46,854 bases of DNA from an uncultured Verrucomicrobia subdivision 3 bacterium (GTDB lineage Bacteria; Verrucomicrobiota; Verrucomicrobiia; Limisphaerales; UBA11358). The DNA is taken from contig CAJAQO010000316.1 in assembly GCA_903944085.1 (NCBI GenBank), positions 1-46,854 on the forward strand, given 5' to 3'. Under the pieces are notes generated by a model, which had not been told where the DNA came from, did no database searches, and saw only the letters and a program-made list of their open reading frames with translations. Shown here in pieces: positions 1 to 46,854 of this stretch. The stretch's first letter is position 1. The number at the start of each line of letters is the position of its first letter. Both the position numbers and the translations under genes were made by a program.

Positions 1-1
1 T

Positions 2-388
2 GAAACACGGATGGCTTGGGAGCTTTGGGATCAAATTGATTTTCTCCGCCGGGGCGAAAACAGTCTTCGTCCCGTCCGAATCGGATTTGATTTTCTCCAG
101 CCAGAGGCCCAGACATTGCAGCCGCTCACCAGAGCGAACCACCGCGAATGGTGGAAAGTTGGGGAGAAATTATTTATCAAAACTTTGGGTGAAGATTTTG
201 AAAACCGGAAAAGTTTTGCGCATTATTGGAAAAACGCTGCATACAAGGACGAACCAAACGCCCGTGCTTTGATTCGTCGGGACATTAAGAAAAAGCTCCG
301 GCAAGGTTTCCACAGCATTGCGGCCAAAACGTCAGCCGTAAGAAAACCCATTGCGATTCAAAATGAAAAAGCCAAAGTCAAAAAATAA
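2..388 (+). CDS. Unknown protein, C-terminal part (5' end outside window)
   Basis: The reading frame is open back to the window edge, so the visible ATG at 11 is probably internal and the gene is partial. The last ~80 residues match the C-terminus of the protein at 536-1249: a shared pattern of Glu-Trp-Trp-Lys, then Gly-Glu-x-hydrophobic-Phe-Ile, Asp-Phe-Glu-Asn, Tyr-Trp-Lys, an Ala-rich Arg/Lys helix, and a Ser-Ile-Ala end with Ser-Ala-Val. The two are therefore tandem members of one family. I do not recognise the family and propose no function. The basic, helical C-terminus would suit nucleic acid or protein binding, but that is speculation. Confidence 0.6.
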   Translation, partial: ETRMAWELWDQIDFLRRGENSLRPVRIGFDFLQPEAQTLQPLTRANHREWWKVGEKLFIKTLGEDFENRKSFAHYWKNAAYKDEPNARALIRRDIKKKLRQGFHSIAAKTSAVRKPIAIQNEKAKVKK

Positions 389-500
389 GACCGCGCCGTG
401 GCACACGTTCCCGCCAAACATTAAGGAATGGACTGACGAAGACCACGCGCTCGGCTGGCTGGTGCATTTACCCCGCGATCTTCTTCGCAACCACATCTGA
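363..500 (+). CDS. Small unknown protein (45 aa) overlapping the preceding gene
   Basis: An ATG at 363 lies inside the 3' end of the preceding gene (stop at 386-388) in another frame and opens 45 codons to a TGA at 498-500. The product starts with a Lys-rich stretch, then a Trp/Pro/His-containing part with two acidic residues pairs and a C-terminal Leu/Arg segment. The 26-nt overlap is typical of translational coupling. No homology is recognised. Its length alone is weak evidence; position between two related genes and sensible composition are the reasons for listing it. Confidence 0.35.
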   Translation: MKKPKSKNKTAPWHTFPPNIKEWTDEDHALGWLVHLPRDLLRNHI

Positions 501-535
501 ACATTTTTCCCTTCCCGGCATTTTATGTTCCATCA

Positions 536-1249
536 ATGGAACGGTTCTTCAAGTGGTTTGGCGGTGAAATTTCAGAAAAGGAAAATCAAGATGCAGCCAA
601 TAGACTTTATTACTTGGCTCTGCTGTCCGTGAGAAATTTGCTGGCGGCATGTGAGGCCAGACCCGATCTCTACCGGCCAATTGCAAAACATCAATTATAT
701 TGGCCCAGCATGACAGGCTGGGGTGCGGATGTTGAGCGGACGAATAAGGAATTGATGGCTGCCCTGAATCTGGGTGAGGCCGCGCCATTGAATACCGCCC
801 GGCATGGTCGCAAGTCATTCTCAATTTTAGAAAACACCGCAACCGGCATAGCCTGCAAACTTTGGGGCGCGGTCGAGTTTTACCGCCGCGATGCCCTTGA
901 TGAGATGGACGTTTTGGGCGGCGATCCTGTCTGTTCGTTAATCATGCCTTGTTGGCCTGGGTTTGGTGATGCTCGCAAATTGGGTTTAACCGATGAACAG
1001 ATTAAAAAACTCTGGACGCTTCAACCGCTGTCACGCCTAAACTTTTTGGAATGGTGGAAGTTGGGCGAACCGATTTTTATCCACCTTTACGGAAAAGATT
1101 TTGAGAACCACAAAGAATTTTCCGGCTACTGGAAAAGTCCGGCTTTCAAGCACGATCCGAAAGCTAGGGCGCAAATCAGGAGTTTGATAAAAAAACAAAT
1201 CAAGCAAGCCTTCCGCAGCATCGCCCCAAAATCTTCCGCCGTGGAATAA
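536..1249 (+). CDS. Unknown protein, paralogue of the gene at the window start
   Basis: This encodes 237 aa with no signal peptide and no membrane segment. The N-terminal two thirds is mixed alpha/beta in composition with several Trp residues. The C-terminal ~80 residues repeat the pattern of the upstream protein (Leu-Glu-Trp-Trp-Lys, Phe-Glu-Asn, Tyr-Trp-Lys, an Arg/Lys-rich helix, Ser-Ile-Ala-Pro-Lys-Ser-Ser). Comparison suggests the upstream truncated gene shares more than the tail, because a Leu-Trp ... Phe-x-Arg-Arg motif precedes it in both. Function unknown. The ATG at 536 is the first in frame after the short ORF ending at 500. The gene lies in a patch with a small DNA-binding protein and transposase debris, so lineage-specific or mobile origin is plausible. 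Confidence 0.65.
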   Translation: MERFFKWFGGEISEKENQDAANRLYYLALLSVRNLLAACEARPDLYRPIAKHQLYWPSMTGWGADVERTNKELMAALNLGEAAPLNTARHGRKSFSILENTATGIACKLWGAVEFYRRDALDEMDVLGGDPVCSLIMPCWPGFGDARKLGLTDEQIKKLWTLQPLSRLNFLEWWKLGEPIFIHLYGKDFENHKEFSGYWKSPAFKHDPKARAQIRSLIKKQIKQAFRSIAPKSSAVE

Positions 1250-1297
1250 ATCGCGGCCTGTTATACCCCATGAAGTTTTTTTAGGTCGGCCTAAAGT

Positions 1298-1349
1298 TAT
1301 CAACGTGCAGGTCAACGCAGTTAAACCAGTTGACTCTGCATAGTTGATA
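1298..1349. promoter_or_regulatory. Long imperfect inverted repeat just before the HTH gene
   Basis: The left arm at 1298-1316 (TATCAAC, TGCAG, GTCAAC blocks) is mirrored by the right arm at 1329-1349 (GTTGAC, CTGCA, GTTGATA). The arms pair over three blocks separated by one or two extra bases, around a 12-nt centre. It ends 2 nt before the ATG at 1352, so it covers the ribosome binding region. A shorter palindrome, TTTAGG-N4-CCTAAA, sits just upstream at 1280-1295. Autoregulatory operator, recombination site or RNA hairpin are all possible. Confidence 0.5.
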
Positions 1350-1351
1350 CC

Positions 1352-1585
1352 ATGAGTGAATTAACACCACAGACCGAGAAACAAAGCCCACTGGCGACAC
1401 GCTTCGTTGATGCAGAAAAGCTGCTCGAAATCCTTTTCGATGAAGCCAGCCGCCCCAGCCTCCGCTGGATTCGGGACCAACAAAAAGCCAGGCGGTTGCC
1501 TTTTGCAAAAATTGGCCGTTTAGTTTTTTTTGATCCCGTTGCTTGCAAAGCCGCACTCGACGCCAAATCTGTCGGACGAAAATAA
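1352..1585 (+). CDS. Small helix-turn-helix DNA-binding protein (excisionase/MerR-like)
   Basis: This encodes 77 aa. The C-terminal half carries the pattern of short MerR/excisionase-like winged-helix domains: a Ser-Leu-Arg-Trp-Ile-Arg helix, a basic stretch ending Leu-Pro-x-x-Lys-Ile-Gly-Arg-Leu-Val-x-Phe (the wing), then Asp-Pro-x-Ala-Cys-x-x-Ala-Leu as the last helix. Proteins of this kind serve as recombination directionality factors or local repressors. The long palindrome directly before the start codon is an obvious candidate binding site. No integrase gene lies beside it apart from transposase fragments. The call is by motif only. Confidence 0.6.
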   Translation: MSELTPQTEKQSPLATRFVDAEKLLEILFDEASRPSLRWIRDQQKARRLPFAKIGRLVFFDPVACKAALDAKSVGRK

Positions 1586-1593
1586 TTTCACCG

Positions 1594-1791
1594 CTATCTT
1601 ACCTTCACGGAGATCAACGGATGAAAATTCCCGCTGTAGATCGCGCTGGCCCGAATCCGCTCGCCGTTTTGAGTTGACAGGCGAAACGTGCTGACGCGGT
1701 CTATTCGCAGACCGAATGGACGGCCCTTTGCGAACATCTTCACAACGAAAACGATGGGTTTGCCACGAAAATCCGGACACTTGTATAGCGG
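1594..1791 (-). pseudogene. 3' fragment of an unknown gene, cut by the transposase segment
   Basis: On the minus strand a frame with protein-like composition runs from about 1791 to a TAG at 1594-1596. It has Cys-Pro-Asp-Phe-Arg-Gly-Lys, then alternating hydrophobic residues and a tail with Ile-Tyr-Ser-Gly-Asn-Phe-His-Pro. It lacks a convincing start: the first ATG (1737) and GTG (1743) leave fewer than 50 codons, and the frame runs into a stop at the edge of the transposase segment. I read it as the surviving end of a gene disrupted by the insertion. Composition is the only evidence, so chance is a real alternative. Confidence 0.3.
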
Positions 1792-1801
1792 AGATCATTA
1801 G

Positions 1802-2398
1802 TTAGTTGTTTTGGTTTTCGAAGTCAATGGGGGAACGATAGCCGAGGGCGCTGTGAAGGCGTTGGCGGTTGTAAAACACTTCAATAAAATCGAAGCTGGC
1901 TTGGCGGACTTCGGCACGGGTTTGGAAGTGGCGACGGTAGATTAATTCGTGTTTGAGGGTGCTCCAAAAGGATTCCATGGTGGCATTGTCGTAACAGTTG
2001 GCTTTGCGGCTCATGGAGGCGATGGCCTGCGCGTGCTGGAGGGCGTGGCGATAGTCGAGACTGGCATACTGAACGCCGCGATCCGAATGAAAGATCAGGC
2101 CTGCGGGCGGCTGACGCTGAGTTACCGCCATGCCCCAAGCCGCGAGGATCAAAGCGGTATTGATGTGTTCGCTCATGGCCCAGCCGGTCAGGCGGCGGCT
2201 GTAAAGGTCGAGGATGCCCGCCAGATAAAGCCAGCCTTCCTCGGTGGCGATATAAGTGATGTCCCCGAGCCAGATTTGGTTGGGGGCTGTGGGCACCGGC
2301 AGCGCCGGCAGGCGATTGGGGGCGATGGGCTGATCATGGTGGCTCCCGGCGGAATCGCAGGTGTTTGCGTTCCTCCAGCGTCGTTCCCGGTGCCTCCG
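1802..2398 (-). pseudogene. IS3-family transposase OrfB, 5'-truncated
   Basis: The reading from the GTG at 2296 gives 164 aa of the rve/DDE integrase core of IS3-family OrfB. Seen residues are Asp12 (Gly-Asp-Ile-Thr-Tyr-Ile), Asp72 (His-Ser-Asp-Arg-Gly-x-Gln-Tyr) and Glu108 (Met-Glu-Ser-Phe-Trp), with the family's 35-residue spacing between the last two, followed by Thr-Leu-Lys-x-Glu and the usual Tyr-Asn-x-x-Arg ... Gly-Tyr-x-Ser-Pro ending. The frame extends upstream through a recognisable linker (His-Asp-Gln-Pro-Ile-Ala-Pro-Asn-Arg-Leu) to a stop at 2399. The N-terminal helix-turn-helix of OrfB and all of OrfA are missing, so the element should be immobile by itself. I could not identify paired terminal inverted repeats. 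Confidence 0.8.
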
Positions 2399-2579
2399 TC
2401 ATGCTTCCCGGCTCGTCCGACGTGGATCCCGCGCCGTCTGTAAGGGTTCCACTTTGAAGTCACCGGAATCCGCGCTGCCCCATCGGGGTTCCGTTTTGAT
2501 CCGTTGCGGTGCCATCAGGTTCCGTCGGCGTTCCCATGGGATTTTGCCGGAATCCGCCTTCCGGGCCGGCGCTTCCCGC

Positions 2580-3719
2580 TCACGCCTTGGCGGCGTGCAT
2601 CTCGGCGTGAACTTTCGCCACGCCTTTGACCAGTGCTTCCCAATCCGCCTCGGTGGTCTCCCAGCCGGCGCTGAAACGCACGGCGCGCACGGCGTGGATG
2701 GATTTATAACCCATCGCCGAGAGCACATGCGATGGCTCTTCTTTGCCGGTGGTGCAAGCGGAACCGGTGCTGACGGCGAAGCCGGCCTTGTCCAGGCGGA
2801 TGACCCATTGCAGCTTGCGGTCGCCTTCGGGCATGAGTGCGGAAACGGTGTTCCACAAACGCGGCACATTCGCGCCGAGGATGCTCGCGCCGGGCAAAGT
2901 GCGCAGCAATTCGCGCTCAAAATTATCGCGCCACACGCCGCGCAATAAATGCTGGCTGTGTGAAATCTGCTTTTCGCGCACGTCCAGCGCGGCCAGCATC
3001 GCCGCGATGATCGCGACGTTTTCCGTGCCTGCGCGCCGCCCGCCCTCCTGTTTGCCGCCGTGGAGCAGGGGAGTGATGGCTTTGCGATGCGGGATTTTTA
3101 AAAAGCCCACGCCGCGCGGGCCGCCGAATTTGTGCGCCGCGCCGCTGACGAAATCACATTCGCCCAATCCCTTCAACGGCATCTTGCCGATGAACTGCAC
3201 CGCGTCGGTGAAGAATGGAACCTCGTAAGCCTTGCAAATCGCGTGGATTTCGCGCCACGGCTGAATGACGCCGGTCTCGTTGTTCGCGGCCATCACGCCG
3301 ACGAGGCCGGGGCGTTTGTCGGCCATTTCGGAAGTGATCCAATCCATGTCCACCACGCCATCACGCGTGACGGGAATCCATTTCGCGCGCTTCCCAAAAT
3401 AATGTTTCGCCGAATCGTGGACGCAAGGATGCTCGATGGCGGAAATCCAGATCTCATCTTTTTCGCCGAGCGTTTTGGAGAAATGGTGCGTGACCATGTT
3501 GTTCGCCTCGGTCGCGCCGCTCGTCCAGATGATGTCCAGCGGATGACAGCCGAGAAACGCCGCGAGCTTTTCGCGCGCGTCGGCCAGCGCGATGCTCGCG
3601 CGCGTGCCGGCCTGATGCATGGACGACGGATTGCCGCCGATCTTCTCGGTGACGTTGAGCCAGGCTTCGCGCGCCTCGCGCATCACGGGCGCGGTGGCGT
3701 TGTAATCGAAGTAAATCAT
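2580..3719 (-). CDS. Cysteine desulfurase (NifS/IscS family)
   Basis: A 379-aa PLP-dependent class V aminotransferase-fold enzyme that removes sulfur from cysteine to give alanine and an enzyme persulfide, the sulfur source for Fe-S clusters and thio-cofactors. Visible motifs are the N-terminal Tyr-Phe-Asp-Tyr-Asn-Ala-Thr-Ala, Thr-Ser-Gly-Ala-Thr-Glu-Ala-Asn near 70, Asn-Asn-Glu-Thr-Gly near 145, the PLP lysine at about Lys197 (Ala-His-Lys-Phe-Gly-Gly-Pro) and the catalytic Cys322 in Ser-Ala-Cys-Thr-Thr-Gly, followed by Pro-Ser-His-Val-Leu. Length matches the family. No IscU, SufB or tRNA-thiolation gene lies beside it, so its specific client cannot be named. ATG at 3719 fits the family N-terminus exactly. 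Confidence 0.93.
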   Translation of the reverse strand: MIYFDYNATAPVMREAREAWLNVTEKIGGNPSSMHQAGTRASIALADAREKLAAFLGCHPLDIIWTSGATEANNMVTHHFSKTLGEKDEIWISAIEHPCVHDSAKHYFGKRAKWIPVTRDGVVDMDWITSEMADKRPGLVGVMAANNETGVIQPWREIHAICKAYEVPFFTDAVQFIGKMPLKGLGECDFVSGAAHKFGGPRGVGFLKIPHRKAITPLLHGGKQEGGRRAGTENVAIIAAMLAALDVREKQISHSQHLLRGVWRDNFERELLRTLPGASILGANVPRLWNTVSALMPEGDRKLQWVIRLDKAGFAVSTGSACTTGKEEPSHVLSAMGYKSIHAVRAVRFSAGWETTEADWEALVKGVAKVHAEMHAAKA

Positions 3720-3780
3720 CGGCCTAATAGAATAATTAAGCGCGGGCGACTGGCGAGGATTTTAATCGTGACCGCAAAGG

Positions 3781-4893
3781 TTACGGCGCTTGCCGGATAC
3801 GGTAAAACTGCCGGTCGAAATTGGTCAGCGTGTGATCGGTCGTGGAGAACGAATTGCTCGAACTCCAGTTGGTGCTGAGGACATTCCAAGTGATGAGGTT
3901 GGTCGAGGTTTCCACAAAATTGGTCGTGCCGGACAAGACACCGGTGACGGTCAGGCAAAACGCGCCGTTGGTGTTGATTCGGGCGGAGCTGATCGTCAAT
4001 TGCCTGAACAAGTCGCTCAAGTCGGTGGCGTTCGCGGCGTCGCCGAGCCACGGTGACAGGCCGAAAATTTCCTGCATCGTCCGCAAAAGCGAACTGTGCG
4101 TGTAATAAATATTGTTGGTGTAACCGCCGCCGCGCGCCAGCGGCGAGAGGAGGATCATGCCAATCGGCCCGTCGCCGTCTTCACTTTCATCCCAGGTGAT
4201 GAACAACGCGCCATTGTTGGTGTAGGCGGCGGAATTGAGAATCTTGGGCACCTCGCTGGCGACCCAGGCATCCGTCTGCCGGACGGAATTATTTAGCGGC
4301 GCGCACGAGTCATGGCCGTCATCGCAGAGATTCGGCGTGATGAAATTGTAGCGCGCCACGGCATTGTTGGTGAGGTCTGACGCGAGTTCCAGATAAGGCC
4401 GGATGTGCGCCAGCCCGCATGGATCAAGCGGATTATTCGTGCCGGTCAGATCGTCAAAATACACAAACGGATTGTGCCGCGGCGTGTAACTGTTGGTGGA
4501 AGTCAGCGGCACCACGTCGCCCGCAATATCCTCCTGATAGCTTTTCCATGAAATGCCCGCGCGGATCAATTGCGCGGCCAGATGGTTGGTGGTGTGCTGA
4601 TGGTTGATGGCCGGATCGTTGTCATCTAAAATTCCAAAATTGGTTCCCGCCACCAGCCAGAGATAATTCGGCTCGCTCGGATGCAGGCCGGGCGGGTTGT
4701 AATATTGCCCGCAATACGACGCCAGCGGCAGCAACGCCCCGTTGATGAAAGGCGCATCCGCGCTGCCGGCGATGTCCTCCCAGTCGTGGTTTTCCAGCAG
4801 AATGACAAACACGGTTTGCACCGGCGGCAAATTCGCCGCGTGCACCGCTGCACAAAAGCCCGCTGCGATCAGCATGGCTCGAAGCTTTTTCAT
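3781..4893 (-). CDS. Secreted phosphoesterase (acid phosphatase/phospholipase C-like, PF04185 type)
   Basis: A 370-aa exported protein with a signal peptide of about 20 residues ending Ala-Val-His-Ala-Ala. The body follows the phosphoesterase family: Val-Ile-Leu-Leu-Glu-Asn-His-Asp-Trp near 30 (metal-binding Glu-Asn), Glu-Pro-Asn-Tyr near 73, an Ile-Thr-Pro-Asn-Leu-Cys-Asp-Asp-Gly-His-Asp motif, and Thr-Trp-Asp-Glu-Ser-Glu before the second metal site. The family hydrolyses phosphomonoesters or phospholipid headgroups outside the cytoplasm. After the catalytic part comes a ~75-residue C-terminal module that recurs in other exported proteins here (protease at 6497, giant protein at 33182) and ends Phe-Tyr-Arg-Ile. 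Substrate unknown. Confidence 0.85.
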   Translation of the reverse strand: MKKLRAMLIAAGFCAAVHAANLPPVQTVFVILLENHDWEDIAGSADAPFINGALLPLASYCGQYYNPPGLHPSEPNYLWLVAGTNFGILDDNDPAINHQHTTNHLAAQLIRAGISWKSYQEDIAGDVVPLTSTNSYTPRHNPFVYFDDLTGTNNPLDPCGLAHIRPYLELASDLTNNAVARYNFITPNLCDDGHDSCAPLNNSVRQTDAWVASEVPKILNSAAYTNNGALFITWDESEDGDGPIGMILLSPLARGGGYTNNIYYTHSSLLRTMQEIFGLSPWLGDAANATDLSDLFRQLTISSARINTNGAFCLTVTGVLSGTTNFVETSTNLITWNVLSTNWSSSNSFSTTDHTLTNFDRQFYRIRQAP

Positions 4894-4937
4894 GACTAAT
4901 CTACCTTACCGCGAAGCCCGCAGAAGTAAAGCCTGGT

Positions 4938-6197
4938 TCAGCCCGCAGCGCCGGCGGTCACTGCGTTCAACACTTTGCGATGCGCGCTGGTGAAGGCGAG
5001 CGCCTGCATCTGGGCCGGAGTTTTCCAGATGCCTTTCCTTTCGGCGGAATCTTTTTTAAACCGCACCACAAACGCTGCGAGCGTGATGCGATAGCGGGTG
5101 ATGGAATGTTTGACGGTGCACAGCGGCTGGATTTTCGCCGCTCCGGTTTTAAACCGGCGGCGGAACATTGCCTCCAGGGCGGGCCGGGCTGCCGCGCATT
5201 CCTCGTTGGGAAATTCCCACAACTGCGCGTTCACCACGCCGGCCGGCCTTTGCTGCACCAGAAATTTTCCGTCCTGCTCAATAACAAACGCGATGAAGTG
5301 TCGCGCCGTGGCGGCTTCGCGCTTGCCAAGATTGGGCCAATCATCCACGCGACCTGCCTTGAACGCCACGCACAACTTTTTTACCGGGCAAACCAGACAC
5401 TGCGGGCTGCGCGGTGTGCATACCAGCGCGCCGAGTTCCATCAACGACTGATTAAGAAAGGAGCAGGAAACCTTCTCACGCAAAGGCGCGGAGACCGCAA
5501 AGGCCGGAAGTTTTCTGCTTTGCGAACTTTGCGCCTTTGCGCGAAAAACCAGTTCCGTCGCCAGTTGCCAAAGCCGGTGGTTCGTCGGTTTATCCTTGGG
5601 ATTTTCGGCGATGCCAAAAATGCGCGTCAGCACGCGGATGACATTGCCGTCCAGAATCGGCAGCGGCTGGTTGAAGGCGATGCTGCCAATCGCGCCGGCG
5701 GTGTAACGGCCAATGCCCGGCAAGGCTAAAATCCCGTCAAAATTTTCCGGAAATTGTCCGCCGTGTTTTTCCACGATGACCTGCGCGGCTTTCTGCAAAT
5801 TGCGGACGCGGGTGTAATAACCCAGACCTTCCCAGAGTTTGTGAATTTTTTCGGAAGGTGCTTGCGCGGCGGCTTCAATCGTCGGCAGTTCTTTCATCCA
5901 GCGATTCCAAAATGGAATCACCGTTTTCACCTGCGTCTGCTGTAGCATGATCTCGCTCACCCAAATCGCGTAAGGATCGCGCGTCCGCCGCCACGGCAGA
6001 TCGCGGGCATTCGCGGCGAACCAGTCCAGCAACGCGGCGACGAGTTTTGAATTTTTAGTTTTTATTTTTGAGTTTAAAAATTTGCCGAACGGCGAAATAC
6101 ACGAAATCCCCAAAAAGGAAATGAAGAAATCTGCGCCCGGAAAAATAAACCGTTTTCCGTTGCCGAATGGCTTCCTGCCGTGGCCGAAGGAATTCAT
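4938..6197 (-). CDS. mutY: A/G-specific adenine glycosylase MutY with in-frame repeat insertion
   Basis: MutY removes adenine mispaired with 8-oxoguanine or guanine. Seen are the catalytic Glu82 (Ser-Glu-Ile-Met-Leu-Gln-Gln-Thr), a helix-hairpin-helix ending Leu-Pro-Gly-Ile-Gly-Arg-Tyr-Thr-Ala (about 158-167), catalytic Asp183, and the [4Fe-4S] pattern Cys260-X6-Cys267-X2-Cys270-X5-Cys276. A C-terminal NUDIX-like 8-oxoG recognition domain follows. Two oddities. Residues ~219-245 are encoded by a palindromic repeat (5475-5545) inserted in frame between the catalytic Asp and the cluster. The first ~50 residues before the family's natural start (near Leu-Leu-Asp-Trp-Phe) have no family counterpart and look repeat-derived, so the start may be a nearby TTG. 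Confidence 0.9.
   Translation of the reverse strand: MNSFGHGRKPFGNGKRFIFPGADFFISFLGISCISPFGKFLNSKIKTKNSKLVAALLDWFAANARDLPWRRTRDPYAIWVSEIMLQQTQVKTVIPFWNRWMKELPTIEAAAQAPSEKIHKLWEGLGYYTRVRNLQKAAQVIVEKHGGQFPENFDGILALPGIGRYTAGAIGSIAFNQPLPILDGNVIRVLTRIFGIAENPKDKPTNHRLWQLATELVFRAKAQSSQSRKLPAFAVSAPLREKVSCSFLNQSLMELGALVCTPRSPQCLVCPVKKLCVAFKAGRVDDWPNLGKREAATARHFIAFVIEQDGKFLVQQRPAGVVNAQLWEFPNEECAAARPALEAMFRRRFKTGAAKIQPLCTVKHSITRYRITLAAFVVRFKKDSAERKGIWKTPAQMQALAFTSAHRKVLNAVTAGAAG
5475..5545. repeat. Palindromic interspersed repeat inside mutY
   Basis: Two nested inverted repeats: CGCAAAGGCGC (5479-5489) with GCGCCTTTGCG (5531-5541), both perfect, and inside them CGCAAAG (5496-5502) with CTTTGCG (5518-5524). 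I recognise this CGCAAAG/CTTTGCG pattern as a repeat scattered between genes in several bacterial phyla. A degenerate half copy is at 16143-16172 upstream of RNase HIII. Here it sits inside a coding frame without breaking it. Confidence 0.7.
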
Positions 6198-6496
6198 TCA
6201 GTGTCCGCGCGACGTCCTTCCGCCATTGCGCGACGCCGTGCAACCATTAGTGTGGCCCGGTTGAAACTGGCCCGGTGTTTAGGTGGTTATGGTTAATGAT
6301 TGTGTCAACGATTGTTGACAGAAAGTGGCTGGCGACCATACTTGGCGCTTCTTCACGGCGGGAAAGCGGCAGAGTTCAGGGTTGGAAACGGTATCCTTTG
6401 TCTCGGTGGCTTGCGTTTTCATTCCACCCAGATAGAAACACTGGTAAAAATCCAGCGTTGCAATTTTTGCCGTGAAATTTCAGGGTTAGCTGGGCT
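6198..6496. other. Intergenic region, no gene seen
   Basis: No supported coding region lies between mutY and the protease gene. The part next to mutY (6050-6130) is A/T-rich with iterated TCAAAA/AAAACT words and a stretch resembling dispersed non-coding repeats, which also makes the mutY start doubtful. I could not identify a clear promoter or terminator. Confidence 0.4.
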
Positions 6497-7603
6497 TTAA
6501 TTGGCCGATTGGAGGCGAAAAAAAACGTTGGCACCTGTGATGGGCAGTGTGACGTTCCAATTGGTGCCATTGAGGGTCGGTGAAGAAGTGATTTGTTGCC
6601 AGGCGGCGCCACTGCCGAAAAGGGAGCTGGATTGAAGCGTGAAGCCAACGGCGTTGGTCGGATACGACACGATTATGTTGCCGCTTTCACGCTGGATGTT
6701 GAGCAACGGTGGCCATGCGGGAGCTTGTAAGTTGGGAGACGCCGGCGGCACAACTCCAACGATGCTCTGAATCCAATTCAATTCCGATGAGACGCGTGAG
6801 GCGTAGAAATGAGCGGACCGCGCCACCCCGTCTTGCGGTCGCTGTAGGCCCGAAACATAGAGGCCGTCCTCATTAAAAATTGCGCCGTAGAACTGGGAGC
6901 CGTTGGCGCTGGTCGCAAACGGTCCGTCTATGCCGTAATTGATGCCCGCCAGTTTCCAAGTCCCCGCGTTGTCTTGGATAAAAATTGCCCCGGACGAGTC
7001 GCCGCCCGAAAGAAACGCCTCATTCGGTCCCAGCGTCCCCGTGAAGGCGACGATCAGCAGCCAGCCGGCGGCGGTGTTTACCTGATTCTGCCCCCACCGC
7101 ATCACGCCGTCGGCTGGCCCGTCTTGCCAGCCAGCCAGCGTGGTTACGGCATTGGTCGCGCCGGGTTGCGTCCAAGTCACCGTCACGGGTGCGCCACGTT
7201 GCGTGCCACGCCCGATAACGACCAGCGTTTTGCCCTGCTCATCGCCTGTGGAATAGAGTGGCGCGTAGGCGGCTAACGTGCCGCTGACCTGCCACAGGCG
7301 CAGATCGCTGCCGGGGTCGTCCCAATACGCCGTCGTGGTATAATTGGAGCCGTTAAAGGTGAAGGTATCCCCCACGGAACCGCCAATGTGTTGTGCCGCC
7401 AAAAAATAATGTGGCGCGATGGCGGTGCCAAGAAAACCATCCCATTGCCCCTCGCACTGCCAGCCGCTGCTGGCTAGCGCGCCGGTTGGCGGCGCGGTGT
7501 TGTAAGCGGGATCACCACTGCCAAAAAGAATGACCGCGCGTGCAGCCGGCGTGCTCAGGACCAAGCACAGAACCGCCAGCCAAACGCACCGGTAGCATGA
7601 CAT
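6497..7603 (-). CDS. Secreted trypsin-like serine protease
   Basis: From the ATG at 7603 a signal peptide is seen at once (Leu-Ala-Val-Leu-Cys-Leu-Val-Leu ... Ala-Arg-Ala). The frame extends upstream to a TTG at 7678, but that adds a basic stretch that would bury the signal, so I prefer 7603. A chymotrypsin-fold triad is recognisable: His in Ala-Ala-Gln-His-Ile, Asp in Gly-Ser-Asp-Leu-Arg-Leu, and Ser in Gly-Gly-Asp-Ser-Ser-Gly. The last differs from the usual Gly-Asp-Ser-Gly-Gly by one residue. The final ~75 residues form a C-terminal module shared with the phosphoesterase at 3781 and the giant protein at 33182, ending Phe-Phe-Arg-Leu. Likely exported; substrate unknown. It is transcribed divergently from the regulator at 7758. 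Confidence 0.75.
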   Translation of the reverse strand: MSCYRCVWLAVLCLVLSTPAARAVILFGSGDPAYNTAPPTGALASSGWQCEGQWDGFLGTAIAPHYFLAAQHIGGSVGDTFTFNGSNYTTTAYWDDPGSDLRLWQVSGTLAAYAPLYSTGDEQGKTLVVIGRGTQRGAPVTVTWTQPGATNAVTTLAGWQDGPADGVMRWGQNQVNTAAGWLLIVAFTGTLGPNEAFLSGGDSSGAIFIQDNAGTWKLAGINYGIDGPFATSANGSQFYGAIFNEDGLYVSGLQRPQDGVARSAHFYASRVSSELNWIQSIVGVVPPASPNLQAPAWPPLLNIQRESGNIIVSYPTNAVGFTLQSSSLFGSGAAWQQITSSPTLNGTNWNVTLPITGANVFFRLQSAN

Positions 7604-7691
7604 TTTTATCACGTTGTCCACTATGCGGGCCGGTGCGTAATTCTTTGAGCGCCGAAAATACCCTTTATTGCCTTTCAAAAAGCAGGATTAG

Positions 7692-7718
7692 GGTAAGGCT
7701 TTACCTGTTATCTGGTAA
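7692..7718. promoter_or_regulatory. GGTAA/TTACC repeat cluster between divergent genes
   Basis: GGTAA at 7692-7696, TTACC at 7701-7705 and GGTAA at 7714-7718 form two overlapping inverted repeats in the 154-bp gap between the protease and the NarL-type regulator. Half-sites in this arrangement are typical of dimeric LuxR/NarL-class binding, so autoregulation is possible. No direct evidence links the site to the regulator. Confidence 0.35.
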
Positions 7719-7757
7719 TTTTTAGGATCGCCTGTTAGAATTGCGCCCAAAGTTGCA

Positions 7758-8450
7758 ATGAAGAAACGTATCGCGCCCAGCCCCCGCCGGCCCGCCAATC
7801 AGAAAAAAACACGCATTGCGATTGTGGAAGATGAACTCCTGCTGGCCAACATGCTGGAAGATTTGCTGTCGCGGTTCCGGGATCTAACCGTGGTTGGTTG
7901 TGCCGCCGACGGCGAAGCCGGCTGGCAACTGTGCCAAACCACCCAACCCGATCTTGCTTTGGTGGATATTGAACTGCCCAAGGTGGATGGGTTGAAGCTG
8001 ATCCAGCGCCTTGCGGGCGCGTATCCGCGGATGCGCCTGCTCTCCATGTCTGGCCTCATGGATGCCTACACCATCTGGAGCGTCATGCAATGCGGTGCCC
8101 ATGGCTATGTGGACAAGACCCAGACGCCGGAGTTGCTGGTGGAAGCCATCCGCGCCGTGGCCCGAGGCAACACGTTTTTCGGACCCACCTTTTCGCAAGT
8201 CCGGCAAGAATGGCTTGCCCGTCCCGAAGCCTTCCAGAAAATTTTAAGCGAACGCGAACAAGAAGTCTTGCGCGGCGTTGTGGCCGGATGGGATGACGGA
8301 CGCATTGGAACTGAATTGGGAATTTCTGCGGCCACCATCGAAGTCCACCGCAAACGCATCCGGCAAAAGGTCGGCGTCCACAACGATCGGGGCCTGCTCT
8401 TTTACGCCCGCCAATGGGGCTTGGATACACGAATCCAGCGCGGCAGCTAA
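7758..8450 (+). CDS. NarL/FixJ-type response regulator
   Basis: 230 aa. The receiver domain spans about 18-140, with the acidic pair Glu-Asp at the first strand, the phosphoacceptor Asp in Ala-Leu-Val-Asp-Ile-Glu-Leu-Pro, and the conserved Lys in Tyr-Val-Asp-Lys. The C-terminal LuxR helix-turn-helix (about 163-225) has Leu-Ser-Glu-Arg-Glu-Gln-Glu-Val-Leu and a recognition helix Ala-Ala-Thr-Ile-Glu-Val-His-Arg-Lys-Arg-Ile. Such proteins bind DNA as dimers after phosphorylation. There is no kinase gene next to it, so it is an orphan, divergent from the protease gene, which is the most obvious nearby target. The basic N-terminal ~17 residues are an extension relative to the family. Confidence 0.9.
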   Translation: MKKRIAPSPRRPANQKKTRIAIVEDELLLANMLEDLLSRFRDLTVVGCAADGEAGWQLCQTTQPDLALVDIELPKVDGLKLIQRLAGAYPRMRLLSMSGLMDAYTIWSVMQCGAHGYVDKTQTPELLVEAIRAVARGNTFFGPTFSQVRQEWLARPEAFQKILSEREQEVLRGVVAGWDDGRIGTELGISAATIEVHRKRIRQKVGVHNDRGLLFYARQWGLDTRIQRGS

Positions 8451-8594
8451 CCGGTCACGGGCGACGGCCAAATCCAATGCCCAGCAGAAAAACGCGGCCG
8501 CTCGCGGCGTGGTGCGCTGCAAAATATCACGGAGCAATTGAATTGGGCTTTGTGTTCGCGTGTTTAGCCCGCAGTGGTTTTGGAAATCTCCGGT

Positions 8595-11162
8595 TTAATG
8601 GCTGGCCAGCGGATTTGAATTCAATTCCACCGTCGCTGGTTCAAGTCCGTCGCGCGTCGCGGTCAGCGTGATTTTGCCGGCCGAGAAAGTGGAACGGATG
8701 GCCACGCGGTTGATGCCACACTCGGTGTCGAGCCAGAGATTGTTCATGGAATTAATTTTGCCGCTGTTGTAGCCGCCGCGCCAGATCGCCGGGCCGGCCA
8801 GTTTAAAATCCACGCGCGCCTCGTCGGTCGGACAGCGGCGGCCCTGTGCGTCCACCACTTCCACGTCGAACAATGCGACGTCGGCACCGTCGGCTTGCAG
8901 GCCGGCCGGCGAGACGTGTGGCGTGAGTTTTAATTTCTTCGCGACGCCGTCGGTTTCAATTTCGTCCTGCGCGACGATCTTGCCTTGCGCGGTGGCGACG
9001 GCGGAAATTTTTCCGGCGGCGAATTTAATTTCCGGAAACGCGAAAATATAGCCGTGCAGCGGCGCGCTGGATTTGCCGAGCGATTTTCCATTCACGAACA
9101 CCTCCACCGCGTTGCAGTGGTTCGCGGCGACATAAATCGTTTTCACCGTGTTGGTCGGATAATTCCAATGGCCGATGATGTGCAAATCCGGCGCGGGATT
9201 TTGCATCACGCGATAAACATAGTAAGCCTGTTTTGGCAGCCGCACGGAATCCACCTTGCCGCTCACGCGACAGACCTCGCTGCTGTCCTGCCGGCCGTCG
9301 GCGTTCGAGTCCGACCAATAAATCGAGGCGTAGGCCGACCATTTCGAGTGCGCCGGATCGGCATTGGAAATCTTGTTCAGCACATAGGCGTGATAGCGCT
9401 CGGCCGCCGCGAGACAGAAAGTTTCCGAGTTCCAATCGTAAGTGTCGTTCGGCCCTTTTTTGAAACCAAAATGCGGCGGCGAAAAATCATCCCAAAACCG
9501 GCGCGCGGCCTCGTCGCGAAAATCCTCCGTCTCGATGAACGGCGCGCGGTCGCGGCGCGCGTGGCTGTAGGCGCGAAATAATTCCGTCTGGCTGGCGAGT
9601 TCATCCGTGCGTTTGTCCTGGCCGATCATCACGCCAAAATATTCGGCGACCGGCGTGGCCGACGGCTCGTTCAACGTGCGGCAGCCCATCGCCCGCCCGC
9701 CATTCGGATCCCATTCCTTCCGCAAATCCACCATTTGTTTCAAATGCTCCGTCGTCACGCCGTTGTTGCCCGCTTCCCAGAATAGAATACTCGGATCGTT
9801 GCGAAAATAAATCATCGCATCACGCATCACTTCCATGCGCTGTTCCCATTGCCGCGCCGCGACTGCCGGCGGCAAACGCTTGTCGAGGACCGGGTCGCCT
9901 TCCTTGTCGCCCGCCGGGCAGACCTCCACGATGCCGGCTTGGTCGCAGGCCCGCACATCCGCCGCCGCCGGCGAAACGTGCATCCAGCGGATGTAATTCG
10001 CGTGCGTGCTGCGGATCATTTGCGCGTTGAAATCATGCAGCCAGTCCGGATACGCCTGACCAAGTCCAGCCCAGTCATCGGCCGAGCGCTGCGCGTAGCC
10101 GGTGAGCCAGACAAACTGATCATTGAGAAACACGCCGCCGGTGCCGGCGCCGCCTTTGAACTCCGCCTTGCGAAAACCGGTTTTGATTTTTTGCACATCC
10201 ACGATTTTATCGTTCACGGTCAGCATGGAATAAACGTCGTAAAGCGCCGGTGTTTGGTCGCTCCAGAATTGAGCGTCCGCCAGTTTACCGTTCGCCGTGA
10301 ACACTTCCGTTTGGCCGCTCACCAAATCCAGCGCGTCGCTCTGAAATTTGGCGCAGACTTTCCCCGCCGCATCCACGACCACCGCCGCCAGCGTGATGGA
10401 TTGCTGGTCGCCGGATTCGTTGCGCACCTGCGCCTCAATATTTACATCGCAGGTTTTGTTGCTGATGGAAAAATTCGCCGGATAAACATAAACGCCCGTC
10501 GTCTTGAGGTTTTCGTAGAGCGGCAAGGTCTGATAAATCTTGCTGGTGAGATGCAGCCAGAGGTCATGATTCAGCCCGCCGTAATTGGGATTGAACGCCC
10601 GGCCCATCCATTCAAAGCCCGCGCCGGTCGCCTCCTCAGTGTAATCGTTACTGTTATCCACTTTCACCGCGATCACGTTGTCCGCCTCGCCGAAACTCAC
10701 AAGTTCCGTCAGGTCGAGGCCGCCGGCCGTAATACCGTTTTCATATTTGCCGGCGAATTTTCCGTTCACCCAAAAACGGCCGGCTTGTTTCAAGCCTTCA
10801 AACTCCAGAAAAACTTTTCCGCCCTGCGCGCCGGGGGGCAGCTTGAAATGTTTGCGATACCAGGCGATGCCCGCGTAAGGATACCGGTCGCCGCCGCTGT
10901 GGCTAATGAAGCGCGTGTAAGAGTCGGTGTCGTTGTAAGTGTGCGGCGCGCTCACGTCGTCCCACCGCGCATCATCAAACGCGACTTGACTGGCGTTGGT
11001 GATGTCACCTTTGAAAAATTTCCAGCCCGGATTGAAGCTGGTGATGGTGTGTGGCGAAGGCGGCGGCGTGTAGGCGGTTTGCGCGGGCGCAACCGACGCG
11101 GCCACCAGCGCGGCGATTCCCATTGCAGCCTGACGCCAGGGGTAAAAACAAATAAGTTTCAT
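8595..11162 (-). CDS. Exported glycoside hydrolase family 2 protein (beta-galactosidase-like)
   Basis: 855 aa with a signal peptide (residues 1-27, ending Ala-Pro-Ala-Gln). Order of domains: GH2 sugar-binding jelly roll (about 40-190, starting Phe-Asn-Pro-Gly-Trp-Lys-Phe and Trp-Asp-Asp-Val-Ser-Ala-Pro-His), an immunoglobulin-like GH2 domain (about 215-330), a TIM-barrel part (about 335-620), then two Ig-like C-terminal domains of the kind found in bacterial GH2 enzymes. The family removes terminal beta-linked sugars from polysaccharides. The strand that normally ends Gly-Asn-Glu with the general acid/base Glu here reads Trp-Glu-Ala-Gly-Asn-Asn (462-467), so Asn467 takes the place of the catalytic Glu. 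It may be inactive, use another acid, or belong to a divergent subfamily. Confidence 0.85.
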   Translation of the reverse strand: MKLICFYPWRQAAMGIAALVAASVAPAQTAYTPPPSPHTITSFNPGWKFFKGDITNASQVAFDDARWDDVSAPHTYNDTDSYTRFISHSGGDRYPYAGIAWYRKHFKLPPGAQGGKVFLEFEGLKQAGRFWVNGKFAGKYENGITAGGLDLTELVSFGEADNVIAVKVDNSNDYTEEATGAGFEWMGRAFNPNYGGLNHDLWLHLTSKIYQTLPLYENLKTTGVYVYPANFSISNKTCDVNIEAQVRNESGDQQSITLAAVVVDAAGKVCAKFQSDALDLVSGQTEVFTANGKLADAQFWSDQTPALYDVYSMLTVNDKIVDVQKIKTGFRKAEFKGGAGTGGVFLNDQFVWLTGYAQRSADDWAGLGQAYPDWLHDFNAQMIRSTHANYIRWMHVSPAAADVRACDQAGIVEVCPAGDKEGDPVLDKRLPPAVAARQWEQRMEVMRDAMIYFRNDPSILFWEAGNNGVTTEHLKQMVDLRKEWDPNGGRAMGCRTLNEPSATPVAEYFGVMIGQDKRTDELASQTELFRAYSHARRDRAPFIETEDFRDEAARRFWDDFSPPHFGFKKGPNDTYDWNSETFCLAAAERYHAYVLNKISNADPAHSKWSAYASIYWSDSNADGRQDSSEVCRVSGKVDSVRLPKQAYYVYRVMQNPAPDLHIIGHWNYPTNTVKTIYVAANHCNAVEVFVNGKSLGKSSAPLHGYIFAFPEIKFAAGKISAVATAQGKIVAQDEIETDGVAKKLKLTPHVSPAGLQADGADVALFDVEVVDAQGRRCPTDEARVDFKLAGPAIWRGGYNSGKINSMNNLWLDTECGINRVAIRSTFSAGKITLTATRDGLEPATVELNSNPLASH

Positions 11163-11452
11163 ATCTCAATAATTTTCGCCTGATGGCACCAAGTTTGCAC
11201 CGTGAAAAAACCGTGGGCATGGTCGCCGAGGAGTATTTATGGCCGGGAGGCTAAGGCGAATTTAACGTGCGAGTCAAGGTCGGATCAGCAACCACCAAAG
11301 GGCAGGCCGGACCAGCTGATAAACGCGGATTCTGTTTTTTGGGTTTTGCCGGATCTGCAAAATCATCGCGCGCGCCCATTTGTGTCCGAAATGTTACTTT
11401 TGATTCCGATCTGGCTGGACTAGCATGTCCGTTCTTTTAACCAACCGAATGC

Positions 11453-13591
11453 ATGAAGGGCCATTCCGAAACGCCGCATTTTCTCAACCGCGAGTTGAGC
11501 TGGTTGGAATTTAACCAGCGCGTGCTCGACGAGGCGCTGGATGCCGACAATCCGCTGCTCGAACGGCTGAAATTTTTCACCATTGTCAGCTCCAACCTGG
11601 ATGAGTTTTTTGAGGTGCGCGTCGCGGGCTTGAAACAGCAGATTGAGAGCGGCAACAGCGGTCGCAGCGTGGATGGACTGACGCCGCCGGAAATTTTTCA
11701 GGCCATCACGCGGCGCGTGCGCCGGATGGTCGCCGACAAATACGCTTGCTGGCAGGGCGAACTCCAGCCGGCGCTCGCCCGGCATCACATCCGCATCCTG
11801 GAAATCAGCGAACTCACAACCGCCGACCGGGCGTGGCTGGAAGAGTTTTATCAAGGCAAAGTCCGGCCGGTGCTGACGCCGCTGGCGATTGATCCGGCGC
11901 ATCCGTTTCCCCAACTGCTGAACAAATCGCTCAATCTCATGGTGCAATTGGAGATGGCGAAAAACGGCATGCCGCTCAAACATCTGGCGGTGGTGCAGTG
12001 CCCCGCCATTTTGCCGCGGCTCATCCAGCTTCCGCGCGAGGATGCGCGTCGCGATTATGTTTTTCTCGGCCAGCTCATCGGGCATTTTTTGGCCGACCTT
12101 TTTCCCGGCACGCAAATTCTGGGCTACTGGCCGTTCCGCCTGACGCGCAACAGCGAGCTTTATGTGGACGAGGGTGACACGCCAAATTTGCTCAAGGCGG
12201 TCGAGGAGGAGCTGCACAAGCGGCGGCGCGGCCACGCGGTGCGGCTGGAAATCGCGCACCATTGTCCAAAGCCCGTCCGCGAGGCGCTGCTGAAAACGCT
12301 GAACCTCGCCGAGCCGGATTTATATCTGGTGGACGGCCCGCTGAATCCTTCGCGGCTGATGATGCTGTATCAAGGCAGCCATTCGCCGGAGCTGCGCGAC
12401 GCGCCGTTTCTCGCGCCGGTCGCGCCGGCGTTGCTGGGCAAAAAAGATTTGTTCGCCGCCATCCGCGAGCGCGACATTTTGCTGCATCATCCTTATGAAA
12501 GTTATTCCAGCGTCATTGACTTTCTCGAAGGGGCGACCACCGATGGCGACGTGCTGGCCATCAAGATGACGCTCTACCGCACGGGCGGCGACCCGCGCAT
12601 TGTCGGTGCGCTGATGAACGCGGTGAACAACGGCAAACAGGTAACGGCGGTGGTGGAGTTGCGGGCGCGTTTTGACGAGGCGAACAACATCGAGTGGGCG
12701 CGCAAGCTGGAGGAAAACGGCGTGCATGTGGTTTATGGCCTCGTCGGCTACAAGATTCACGCGAAGGTGGCGCTGGTCGTGCGGCGCGAGGGCAACGAAA
12801 TCCGCCGTTACGTCCACCTCGCCACGGGCAATTACAATCCGACCACGGCGAAACTTTACACCGACCTCAGCCTGTTCACCTGCCGCGCGGAATTCGGCGA
12901 GGACGCGACCAATCTGTTTAATCTGCTCACCGGCATCTGCCAGTTTCCGGGCATGAAAAAACTGGTCGTGGCGCCGTTTGACTTGCACGCGAAGCTGCTG
13001 CAACTCGTCGCGCGCGAGGCGGCCAACGCCCGGCGCGGACTGCCCGCGCGCATCATCGCCAAGTTCAACTCGCTCGTCGAACCGGAGCTGATCGAGGCGC
13101 TTTACGCCGCGTCGCAGGCGGGCGTGAAAATTGACCTCATCATTCGCGGCATCTGCTGCCTGCGTCCCGGCGTGCCGGGCTTGAGCGAAAACATCACCGT
13201 GCGCAGCATCGTGGACCGTTTTCTGGAGCACAGCCGGATTTATTATTTTGAAAACGCCTGCCAGGCGGAAGTGTTCGTCGGTAGCGCGGACTGGATGCCG
13301 CGAAATCTTTTTCGCCGCATCGAAGTCGTGTTTCCCATCGAGGACGGCATTCTGTGCGACCGCGTCATCCGCGAAATCCTAGGCGTGACGCTGGCCGACA
13401 ACACGAAGGCGCGGCGGCTCCTGCCGGATGGAAATTATCGCCCCGCGAAAGTTCCCGCCGGCGAAACGCCCCGGCGCAGCCAGCAGGATTTCATGGTGCT
13501 GGCCACGCCGAAACCGGCGGCCAAAGCCAAGGAAAAATACCCCCGCGTGGAACTGGTGGCTTCGCCGTTTCCCAAAACGGAAAAAACTTGA
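11453..13591 (+). CDS. ppk1: Polyphosphate kinase 1
   Basis: 712 aa, close to the normal family length. PPK1 reversibly transfers the terminal phosphate of ATP to growing inorganic polyphosphate through a phosphohistidine. Seen: the N-terminal Leu-Asn-Arg-Glu-Leu-Ser-Trp-Leu-Glu-Phe-Asn, the lysine-rich Lys-Ile-His-Ala-Lys core, His455 in Tyr-Val-His-Leu-Ala-Thr-Gly-Asn-Tyr-Asn (equivalent of the autophosphorylated His), and His593 in Phe-Leu-Glu-His-Ser-Arg. The last ~40 residues are a basic Pro/Ala/Lys tail not needed by the family. No ppx or pho regulatory gene lies next to it. The ATG at 11453 is followed directly by the family start. Confidence 0.95.
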   Translation: MKGHSETPHFLNRELSWLEFNQRVLDEALDADNPLLERLKFFTIVSSNLDEFFEVRVAGLKQQIESGNSGRSVDGLTPPEIFQAITRRVRRMVADKYACWQGELQPALARHHIRILEISELTTADRAWLEEFYQGKVRPVLTPLAIDPAHPFPQLLNKSLNLMVQLEMAKNGMPLKHLAVVQCPAILPRLIQLPREDARRDYVFLGQLIGHFLADLFPGTQILGYWPFRLTRNSELYVDEGDTPNLLKAVEEELHKRRRGHAVRLEIAHHCPKPVREALLKTLNLAEPDLYLVDGPLNPSRLMMLYQGSHSPELRDAPFLAPVAPALLGKKDLFAAIRERDILLHHPYESYSSVIDFLEGATTDGDVLAIKMTLYRTGGDPRIVGALMNAVNNGKQVTAVVELRARFDEANNIEWARKLEENGVHVVYGLVGYKIHAKVALVVRREGNEIRRYVHLATGNYNPTTAKLYTDLSLFTCRAEFGEDATNLFNLLTGICQFPGMKKLVVAPFDLHAKLLQLVAREAANARRGLPARIIAKFNSLVEPELIEALYAASQAGVKIDLIIRGICCLRPGVPGLSENITVRSIVDRFLEHSRIYYFENACQAEVFVGSADWMPRNLFRRIEVVFPIEDGILCDRVIREILGVTLADNTKARRLLPDGNYRPAKVPAGETPRRSQQDFMVLATPKPAAKAKEKYPRVELVASPFPKTEKT

Positions 13592-13681
13592 AACGGGTCA
13601 ATCCGCCCGCGCGGAATTGGCGGGAAATTGCGGCGGACTTCCACCTTGTTTCAACGTGCCTGGCAGCCTAACTTGCCGGCC

Positions 13682-15064
13682 ATGAGTCAGTTCAAATCAC
13701 CGAATGATCTGCCGGCCACCGCCGCCGCCGGCAAAATCCAGTTTCCGTTGCCAAACTTTTTGACGATGGTCACGGAGAGTTTCGGAATCAGCCGCGCGGG
13801 CACCATCGGCCTGGTGTTGGTCATTGGCCTGATGCTGGTCAGCGCCGGATTCTTTTTCATTCATTCCGCACCGCCGAGCACGATCACGATCACCAGCGGC
13901 CCCGAAGGCAGTGTTTTTTATACCAACGCCTGCAAATATTCCAAGCTGCTGGCGCGCCAAGGCGTGAAATTGAACATCCTCACCTCGCATGGTTCGCTGG
14001 ATAATCTGGAGCGGCTGGACGATGCGACGATCAAGCTGGATGTCGGATTCGTGCAAGGCGGCGTCACCAACGGCACCAGCGACCAACTGGTTTCGCTCGG
14101 CAGCATTGCCTACCAGCCGCTGCTGGTGTTTTGCCGGGGCACGCCCGTTGACTCGTTGGCAGGACTGGCTGGCCGGCGGCTGGCCATTGGACCGGTCGGC
14201 AGCGGCACTCGAACCTTGGTGTCCACGCTGCTGGCCGCCAACGGCATCAAGCCTGGCGACACGACCGCCTTGCTGGACTGGGATTCCGAAACGTCCGCCA
14301 AGGCGCTGCTGGACGGCACAGTGGACGCCGTTTTTTTGATGGGCGAAGATGCCTCGGCGGCGATCATGCGCCAGCTTTTACTGGCGCCGGATATTCACCT
14401 GCTGAATTTCACGCAGGCGGAGGCTTACACCCGGCGCTTCAGTTATTTGAACGTATTGAAACTGCCGCAAGGAGCCATTGATTTGGGCAAGAACATTCCC
14501 GCCCATGATGTTTATTTGATTGGTCCGACCGTCGAATTAATTGCCCGAAAAAATCTGCATCCGGCCCTGTCGGACCTCTTGCTGAAAACGGCGCAAGAAG
14601 TGCATGGCAAACCCGCCATGTTCCAGCATCGCGGCGAATTTCCCGCCGCGCTCGACCACGACATTCCGATCAGCGCCGATGCGGCCCGCTTCTATAAATC
14701 GGGCACGAGTTTTTTCTACCGTTACCTTCCGTTCTGGCTGGCCAGCCTGACCAGCCGCATCCTGGTGGTGTTAGTCCCGATGCTGGTAATCATGATTCCG
14801 GTCGTGCGCAGTATTCCGCATCTCTATCGCTGGCGCAATCAGCAGCGGATTTACCGCTGGTATCGGGCGCTGCTGGTTTTGGAAAAAGAGTTGTTAAAAG
14901 AACCGGAACGGTCGAAGCGCCAGGCTCTGCTCAAACGGTTGGACGTGATCCAAACTGAAGTCAACAAGCTGAAAGTGCCTGCGTTCCTGGCGGATCAGTT
15001 TTACGGCCTGCGCGGCCACATTGATTTTGTCCGGCAGATGATGAGCGACCAATCGCCGCCGTAA
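13682..15064 (+). CDS. TAXI-type TRAP transporter solute-binding protein, membrane-anchored
   Basis: From the ATG at 13682 the product has 460 aa. An upstream in-frame ATG at 13628 would add 18 residues without family support. A membrane segment (about 40-61) is followed by a periplasmic binding-protein domain with the TAXI-family pattern Gly-Pro-Glu-Gly-Ser-x-Phe-Tyr, Asp-Val-Gly-Phe-Val-Gln-Gly-Gly and Gly-Pro-Val-Gly-Ser-Gly-Thr-Arg. A second hydrophobic segment lies around 349-380, then a basic, coiled ~85-residue cytoplasmic tail. TAXI proteins bind small acids for TRAP carriers, but no TRAP permease gene is present here. The second membrane segment and cytoplasmic tail suggest a sensory or scaffold role, which is inference. 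Confidence 0.75.
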   Translation: MSQFKSPNDLPATAAAGKIQFPLPNFLTMVTESFGISRAGTIGLVLVIGLMLVSAGFFFIHSAPPSTITITSGPEGSVFYTNACKYSKLLARQGVKLNILTSHGSLDNLERLDDATIKLDVGFVQGGVTNGTSDQLVSLGSIAYQPLLVFCRGTPVDSLAGLAGRRLAIGPVGSGTRTLVSTLLAANGIKPGDTTALLDWDSETSAKALLDGTVDAVFLMGEDASAAIMRQLLLAPDIHLLNFTQAEAYTRRFSYLNVLKLPQGAIDLGKNIPAHDVYLIGPTVELIARKNLHPALSDLLLKTAQEVHGKPAMFQHRGEFPAALDHDIPISADAARFYKSGTSFFYRYLPFWLASLTSRILVVLVPMLVIMIPVVRSIPHLYRWRNQQRIYRWYRALLVLEKELLKEPERSKRQALLKRLDVIQTEVNKLKVPAFLADQFYGLRGHIDFVRQMMSDQSPP

Positions 15065-15169
15065 GATTCGCCAGCCGGCGGGAAATCTTTTCCGGCATCC
15101 GGCGCGCGGCGGCGGCAAAAATATTTTGGCGCAAGGCCGGCCAGTCCTGGCAATCAAACGCTTTTTTCC

Positions 15170-16132
15170 TCAACGCTTCCGCCACTCCGTTTTCGGCGGT
15201 TCCGGCAAACCTTGCGCCCGCAACGCGGTGCGGAAATGCAGCTTGGAAATTTTCGCCAGCTCGCCCGCGCCGCGCTCGGCGACAAATTGTTTCGCTGCCG
15301 CGTCCACGGCGGCGCTCGCGCCTTTCGGCAATTTCATGGAAAAATCTTTTTCCAGCTTCGCGATGCCTTTCACAAAAGCGTCGCGCGCCAGAATGGACGC
15401 CGCCGCCACGGCGATGTCTTCTTCCGCTTTGTGCCGCTGCACGAGCTGGATTTCCTTGCCCTGCGTCATCAGCGCTTTTTCGATCACGCTTTTGCTCGCG
15501 GCGAACTGGTCGCTGATGGCCTTCACCGGCGGCGGATTCATCTGGTAGCGCTTGCCCATCAAATTCTCGATCACGCGCGCGTGGCCCCACGCGAGCAGCG
15601 TGTTGACGCTTTTCATCTTCGCGTAAAGCCGGTTGTAAGCCTCGTTGCCGACGACGACGGAATCCACCACGCAGCCGGGCGTCTTGCGGATGAGTTCGGC
15701 GAGATCGGAAATTTTCTTGTCGCTGGAAATGTTTTTGGAATCGCGGATGCCGGCGTCTTGCCATGCGCCAATGACGCTCTCGTTCACATAAACGCCCGCG
15801 ATGCAGAGCGGCCCGAAGAAATCGCCCTTGCCGCTTTCGTCCACGCCGATGCGCGGCAGGAGCAGGTCAGGATTCAAAATGGTTTCGTAGCCGAGCTTGG
15901 CCTGCTTGAGAATTTCCGGCTCCAAGACAAACTCGACAAATTCCGCCGTGCCCTTGCCTTGCACCACCAGCTTGCCGCTCTCGTAAAAAACGATGTTCGT
16001 CTTGTCGGATTCAAACGCGAACCGCGCATACGGCACGGTGCGCGGCTGCCAATTGCGCAACTTCAGCGCGGCCAGCAGCGCCGACGCCTGATCGCCGGTC
16101 AGCTTGCAAGTGTGGATGGTCAGCGGTTTCAT
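15170..16132 (-). CDS. rnhC: Ribonuclease HIII
   Basis: 320 aa. RNase HIII cleaves the RNA strand of RNA/DNA hybrids. An N-terminal TBP-like substrate-binding domain (about 1-85) precedes the type 2 RNase H core. The diagnostic Asp98-Glu99 in Gly-Val-Asp-Glu-Ser-Gly-Lys-Gly-Asp-Phe-Phe-Gly-Pro-Leu is seen, then Arg-Asp-Ser-Lys-Asn, and further acidic catalytic positions in the Glu-Glu-Asp-Ile-Ala-Val-Ala and Ala-Arg-Asp-Ala-Phe stretch. The Gly-Lys-Gly-Asp-Phe-Phe-Gly form separates HIII from HII. It converges on the TAXI gene and is alone. A degenerate half copy of the CGCAAAG repeat lies just upstream of its start. Confidence 0.92.
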   Translation of the reverse strand: MKPLTIHTCKLTGDQASALLAALKLRNWQPRTVPYARFAFESDKTNIVFYESGKLVVQGKGTAEFVEFVLEPEILKQAKLGYETILNPDLLLPRIGVDESGKGDFFGPLCIAGVYVNESVIGAWQDAGIRDSKNISSDKKISDLAELIRKTPGCVVDSVVVGNEAYNRLYAKMKSVNTLLAWGHARVIENLMGKRYQMNPPPVKAISDQFAASKSVIEKALMTQGKEIQLVQRHKAEEDIAVAAASILARDAFVKGIAKLEKDFSMKLPKGASAAVDAAAKQFVAERGAGELAKISKLHFRTALRAQGLPEPPKTEWRKR

Positions 16133-16142
16133 TAAAAAATTT

Positions 16143-16172
16143 TAACCGCAAAAGAGCAAAGGCACAGAGAAA
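16143..16172. repeat. Degenerate half copy of the CGCAAAG repeat
   Basis: AACCGCAAAAGAGCAAAGG is followed by CACAGAGAAA just upstream of RNase HIII. It resembles one arm of the palindromic element found inside mutY. No matching second arm was seen close by. Confidence 0.35.
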
Positions 16173-16354
16173 AATCCTGATTGATTGAAATCCCACTGGC
16201 ATTCGGGGCAGGTTGCGGGCCAGTTTTAAACAGGTCACACCAATGGACTTGGTGCAACAGTGCTAAAGGGTCATCCGGCCCGAAAAGCGAAGTCAGTTAG
16301 CGGTTTTTCCAAAGCTGATCGCCTTTGCGCTGCTTGGCCAAATAAAACCAGATT

Positions 16355-18904
16355 TTGCGCTGGCCCACGGCATTCAGTTTGGATGCGGCCCGGATGCAGA
16401 TTTTCAAAACGCATGGAATGACGGGATTAATTAGCGGTCTCAAAGCTCCAAACGGGTTGCGCAGCGGCGGCGGCAGGCAAACTGCTGCAATCTTTCGCTT
16501 GGCTCGACCGACATCCATTTGGCACTCACGGTTGACTCCAGCGTGGATAAGCTGCGTGCTGGGGACGGGAATTATTTTGTCCTTCGGTCTGTGTGTGACG
16601 ATGCGCGGCTGGGAACAGAACGAAATGGAAAAGCACGCGGCGGATCTTGCGCATGAACAGGCGGAAAAACTCCACGTCTCCATCCTGCGTTCCATGGAGG
16701 TGCTGTATTCCGTGGCGGCGCTGCACGCGGCGCAATGCGGGATTCAACGGCAGCAGTTTCACCAGTTCCTCCAGCAAGCCCTCGCGCGCCAGCCGGAATT
16801 GCAGGCGCTGTCGTGGAATCCGGTGGTGCCGGCGGCGCGGCGAAACGATTTTGAGTCGCAGGCCGTGGCCGCCGGACTGGCCGGTTTTCAAATTTGCGAA
16901 AAAAATTCCGCCGGCCAGTTTCAGCCCGCCGCCCAGCGCGATCAATATGTGCCGGTTTATTTCATCGAGCCGCTGGAAAAAAATCTGCCGGCGGTGGGTT
17001 TTGATTTAGGTTCAGACGAGGAACGGCTGCTTTCACTTAATCAGGCGCGCGACACGGCCCAGCCGGTCGCCACCGCGCCGGTTCGACTCGCGCAGGGGCC
17101 GGACAACCAGGCCGGCTTGCTCGTGCTGCTGCCCGTTTATGCCGGCGGCCCGGCGGCGAGCCTGGCCGAACGCCGCGAAAAGCTGGCCGGTTTCGCCGTC
17201 GCCGTTTTTCGGGTGAACAATCTGGTGGAGAAGGAATTTTCCGAACTGCGGACCAAAGGCATTGAAGCATGGCTCCTCGACAATTCCCCGGACGGCGCGT
17301 TGATTTACGGAAATTCGCCGGCGGCGGACGGCGGAAAAGTTTTGCTCGAGGTCGGCGGCCGGCGCTGGGGTATGGGATTTTCGCCGACGCACGAATTTAT
17401 CGCCGCGCAATCGCATCTGCAATCCTGGCTGGTGCTGGCGTGTGGTCTGACCTTCACTTTTTTGATCGCGGCATATTTGTTCGGCGGTTGGCGGCGCACC
17501 CTCCAGATTGCGGCGGCGGACCAGGCCAAGTCCGATTTTCTGGCCAGCATGAGCCACGAAATCCGCACGCCGCTCAACGCGATTCTCGGCTACGCCCAGC
17601 TCCTGCAGCACGACGCCGGACTGCCGCCGGAACAGCGCGATTCGATTGCCGGCATCACCGCCAGCGGACGGCATCTGCTCGGCCTCATCAACGAAATTCT
17701 CGATCTTTCAAAAATCGAGGCGCGCCGGATGGAATTGAATCCGATTGATTTTGACCTTGCCGTGCTGGCAAACGATCAGGCCGCGACGTTTCGTCCGCTG
17801 TGCGCGCAGAAAAAAATTGGTTTCCGCCTCGAAATCACCGGCGGTGCGCACCATCGCGTGCGCGGCGACGAAGGCAAATTGCGGCAGGTGCTCATCAACC
17901 TCGTCGGCAATGCGGTGAAATTCACCAGCGCGGGCGAAGTCTCCTTGCGCATCCTCCGGCAGCCGGACGGCGCATGGCTGTTCGAGGTGTTTGACACGGG
18001 GCTTGGCATTCCGGCCTCGGAGCAGGCGGAGATTTTCAAGCCGTTTCACCAAGGCAGCGGCGCGCGGCATCAAGGCGGCACGGGCCTCGGCCTCGCCATC
18101 GCGCAACGCCAGGTGGAGCTGCTCGGCGGCAGACTGGAATTGAAATCCGAACGCGGCATCGGCTCGCGTTTTTTCTTCACCATTCCGCTGGCCGAAACGC
18201 TCACGGTGGCGGAAGAAATCGCGCCGCGCGTCGTGCGGCTTGCTCATGGCTTTGCCGTCCGCGCGCTGGTGGTGGACGACAATCGCGAGAACCGCCACGT
18301 GCTGGGCGGAATGTTGTCGGCGGTCGGCTGCGAAGTTTCATTCGCGAACGACGGAGAGAGTGCGCTGGCCGTGCTGCGCGAGCAGAAGCCGCAGATTGTC
18401 TTTCTCGATTTGCTCCTGCCCGGCTTGAGCGGCGCGGCGACGGCAAAAAAAATCCGCGAAGAATTTGGCGAGGTTGCGCCGAAGCTGGTGGCGCACACGG
18501 CGTCGGCGCTGGCGTTGCATCGCGACGAAGCGCTGGCGGCCGGCTGCGTGGATTTCATCGCCAAGCCGTTTGCTGGCGAACGAATTTACGATTGTCTGGA
18601 ACGGCTGCTGGGCATCCAATTTCAGCGCGCCGAACCGCTGGCCGCCCTTGTTCTTTTGGATGCGCCGCTGGAACGCGTCGTGTTGCCGGAGGAATTATGC
18701 GCGCGGCTGCTGGTTGCGGCTGAACTGCACAGCACCACCGCGCTCAAAACCTGTTTGCAGGAACTCCGCCGGCTTGGGCCGGAGGCGCAACGCCTGGCGG
18801 AACAAATCCGGCTCCTGATGCGCAGCTACGATATGGACGGCATCCAGCGGTTGCTGGTGCGAACCGCCGTGCCGGAAGCCGCCGGACAAAAAACAAGTTT
18901 GTGA
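16355..18904 (+). CDS. Membrane hybrid histidine kinase with CHASE sensor and C-terminal receiver
   Basis: 849 aa from the first ATG; the true start may be further in (ATGs at residues 14 and 22, or a TTG near residue 49), since the first ~55 residues look non-conserved. Membrane segments at about 64-83 and 356-379 flank a ~270-residue periplasmic CHASE-type sensor, which in this family binds small ligands. Then come HisKA with His401 (Ser-His-Glu-Ile-Arg-Thr-Pro-Leu-Asn), an HATPase domain (Asn box Asn-Leu-Val-Gly-Asn-Ala-Val-Lys-Phe, Gly boxes Asp-Thr-Gly-Leu-Gly and Gly-Thr-Gly-Leu-Gly-Leu-Ala), and a receiver with Asp685 (Phe-Leu-Asp-Leu-Leu-Leu-Pro). A helical tail of ~90 residues follows. 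The next gene, 27 nt downstream, is an NtrC-like regulator, its likely partner. Confidence 0.88.
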   Translation: MRWPTAFSLDAARMQIFKTHGMTGLISGLKAPNGLRSGGGRQTAAIFRLARPTSIWHSRLTPAWISCVLGTGIILSFGLCVTMRGWEQNEMEKHAADLAHEQAEKLHVSILRSMEVLYSVAALHAAQCGIQRQQFHQFLQQALARQPELQALSWNPVVPAARRNDFESQAVAAGLAGFQICEKNSAGQFQPAAQRDQYVPVYFIEPLEKNLPAVGFDLGSDEERLLSLNQARDTAQPVATAPVRLAQGPDNQAGLLVLLPVYAGGPAASLAERREKLAGFAVAVFRVNNLVEKEFSELRTKGIEAWLLDNSPDGALIYGNSPAADGGKVLLEVGGRRWGMGFSPTHEFIAAQSHLQSWLVLACGLTFTFLIAAYLFGGWRRTLQIAAADQAKSDFLASMSHEIRTPLNAILGYAQLLQHDAGLPPEQRDSIAGITASGRHLLGLINEILDLSKIEARRMELNPIDFDLAVLANDQAATFRPLCAQKKIGFRLEITGGAHHRVRGDEGKLRQVLINLVGNAVKFTSAGEVSLRILRQPDGAWLFEVFDTGLGIPASEQAEIFKPFHQGSGARHQGGTGLGLAIAQRQVELLGGRLELKSERGIGSRFFFTIPLAETLTVAEEIAPRVVRLAHGFAVRALVVDDNRENRHVLGGMLSAVGCEVSFANDGESALAVLREQKPQIVFLDLLLPGLSGAATAKKIREEFGEVAPKLVAHTASALALHRDEALAAGCVDFIAKPFAGERIYDCLERLLGIQFQRAEPLAALVLLDAPLERVVLPEELCARLLVAAELHSTTALKTCLQELRRLGPEAQRLAEQIRLLMRSYDMDGIQRLLVRTAVPEAAGQKTSL

Positions 18905-18931
18905 GAAACCAACTTTACCAATTTCATAATA

Positions 18932-20443
<1,512 letters not shown>

Positions 20444-20455
20444 GATTGGCCGAGC

Positions 20456-20479
20456 TTGAAAAGTGTTTCAAGTGTTTCA
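20456..20479. promoter_or_regulatory. Candidate upstream activator site
   Basis: TTGAAA-N4-TTTCAA (20456-20471) is a perfect palindrome, and AGTGTTTCA is directly repeated at 20462-20470 and 20471-20479. The group lies about 100-120 bp before the -24 element at 20574, the usual distance for enhancer-binding proteins. The obvious binder is the regulator encoded immediately upstream. Confidence 0.55.
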
Positions 20480-20573
20480 CGGGCGACAGATGGAACACGG
20501 TTGCCGATTTGCAGCCGGTAATTGGATTTGAAAAAGCCTTGCAATCATTGGTGAATTTGCGGTCCGGAGGCAT

Positions 20574-20589
20574 TGGCACGCGGCTGGCT
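20574..20589 (+). promoter_or_regulatory. Sigma-54 (-24/-12) promoter
   Basis: TGGCACG-CGGC-TGGCT matches the consensus TGGCACG-N4-TTGCW at every fixed position but one, with the invariant GG and GC spaced exactly as required. It follows an NtrC-like activator gene and sits 53 nt before the ATG of the outer-membrane protein at 20642. Confidence 0.8.
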
Positions 20590-20641
20590 AGAGGAGCGGC
20601 ATCAGGTTCAAAGCCTGAAACCAAAACAAAGGAACGAATTC

Positions 20642-21637
20642 ATGAAGACCAAAAAACTGAACGTCACTCCCGGCCGACAAACCAAAACTTCCTTGCCCAA
20701 GCACGCCACCAATTATCTGCTGGGAACCCTGACGGCAGCGGCTGTTTTTCCACTGACCGCCGCCCGCGCGCACGCGGATGGTGCGCCGGTGCCATCCAAA
20801 GTCCATGCGCTGGTGGATTTTGAATTTGCCAACGAATATGTCACGCCACGCGGCATGATCGTGCGCGACCAGGGTTTGACGGTGCAGCCGTTGTTCCTTG
20901 GATTTGTGAGCCTTTACCAGGGCGATTCGTTTATCAACAGCGTGACGCTGATTCCCGGCGTCTGGAATGATCTCGGAACGCATGCCATTTCGGTCCACGC
21001 GCCCTACAACAGCCAGCCGACCACGCCGTGGACGGAAATTGATCCCATCGCCGGCATCGAAATCGGCTTCGCCAAACATTTCACGCTGGACGTAACTTAC
21101 ACGGCCTTTGTCGAACAGATTCTCGACATCGGCACGTCGCAGCATCTCGATACCAAATTGAGTTTCGACGACAGCTCGTATTTTAAAGGCTTTGGTTTCC
21201 ATCCTTATCTTGAATTCTGGCAGGAACTGGACGGCAAGGCCACCGCTGCCGATGTGCCGTATAATGTGTTTAAGAACAAAGGCCCGGGGCCGGGCTCAAG
21301 TTACTACTTCGAGGTGGGCCTTGATCCGACTTATACTTTCAAAACGCTGGGCGGTCTGAAAGTGGAAGCGCCGATAGATGTGCTATTGCCCAGTTCCGAC
21401 TTCTATGGCGGGTATTACAGTTCCGCCTCCACCGTGGGCTTGTTCGATGTGGGCTTGAAAGGCACCGTGCCGATGAATTTCATGCCGCAAGGCTACGGGC
21501 ACTGGAGTTTCCACGCCGGTTTCAAATACATGTATTTTGTGGACGACAATCTTTACAACTTGAACACCTTTAACGCGCCGGGCAAGCCGACGCGCGACAC
21601 CTGGCAGATATTCGCCGGCGTCGCGGTTTTCTTTTGA
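20642..21637 (+). CDS. Outer-membrane beta-barrel protein (channel-like)
   Basis: 331 aa from the ATG at 20642, chosen because AAAGGA lies 8 nt upstream and a signal peptide follows; the longer frame from 20573 would start on the sigma-54 promoter. A basic N-terminus and a hydrophobic stretch lead to a probable cleavage after Ala-Arg-Ala-His-Ala near residue 45. The mature part is rich in alternating hydrophobic strands with Gly, Tyr and Phe, has no long hydrophobic helix, and ends Ala-Val-Phe-Phe, the aromatic ending typical of outer-membrane barrels. I do not recognise the family. As first gene behind the promoter it probably admits the compound that the downstream hydrolases and permease handle. 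Confidence 0.7.
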
Positions 21638-21644
21638 TGGAATC

Positions 21645-22343
21645 ATGTCCGCCAACAACCATGCGCCGAAACATGTCGCGGCTGATCCATATCCGTGGCC
21701 GTTCAATGGCGATTTGCGCCCGGAAAACACGGTGGTTCTCGTGATTGACATGCAAACGGATTTTTGCGGGCCGGGCGGCTACGTGGACAAAATGGGCTAC
21801 GACCTTTCGCTGACGCGCGCGCCGATCGGGCCGATTCAAAACGTGCTGGCGACCTCGCGGCAAAAAGGTTTTCACGTCATGCATACGCGCGAAGGGCATC
21901 GCGCCGACCTCGCGGATTTGCCGGAAAACAAACGCTGGCGCAGTCAGCGCATCGGCGCGGGCATCGGCGACGCCGGCCCGTGCGGAAAAATTTTAGTTCG
22001 CGGTGAAGAAGGTTGGAAAATCATTCATGAATTGCAACCGTTGCCCGGCGAAACCATCATTGACAAGCCGGGCAAAGGGTCTTTTTACGCGACGGATTTG
22101 GACATGGTGCTGCGCCGGAAAGGCATTCAAAACATTGCGCTCGCCGGCATCACGACGGACGTGTGCGTCCACACGACGATGCGCGAGGCGAACGACCGCG
22201 GTTACGAATGCCTGATGCTTTCCGACGGCACCGGCGCGACCGATTACGGGAATCATCTCGCCGCACTGAAGATGATCAAAATGCAGGGCGGCGTGTTCGG
22301 CGCGGTTGCCGATTCCACGGCGTTCATCAAGGCGATTTCATGA
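21645..22343 (+). CDS. Isochorismatase-fold cysteine hydrolase, biuret amidohydrolase-like
   Basis: 232 aa, beginning 7 nt after the barrel gene. The catalytic triad of cysteine hydrolases is complete: Asp35 (Val-Ile-Asp-Met-Gln-Thr-Asp-Phe), Lys141 ([10 protein letters not shown]) and Cys174 (Thr-Thr-Asp-Val-Cys-Val-His). These are one position from the Asp/Lys/Cys numbering I recall for Rhizobium biuret hydrolase. The N-terminal Tyr-Pro-Trp-Pro-Phe-Asn-Gly, Gly-Tyr-Val-Asp-Lys-Met-Gly-Tyr-Asp, His-Thr-Arg-Glu-Gly-His-Arg and Asn-Lys-Arg-Trp-Arg also fit biuret/triuret hydrolases. Expected reaction is hydrolysis of a ureido amide, for example biuret to allophanate plus ammonia. Ureidoacrylate (RutB) or triuret activity is the alternative. 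Family call is firm, substrate is not. Confidence 0.82.
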
Positions 22344-22383
22344 GTGTGATTTGTCAGTCAAATTCAAACCGGTCGCACGAGAA

Positions 22384-22491
22384 ATTTGGAGTGCGCGGAC
22401 ATGTCGCCGCACTCCCAAATCAGGATGTCGCGGCGGCAATGGCCCGGCGCGCGGAAGTTCCTCCTCCGCGCGCCGCTGCGCCGTTGCCGCC
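22384..22491. repeat. Two palindromic hairpins between the two hydrolase genes
   Basis: First hairpin 22384-22420: ATTTGGAGTGCG pairs with CGCACTCCCAAAT (one bulged base) around an ACATGT centre. Second hairpin 22432-22491: a perfect 11-bp stem CGGCGCGCGGA/TCCGCGCGCCG (22445-22455 with 22465-22475) inside a longer imperfect arm pair (GGCGGCAATGGC with GCCGTTGCCGCC). They resemble REP-type dispersed elements and may attenuate or stabilise the operon message. Confidence 0.6.
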
Positions 22492-22512
22492 AAGACTGTT
22501 TTTCATGCTGCC

Positions 22513-23190
22513 ATGAAAGCCGGCAAAATGATCGCCGTGGAAGCCGAACCGTATCCGTTCGAGTTCACGCCCGCAGTGTGTGCGCTGCTGATCATTGACA
22601 TGCAGCGCGATTTCCTGGAACCGGGCGGCTTTGGTGAAATGCTCGGCAACGACGTCTCAAAATTGCGCCGCACGATTGAGCCAAACCAAAAACTTTTGGC
22701 CGTCTGGCGCGCGAAAAAATTGCCGGTGCTGCACACGCGTGAAGGCCACCGGCCCGATCTCGGCTGCCTGCCGCCGGCAAAAAAAATCCGCGGTCGCAGT
22801 CTGGCGACCATCGGCGATCCCGGTCCGATGGGGCGCATTTTGGTTCGCGGCGAGGCCGGGCACGACATCATTCCCGAGTTGTATCCGGTGTTTGGCGAAG
22901 CGGTGATTGACAAGCCGGGCAAAGGCGCGTTTTACGCGACTGACTTGCACGCCATCCTGATGAATCGCGGCATCAAGCAGCTCATCGTCACGGGCGTCAC
23001 CACGGAAGTCTGCGTGAACACCACCGTGCGCGAAGCCAATGATCGCGGCTACGACTGCCTCGTGCCGGAAGATTGCGTCGGCTCGTATTTTTCCGACCTG
23101 CACGAAGCCGGATTGAAAATGATCAAGGCGCAAGGCGGCATCTTCGGCTGGGTGTCCCACTCGAAACATATTTTGAAAGTGCTCAATTAA
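22513..23190 (+). CDS. Second isochorismatase-fold cysteine hydrolase (paralogue)
   Basis: 225 aa from the ATG at 22513 (an alternative ATG is at 22528). The longer frame from 22306 runs through the palindromes and the previous gene's end and is rejected. The triad is intact: Asp29 (Ile-Ile-Asp-Met-Gln-Arg-Asp-Phe), Lys134 (Val-Ile-Asp-Lys-Pro-Gly-Lys-Gly) and Cys167 (Thr-Thr-Glu-Val-Cys-Val-Asn). It shares His-Thr-Arg-Glu-Gly-His-Arg, Gly-Arg-Ile-Leu-Val-Arg-Gly-Glu and Arg-Glu-Ala-Asn-Asp-Arg-Gly-Tyr with the previous protein but differs in the substrate-facing stretches (Leu-Glu-Pro-Gly-Gly-Phe instead of Cys-Gly-Pro-Gly-Gly-Tyr, a Val-Gly-Ser-Tyr loop instead of Thr-Gly-Ala-Thr). The pair may act on successive or related ureido compounds. 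Confidence 0.8.
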   Translation: MKAGKMIAVEAEPYPFEFTPAVCALLIIDMQRDFLEPGGFGEMLGNDVSKLRRTIEPNQKLLAVWRAKKLPVLHTREGHRPDLGCLPPAKKIRGRSLATIGDPGPMGRILVRGEAGHDIIPELYPVFGEAVIDKPGKGAFYATDLHAILMNRGIKQLIVTGVTTEVCVNTTVREANDRGYDCLVPEDCVGSYFSDLHEAGLKMIKAQGGIFGWVSHSKHILKVLN

Positions 23191-23240
23191 AAATTTCCCA
23201 AACCGCAAAACCTTCAACCAAAAACGAAAGTGAGAACACA

Positions 23241-24815
23241 ATGAATGTGAAACCAAAAATCTGGGTGCCGGGCGACTGGAATGCTTATTTCGGTTTCGGC
23301 ACGAACATCCTCGTCAACCTGCTCACGCTCACCGCGCTGTTGCGGTTTGTGCTGAAAATGCCGGACGATCTCGTCTTCGGTCGCATCCTGCCGGCCACCG
23401 GGTTGATGATGTGTCTGAGCACGGCATATTATGCGTTCCTCGCATATCGTCTCGCGAAAAAAACCGGACGCACGGATGTGTGCGCGTTGCCTTCAGGCAT
23501 CAGCGTGCCGCACATGTTCATCGTAACGTTTGTAGTGATGATGCCGATTGCGTTGACCACGAAAGATCCGATGAAAGGCTGGGAAGCCGGGCTGACGTGG
23601 GTATTCGTGCAAAGCTTCGTGCTGATGGCCGGCGGATTCATCGCGCCGATTATTCGGAAAATAACTCCGCGCGCGGCGCTGCTCGGCACGCTCGCGGGCG
23701 TTTCGATTACGTTTATTTCGATGGCACCCGCGTTGCAAATGTTCATGACTCCAGTGATCGGTCTGGTTTGTTTCGGCGTCATTTTGTTTAGCTGGTTCGG
23801 CGGGGTGAAATACGGAAAAATTCCGGCAGGCTTGGTTGCCATCGCGGTGGGCACGCTGATCGCGTGGGGCTCGACCGCGCTGCATTTAAATTTCGGTGGA
23901 ATGACGCCGGCCAACTTGTCAGCCTCGGTGGCGAACTTTGGTTTTCATATTCCGCTGCCGGCATTTTCACACGTGTTTGACGGCTTCCAATTCCTTGGCG
24001 TCATTTTGGTGACGGCGATTCCGTTCGGCATTTATGATCTCGTGGAAGCGATGGACAACGTCGAAAGCGCCTCCGCTGCCGGCGACAGTTATCCCACGAC
24101 CCGCGTGCTCACCGCCGACGGCGTGGTGAGCCTCATCGGCTGTATGATGGGCAATCCGTTCATCAATGCGGTTTACATTGGCCATCCCGGTTGGAAAGCG
24201 ATGGGCGGCCGCATCGGCTACTCAGCGGCGACGGGTTTGACGGTGATCGTGCTTTGCTGGTTCGGCACAATCTCGGTAATCTCTGCGATCATACCGACCA
24301 TCGCAATTTTACCCATCCTGCTTTACATCGGCATGTTGATCGGCTCGCAAGCTTTTCAGGAAACGCCGAAACGTCACGCGCCGGCCATCGTGCTGGCGAT
24401 TGTGCCGTCCATTGCGAACTGGGGCTTGACGGTTATTAACAGCGCGCTGGCGGCCGCGGGCGTTTTCGCAGTGTCCGATGAACTTGCCGGAAACATGCTG
24501 AATCAGGGCGTTTTTTATCACGGCCTGCAATCGCTCGGCGGCGGCTCGACGCTCGGCGGGTTGATCTTGGGCGCGACGGCGGTGTGCATCATTGACCGCA
24601 ATTTCACGAAAGCCGCCGGCTTTGCGCTGGCGGGTTCCATTCTCACATTTTTCGGATTGATGCACGGCCAGCAAATCGGTGTCGCCGTGAGTCCGATTGT
24701 GGCCATCAGCTACCTGGCGGTCGCAGGGATGTTGTTCAGTTGCGCCAAGTTTGCCGTCGTGGCACCCGTGCCGGCGGAAGCAACTCCGGAAGTTTCCGAA
24801 GCGAGCCCGGCGTAA
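23241..24815 (+). CDS. NCS2-type nucleobase/ureide permease
   Basis: 524 aa from the ATG at 23241 (the frame opens earlier within the preceding gene, but the hydrophilic upstream part is not transporter-like). About twelve to fourteen hydrophobic segments cover nearly the whole length, with the NCS2 features Ala-Leu-Pro-Ser-Gly-Ile-Ser in the first half, an acidic Asp-Leu-Val-Glu-Ala-Met-Asp-Asn-Val-Glu-Ser stretch (about 270) and Met-Gly-Asn-Pro-Phe near 305. NCS2 carriers move purines, uracil, xanthine or related ring and ureido compounds with a cation. Its place behind the two hydrolases and the outer-membrane barrel suggests it imports their substrate across the inner membrane. Specificity cannot be read from sequence. 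Confidence 0.82.
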   Translation: MNVKPKIWVPGDWNAYFGFGTNILVNLLTLTALLRFVLKMPDDLVFGRILPATGLMMCLSTAYYAFLAYRLAKKTGRTDVCALPSGISVPHMFIVTFVVMMPIALTTKDPMKGWEAGLTWVFVQSFVLMAGGFIAPIIRKITPRAALLGTLAGVSITFISMAPALQMFMTPVIGLVCFGVILFSWFGGVKYGKIPAGLVAIAVGTLIAWGSTALHLNFGGMTPANLSASVANFGFHIPLPAFSHVFDGFQFLGVILVTAIPFGIYDLVEAMDNVESASAAGDSYPTTRVLTADGVVSLIGCMMGNPFINAVYIGHPGWKAMGGRIGYSAATGLTVIVLCWFGTISVISAIIPTIAILPILLYIGMLIGSQAFQETPKRHAPAIVLAIVPSIANWGLTVINSALAAAGVFAVSDELAGNMLNQGVFYHGLQSLGGGSTLGGLILGATAVCIIDRNFTKAAGFALAGSILTFFGLMHGQQIGVAVSPIVAISYLAVAGMLFSCAKFAVVAPVPAEATPEVSEASPA

Positions 24816-24915
24816 ATCCGGGGCCCGCAAAAACAGATTGTTTGTCATGCGCCGACGTTGAATTTTTGGAGGACCGACCTTCCAAATCCGCCAACGTCCC
24901 GTTAAAATAAAACCC

Positions 24916-25308
24916 ATGGCGAACAATCCCGAACGGGTGCTCAAGCTCAATGACCTTTTCCAAATTTCGGGCTGGCAGAAAAAACTCAAGTGGCAGCCAT
25001 TTTGTGATGGCGTGGATATTTACCGGCTTTACGAAAACGGCCCGGATGGCCCCACGGCGGCGCTGCTGCGGTTTCATCCCGGCGGTCGCGTGCCGCTCCA
25101 TGAACACACCGGCTATGAACACATTTTCATGCTTGCTGGCGAACAGGTGGATGAGGTCAGCAAAGCCGAGGCCGGCGCGCTCATCATCAATCCACCCGGC
25201 ACAGCCCACAGCATCGTTAGCGAAAACGGCTGCATCGTCCTCGCGATCTACGAGAAGCCCGTGAAATTTCTGGAGCCAACCGATACCAAACATGAGCCTG
25301 CCGGGTGA
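24916..25308 (+). CDS. Single-domain cupin protein
   Basis: 130 aa, cytoplasmic. A ChrR-type cupin barrel (about 35-115): Pro-Gly-Gly-Arg-Val-Pro-Leu-His-Glu-His-Thr-Gly-Tyr-Glu-His-Ile-Phe-Met-Leu contributes the metal-binding His-x-His-x4-Glu-His, and the second motif is Asn-Pro-Pro-Gly-Thr-Ala-His-Ser. It could be an enzyme or a small-molecule sensor. The 100-nt gap from the permease contains a short imperfect hairpin (TTTGGAGG/CCTTCCAAA). It overlaps the next gene by 17 nt, which suggests the two are translated together. Confidence 0.75.
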   Translation: MANNPERVLKLNDLFQISGWQKKLKWQPFCDGVDIYRLYENGPDGPTAALLRFHPGGRVPLHEHTGYEHIFMLAGEQVDEVSKAEAGALIINPPGTAHSIVSENGCIVLAIYEKPVKFLEPTDTKHEPAG

Positions 25309-25690
25309 AAATATTTTGCTCGCCGTCAACGGCACGTTGATGCGCGGGCTAGAATTGAATCCCAGCTTGCTCGCCGCCGGCGCGACATTTGTGCGCGAGA
25401 CGAAAACCGAATCTGTTTTCCGCCTTTGGTCCATCAACGACCAGCATCCCGCGATGGTGCGAGTGAAAACCGGCGGCGTCGCCGTCGCCGTGGAAGTTTG
25501 GGCCGTGCCGCTGGCGGGACTAGCTAGCATCCTATTGAAAGAGCCGCCCGGCTTGAGCATCGGCAAAGTGAAGCTGGCCGATGGTTCGGAGGTTTTGGGT
25601 GTGCTGGGCGAACCAGTCTTGTGCGACGGCCAAAAAGAGATTACATCTTTCGGCGGCTGGCGGGCTTATACCGCCAGTAAGAAAAAATAA
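25292..25690 (+). CDS. Free-standing allophanate hydrolase C-terminal-like domain
   Basis: 132 aa. The whole protein follows the C-terminal domain of allophanate hydrolases (AtzF/urea amidolyase type): Ala-Val-Asn-Gly-Thr-Leu-Met-Arg-Gly-Leu near the start, Thr-x-Ser-Val-Phe-Arg-Leu-Trp-Ser-Ile, Glu-Val-Trp-Ala-Val-Pro, Glu-Pro-Pro-Gly-Leu-Ser-Ile-Gly-Lys-Val, Val-Leu-Gly-Val-Leu-Gly-Glu, and a final Ile-Thr-Ser-Phe-Gly-Gly-Trp-Arg-Ala-Tyr. The amidase domain that normally precedes it is absent here. In full-length enzymes this domain acts on the product of allophanate cleavage (N-carboxycarbamate). Occurring with biuret-hydrolase-like genes it supports a ureido-nitrogen theme. The ATG at 25292 lies inside the cupin gene. 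Confidence 0.8.
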   Translation: MSLPGENILLAVNGTLMRGLELNPSLLAAGATFVRETKTESVFRLWSINDQHPAMVRVKTGGVAVAVEVWAVPLAGLASILLKEPPGLSIGKVKLADGSEVLGVLGEPVLCDGQKEITSFGGWRAYTASKKK

Positions 25691-25699
25691 TTGCAAGGC

Positions 25700-26137
25700 G
25701 ATGACACGCAAGCTCCGGCTACACTTTCTTCCACGTCCCTGCGCTACGATGCCTCCCCAAAGAAAACCGTCCGGTCCAAGCATCCCTGCCGAATGGTGCG
25801 CATATTCGGCAAACGCGTTCAAAAGTTCTTTGAACGGGCCGATAGCCGAATTGGTTCCCCCCGCGCGTTGCGTAACGGTGAACGGAACTGCTGACTGAAC
25901 AAAGTGGTGCGGTCGTGAATCTGGCAACGGCTGGAACCCCAAAAGCCTTCCCAAGGGGCAGTCAGGTTACGGGCGACTTGCTGTATCGAAGATTCGTTCG
26001 GTTCGGGCGCCACCCCGGAATTTGCAGCTCGCGCGTCGCCAAATGGATGACGAAAAGCACATGGTAGCGAATCAATCCCTTCGCCGTCCAAAGCTCCACG
26101 GTGAAAAATTCGCTGGCCGCCAGCAAAAGCGGTCAGG
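25700..26137 (-). pseudogene. Decayed rve-type integrase/transposase
   Basis: Translation of the minus strand gives consecutive pieces of one integrase family in different frames: Ala-Ser-Glu-Phe-Phe-Thr-Val-Glu-Leu-Trp-Thr with Arg-Tyr-His-Val-Leu-Phe-Val-Ile (about 26125-26035), then Gln-Val-Ala-Arg-Asn-Leu-Thr, Ile-His-Asp-Arg and Arg-Leu-Ser-Ala-Arg-Ser (to about 25830), then Asn-Ala-Phe-Ala-Glu, then Met-Arg-Thr-Ile-Arg-Gln with Cys-Leu-Asp-Arg and Phe-Phe-Gly-Glu-Ala-Ser before a stop. At least three frameshifts separate them, and the N-terminal part is missing. The remnant fills the gap between the ureido operon and the PEP-CTERM gene. Confidence 0.72.
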
Positions 26138-26142
26138 GGAAT

Positions 26143-27000
26143 TTATTTTTTGCGACGTATCAGCACGAACGCTGCGAGACCGCCGCCGATGACCAGCGAA
26201 GCCGCCGTGCTCGGCTCAGGAACGGTGGAGATTCCGGTTAAGGCAATGCTATCAAGTCCAGAAGTGAGTTCCCCCGGCGTGCCGATATCTCCAATCAGAG
26301 AGAAGGCACCCGTGGACAGATTGACGGTGAACAATTCTGTTTGCCCGCTGACAGTTCCTGAAAAATACGCCACATCGGTGGCCGGTGAGATATCCAAGCC
26401 CACCCGGTCGAGAAAATTGACGCCCGACGCACCGATCAAGGAGGTGCCCCCCGTTGCCGGGGTGATGCTATATAGGTCGTGGGTGTCGGCACTGACCCCG
26501 ATGAATGTGCCATTCACATAATTGTAGGCGATGGCGTCAAGGGAGACTCCGGTATAATTTGGCAGCACCGTGGCCGCGCCAGTCGTTGGGTTTAAAGTGA
26601 TGTTCTGGCCCAAATCACTCGACACATACAAGAGGCTTGTGCCTAAGTTAAAGCCAAAGTCAATGCCATTCAACACCGGGCTGAAACTCCCGGAACCGAC
26701 CGGCGTGCAAACACCCGTGCCGGTATTGATGGTGTAGAGATGGCTCTGGTCCCCCAGGCCATAAAGGAGGCCATTGACCCAATCAACCCCCCGGATTTGC
26801 TCGCCCGACGGCATGCCGCTCAATGCAATGGCGCTCTTCAATGTTCCCGGACTGGCGCTGTCAAAAGACACCAGTTGGTTCAATTGATCACTCACGCCAT
26901 AAACCAGTTCGGCGTGAACCTTGACGGTGGAAACCGCCATCACGCCAGCGGCCAAAGTAATCACCCCCAAGCTGAAATTACATATTGCTTCGGTTTTCAT
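26143..27000 (-). CDS. PEP-CTERM sorted exported protein with DUF4394-like beta-propeller repeats
   Basis: 285 aa. A signal peptide (about 1-30) precedes repeated ~45-residue units with Ile-Arg-Gly-Val-Asp, Leu-Tyr-x-Leu-Gly, Leu-Tyr-Thr-Ile-Asn, Gly-x-Asp-Phe-Gly-Phe-Asn and Ile-x-Leu-Asn-Pro-Thr-Thr-Gly, which is the DUF4394 pattern. The C-terminus is a classic PEP-CTERM signal: Val-Pro-Glu-Pro-Ser-Thr at about 260, a hydrophobic helix, and Ile-Arg-Arg-Lys-Lys. Such proteins are cut and anchored by an exosortase, which must be encoded elsewhere. AGGA lies 6 nt before the ATG. Function unknown; surface or matrix protein is likely. Confidence 0.88.
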   Translation of the reverse strand: MKTEAICNFSLGVITLAAGVMAVSTVKVHAELVYGVSDQLNQLVSFDSASPGTLKSAIALSGMPSGEQIRGVDWVNGLLYGLGDQSHLYTINTGTGVCTPVGSGSFSPVLNGIDFGFNLGTSLLYVSSDLGQNITLNPTTGAATVLPNYTGVSLDAIAYNYVNGTFIGVSADTHDLYSITPATGGTSLIGASGVNFLDRVGLDISPATDVAYFSGTVSGQTELFTVNLSTGAFSLIGDIGTPGELTSGLDSIALTGISTVPEPSTAASLVIGGGLAAFVLIRRKK

Positions 27001-27551
27001 TTTATTCCTATTTGTGGTTGGTCATTTTTCCATGCAACACTCACATATATTTTGAACCACATTGCAGCCCCGGCATATTGGCAAATTTACACACCCGGCT
27101 TGTCCGATCCGTATAGCCATACTAAGTAATTCACCTAGGCACCGCTCCTCGCCGGCGAATCAGTTTCAATCACTCGCGGCGGACAACGCCACTCGCGCAA
27201 CTGCCGGCAGGCTTCGGCATATCCGCTGGCAATATGATTTGGCTTTGTTTTTGCGGGACTCGGCCACCGACTGGCCGGGCACCAGAACCGAGCCGCCGTG
27301 GTCAAAGGCAATTAGGGAAAGACGGGGGAAGCGCGCGTCTCGCGTGCGGGTTTTAGAGGCAAATACGGCCCGTATTCCAGTGTCTAGCGACAACTGGCTA
27401 GAAATGAGGTCATTTCTTGAAGAGGTTGGCTCGAACCGCCTTTTACGCGCTCAAACCTTAACCGTTTCTTTCAAAGGCCCCTTTTGATTCATTGTCTGAA
27501 ACTACAGTCGCCGTGCGCAGCACGTCCGACATTTCCACACACGTTTTGAGA
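27001..27551. other. Intergenic region before the PEP-CTERM gene
   Basis: I see no coding region in these ~550 bases. The ~160 bases next to the PEP-CTERM gene are A/T-rich and likely hold its promoter. At 27120-27139 the sequence TACTAAGTA (palindrome) is followed by CCTAGG, which could be a regulator site about 120 bp from the start codon. Confidence 0.4.
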
Positions 27552-27627
27552 TGGTGGAGCCAAGGAGGCTCGAACTCCTGACCTCCTGAATGCCATTCAG
27601 GCGCTCTACCAACTGAGCTATGACCCC
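27552..27627 (-). tRNA. tRNA-Ala (anticodon GGC)
   Basis: On the minus strand a complete cloverleaf folds: acceptor GGGGTCA pairs with TGGCTCC (one G-U), D-arm GCTC/GAGC, anticodon stem CCTGA/TCAGG with the seven-base loop ATGGCAT placing GGC at 34-36, T-arm AGGAG/CTCCT with TTCGAGC loop, discriminator A. The 3' CCA is encoded (27552-27554). GGC reads alanine GCC/GCU codons. Confidence 0.97.
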
Positions 27628-27798
27628 ATCCACAAAACGGAGCGACAATTTATATTTTCCGCGCCACAAGTCAAAACATTTTGCCGCCGGCCGGGCATAA
27701 TCTTGATCCGCCGAAAATCCGATGGCGATTGCGGGCCGTATTTAGCTTGCGCCATGAAAATGGATTGAACCCGGGCCGCAAAATTCCTAGCGTCTGGC

Positions 27799-29001
27799 GT
27801 GGCATCCAAGCTTCGCATCGCGTTTCTCACGCACGAACCGTTTTATCCGCCGTCCGGCGGCGGTTCGGCGGAGGCCGTTTATCTCGTCCAGGAAATGGTC
27901 CGGCGCGGCCACGCCGTCCACGTCTTCGGCCCGCAGATTGACGCCGCAGAAAACGTGCAGAAAAAATTCGGCGTCTCGCTGCACCCATTCACCAAATGGC
28001 AAATGGGCCGCTACGCGAAATTCCGCAATTTCAAATACGTGGCGTATCCGTTTTTTCTCGAACGCATGGTCGCCGCCGTCGCGCGGGAAATAAAATTTGA
28101 TCTCCTTTTTTCGCAGCACGCCATTTCCGCCGTCGCCGCCGGAAAATTAAAAACGAAGCTGGGCGTGCCGGTGGTGATGAATTTCCCCGACCTGCTCACC
28201 GGCTTCATGGAAACGTGGCCGAGTTACATCGCGCCGAAACCGCTCGTCCACGCGCTGATGCGCTACGAAATCTCGCTGCCGGTGCGTTACGGAGTGGATG
28301 GCGTGTGCGCCATTTCCGATGAATTTGCCCGGCGGCTCGCGGCTCGCGGCTATCCGCGTGAAAAAATTTGCCCGATTTATTACGGCTACGACGCGGCGGC
28401 GTTTCCGTTGCGCACGCAACTGCCGCCGCCGGGCCAGCCGCCCGTCGTGGTCATGCACGGTTCGTTCGACGCGCATCACCTCGGCGAGATTGCTTTCGGC
28501 ACGGTAAAATTTGTGGTGGCGAAAAAGCCGGAAACGATTTTTCGTTTCGTCGGCCGGCGCACCGCCGGGCTGGAAAAATTTCTGCAACGCGCGCGGACGA
28601 TTCCGAATTTCAAATTTGAGGCGGCCGGTTTCACACCTTACGCCGAAGTCTCCAAACAACTCGCCAGCGCCAGCGTGGGCATCGTGCCTTACGAGGAATC
28701 CGCCGGCACGCATTGCGCGTTTGTCGCGAAGATTGTGGAATATGTCGCCACCGGCCTGCCGACGGTTTGCACGCCGCTGCAAAGCGTTCGCAGCTATTTC
28801 AAAAATGATCCGCTGGTGAAATTTTCGGAATTCAACGGCGCTGATTTCGGATCAAAAATCCTGGCGTGGCTGGACACGCCGGCGGCGAATTGGCAGCCGC
28901 ACGCGGCCACCTCCGCCGCGCGCGTGCAGGCGGAACTCGACTGGCAGCCGCTGTGCCGCAAGGCGGTGGATTTTGCGGAAAAAATAATTTCGGGTGTTTG
29001 A
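27799..29001 (+). CDS. Family GT4 glycosyltransferase
   Basis: 400 aa with a two-Rossmann GT-B fold. The N-terminal half has the Gly-Gly-Gly-Ser loop (Pro-Pro-Ser-Gly-Gly-Gly-Ser-Ala-Glu) and Val-His-Val-Phe-Gly. The C-terminal half has the donor-binding segment Val-Pro-Tyr-Glu-Glu-Ser-Ala-Gly-Thr-His and Lys-Ile-Val-Glu-Tyr-Val-Ala-Thr-Gly-Leu-Pro, the GT4 pattern contacting the nucleotide sugar. It probably transfers a hexose to a lipid or polysaccharide precursor. The start is a GTG at 27799; the next in-frame ATG would remove the N-terminal Rossmann strand. No other polysaccharide genes adjoin it, so acceptor and sugar are unknown. Confidence 0.85.
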   Translation: MASKLRIAFLTHEPFYPPSGGGSAEAVYLVQEMVRRGHAVHVFGPQIDAAENVQKKFGVSLHPFTKWQMGRYAKFRNFKYVAYPFFLERMVAAVAREIKFDLLFSQHAISAVAAGKLKTKLGVPVVMNFPDLLTGFMETWPSYIAPKPLVHALMRYEISLPVRYGVDGVCAISDEFARRLAARGYPREKICPIYYGYDAAAFPLRTQLPPPGQPPVVVMHGSFDAHHLGEIAFGTVKFVVAKKPETIFRFVGRRTAGLEKFLQRARTIPNFKFEAAGFTPYAEVSKQLASASVGIVPYEESAGTHCAFVAKIVEYVATGLPTVCTPLQSVRSYFKNDPLVKFSEFNGADFGSKILAWLDTPAANWQPHAATSAARVQAELDWQPLCRKAVDFAEKIISGV

Positions 29002-29110
29002 AAATTTTGCGCCCGGCCATCCGGTTGGACTCGCTGCCAGAGGTCTGGGTTGCCTCCGTCTATTTCCGAAAAGCGCCACCGTGATCTTCGCAGCATCGTT
29101 GATTGAGCCA

Positions 29111-29138
29111 TTGACGCCGGATGATTCTCGTTTATAAT
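29111..29138 (+). promoter_or_regulatory. Near-consensus sigma-70 promoter
   Basis: TTGACG (29111-29116), 16-bp spacer, TATAAT (29133-29138). It places the transcript start about 100 nt before the ABC-F ATG at 29247 and argues against the longer reading from 29121, which begins inside the promoter. Confidence 0.65.
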
Positions 29139-29246
29139 ATCCCGTTCGTCGCCGCAGACAAATCCAATGCTTCGGCTTCCACGTGGTGCAGGTCAATTTT
29201 CTCTCCGCGTCGCTACGGTCATCCGTCAAAAAAAACATTTTACATC

Positions 29247-30857
29247 ATGCTTATCATTCGAGATTTGAAGGTCGCCTTCGGCGGGCGCGTGCTGTTTGAG
29301 GACGCGTCATTCGCGGTGAATTACGGCGACCGCGTGGCGCTGGTCGGGCCGAACGGCGCGGGCAAAACCACGCTGTTTTCGCTCATCCTCAACCGGCAGG
29401 AGCCGGACGCCGGCACGGTGGAGCGCGACGAGTGGACCATGGTCGGCCATCTGCCGCAGGAGGCCGAGGCGCACGGCGAAGAGACGATTCTTGACGTGGC
29501 CACCGGCCGCGTGGATGAATTGCCGCGCTTGGAAAAACGGCTGCACGAGTTGGAGGCGGCTGGACAGGTGTCCGCACCCGAATATCTCGAAGCTCACGCC
29601 AAGCATGATGCCTTGAACGATCCACAGGTGGAAACGAAGGCGAAAAAAATGTTGCGCGGTCTGGGTTTTCGCGAGAACGACTTTGACCGCAAGGCGCGCG
29701 AAATGAGCGGCGGCTGGATCATGCGGGCGCGGCTGGCGCGGCTGCTCGTCATGGAGCCGGATCTGTTGCTGCTGGACGAACCGACGAACCATCTTGATTT
29801 GCTCGCGCTGCTCTGGCTGCAAAATTATTTGAAGAATTATTCCGGCGCGTTGCTGCTGATTTCGCACGACCGTCAATTCATGGATGAAGTGGTGACGCGC
29901 GTGCACGAAATCGCCGAGCGGAAGCTGGTGGATTACACCGGCAATTACACGGATTTCCTGCGGCAGCGCGAGGAGCGTTACGAACAGCAATTGGCTGCCT
30001 ACAAAAATCAGCAAAAAGAAATTCAGGCGCTCCAGGAATTCGCCGACCGCTTTCGCTCCGTCACCTCCAAAGCCTCGCAGGCCATGGCCAAGCTCAAGCA
30101 GATTGAACGGCTGGAATTGATCGAGAAACCGCTGGCGCCGCGCAAGCCATTCCGTTTTCAAATTCCGCCGCCGCCGCGCGGTGGACAGCGCGCGGCTTCG
30201 CTGGCGGGAATTCACATGGCCTACGGCGCAACGAAAGTTTACCACGGCCTTGACCTCACCATCGAACGCGGCGAACGCACCGTGCTCGTGGGGCCGAATG
30301 GCGCGGGCAAATCCACGCTGCTCAAAATTCTGGCCGGCGTCGTGGAATTTCAAAAAGGCGAACGCGACCTCGGCCACAATGCCAAGATCGGCTATTTCAG
30401 CCAGCATCGCGCGGCCACGCTCGACCCCGAGAAAACCGTGCTCGACGAAGTTCTCGCCAGCGCGCCGGCCATGCGCGAGGACGAGGCGCGCGGCGTGCTC
30501 GGTTCCTTCATGTTCCGCAAGGATGACATTTACAAACAGACGAAAGTTCTGAGCGGCGGCGAAAAGAGCCGGCTCAATCTCGTCAAGTTTCTCGTGGATC
30601 CGCCAAACCTGCTGCTGATGGACGAGCCGACCACGCACCTCGACATTCACACCGTCGAGTCGCTCACGCTGGCGCTGGAACGCTACGAAGGCACGCTGGT
30701 GTTTATTTCTCACGACGTCCATTTCATCCGCCACCTCGCAACCAAGGTGCTGCACATCAACGCCGGCCAGGTGACGCCTTATGTCGGCGGCTACGAATAT
30801 TTTCTGGAGAAAACTGGCATGGCGAACGACGCCCGCGCCGCGCTGACGGCCGGATGA
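29247..30857 (+). CDS. ABC-F family ATPase
   Basis: 536 aa, two ABC cassettes on one chain and no membrane part, the ABC-F layout of ribosome-associated factors. First cassette: Walker A Gly-Pro-Asn-Gly-Ala-Gly-Lys-Thr (about residue 36), signature Met-Ser-Gly-Gly-Trp, Walker B Leu-Leu-Leu-Leu-Asp-Glu-Pro-Thr-Asn-His-Leu-Asp. A charged ~80-residue helical linker (Glu-Glu-Arg-Tyr-Glu-Gln-Gln) follows. Second cassette: Gly-Pro-Asn-Gly-Ala-Gly-Lys-Ser, Leu-Ser-Gly-Gly-Glu-Lys-Ser-Arg, Leu-Leu-Met-Asp-Glu-Pro-Thr-Thr-His-Leu-Asp. ABC-F proteins act on the ribosomal E site to rescue or tune translation; antibiotic protection is one subtype but nothing here points to it. Start at 29247 is set by the promoter and the family N-terminus. 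Confidence 0.9.
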   Translation: MLIIRDLKVAFGGRVLFEDASFAVNYGDRVALVGPNGAGKTTLFSLILNRQEPDAGTVERDEWTMVGHLPQEAEAHGEETILDVATGRVDELPRLEKRLHELEAAGQVSAPEYLEAHAKHDALNDPQVETKAKKMLRGLGFRENDFDRKAREMSGGWIMRARLARLLVMEPDLLLLDEPTNHLDLLALLWLQNYLKNYSGALLLISHDRQFMDEVVTRVHEIAERKLVDYTGNYTDFLRQREERYEQQLAAYKNQQKEIQALQEFADRFRSVTSKASQAMAKLKQIERLELIEKPLAPRKPFRFQIPPPPRGGQRAASLAGIHMAYGATKVYHGLDLTIERGERTVLVGPNGAGKSTLLKILAGVVEFQKGERDLGHNAKIGYFSQHRAATLDPEKTVLDEVLASAPAMREDEARGVLGSFMFRKDDIYKQTKVLSGGEKSRLNLVKFLVDPPNLLLMDEPTTHLDIHTVESLTLALERYEGTLVFISHDVHFIRHLATKVLHINAGQVTPYVGGYEYFLEKTGMANDARAALTAG

Positions 30858-30932
30858 TGCGCACCGCTGGTCCGTCATGATTCTATTCCAGACGAAAAAT
30901 TATAATCGGCTTCATCATCGTGGTCGCTGACA

Positions 30933-30962
30933 GATTACGATTGAGATTAAGATTAAAATTAC
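30933..30962. repeat. Degenerate GATTAA hexamer tandem repeat
   Basis: Five consecutive hexamers, GATTAC, GATTGA, GATTAA, GATTAA and AATTAC, lie in the 198-bp gap between the ABC-F gene and the receiver gene. It is a short variable-type repeat with no obvious product. Confidence 0.6.
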
Positions 30963-30993
30963 GACGTAACTCAATTTCCGCCGTGCAGCTTTT

Positions 30994-31023
30994 TTGATGG
31001 ACAACCGGCGACTCCGACATAAT
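30994..31023 (+). promoter_or_regulatory. Possible sigma-70 promoter of the receiver/pilT pair
   Basis: TTGATG (30994-30999), 18-bp spacer, CATAAT (31018-31023), about 30 nt before the first ATG at 31056. Reasonable but not strong. Confidence 0.35.
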
Positions 31024-31055
31024 CTTGCCGGCGGCAAAACGGTGAAATCGCCAAA

Positions 31056-31586
31056 ATGCATAATGCGGACGGACTCATGATCAACCCTTTGTTTCCCAGC
31101 GAACAGGCCTGCCGCACGGCCAACATTCTCATCATTGACGACGAGGAAGCCGACATTCGCGCGCTCGAATGGGCGTTGCGCCAGGCCCAATTTCCCAACT
31201 TCCGCAGTCTGACCGATCCCACTCGGGCGCGCGACGAGTTCGCGCGGTTCCGGCCCGATTTGGTTCTGCTGGATTTGCACATGCCGGAACTGGACGGGTT
31301 CGGCGTGTTGAAGCAACTGCGGGAAGCGACATCAGCCGCAGATTTTTTGCCGGTGCTGGTGTTGACCGGTGACAGCACGGCGGAAATGCGCAGCCGCGCT
31401 CTGGCCGCCGGCGCCACCGATTTTCTCGGCAAGCCGGTGGATTATACTGAAGTAATCTTGCGGATAAAAAACCTGCTGCAAACGCGGTTTCTCTACCGGC
31501 AGGCACAGGTCATGCAGACACAACTTGAAACGCTTACGGCCAAGCAAGCGTCCAGTCCGGCCGCCGGGCCGGATCAGAAACTGTGA
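31056..31586 (+). CDS. Single-domain response regulator
   Basis: 176 aa; a second ATG at 31077 is an equally good start. The receiver domain (about 22-145) has Ile-Ile-Asp-Asp-Glu-Glu at the first strand, phosphoacceptor Asp in Val-Leu-Leu-Asp-Leu-His-Met-Pro, Thr in Val-Leu-Thr-Gly-Asp, and Lys in Gly-Lys-Pro. The ~30-residue helical tail carries no output domain, so it probably works by protein contact. It is 22 nt upstream of a PilT-type ATPase, which suggests control of pilus retraction or of a related motor. No kinase is adjacent. Confidence 0.87.
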   Translation: MHNADGLMINPLFPSEQACRTANILIIDDEEADIRALEWALRQAQFPNFRSLTDPTRARDEFARFRPDLVLLDLHMPELDGFGVLKQLREATSAADFLPVLVLTGDSTAEMRSRALAAGATDFLGKPVDYTEVILRIKNLLQTRFLYRQAQVMQTQLETLTAKQASSPAAGPDQKL

Positions 31587-31608
31587 AATGACCGGCGCTT
31601 TTTGAACG

Positions 31609-32838
31609 ATGGAAACCATCCCCACCGAAGAACTGGACCGGTTGCTGGCGGCGATGATTCAAAGCGCCGAGGGCATCTCGGATCTGCTCTTTGTGGCGGG
31701 CAAACCACCGCAGATGGAGGTGCATGGCCGGCTCAAGCCGTTTGCGCTGGCGCCGCCCGAATCGGTGCTCACCAGTTTGCGCATCGAAGGGCTGGCCGGT
31801 GCCATCATCAACAACAACGCGCGGCTGCTGGCGGATCTGGCGAGCCACGGCTCGTGCGATTGCAGCTATTCCCTGAAAAATTTCTGCCGGTTTCGCGTCA
31901 ACATTTACCGGCAGAACGGAAATTTTGCGATGGTGCTGCGCCGGCTGCAATCGCAGGTGCCCTCGCTGGAATCGCTTAATCTCGCGCCGGTGTTCCGCGA
32001 GGTCATCAAGGAAAAAAACGGCCTCATTTTTGTGACGGGCGGCACCGGCAGCGGCAAGACGACCACGCTGGCGGCGATGCTCAACGCCATCAACCAGAGC
32101 AATGAGTTTCACATCGTCACGCTGGAAGACCCGATTGAATTTTTGCATCCGCATCTCAAGTCCACGTTCAGCCAGCGGGAACTGGGGCGCGATTTTTTCA
32201 ATTTTCCCGACGGCTTGCGCGCCGCGCTGCGGCAGGCGCCGAAAATTATTCTGGTTGGCGAAATTCGCGACCGTGACACGATGGAAATTGCGCTGACCGC
32301 CGGCGAAACCGGCCACGTGGTTTACAGCACGCTGCACACCATCAGCGCCGGACAAACCATCAACCGCATCCTCGGCATGTTCAGCAAGGACGAGGAGCAG
32401 CAGGTGCGCGAGCGGCTGGTGGGTTCGCTGCGTTACATCATCAGCCAACGACTTATTCCCCGGATCGAAGGCGGTCGGCTGCTTGTCACCGAATTGATGG
32501 GCAGCAGCCTGCGCACGCGCGAAGCTATCGCGCTTGGAGAAAATGAAAACCGCCGGCTGGCGGATATCATCGAGGCAGGCACCACCGCCGGCTGGCACAG
32601 TTTTGAACAATCTTTGATTAAAGCTTACGAGGAAGAATGGATCACGGAGGAAACCGCGCTGCTTTACTGCATCAACAAACCGACGATGCTCCAGCGCATT
32701 GACACCGTCAACAAGCGTAGGGAAACTGCCAGCGCGCCCGGCATGTTGAAAATGAAAATGGACGCGCGGCCGGTCATCCCGCCGCCCGCCTACAATTACA
32801 AACCGCCGGGATTGGAAGGTTTGAAGCCGTCCGGGTGA
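31609..32838 (+). CDS. PilT-type retraction ATPase
   Basis: 409 aa secretion ATPase of the PilT/PilU class. The Walker A motif Gly-Gly-Thr-Gly-Ser-Gly-Lys-Thr-Thr-Thr begins at residue 144. The Asp box (Thr-Leu-Glu-Asp-Pro-Ile-Glu), Walker B (Ile-Ile-Leu-Val-Gly-Glu-Ile-Arg-Asp) and His box (Gly-Glu-Thr-Gly-His-Val-Val-Tyr-Ser-Thr-Leu-His-Thr) are all present. PilT powers disassembly of type IV pili. The last ~45 residues are a Pro-rich tail. The canonical PilT C-terminal retraction motif Ala-Ile-Arg-Asn-Leu is not seen; the corresponding region reads Ala-Ile-Ala-Leu-Gly-Glu, nearer to PilU-like proteins. No pilin genes are in the window. Confidence 0.88.
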   Translation: METIPTEELDRLLAAMIQSAEGISDLLFVAGKPPQMEVHGRLKPFALAPPESVLTSLRIEGLAGAIINNNARLLADLASHGSCDCSYSLKNFCRFRVNIYRQNGNFAMVLRRLQSQVPSLESLNLAPVFREVIKEKNGLIFVTGGTGSGKTTTLAAMLNAINQSNEFHIVTLEDPIEFLHPHLKSTFSQRELGRDFFNFPDGLRAALRQAPKIILVGEIRDRDTMEIALTAGETGHVVYSTLHTISAGQTINRILGMFSKDEEQQVRERLVGSLRYIISQRLIPRIEGGRLLVTELMGSSLRTREAIALGENENRRLADIIEAGTTAGWHSFEQSLIKAYEEEWITEETALLYCINKPTMLQRIDTVNKRRETASAPGMLKMKMDARPVIPPPAYNYKPPGLEGLKPSG

Positions 32839-33181
32839 GCGGCGCAAAGCTCGGCGGCGTAAAAAACTTTCCAATTCGCGCCAAGTTGCCGCTGGCGGGT
32901 TCAATTTTGCCAGGCCACTGCCGAGTCAGGCAAGAACCGGAAAATAGCGATTGACAGATTTTTGTTTTTTTTATCAACTTCAGAACCTCCTTGTGAAAAC
33001 CGACGCGGATGGTTTGGTTCATCCAATTCAGCTCGTAGCCGAGGTGGTAAGTTGAAATCAGATCAATGAGTCTTTTCAAATTGTCATGCGCTGTTCGAGG
33101 CTTGCCCGCCAACCGGTGCATCGGTGGCTGCGGGTTTTCTGCAGGCACAAAATGCCAGTAATCCAGTAATCCACTAAGTTT
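32839..33181. other. Intergenic region before the giant repeat protein
   Basis: No supported gene. A minus-strand frame (33148-32774) has one protein-like stretch (Leu-Lys-Arg-Leu-Ile-Asp-Leu-Ile, then Asn-Trp-Met-Asn-Gln-Thr) but overlaps the pilT end and is not recognised, so it may be a remnant. Just before the downstream ATG the octamer CCAGTAAT is directly repeated (33155-33170). No ribosome binding site is obvious. Confidence 0.35.
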
Positions 33182-36100
33182 ATGAAAAAAAACATACTCC
33201 AGTTTAAAAAAATCGCCCTTTTGGCGTTGGCGCTGTCGTCCGGTTTAGTATCAGCCGACCAGACTTGGAAAGGCACCACCAGCACGCTCTGGGCCACGAC
33301 CGGCAATTGGAGCGGCAATGCGGTGCCCGGCACGGGTGATCTCGCCATCTACAGCCTTTCTTCCACGGCCAACTTGAGCAATTATCTGTCAGCCAGCTAT
33401 TCAATCAAAGGCATTCTCGTCAGCAACGTGACCACAGCCGCGGGCGTCGGCGGCGTCAGCCTCAACAGCACCAATTCCGGGGTCGCGCTCACCTTGGGGG
33501 CCGGCGGCATTGACATGACCAGCGCAGCCACCAACCTGACTATGACGCTGCCGGTGGTGCTCGGCGCGAATCAGAGTTGGATTGTCACCAACAGCAAGAC
33601 GTTGACGATTGCGAGCGGAGTTTCCGGCAGCGGCACGTTGCTCAAGAACACGCCCAATGCCTCGAGCACGGCATTCGGCCAGCTTTCGTTGAACGCCTCA
33701 AATACGTTTACCGGTATATTTACCATCAACGCCGGCCGGGTTGTCCTCGGCAATGCTTTTGCGCTGGGCAGTTCTAGCGCGGCGGCTATCGTCAATAGCG
33801 GCGGCCAGATCTATTGGACTGCGGCTTATACCATCGCCAAATCATTCCAAGTGAGCGGATCGGGGCTGGCCGGTGATGGCACCTTGCGGGAGTCCGGCAG
33901 CGTGGCCAGCACCATCAATGGCAATATCACGATGCTGGCGGACGCCATGCCCTTGAAGATGGACGGCGGCAGTTCTTTCACGCTAAACGGCAACATTACC
34001 GGCACCAACCGCAACCTTAATATCACGCTTGACGGTTCCACCAGCAGCACGATCAGCGGGGCGGTGAACATTGGCACGGGCGGGTTCACCAAGGCCAGCA
34101 CTTCCACGCTGATCCTCAACGGTGGCAGCAACGTGTGGTCCGGTGGCACTTTGATCAGCGGCGGCGGGTTGACGATTGGCAACGGTGGCGCGGGCAGCAT
34201 TGGCACCGGCACGATTACCAACAACGGCACGCTCACGTTTAACACCACCAGCCCGATCACCATCAACGACATTGTTTTGGGCACCGGTAGTTTGATTCAG
34301 AACGGCACCGGCGCGCTGACGCTGGGCAATGTTGATCCTTACACGGGCAACACCACCATTGGCGCGGGAGCGCGGCTGAACCTCGCGGCTGCCGCCGCGA
34401 TTCCAAACACCACGACGGCGACGCTCACCGTCAATGGCGTTTTGGATGTGACGGGTCCGGGTTCCATCACCATCGGCGGCACCCAGACGCTAACCGGTAG
34501 CGGCACGATTTTGGGCAACGTGAATACGGTCAGCGGTGCGACTTTGAACGGAAATCATTTGATCCAAGGCAACCTGACTTTAGCCAGCGGGGCCAATGTG
34601 TTGCCCGCGGGTGCCAACAGTTATGGCGTGCTGACTGTCAATGGCAACACCACGTTGAATGGGCCCACGATCAATTATGATCTGTCAAATGTCGCCACCG
34701 AATCGCCGGCGCTGAATGATGAAATCTATGTCAACGGCGCGCTCACGCTGAACGGCACCACGACGATTGTCCTTAATCCGCGCGCCGGCAATCTCGCTCC
34801 GGGAGCTTACATTTTGATCCGTTACAACGGCGTGCTTTCGGGCAGCGGCAATTTTGTTTTGGATCAGCCTTATGATGGGCTTGCGGTGGACACTTCGGTG
34901 CCGGGTGTCGTGCGTCTGGTCGTCGCGGCGGGCAGCCAGTTGACTTGGGTTGGCGACGGCAGTGTGAACACTTGGGATATTAATTCCACCGCCAACTGGA
35001 ACAACGGTGCTGGTGCGTCGGTTTTTCATCAGTATGACAGTGTTCTATTCAACGACAACGGCTCCGCTTCGCCCGCTGTCAATATCACGACGAATGTCAA
35101 GCCGGCGCTGATCATCGTCGGCGACGCTTCCGCGAACTATGTTTTCTCTGGCAACGGCAAGATCAGCGGTGCGGCCTCTATTCTCAAGACGAACACTAGC
35201 ACGTTGACCATCACGACCATCAGCAATGACTACAGTGGGCCGACGATTGTGCAGGCCGGCACGATTTCCATGCAGGACAACGGCACCTTCCCGGCGGCGG
35301 GCGGCATTGTCATTTCCAATGGGGCCACTTATCAGTTTGCCCCGCCCAGCAGCGTGAATATTGGTTCCCCGCTGGCATCGTCCATTACTGGCAGCGGCAC
35401 GCTTCAAATTGCCGGCAGCGGCATTGTGAATTTGGGCAACCAAGGCAACACCATCCCAAAAATCAATATTGCTCTCGCTCCCGGTGCGTTGATTGACGTT
35501 CAGAGCGGCACCTTGCGCAACGGCGGTTGGCAGGGCGGCTTCTGGACCGATGGACTTACTTGGACCAACATGGCGGACCTCCAGGTGGACGGGACTTTTG
35601 ATGAGTGGGACGGCAACACGGCCTATGTCAATCAGCTCAACGGCGGAGGCATTGTCGGCATCGGCATCAGCAGTGCCGCTTCTGGAACTCACACCATGAC
35701 CGTGGGAGTGAACAATGGCAGCGGCAGTTTTTACGGAACGGTGGAATGCAATATTTCCCCGGCCACCAACAGCACTCTGACCTTCAACAAAATCGGCACG
35801 GGCACGCAGTATATTGACCGCTTCACCCGCGGCAACGGTGGCACGGGCACGCCGACGCTCAATGTCAACGGCGGCATATTGCAGTTGGGCGGGAGCTCGG
35901 ATAATGTTGCCGCTGCTGCCACCGTGAACGCCGGCGGCATCCTACAACTCGCCAAATCCAGCACGGCTGGTGTGCACGCCCTCGGCGGCACCTTGACCAT
36001 CAACAGTAACGGCCTCTGCCAACTCACCGGCACCGGTGGCGACCAGATTTATTACGGGGCGTCGGTCGCGGTGAACGCGGGCGGCACGTTTGATCTCAAC

Positions 36101-39100
36101 GGCCAGAGCGAGGGAATCAACGGTCTGTCTGGCGCGGGCGTGGTTGAGAGCACCACTGGTTACGCTGTGCTGACCGTGGGATCGAATAACGCGAGCAGCA
36201 CTTTTGCCGGACTGCTGACGGATTATTCCGGCAACGCACTGGCCCTGACCAAGGTCGGCACTGGAACCCAGATCATGACTGGCACCAACACTTACACCGG
36301 CGGCACATTGGTAGGTTGGGGAACCTTGCAGTATGGCAACGCCATTACTAACTCGGTGCCCAGCGGCGATATCGGCTTGGTGAATCCCACCAACGCGGCC
36401 ACTGCCACTTTGAGTTTCGTGGTCGCCACCAATACGACCATCACTTACAACGGAAATATCACCAATGGCGCGGCTGGCGGCAACCTCTATGAAAACGGTT
36501 TCGGCGGAACGCTGATCTTGGGCGGCACCAACACCTTTCTGGGCAACGTCAACATCAATGCCGGGGCGCTTTGGATCCACAATAGTTATGGTCTGGGCTT
36601 GGGCGTCAAGACGGTTCAGTTGACTGCGGGCACGGCTGGTCAATGCACGCTTCACCTTGATGGCTCAGGTGGCAACATTGATCTGGGCCCCAACATTAGT
36701 TACAACACAAGCTATGTGACCGGCACCATTTACAATGAAGGTGGTGACAATACCATTGAGGGCACTTTCAATCTGACCAGCGGCGGCGGCGATACCTCCA
36801 TCTTCGCCAACGCCGGTTCGCTGACGCTCACGGGCTCGCTCATCCCCAACACTACCGGTCGCAATTTGGAGATCGGCGGCGCGGGCAATGGAACGAATAC
36901 TATTGGCGGCTATATCTCGGACGGCTCCGGTGCCAACACTCTCTCGGGTCTGCTCAAAATGGGCACCGGCAACTGGACCTTGCTCGGCAATAACACCTTC
37001 TCTGGCATTACCGCAGTCGAAGGCGGCACGCTGGTGCTTGGCGCCACCGGCACGCTGCCCTTAACCACCAGCATCAATGTTTACAGCAACGCCACGCTGG
37101 ATGTTTCCCTCGCCGCCGCCGCGGCAGGCGGCGTTTGGACCAACAACGGCAAATCTTTTCTCGGCAGCGGCACGGTGAATGGTAATGTGGCGCTCGCCAA
37201 CAATTCGTTGCTCCAGCCCGGCGGTTCTGGCTCGCGCGGCACGCTCACCTTCAACAACAACCTTATCTTGAGCCTCGGCGTCACGAATCAATTTGATTTG
37301 GGCACCGACCTGACCCCCGGCACCGGCTCCAACGATCTCGTGGTGGTGCATGGCAACCTTGATCCGCAAGGTTCCACCATCAGCATCAATCCGCTCCAGC
37401 CGTTGAGTCCCGGCACTTATCGGTTGTTCACTTATGCCGGCAGTAAGTTGAGTTCGTTCAATCCCACGCCACTGGTGAGCACGCCCTCGCGGTATATCTT
37501 GGCCGTGGACGAAACCACCCCGAATCAGATTAATCTTATCGTGAGCGGAACTGTCTCCAGCCTTACCTGGTATGGTTCTACCACGAATTGGGACATCAAC
37601 ACTACGGCCAACTGGAATCTTGGCGCGCAGAAATATGATAACTTCGACGCCGTCACCTTTGACGACACGTCAGTGACCAACTTGGTGAACATTGTTAGCC
37701 CAGTGCTGCCCACGGCGGTCGCGTTCAACAACTCGGCGACCAACTATACCATGCAAGGTGCCGGCAAAATCAGCGGTCCGGTTGGCATCTCGAAATCCGG
37801 CAGCGCCGTGCTGCGCATCAACAACGCCAATGACTTCATTGGCCCGGTCAATGTTTCCGGCGGCACTTTGATGGCGGGCAGCGCCACCGCGTTTGGGGCT
37901 ACGAACGGCGTTGTAACCGTTGCCAGCGGGGCCACCCTCGATGTGAACGCCCAGAATCTCGGTCTGAAACCTTTTGTCGTGGGCGGCACCGGCGTGGGCA
38001 ACAGCGGAGCGATCATCAATTCCTCGACTACCGCACAAGTCAACGCACTCAACACGGTCACTTTGACCGGTGACACGACTTTTGGCGGCGGCGGGCGCTG
38101 GGACGTTCGTGCCAACGGCGTTCCCTTGGCCAGTCTCTCCACCGGTGGCAACGCTTACAACCTTACCAAAATCAGCACCAACCAAGTTTCGCTGGTGAGC
38201 GTGGCCATTGACCCCGCACTGGCTAACATCAACGTGGTGGGCGGATTATTTGGTTTTGAAGCCAACAGCACCACCATGGGTAATCCGACCAATATCCTCA
38301 CGATTTGGACCAATGCTCAATTCCAACTGTGGGGACCGACCAATTTGGTCAACAAGCCCATGGTGCTGAATGGTGGAACCAACTGGTGCTTGAACAATGG
38401 CAGCGGCACCGCCACGGTAATCTCGCCCATAACTCTCGCAGCTTCGAGCATCATTGATGTCAGCGGCACTTCCATGACGCTCAATGGCCCGCTGGTCGAA
38501 ACCAACAGCCTTACTTCTATTACCAAAATTGGCAGCGGGTTGCTGGCGCTGGGCGCGACCAATACTTACTCCGGCGGAACCATTGTGACGGCCGGCACAT
38601 TGCAGCTTGGCAGCGGCGGCGTGGGCGGCAACATCGGCACGGGTGCGTTGACGATTAATAGTTCCACGCTGCAGTTCAATCGCAGTGATGATTTCACCTG
38701 GGCGACCGATATGTCCACCGGCACCAACAATACTTTGGTCAAGTTGAATACCGACACGATCACCATTGTCTCGACCAACATCAGTTCAGGTAACGATATG
38801 GTTAATGGCGGCACGCTGATCGTCAGCACCAATGGCTACCTCACTTCTGGCAACCAGTTTTGGATTGCTCAGAATGCCACGACCGGTGCTTGCATCATTA
38901 ATGGCGGCATTTTGATCAGCACCAACTGGGTGGCGGTTGGCCGCAACAACACCAACTCGCTGGGCACCATGATCATCAACAGCGGCTCCGCTCGCAAACT
39001 CGGCCCCGGCAACATCATCGTCGGTTCGCTCGGCGGCGCAGGCACGCTGACCATGAATGGCGGCATCTTTTACAACGACACCGCACTCTATCTCGGCGAA

Positions 39101-40066
39101 ACGGCCAACCAAGGCATCGGTCTGCTGAATCTCAATGGTGGTCTGATCCAAGCCTCCGTGCTTAGTCGCGCGCCTGCGGCTGGCAAAACTTCGATCGCTC
39201 GCTTTAACGGCGGCACGCTTCAGGCCAACACAAACCAAGCGAGCTTCATTGTCATTGATCAGGCGCTGATTCAAAACGGCGGTCTGGTGCTCGACGACGG
39301 CGGCTTCGTCATCACCAACAACCAGCCTTTGATCCCGGATGTCGGTTCGACCGGCGGGTTGACCAAGACTGGCGCTGGAACTTTGTATTTGAATTCAACC
39401 AATACTTACACCGGTCTCACGCTGGTCAACGGCGGCAAACTCGCGGGCAACATCAGCGTTGCGGGGGCGCTCACCGTCGGTGCCAGTGGCACACTTTCGC
39501 CCGGACCGGCCACCATCTTCCCGGTCGGCACGGTCACCGCCGCCGGCGCGGTCACGCTCAACGGCACGCTGGCCGTGGATGTTTCCAAAGACATCGGCGT
39601 CGGCGTCAGCGATCTGGTTGTCGGCAGCACGATCAATTACGGCGGCACGCTGGCGGTGAACCAGCTCGGGGTTCTGGCATATGCGGCCGGCGACTCATTT
39701 AAACTCTTTACTGCGGGAGCTTACACCGGTTCCTTCGCCTCAATCATTCCCGCCTCGCCGGGCACCGGAATTTCCTGGGACACCAGTTATCTGACTGTGG
39801 ACGGAACGCTCCGGGTCAAAGCTGGTGGCTTTCCCGCCACGCCCGCACCGATCACCGCCACCTACACCGGCAGCAACCTTTTATTGAGCTGGCCGGCAGC
39901 TTATCTGGGCCTGCTGCTTCAGGTGGAAACCAACAGTCTTAGCACCGGTTTGACGGTCAATGCCGGCGACTGGCACACCATTGCCGGTTCCGGTGCCAGC
40001 ACGAGCATTTCAATTCCGGTTAATCCAGCCAATCCCGCAGTTTATTTCCGGTTGGTGAAACCGTAG
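33182..40066 (+). CDS. Giant exported beta-strand-repeat protein (autotransporter-associated repeats)
   Basis: 2294 aa with an N-terminal signal peptide (about 1-25, ending Val-Ser-Ala). The protein is almost wholly Gly/Thr/Asn/Ser-rich beta-helix. Many units follow the autotransporter-associated repeat pattern, for example Leu-x-Leu-x-Gly-x-Asn-Thr-Tyr-Ser-Gly-Gly-Thr then Val-x-x-Gly-Thr-Leu-x-Leu-Gly. A distinct module with Thr-Trp-x-Gly, Trp-Asp-Ile-Asn and Asn-Trp-Asn occurs at about residues 28, 587 and 1460, dividing the protein into three large blocks. There is no C-terminal beta-barrel translocator. Instead the last ~70 residues form the module ending Tyr-Phe-Arg-Leu found in other exported proteins here. 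Probably a surface or matrix adhesin, secretion route unclear. The frame is intact over 6.9 kb. Confidence 0.9.
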   Translation: MKKNILQFKKIALLALALSSGLVSADQTWKGTTSTLWATTGNWSGNAVPGTGDLAIYSLSSTANLSNYLSASYSIKGILVSNVTTAAGVGGVSLNSTNSGVALTLGAGGIDMTSAATNLTMTLPVVLGANQSWIVTNSKTLTIASGVSGSGTLLKNTPNASSTAFGQLSLNASNTFTGIFTINAGRVVLGNAFALGSSSAAAIVNSGGQIYWTAAYTIAKSFQVSGSGLAGDGTLRESGSVASTINGNITMLADAMPLKMDGGSSFTLNGNITGTNRNLNITLDGSTSSTISGAVNIGTGGFTKASTSTLILNGGSNVWSGGTLISGGGLTIGNGGAGSIGTGTITNNGTLTFNTTSPITINDIVLGTGSLIQNGTGALTLGNVDPYTGNTTIGAGARLNLAAAAAIPNTTTATLTVNGVLDVTGPGSITIGGTQTLTGSGTILGNVNTVSGATLNGNHLIQGNLTLASGANVLPAGANSYGVLTVNGNTTLNGPTINYDLSNVATESPALNDEIYVNGALTLNGTTTIVLNPRAGNLAPGAYILIRYNGVLSGSGNFVLDQPYDGLAVDTSVPGVVRLVVAAGSQLTWVGDGSVNTWDINSTANWNNGAGASVFHQYDSVLFNDNGSASPAVNITTNVKPALIIVGDASANYVFSGNGKISGAASILKTNTSTLTITTISNDYSGPTIVQAGTISMQDNGTFPAAGGIVISNGATYQFAPPSSVNIGSPLASSITGSGTLQIAGSGIVNLGNQGNTIPKINIALAPGALIDVQSGTLRNGGWQGGFWTDGLTWTNMADLQVDGTFDEWDGNTAYVNQLNGGGIVGIGISSAASGTHTMTVGVNNGSGSFYGTVECNISPATNSTLTFNKIGTGTQYIDRFTRGNGGTGTPTLNVNGGILQLGGSSDNVAAAATVNAGGILQLAKSSTAGVHALGGTLTINSNGLCQLTGTGGDQIYYGASVAVNAGGTFDLNGQSEGINGLSGAGVVESTTGYAVLTVGSNNASSTFAGLLTDYSGNALALTKVGTGTQIMTGTNTYTGGTLVGWGTLQYGNAITNSVPSGDIGLVNPTNAATATLSFVVATNTTITYNGNITNGAAGGNLYENGFGGTLILGGTNTFLGNVNINAGALWIHNSYGLGLGVKTVQLTAGTAGQCTLHLDGSGGNIDLGPNISYNTSYVTGTIYNEGGDNTIEGTFNLTSGGGDTSIFANAGSLTLTGSLIPNTTGRNLEIGGAGNGTNTIGGYISDGSGANTLSGLLKMGTGNWTLLGNNTFSGITAVEGGTLVLGATGTLPLTTSINVYSNATLDVSLAAAAAGGVWTNNGKSFLGSGTVNGNVALANNSLLQPGGSGSRGTLTFNNNLILSLGVTNQFDLGTDLTPGTGSNDLVVVHGNLDPQGSTISINPLQPLSPGTYRLFTYAGSKLSSFNPTPLVSTPSRYILAVDETTPNQINLIVSGTVSSLTWYGSTTNWDINTTANWNLGAQKYDNFDAVTFDDTSVTNLVNIVSPVLPTAVAFNNSATNYTMQGAGKISGPVGISKSGSAVLRINNANDFIGPVNVSGGTLMAGSATAFGATNGVVTVASGATLDVNAQNLGLKPFVVGGTGVGNSGAIINSSTTAQVNALNTVTLTGDTTFGGGGRWDVRANGVPLASLSTGGNAYNLTKISTNQVSLVSVAIDPALANINVVGGLFGFEANSTTMGNPTNILTIWTNAQFQLWGPTNLVNKPMVLNGGTNWCLNNGSGTATVISPITLAASSIIDVSGTSMTLNGPLVETNSLTSITKIGSGLLALGATNTYSGGTIVTAGTLQLGSGGVGGNIGTGALTINSSTLQFNRSDDFTWATDMSTGTNNTLVKLNTDTITIVSTNISSGNDMVNGGTLIVSTNGYLTSGNQFWIAQNATTGACIINGGILISTNWVAVGRNNTNSLGTMIINSGSARKLGPGNIIVGSLGGAGTLTMNGGIFYNDTALYLGETANQGIGLLNLNGGLIQASVLSRAPAAGKTSIARFNGGTLQANTNQASFIVIDQALIQNGGLVLDDGGFVITNNQPLIPDVGSTGGLTKTGAGTLYLNSTNTYTGLTLVNGGKLAGNISVAGALTVGASGTLSPGPATIFPVGTVTAAGAVTLNGTLAVDVSKDIGVGVSDLVVGSTINYGGTLAVNQLGVLAYAAGDSFKLFTAGAYTGSFASIIPASPGTGISWDTSYLTVDGTLRVKAGGFPATPAPITATYTGSNLLLSWPAAYLGLLLQVETNSLSTGLTVNAGDWHTIAGSGASTSISIPVNPANPAVYFRLVKP

Positions 40067-40093
40067 GCAACAGTCTGAAAATTGGTATTTTCA

Positions 40094-40132
40094 CGGGGCA
40101 CGGATTTTTTGTCCGTGCTCCGACCTTTTTTC
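40094..40132 (+). terminator. Rho-independent terminator of the giant gene
   Basis: An 11-bp stem CGGGGCACGGA/TCCGTGCTCCG (one G-T pair) with a 7-nt loop (40094-40122) is followed by a run of six T, 28 nt after the stop codon. Confidence 0.75.
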
Positions 40133-40160
40133 AAGCGCGTAAAGCCAGCCAACCGGTTTT

Positions 40161-40200
40161 GAAAACAAAGACGGCGCGGACTTTGGAGTTCGCGCCGTTT
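40161..40200 (-). terminator. Terminator of the fucosidase gene
   Basis: On the minus strand ACGGCGCG pairs with CGCGCCGT (40171-40198, stem extended past one mismatch) and is followed by a TCTTTGTTTTC tract, 17 nt beyond the stop codon at 40215. Confidence 0.65.
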
Positions 40201-40214
40201 GAATTTGGCCGGAT

Positions 40215-41651
40215 TTATTTTTGCGCCGCGACTTTCGCCGCTTGGTCTTTGATTTCCAGACAAACCACGGAGGCGATTTTATCGGGGGCCTGTTCAGGCA
40301 ACTGGATGCTCACGCCGGATGCGGATGGTTGCACCGCGAGTTTTTTGTGGTCGGCCAGCAGATAGGCTTTTTTAACGCGGCTTTGCAGACCGGCAAGTTC
40401 AAATTTTCCATTCGCGGGCCAGTTGAAAATGTGGACGTAGATTTTTCCGGGACGGGTGTGAATGCCGAGAAATGATTTGCCCGGCCTGGTCGTGCAGCGC
40501 CAATCCCAAGCGGGAATAAACTTCGGCTTGCCGTTTTTGTCCTTTTCCGTCGTGCTGAAGGCACCGGCCTCCGCGCCGAACGGCGTTGGGCCGCTGCCGT
40601 AAATCGCCTCGCCGTTCACTTTCATCCACGCGCCGACTTCGGCCAACCGCTCGATGCTCGGCTGCGGAATCAGGCCTTCGCTCGTCGGCCCGACGTTCAA
40701 CAAATAATTGCCACCCTTGCTGGCAATGTCACACAAATTGCGAATCAGCGTCTCGGTGGATTTCCAATTCTGGTCATCCTTTTTAAAACCCCAGGTGCCG
40801 TTCATCGTCATGCACGTTTCCCAGTCGCGGCCAGGATAGCCTTGCGGCGGGATGAACTGCTCCGGCGTTTCGGTGTCGCCTCTGAAACCGCCGCCGAGCC
40901 GGTTGTTCATGATGATGCCGGGCTTGAGCGCCTTGACTTCGGAATACAGCTTTTGGGCGCGATCAAAATTCATGTCGCGCGGCGTGTCCCACCAGAGCAC
41001 GGCGGGAAACTCGCCGTAGTTCGACAAAATTTCCTTCACCTGCGGCACGGCAATTTTGTCAATGTAATCGTCCATGCTGTGCTCTTGCGCCGGATCCCAC
41101 TTGCCGCCGGAGGCCGCGCCCCCGTTGTTCCAATCCTGCGCTTGCGAATAATAAAAGCCGAGCTTGATGCCGTTTTTGCGGCAGGCGGCGGCGAGTTCCT
41201 GGAGCGGATCGCGCCCGAACGGCGAGGCGTGCGTGATGCCCCACTGGCTCGCGCGGGTGTCGAACATCGCAAAGCCGTCGTGATGTTTCGAGGTGATGAC
41301 AATATATTTCATGCCCGCGTCCTTGGCCGTTTTGACCCACGCGTCGGCATCAAATTTCACCGGATTGAACTGCTTGGCGAACTGCTGATATTCCGCCATC
41401 GGAATTTTGCCGCGATTCATGATCCACTCGCCGATGCCGGCCACGGGCTTGTCGTGATAATAACCGGCGGGCACGGAATAAACGCCCCAGTGGATGAACA
41501 TGCCGAACTTGGCCTCGCGCCACCACGCCATGCGCGCATCGCGTTGCGCCTTGGTTTCGATCTTGTCGGTCTGGTTGGTTTGCGCCGTGGCCGCCGGCAC
41601 CAATGCCGCCAATGCCAGCGCGGCGGCCACGATGAGTTGTTTTGTTTTCAT
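40215..41651 (-). CDS. Exported alpha-L-fucosidase (GH29)
   Basis: 478 aa with a signal peptide (about 1-23, ending Ala-Thr-Ala-Gln). The catalytic domain follows GH29: Lys-Phe-Gly-Met-Phe-Ile-His-Trp-Gly-Val-Tyr-Ser-Val near 50, Ser-Lys-His-His-Asp-Gly-Phe-Ala near 120, and the nucleophile Asp222 in Leu-Trp-Trp-Asp-Thr-Pro. A Gly-Gly-Asn-Tyr-Leu-Leu-Asn-Val-Gly-Pro motif marks the end of the barrel. A C-terminal beta-sandwich of ~110 residues completes the usual layout. The enzyme frees L-fucose from glycans such as algal fucoidan or host mucin. With the GH2 protein it points to polysaccharide use, although the two are 30 kb apart. Confidence 0.93.
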   Translation of the reverse strand: MKTKQLIVAAALALAALVPAATAQTNQTDKIETKAQRDARMAWWREAKFGMFIHWGVYSVPAGYYHDKPVAGIGEWIMNRGKIPMAEYQQFAKQFNPVKFDADAWVKTAKDAGMKYIVITSKHHDGFAMFDTRASQWGITHASPFGRDPLQELAAACRKNGIKLGFYYSQAQDWNNGGAASGGKWDPAQEHSMDDYIDKIAVPQVKEILSNYGEFPAVLWWDTPRDMNFDRAQKLYSEVKALKPGIIMNNRLGGGFRGDTETPEQFIPPQGYPGRDWETCMTMNGTWGFKKDDQNWKSTETLIRNLCDIASKGGNYLLNVGPTSEGLIPQPSIERLAEVGAWMKVNGEAIYGSGPTPFGAEAGAFSTTEKDKNGKPKFIPAWDWRCTTRPGKSFLGIHTRPGKIYVHIFNWPANGKFELAGLQSRVKKAYLLADHKKLAVQPSASGVSIQLPEQAPDKIASVVCLEIKDQAAKVAAQK

Positions 41652-41987
41652 ATGTATTTTGTGTGTTTAACCGAATTAAAAAACGTTCCGGTTCAAATTT
41701 CCACGGTAATGTTCCTTGGCAGACGACCGGAACCGCGAAAAGTTTCAATCAGACTGCAACCACGTCGGAGCGGTCAGGATTAAACTCATTGCACTGATGA
41801 CGCCGGCTCCGCGTGGACGCCGCGTAGCTCCACGAAGCAATCCGCAGTAAAAGCAAATTGCCAAACCGCATTGAAAAAATTCTGGCCGCGCACAAGCAAA
41901 GCGCCGGCGATTTCCGCAGACAGTGATGTTTTCAAAATGGAGCCGGCCGCTTGGGCTGCCCGGTCCCCGGTTTCCTTTGCGCCGGCT
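41652..41987. other. Intergenic region between fucosidase and response regulator
   Basis: No gene supported. A CGTGGA/TCCACG pairing around 41812-41838 could be a weak hairpin. The stretch before the fucosidase start is A/T-rich and presumably carries its promoter, but no clear box was identified. Confidence 0.35.
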
Positions 41988-42680
41988 TTAATCGCTGGCC
42001 GGATTTTCGCTATTCTCCAATTGGATGGCGAAGCGGATCAACTGGGCGGTGCTTTTCAGATTGAGCTTTTGGCGAATGTTGGCCTTGTGGACGGCGACGG
42101 TTTTGGCGCTCAGATGCAACTGCTGCGCGATTTCCTTGGGCGATTTGCCCCCGCCAATCAATTGAAAAATTTCAAATTCGCGGTCGGTGAGAATTTCCAT
42201 CGGCGACCGGTTCGTGTGCGGTCTGCCGGAAAGCCGTTCCAACATGCGCTCGGTGACTTCCTTGCTCACATAAACGTGGTTGTCCAACACCTGCCGGATG
42301 GCTTTGACCAATTCTTCCGGCGGCTGCTGTTTGGTGATGTAGCCGCTCGCCCCCGCCCGCAGCATGCGTTCCGCGTAGAGCGTTTCCTCATGCATCGAGA
42401 TGCCGAGGATGGCCTGTTGGGGATGCATTGCCTTGAGATCCTTGACCAGCTCCAGCCCGCTCTTGCCGGGCAAAGTGATGTCCACCAGCACCAGGTCCGG
42501 CGTGAGTTTCTGGACGGCGTCCATGGCCTGCTGGGCATTCTCCGCTTCGCCACAGATCATCAGGTCCGGCTCGCGGGCGATCGTCCCGCGCAGACCTTCG
42601 CGCATCATGGGATGATCATCAACGATCAGGATTTTTCGTTTTGCCGCCGTCCAGGGTGACAGGGATATTCGTTTCGCCAT
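41988..42680 (-). CDS. NarL-type response regulator, partner of the PAS kinase
   Basis: 230 aa. The receiver domain (about 15-135) has Ile-Val-Asp-Asp-His-Pro-Met-Met, phosphoacceptor Asp in Leu-Val-Asp-Ile-Thr-Leu-Pro-Gly-Lys and Lys in Tyr-Ile-Thr-Lys. The LuxR-type helix-turn-helix (about 160-220) has Leu-Thr-Asp-Arg-Glu-Phe-Glu-Ile-Phe and the recognition helix with Thr-Val-Ala-Val-His-Lys-Ala-Asn-Ile-Arg. It starts 12 nt after the kinase stop codon, so kinase and regulator form one transcript. HisKA_3 kinases pair with NarL-type regulators as a rule, which agrees. Target genes unknown. Confidence 0.93.
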   Translation of the reverse strand: MAKRISLSPWTAAKRKILIVDDHPMMREGLRGTIAREPDLMICGEAENAQQAMDAVQKLTPDLVLVDITLPGKSGLELVKDLKAMHPQQAILGISMHEETLYAERMLRAGASGYITKQQPPEELVKAIRQVLDNHVYVSKEVTERMLERLSGRPHTNRSPMEILTDREFEIFQLIGGGKSPKEIAQQLHLSAKTVAVHKANIRQKLNLKSTAQLIRFAIQLENSENPASD

Positions 42681-42692
42681 ATTAATCCTTTT

Positions 42693-45065
42693 TCATTGTT
42701 TTTTTGGGGGTGCGTTTCGGACTGAAATTTCTGACCGCTTCGCCGGCACATGCACCGTGCAGACGATGATCGTGCCGCCGCCCGCTTTTTTCTGGATGGT
42801 CAGGAAGCCACCAATCATGCGCGCACGATAATGCATGATGCGCAAGCCCATGCCCGTTGGCTTGCGTGGCGATTCCGCCAGGTTCAGCCCATCGTTCTTG
42901 ACCGCGAGCCGGATCCGGCCCGGCGTCTCGCCGAGGCTGATCTCGATGTGTTTGGGGCTGGCGTGTTTGATGGCGTTGGTCACGGCTTCCTGGGCGATGC
43001 GGAACAGATGCGTCGCGATCGCATCGTCATGGATCAAGACCGTTCGGCGACCGTTGAAGTGGCAGGTGACTTGAAATAATTTTTTGGTCCGGGTGGACAA
43101 GGTTTCGAGCGCCGCCATCAGGCCGTTCGGAACCGATTCGACGGGATGCAGGCCACGGGCCAGGTCGCGGGTTTGCGTGACGGCTTCGTTGATAATGTCC
43201 TTGATCCGGCTCAACCGCCGCGCTTTCGCCGGCGAGCCAGCGGCCAAATCTTTTTGCAAGGTGTGCGCCAGATGCAGCGTGCCCACCAGCAACTGGCCCA
43301 GCCCGTCATGCAAATCCTGGGCAATCACCCGGCGCTCCCGCTCGCTGATATGCAGAATTTCCTCTTCCAGTTTGATCCGGTCGGTGATGTCATGGCCGAT
43401 CGCCAGCACGGTGGCCGTCTTGCCATCGGTGCTGGCGAGCGGTTTGGAGAACCATTCGATGTGCCGGATTTTGCCCGCCCGGGTGCGGAAGGGGGCAACG
43501 ACTCCCTGCGCGGCCCGGCCCTGCAATGCCTCCCGCAACACGTGGCGCATGCGCGACTGGTCATCCTTGGGCAGGAACAGGCTGATCATATTGCGCCCCT
43601 CCGTCTCGGCGAAGGGATAGCCTCCGAGTTGCTCCGCGTAGGCATTGGTGCGAACCAGGTGCCCTTGCGCGTTCACCACGGCGATGATGGCGGGGGCCAG
43701 TTCAATGAGACTGTCGGAAAACGCCTTTTCCGCGCGCAGGGCGGCGTTGGCACAGGTGAGTTCCGCGGTTCGTTCACACACGCGCACTTCTAATTCATTC
43801 CGCGCCTGCCACAGGGCTTCCTCAGCTTGTTTGCGCCCGGTGATGTCGCGGGCGATTTTTGAAACCCCCAGAATAACGCCCGCCGCATCGCGGATGGGCG
43901 AGATGGTCAGGGAAACTGGAATGCGCTGCCCGTTCTTCGCCAGCCGCACGGTTTCGTAGTGCGAAACGGATTCGCCCTGGCGCAGGCGGTTCAGAATAGC
44001 CACCTCTTCGGCCTGGAGTTCCGACGGGATGATGCGCAAGATCGGCTGCCCAATAATCTCCTCGCCACGAAAGCCGAAGAGGCGTTCGGCCGCGGCATTC
44101 CAGCTCGTCACCGTGCCGTCGAGATCCTTGCTGATGATGGCATCCTCGGAAGTTTCAACCAGGGCCGCCAATTTGGCATGGACCTCCGCAGCCCGCTTGC
44201 GCTGGGTGATGTCGCGGATCGCGGTATGGCGTCGCCCGCTGCCGAGAAATACCGGCTGGCCACGCGCTTCGACAAAGATTCGCGTGCCGTCCCGGCGGAG
44301 CAATTCATGCTCGATCTCCTGTTCCAAGCCGGCCCGGATTTTCGCCATCACGCGGTCGCGGTCTTCCGGCACCACCATGGCGGCGATCTCCGTGCCGATC
44401 AGCTCGGCCACCGTGCAGCCGATCATCCGGGCCATTTGGTCGTTGCAGTCCGTAATGCGGCCCGCTTCGCTTTCGAGGATGCCTTCAAAGGTCGCCTCCG
44501 CAAACGCCGCCAGCCGGAGTTCGGCGTGCTTGCGGGCAGTGATGTCGCTCACCATCACGAGGCAGTGCGGCGATTGGCCCGCGTCGGCGCGCTCCGCGAC
44601 GGATTCCAGCCAGCCGGTAAACTGTCCGCCGCCCTTCCGCAAAAAATCAATCTCGCAGGTTTGCTTCTCGCCGGTGTTCAAAAGCTGCTGGTAGTGCCGG
44701 TAAAAGGCATCCTGTGAACCGGGCACGATGAAACGCGTCAGTTTCTGGCCCGGCAGTTTGACCCGGTCAAAATTCAGCAGCCGCGCGACGGCCAGATTCG
44801 CCGAACCGATGACGCCTTGGGCATCCAGCGTCAGAAAACCGACCGGCGCGGCATCGTAGGCCAGCCGCAACCGCTCGCGCGCCGCCTCCAATTCCAGTTG
44901 CGTCCGGCGCAGTTCGTCATTCTGCGTCTCCAGTTCGATCTGGTGGAACTGTAGTTTCTGCACCAGTTTCTGCACCGCCTCCACCGGCATCTGGGCGACT
45001 TCGCGCCGCGTCGTGGCCAGGTGCTTCTTGGCCCGCGCCCGCAGTTTTTTAGAGATGGCTTTCAT
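42693..45065 (-). CDS. Soluble PAS-domain sensor histidine kinase (HisKA_3)
   Basis: 790 aa from the ATG at 45065 (an earlier in-frame start at 45095 overlaps the upstream gene). No membrane segment. An N-terminal helical part containing His-Gln-Ile-Glu-Leu-Glu-Thr-Gln-Asn-Glu-Glu/Asp-Leu-Arg is typical of this kinase class. Four PAS domains follow (about 70-185, 195-310, 315-435, 465-585), each ending near an Asp-Ile-Thr-x-Arg/Lys motif. The HisKA_3 domain has Ala-Gln-Asp-Leu-His-Asp-Gly-Leu-Gly-Gln, the His being the phosphorylation site. An HATPase domain with Glu-Ala-Val-Thr-Asn-Ala-Ile-Lys-His and Gly-Met-Gly-Leu-Arg completes it. PAS ligands (redox, oxygen, small molecules) cannot be read from sequence. 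Confidence 0.92.
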   Translation of the reverse strand: MKAISKKLRARAKKHLATTRREVAQMPVEAVQKLVQKLQFHQIELETQNDELRRTQLELEAARERLRLAYDAAPVGFLTLDAQGVIGSANLAVARLLNFDRVKLPGQKLTRFIVPGSQDAFYRHYQQLLNTGEKQTCEIDFLRKGGGQFTGWLESVAERADAGQSPHCLVMVSDITARKHAELRLAAFAEATFEGILESEAGRITDCNDQMARMIGCTVAELIGTEIAAMVVPEDRDRVMAKIRAGLEQEIEHELLRRDGTRIFVEARGQPVFLGSGRRHTAIRDITQRKRAAEVHAKLAALVETSEDAIISKDLDGTVTSWNAAAERLFGFRGEEIIGQPILRIIPSELQAEEVAILNRLRQGESVSHYETVRLAKNGQRIPVSLTISPIRDAAGVILGVSKIARDITGRKQAEEALWQARNELEVRVCERTAELTCANAALRAEKAFSDSLIELAPAIIAVVNAQGHLVRTNAYAEQLGGYPFAETEGRNMISLFLPKDDQSRMRHVLREALQGRAAQGVVAPFRTRAGKIRHIEWFSKPLASTDGKTATVLAIGHDITDRIKLEEEILHISERERRVIAQDLHDGLGQLLVGTLHLAHTLQKDLAAGSPAKARRLSRIKDIINEAVTQTRDLARGLHPVESVPNGLMAALETLSTRTKKLFQVTCHFNGRRTVLIHDDAIATHLFRIAQEAVTNAIKHASPKHIEISLGETPGRIRLAVKNDGLNLAESPRKPTGMGLRIMHYRARMIGGFLTIQKKAGGGTIIVCTVHVPAKRSEISVRNAPPKKQ

Positions 45066-45069
45066 AATT

Positions 45070-45690
45070 TCAACCTTTGGCCTGGTTCCCGCCAAGTATA
45101 ACCTGACACAAGATGTCGGCTTGGTCTAGCGTCAGGCTTTCCCAGCCCTTCTGGTCCGGCGACATTAAGTTGCTGCCCGCCCGCCTCTTGTTTTCATCAC
45201 CGCCAAACTCATTCGTGCGAAGGCAAAACTTGTGCGCGCGATGACGAAAGCTGTTTACATCCGCAGGAATCGCCATCGTCATGCCGGTCTCATCTGGCAC
45301 CATCAAATGCAACGTGCCAGGCAGAATTGCCAGGCAGCCCGCCGGCAGCGACAAGTAAACCGCGTGCGGTTCCACCGCCATGCCGTCGGCCGCCAGCTTC
45401 ACCCGCATCCGCGTGCATTTGCCGAGCAACTCCGGCAGCAAGCGGGTGAGGCCGGTATGTTGCTGCGTGACCACCACGAACGCGCTGCCGCCATCCGGCG
45501 GCACCTGGTCAGGAAATTTATCCAGCGCTTCCAGTCCGCCGGCGGAAGCACCGCTGCCGACGATGGGAAAAGGTTTGAGAACCAGGGGCGCGCGCTGACG
45601 TGGGGTGTTGATGGCAGCAGAAGTTGCCGGAACTGTCGTCCTCGATTTCCTTCCTCGGGACGGCGTGCCAGACTTGAGCATGTTTGCCAT
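45070..45690 (-). CDS. CheB methylesterase-like protein, truncated
   Basis: 206 aa. Residues ~40-150 match the first half of the CheB esterase domain: Val-Gly-Ser-Gly-Ala-Ser-Ala-Gly-Gly-Leu-Glu-Ala-Leu with the nucleophile Ser, Phe-Val-Val-Val-Thr-Gln-Gln-His supplying the catalytic His, then Leu-Pro-Glu-Leu-Leu-Gly and Val-Tyr-Leu-Ser-Leu-Pro. The second half, with the essential Asp in the Gly-x-Asp-Gly loop, is missing and replaced by an unrelated tail. CheB removes methyl groups from chemoreceptors; this version should be inactive or regulatory. It ends 5 nt before the PAS kinase start, suggesting a decayed CheB-kinase arrangement. It lacks the receiver domain of classical CheB. Confidence 0.65.
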   Translation of the reverse strand: MANMLKSGTPSRGRKSRTTVPATSAAINTPRQRAPLVLKPFPIVGSGASAGGLEALDKFPDQVPPDGGSAFVVVTQQHTGLTRLLPELLGKCTRMRVKLAADGMAVEPHAVYLSLPAGCLAILPGTLHLMVPDETGMTMAIPADVNSFRHRAHKFCLRTNEFGGDENKRRAGSNLMSPDQKGWESLTLDQADILCQVILGGNQAKG

Positions 45691-46197
45691 AGCACAATGC
45701 GTGTCAGGGATTCACCGGATGAACAATTTCGAGCATAACAGGCGAGTCCAGCCTGCAAAGAAAAATCAGCAAAGTGAAGCGGCCGGCCCGGGATCACGGC
45801 ATCACAACGCAACGGTGATCGGAATTTTCCTTTTAAGTTGCCCACGTTTACGGTGAGTAAATGCTCAAAGCGCAATGCGGTGATCGCGGAACGACGCTGG
45901 CAATGAGCCGGGGACGTCATCCTCGGTGCAAGCAAACCAAAGACATTGGTCCCGGAAAGGACGGTGGAAAACCGCGAAAGCGAAGTTACCGCCCGCATCC
46001 GTAATCTCCAAATAGATCCCTTGTTTCGGTTCTGAACTGAAAGCTCCTTAACTAACTCGCCAACCAGTATCCAGCCGGTTGTGCGGCCATGAGACGATTT
46101 GCCTTTGTCCGCAACTTATTGGAGCCGCAGGCTGGCCGCTGTTTCAGCGCCAAGCGCCAAGCCGGTTCGCAAAATTATCTTCCGAATTTTGTTCAAC
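45691..46197. other. Intergenic region, no gene seen
   Basis: Open frames crossing this ~500-base stretch have no recognisable composition or start signal and look like chance readings. No clear promoter, repeat or RNA was found. Confidence 0.4.
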
Positions 46198-46235
46198 CCA
46201 AAAAACAAAGGCCACCTGATTACAGGTGGCCTTTG
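46198..46235 (-). terminator. Rho-independent terminator of the histone-like gene
   Basis: A perfect 12-bp stem AAAGGCCACCTG/CAGGTGGCCTTT (46208-46235) with a 4-nt loop is followed on the minus strand by TTTGTTTTTTGGG. It lies 22 nt after the stop codon at 46257. Confidence 0.92.
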
Positions 46236-46256
46236 CCGGATGACGTGACGACGGAA

Positions 46257-46664
46257 TTACTTCGCGGCCGGTTTCGCGGCCTTCGCGGCTTTGATTTTGG
46301 CCCAGCGGGCTTTTTGCGCGGCGGCAATGGCGGCTTTGCCCGCAGCACTGATTTTTTTCTTGGCCGGTTTGGTCGCTGGTGCCGCACTTGGCTTGGCGGC
46401 CACGGCTTTGACGGCAGACTTCGCCGGCGCGGCCGGCTTGGCGGTGCCTTTGATCTTGGCCCAGCGCGCCTTCTGGGCGGCGCGAATCTTGGCGATGGCG
46501 GAAGCGCTCATTTTCTTCCGGGCCGGCTTGGCCGCTTCGGCGACCGCCGCCGTGGTGGCGACAGTGCCGCCCAGCAATTGGTTGAATTGGTTTTGAAGCT
46601 TCGCGATTTCCTCTTTGAGGTCGGCAGCTTGACGTAGTTGTTGTGCAGTAAGATTAATACTCAT
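46257..46664 (-). CDS. Histone H1-like Lys/Ala-rich DNA-binding protein with duplicated motif
   Basis: 135 aa. The N-terminus (about 4-32) is an amphipathic helix likely to dimerise. The rest is Ala/Lys/Pro-rich and strongly basic, like the C-terminal tail of histone H1 or bacterial H1-like proteins. A 24-residue unit occurs twice, at 50-73 and 102-125: two or three Lys, Ile/Met-Ser-Ala, a short Ala/Ile/Lys helix, then Ala-Ala-Gln-Lys-Ala-Arg-Trp-Ala-Lys-Ile-Lys. The Arg-Trp core is unusual for H1 tails and suggests a small DNA-binding element joined by flexible linkers. A strong terminator follows. The overlapping plus-strand frame (46089-46637) is Gly/Arg-rich and is an antisense reading. 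Confidence 0.8.
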   Translation of the reverse strand: MSINLTAQQLRQAADLKEEIAKLQNQFNQLLGGTVATTAAVAEAAKPARKKMSASAIAKIRAAQKARWAKIKGTAKPAAPAKSAVKAVAAKPSAAPATKPAKKKISAAGKAAIAAAQKARWAKIKAAKAAKPAAK

Positions 46665-46854
46665 AAGTTGAGTAAAGCAGATGAACCAGGTTAGGTCAAA
46701 GCCAAAGTTACCCGGTTAGTTCAGCCAAGGCATGACCAACTAACATACAGGCTAAGTTGGGGCGGGGAGTCACGGTTCTATCGGCACAGGTCGCGTCGCT
46801 GCTGTCCGCGAAAAGATTTTGCAACGTCGGCGATTCCACGTGGCCGGCGCAAAA

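Follow-up and report, generated by a model that had tools for sequence, protein, structure and literature searches.

The DNA analysed here, referred to below as the window, is a stretch of 46,854 nucleotides from an uncultured Verrucomicrobia subdivision 3 bacterium. The gene mutY, encoding the A/G-specific adenine glycosylase, lies at 4938..6197 on the minus strand as an ORF of 419 amino acids. Pfam recognises the HhH-GPD, HHH, endonuclease III Fe-S and NUDIX_4 domains in this ORF, and the features expected of a MutY are all present: HhH-GPD, the catalytic Asp, the 4Fe-4S cysteines and a NUDIX-like C-terminal domain. The Asp183 codon (5649..5651, minus strand) was identified by alignment to D144 of the Geobacillus enzyme and the Fe-S cluster cysteines C260-C276 (5370..5420, minus strand) from Pfam and the alignment, both positions being computed from the ORF. 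The true start of the protein is uncertain because the conserved part only begins near residue 45-50, and residues 1-45 are predicted with pLDDT below 50. This N-terminal part (window 6060-6197, ..NSKIKTKNSK) derives from an A/T-rich heptamer-like tract and is unconserved and predicted to be disordered. A cysteine desulfurase gene (2580-3719) adjoins mutY, and in many relatives it is found on the same contig near mutY. Elsewhere in the window, 33445-39661 holds a long series of diverged direct repeats (D2, D3, D6 and others), perhaps belonging to one big repetitive protein.

Inside mutY there is a palindromic element of the CGCAAAG type, which we call family A, at 5473..5547 (minus strand, approximately residues 217-242). 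It was detected as an inverted repeat (I15), by a covariance model (E 2.5e-18), which places it at 5468-5551, and by RNA folding. The two arms, 5473..5502 and 5518..5547, are unstranded, show 80% complementarity and are separated by a spacer of 15 nt. Family A is made up of three 8-9-nt CGCAAAG-type units and their inverted copies, and the arms look nested because each consists of three such units in tandem. When the minus strand of 5470-5550 was folded as RNA the energy was -42.2 kcal/mol, compared with -25.8 (sd 3.1) for shuffled sequences (z -5.3), and none of 200 shuffles folded as well. The palindrome that the initial annotation reported at 5475-5545 is thus borne out. That annotation also held that the insertion caused no stop or frameshift, and the 419-residue ORF indeed runs uninterrupted across it. 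The insert was said to lie between the catalytic Asp and the Fe-S cysteines; this placement holds, with D183 followed by residues ~217-242 and then by C260-C276, because D183 aligns to D144 and because D183 and the cysteines C260, C267, C270 and C276 are invariant in an alignment of 15 sequences, so that the flanking motifs are intact as claimed. The estimate of about 25 added residues agrees well with the ~23 extra residues seen against the solved structure of Geobacillus MutY, where the gap from 217 to 248 in the query faces 178 to 186.

An AlphaFold model based on the 15 sequences (mean pLDDT 79.5, pTM 0.72) is mostly confident outside the loop, and its best fold matches in the PDB are mouse MUTYH (7ef8, Z 37.5) and Geobacillus MutY (9bs2, Z 37.2). 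In the model the first half of the insert prolongs a helix, and residues 228-240, with pLDDT below 50, are flanked by confident helices at 203-226 and 245-259. The prediction is of a normal MutY fold with a disordered loop that carries the insert, and it favours the earlier suggestion that the enzyme may tolerate the palindrome as a surface loop. The variable inter-helix loop, taken as residues 218-248 (5454..5546, minus strand), is also the site of other repeats in relatives.

Family A is dispersed. A covariance model was built from 9 places, and at E <= 1 it matched at least 37 distinct places in the window's genome. This number is a lower bound, since scoring covered 150 of the 1305 candidates from the first look. 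The recurrence of the motif elsewhere in the genome, on which the initial annotation had staked its reading, is therefore confirmed, and at E <= 1e-4 matches are found in 37 of the 40 genomes of the genus. The consensus of 9 copies starts with TCTCACGC and ends with GCGTGAG. Leaving out C136:4826-4904 (E 0.63), we checked 36 of the 37 copies for open frames of 150 or more amino acids that span the element, and all 40 such ORFs were scanned with Pfam. Three copies interrupt a recognisable protein: that in MutY, one in an Hsp70 (residues 244-269, within a Pfam match at 7-368) and one in anthranilate synthase component I (residues 189-215, between domains at 18-158 and 221-474). Where other ORFs matched Pfam, the element precedes the first domain and most likely lies upstream of the real start. 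Family A is thus mostly found outside conserved coding sequence, in keeping with the earlier description of the palindrome as normally intergenic. The 36 copies have on average 4.17 of six frames open, compared with 3.79 (sd 0.15) in shuffles, of which 1 in 200 reached as high a value; a stop-poor design is therefore a small effect. In one place three copies are clustered within 700 bp by response-regulator and PD-(D/E)XK genes (L060-L065, G000:C21:19057-19739), and two copies on another contig (L062, G000:C40:28753-28938) have a similar neighbourhood.

MutY was detected in 58 of 59 relatives (E <= 0.001), several of these matches being paralogues or fragments; the named relatives are chiefly metagenome-assembled genomes (MAGs) of Verrucomicrobia subdivision 3 / Limisphaerales, several of which share their genus with the window's genome. 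For the comparison of the loop, 49 loci and the window gave 50 aligned rows, each represented by its best single ORF, and these rows exclude genomes with an incomplete MutY loop, such as G004, G015, G028, G029 and G035. The loop, bounded by ..ATELV and NQSLMELG, comprises 10-17 residues in many rows, and in others it reaches as many as 44. Inspection by eye assigned 17 of the 50 loops to one of five repeat families: A in two (the window and L019), B, with CGCGAAG units, in five (L010, L011, L012, L017, L022), C, in which GTAGCAGCCGACGTNAGGAGGCTC stands head to head, in four (L013, L028, L031, L053), D (GGTGGGGCGAG..) in five (L020, L021, L025, L032, L035) and E in one (L016). Six further loops, also judged by eye, contain A/T-rich heptamer-like tracts and the other 27 nothing that could be named. 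The frame is open through the loop in all 50 rows, and no locus has a MutY split there. The segment is thus absent from the MutY of most relatives, as was anticipated, and in distant MutY proteins, where its conservation would have spoken against an insertion, the loop is again short or of different sequence. Because unrelated palindromes fill the same loop in relatives, small dispersed repeats seem to have settled in this single loop repeatedly.

The other families are dispersed as well. Family C was found in 33 of 40 genomes, with 0 matches for a backward-pattern control. Family D was found in 11 of 12 chosen genomes, with up to 193 matches and at most 1 in the control, and of 10 genomes chosen for family B, 9 contained it; one of these 9 (G006) was no better than the control, which gave up to 3. 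Several MutY-loop copies are themselves among the places listed for G001, G003, G007, G010, G017, G024, G025, G026 and G031. Among the loci fetched, family E was seen twice in G009, once in mutY and once in uvrA, and also in uvrA of G029.

To follow the history of the loop we used a MutY tree built without the insert columns, 13 of whose 47 inner branches are starred. With family labels assigned by eye, the loop state must have changed at least 18 times on this tree, and 8 times when only presence is scored. Well-supported sisters differ: L012 carries halves of B and C and L013 carries C, while L031 carries C and L035 carries D. Two loops appear by eye to be mosaic, L012 with a B half followed by a C half and L035 with an A-like half followed by D. 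The nearest relatives and the empty loops are too diverged for an exact empty site or a target duplication to be legible.

An unbiased scan for palindromes (18-nt arms, at most 3 mismatches) detected 29 in the 50 MutY coding sequences, whereas codon shuffling, repeated three times, gave 0.33 on average. Fourteen of these, in 14 of the 50 rows, are at residues 226-234; 3 are at 146-147, 5 at 340-347 and 2 at 384, and of the others 2 lie close to the N-terminus and 3 at different positions. Three further MutY loops therefore bear palindromes, and in the AlphaFold model the sites at 146, 340 and 384 likewise fall between predicted structural elements. The loop near residue 146 has C-like palindromes in L016, L022 and L053, and in L018, L021 and L037 it holds GCGGAAA-type heptamer tracts (SGKRKAESGN). 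The palindromes in loops of the NUDIX-like domain belong to L031, L033, L035, L012 and L013 at ~340-347 and to L025 and L035 at ~384; L052 and L057 have another tract in common at these loops. With at most 2 mismatches allowed, a palindrome occurs in 8 of 30 loops of the genus (~82 nt each), whereas the flanks of the same loci contain 5 in 71,648 nt, after 3 of the 8 initially counted were discarded as runs of N. Per base the density in the flanks, which are a mixture of coding and non-coding sequence, is ~47 times below that in the loops.

It was of interest to compare MutY with other proteins. MutY, Hsp70 and TrpE were chosen because, in the window's genome, each of them contains a copy of family A. 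The insert sites of Hsp70 and anthranilate synthase I are occupied by A or by other repeats in relatives: the Hsp70 loop carries family A in the window's genome and in G018, G001 has a GTAG repeat there and a palindrome is absent from most of the 26 rows, and the TrpE linker has a tract of one of five kinds (by eye) in 17 of 30 rows, 5 of which pass the palindrome scan, with at least 9 state changes on a quick tree. Hsp70 yielded 10 palindromes and TrpE 8, each against a shuffle mean of 3.0, and 3 and 5 of them, respectively, are at the insert site. As controls, 30 sequences each of UvrA and cysteine desulfurase were scanned. UvrA showed no excess in number (7 palindromes against 6 in one shuffling round); 6 of the 7 are repeat-like and are confined to two sites, one at residues 271-275 and the other at residue 473. 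Cysteine desulfurase gave 7 against 2 in one codon-shuffling round; all 7 have 3 mismatches and lie in alignable coding sequence, and none of the repeat families was recognised in them. The excess is thus clear for MutY and weaker in the other proteins.

Taken together, these data make it very likely that a dispersed family A repeat entered the mutY loop and was kept in frame, and that other families did likewise in related species. We propose that a family A copy entered the coding sequence at the loop joining two helices, probably by insertion rather than by recombination between loops. The copy would then have persisted because its length kept the frame, the frame in use acquired no stop and the fold was untouched, a flexible surface loop merely becoming longer. 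The enzyme presumably remains active, and purifying selection on MutY may account for the fact that the survivors are in frame. Other families would have entered repeatedly in related species by the same process, so that this loop, together with a few like it in other proteins, is a recurrent site. Most likely, REP-like repeats are spread by some machinery and the survivors are kept where frame and fold allow.

A priori, the apparent inserts might be chance palindromes or products of misassembled metagenome bins, since MAGs are among the genomes compared and repeats are a known cause of misassembly. However, 29 palindromes were found where codon shuffles give 0.33, the site is filled in many separate assemblies with the neighbouring cysteine desulfurase in place, and the frame of the loop is never broken; we consider an artefact extremely improbable. 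Another possibility is that the inserts are kept for a function, tuning the activity of MutY or its mRNA. The strong hairpins on the coding strand (z -5.3 in the window, z -10.6 in L013) and the involvement of several repair and housekeeping genes (mutY, uvrA, Hsp70 and TrpE) are consistent with this idea, but the tree shows turnover of sequence, family and length at the site, and the loop is short in many relatives, which argues against a single conserved function, and we regard this explanation as highly improbable.

A less remote alternative concerns the origin of the pattern: the loop may be hot through preferential insertion, for instance of a repeat into an existing repeat, rather than through mere survival. 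The two mosaic-like loops, one of them that of L012, whose sister L013 carries C, would fit such a process, as would the high density of palindromes in the loop relative to its flanks. However, copies that are in frame may simply persist longer, because most deletions would disrupt the gene. The flanks that were counted include coding as well as non-coding sequence, and the mosaics, recognised by eye, number only two. Preferential insertion is thus possible but on the doubtful side. A more speculative idea, which we put forward tentatively, is that loops of conserved enzymes, MutY foremost, are deletion-proof refuges for unrelated palindromic repeats. An in-frame copy would be shielded because its imprecise removal would break a needed gene; such loops would therefore fill up, be overwritten by further repeats and perhaps reseed the genome.

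If this idea is correct, proteins of the genus would have loops made of whichever repeat was active in the lineage. To our knowledge, most known repeats that enter proteins are isolated cases. The MutY loop, in contrast, allows a comparison over dozens of species in which five or more repeat families serve as independent trials. This opens tests of the origin of new protein segments in non-coding DNA, of the tolerance of folds and of coding loops as a shelter for mobile DNA. Further, because MutY protects against G-to-T mutations, repeats within it could change mutation rates, an effect that is measurable.

Concerning the means of dispersal, 37 of the 40 genomes contain Y1_Tnp (RAYT) transposases, which are thus common in this genus. 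In 20 neighbourhoods of these genes that were fetched, an A or C motif was present in 3 and a B or D motif in 0, so that RAYT is at most a candidate mover of family A, one that these neighbourhoods do not support. At L212:571-1950 a Y1_Tnp gene is surrounded by three repeats of an ORF's 5' end, two of them preceded by A-like half copies. The half copies, on both sides of the Y1_Tnp gene, are part of a longer duplicated stretch that includes the start of a downstream ORF, rather than of a clear transposon.

A search of PMC full text for the CGCAAAG element strings, outside of which lie figures and most subscription papers, returned only unrelated work on human satellite DNA, and the portion of the literature covered by our search contained no report on palindromic insertion in MutY. 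The closest known case is that of Di Nocera et al. 2013 (PMC3733652), who described, in the parts of the article available to us, GTAG and CGTC REPs inside ORFs of many hosts, mostly adding 20-30 amino acids. Opitutus terrae, a member of the Verrucomicrobia, is there the richest in intragenic GTAG repeats; intragenic REPs are frequent in genes for DNA replication and repair (uvrA, recB, polA, DNA ligase), and recB of two Xanthomonas species has a REP at nearly the same site. Neither mutY nor a glycosylase appears in the main text of that article as available, and the same portion reports no single loop common to at least five families in one genus. A GTAG REP is defined by a GTAG tag beside a short stem-loop. 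Family C conforms to this, having the tag (GTAGCAGCCGACGTNAGGAGGCTC), and forms head-to-head pairs in mutY of L013, L031 and L053, whereas family A differs, GTAG and CGTC being absent from its ends in the consensus of 9 copies. The likeness to the Rickettsia palindromic elements (RPEs) pointed out at the outset holds as an analogy: as cited in the available part of PMC3733652, RPEs are in-frame palindromic repeats in proteins that are likely functional, and family A is similarly palindromic, dispersed and in frame within protein genes, in a different host phylum. MITEs, reported to affect proteins in Coxiella (PMC5896051, seen in part), are, like family A, small, non-coding and dispersed, with inverted repeats; of their hallmarks family A has the inverted repeat, a duplication is illegible in the diverged empty loops, and no parent transposon was found. 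From what is accessible of PMC3733652, then, REPs inside genes, many of them repair genes, are already known; what is new is a CGCAAAG family for which we found no description, and the reuse of one protein loop by several families.
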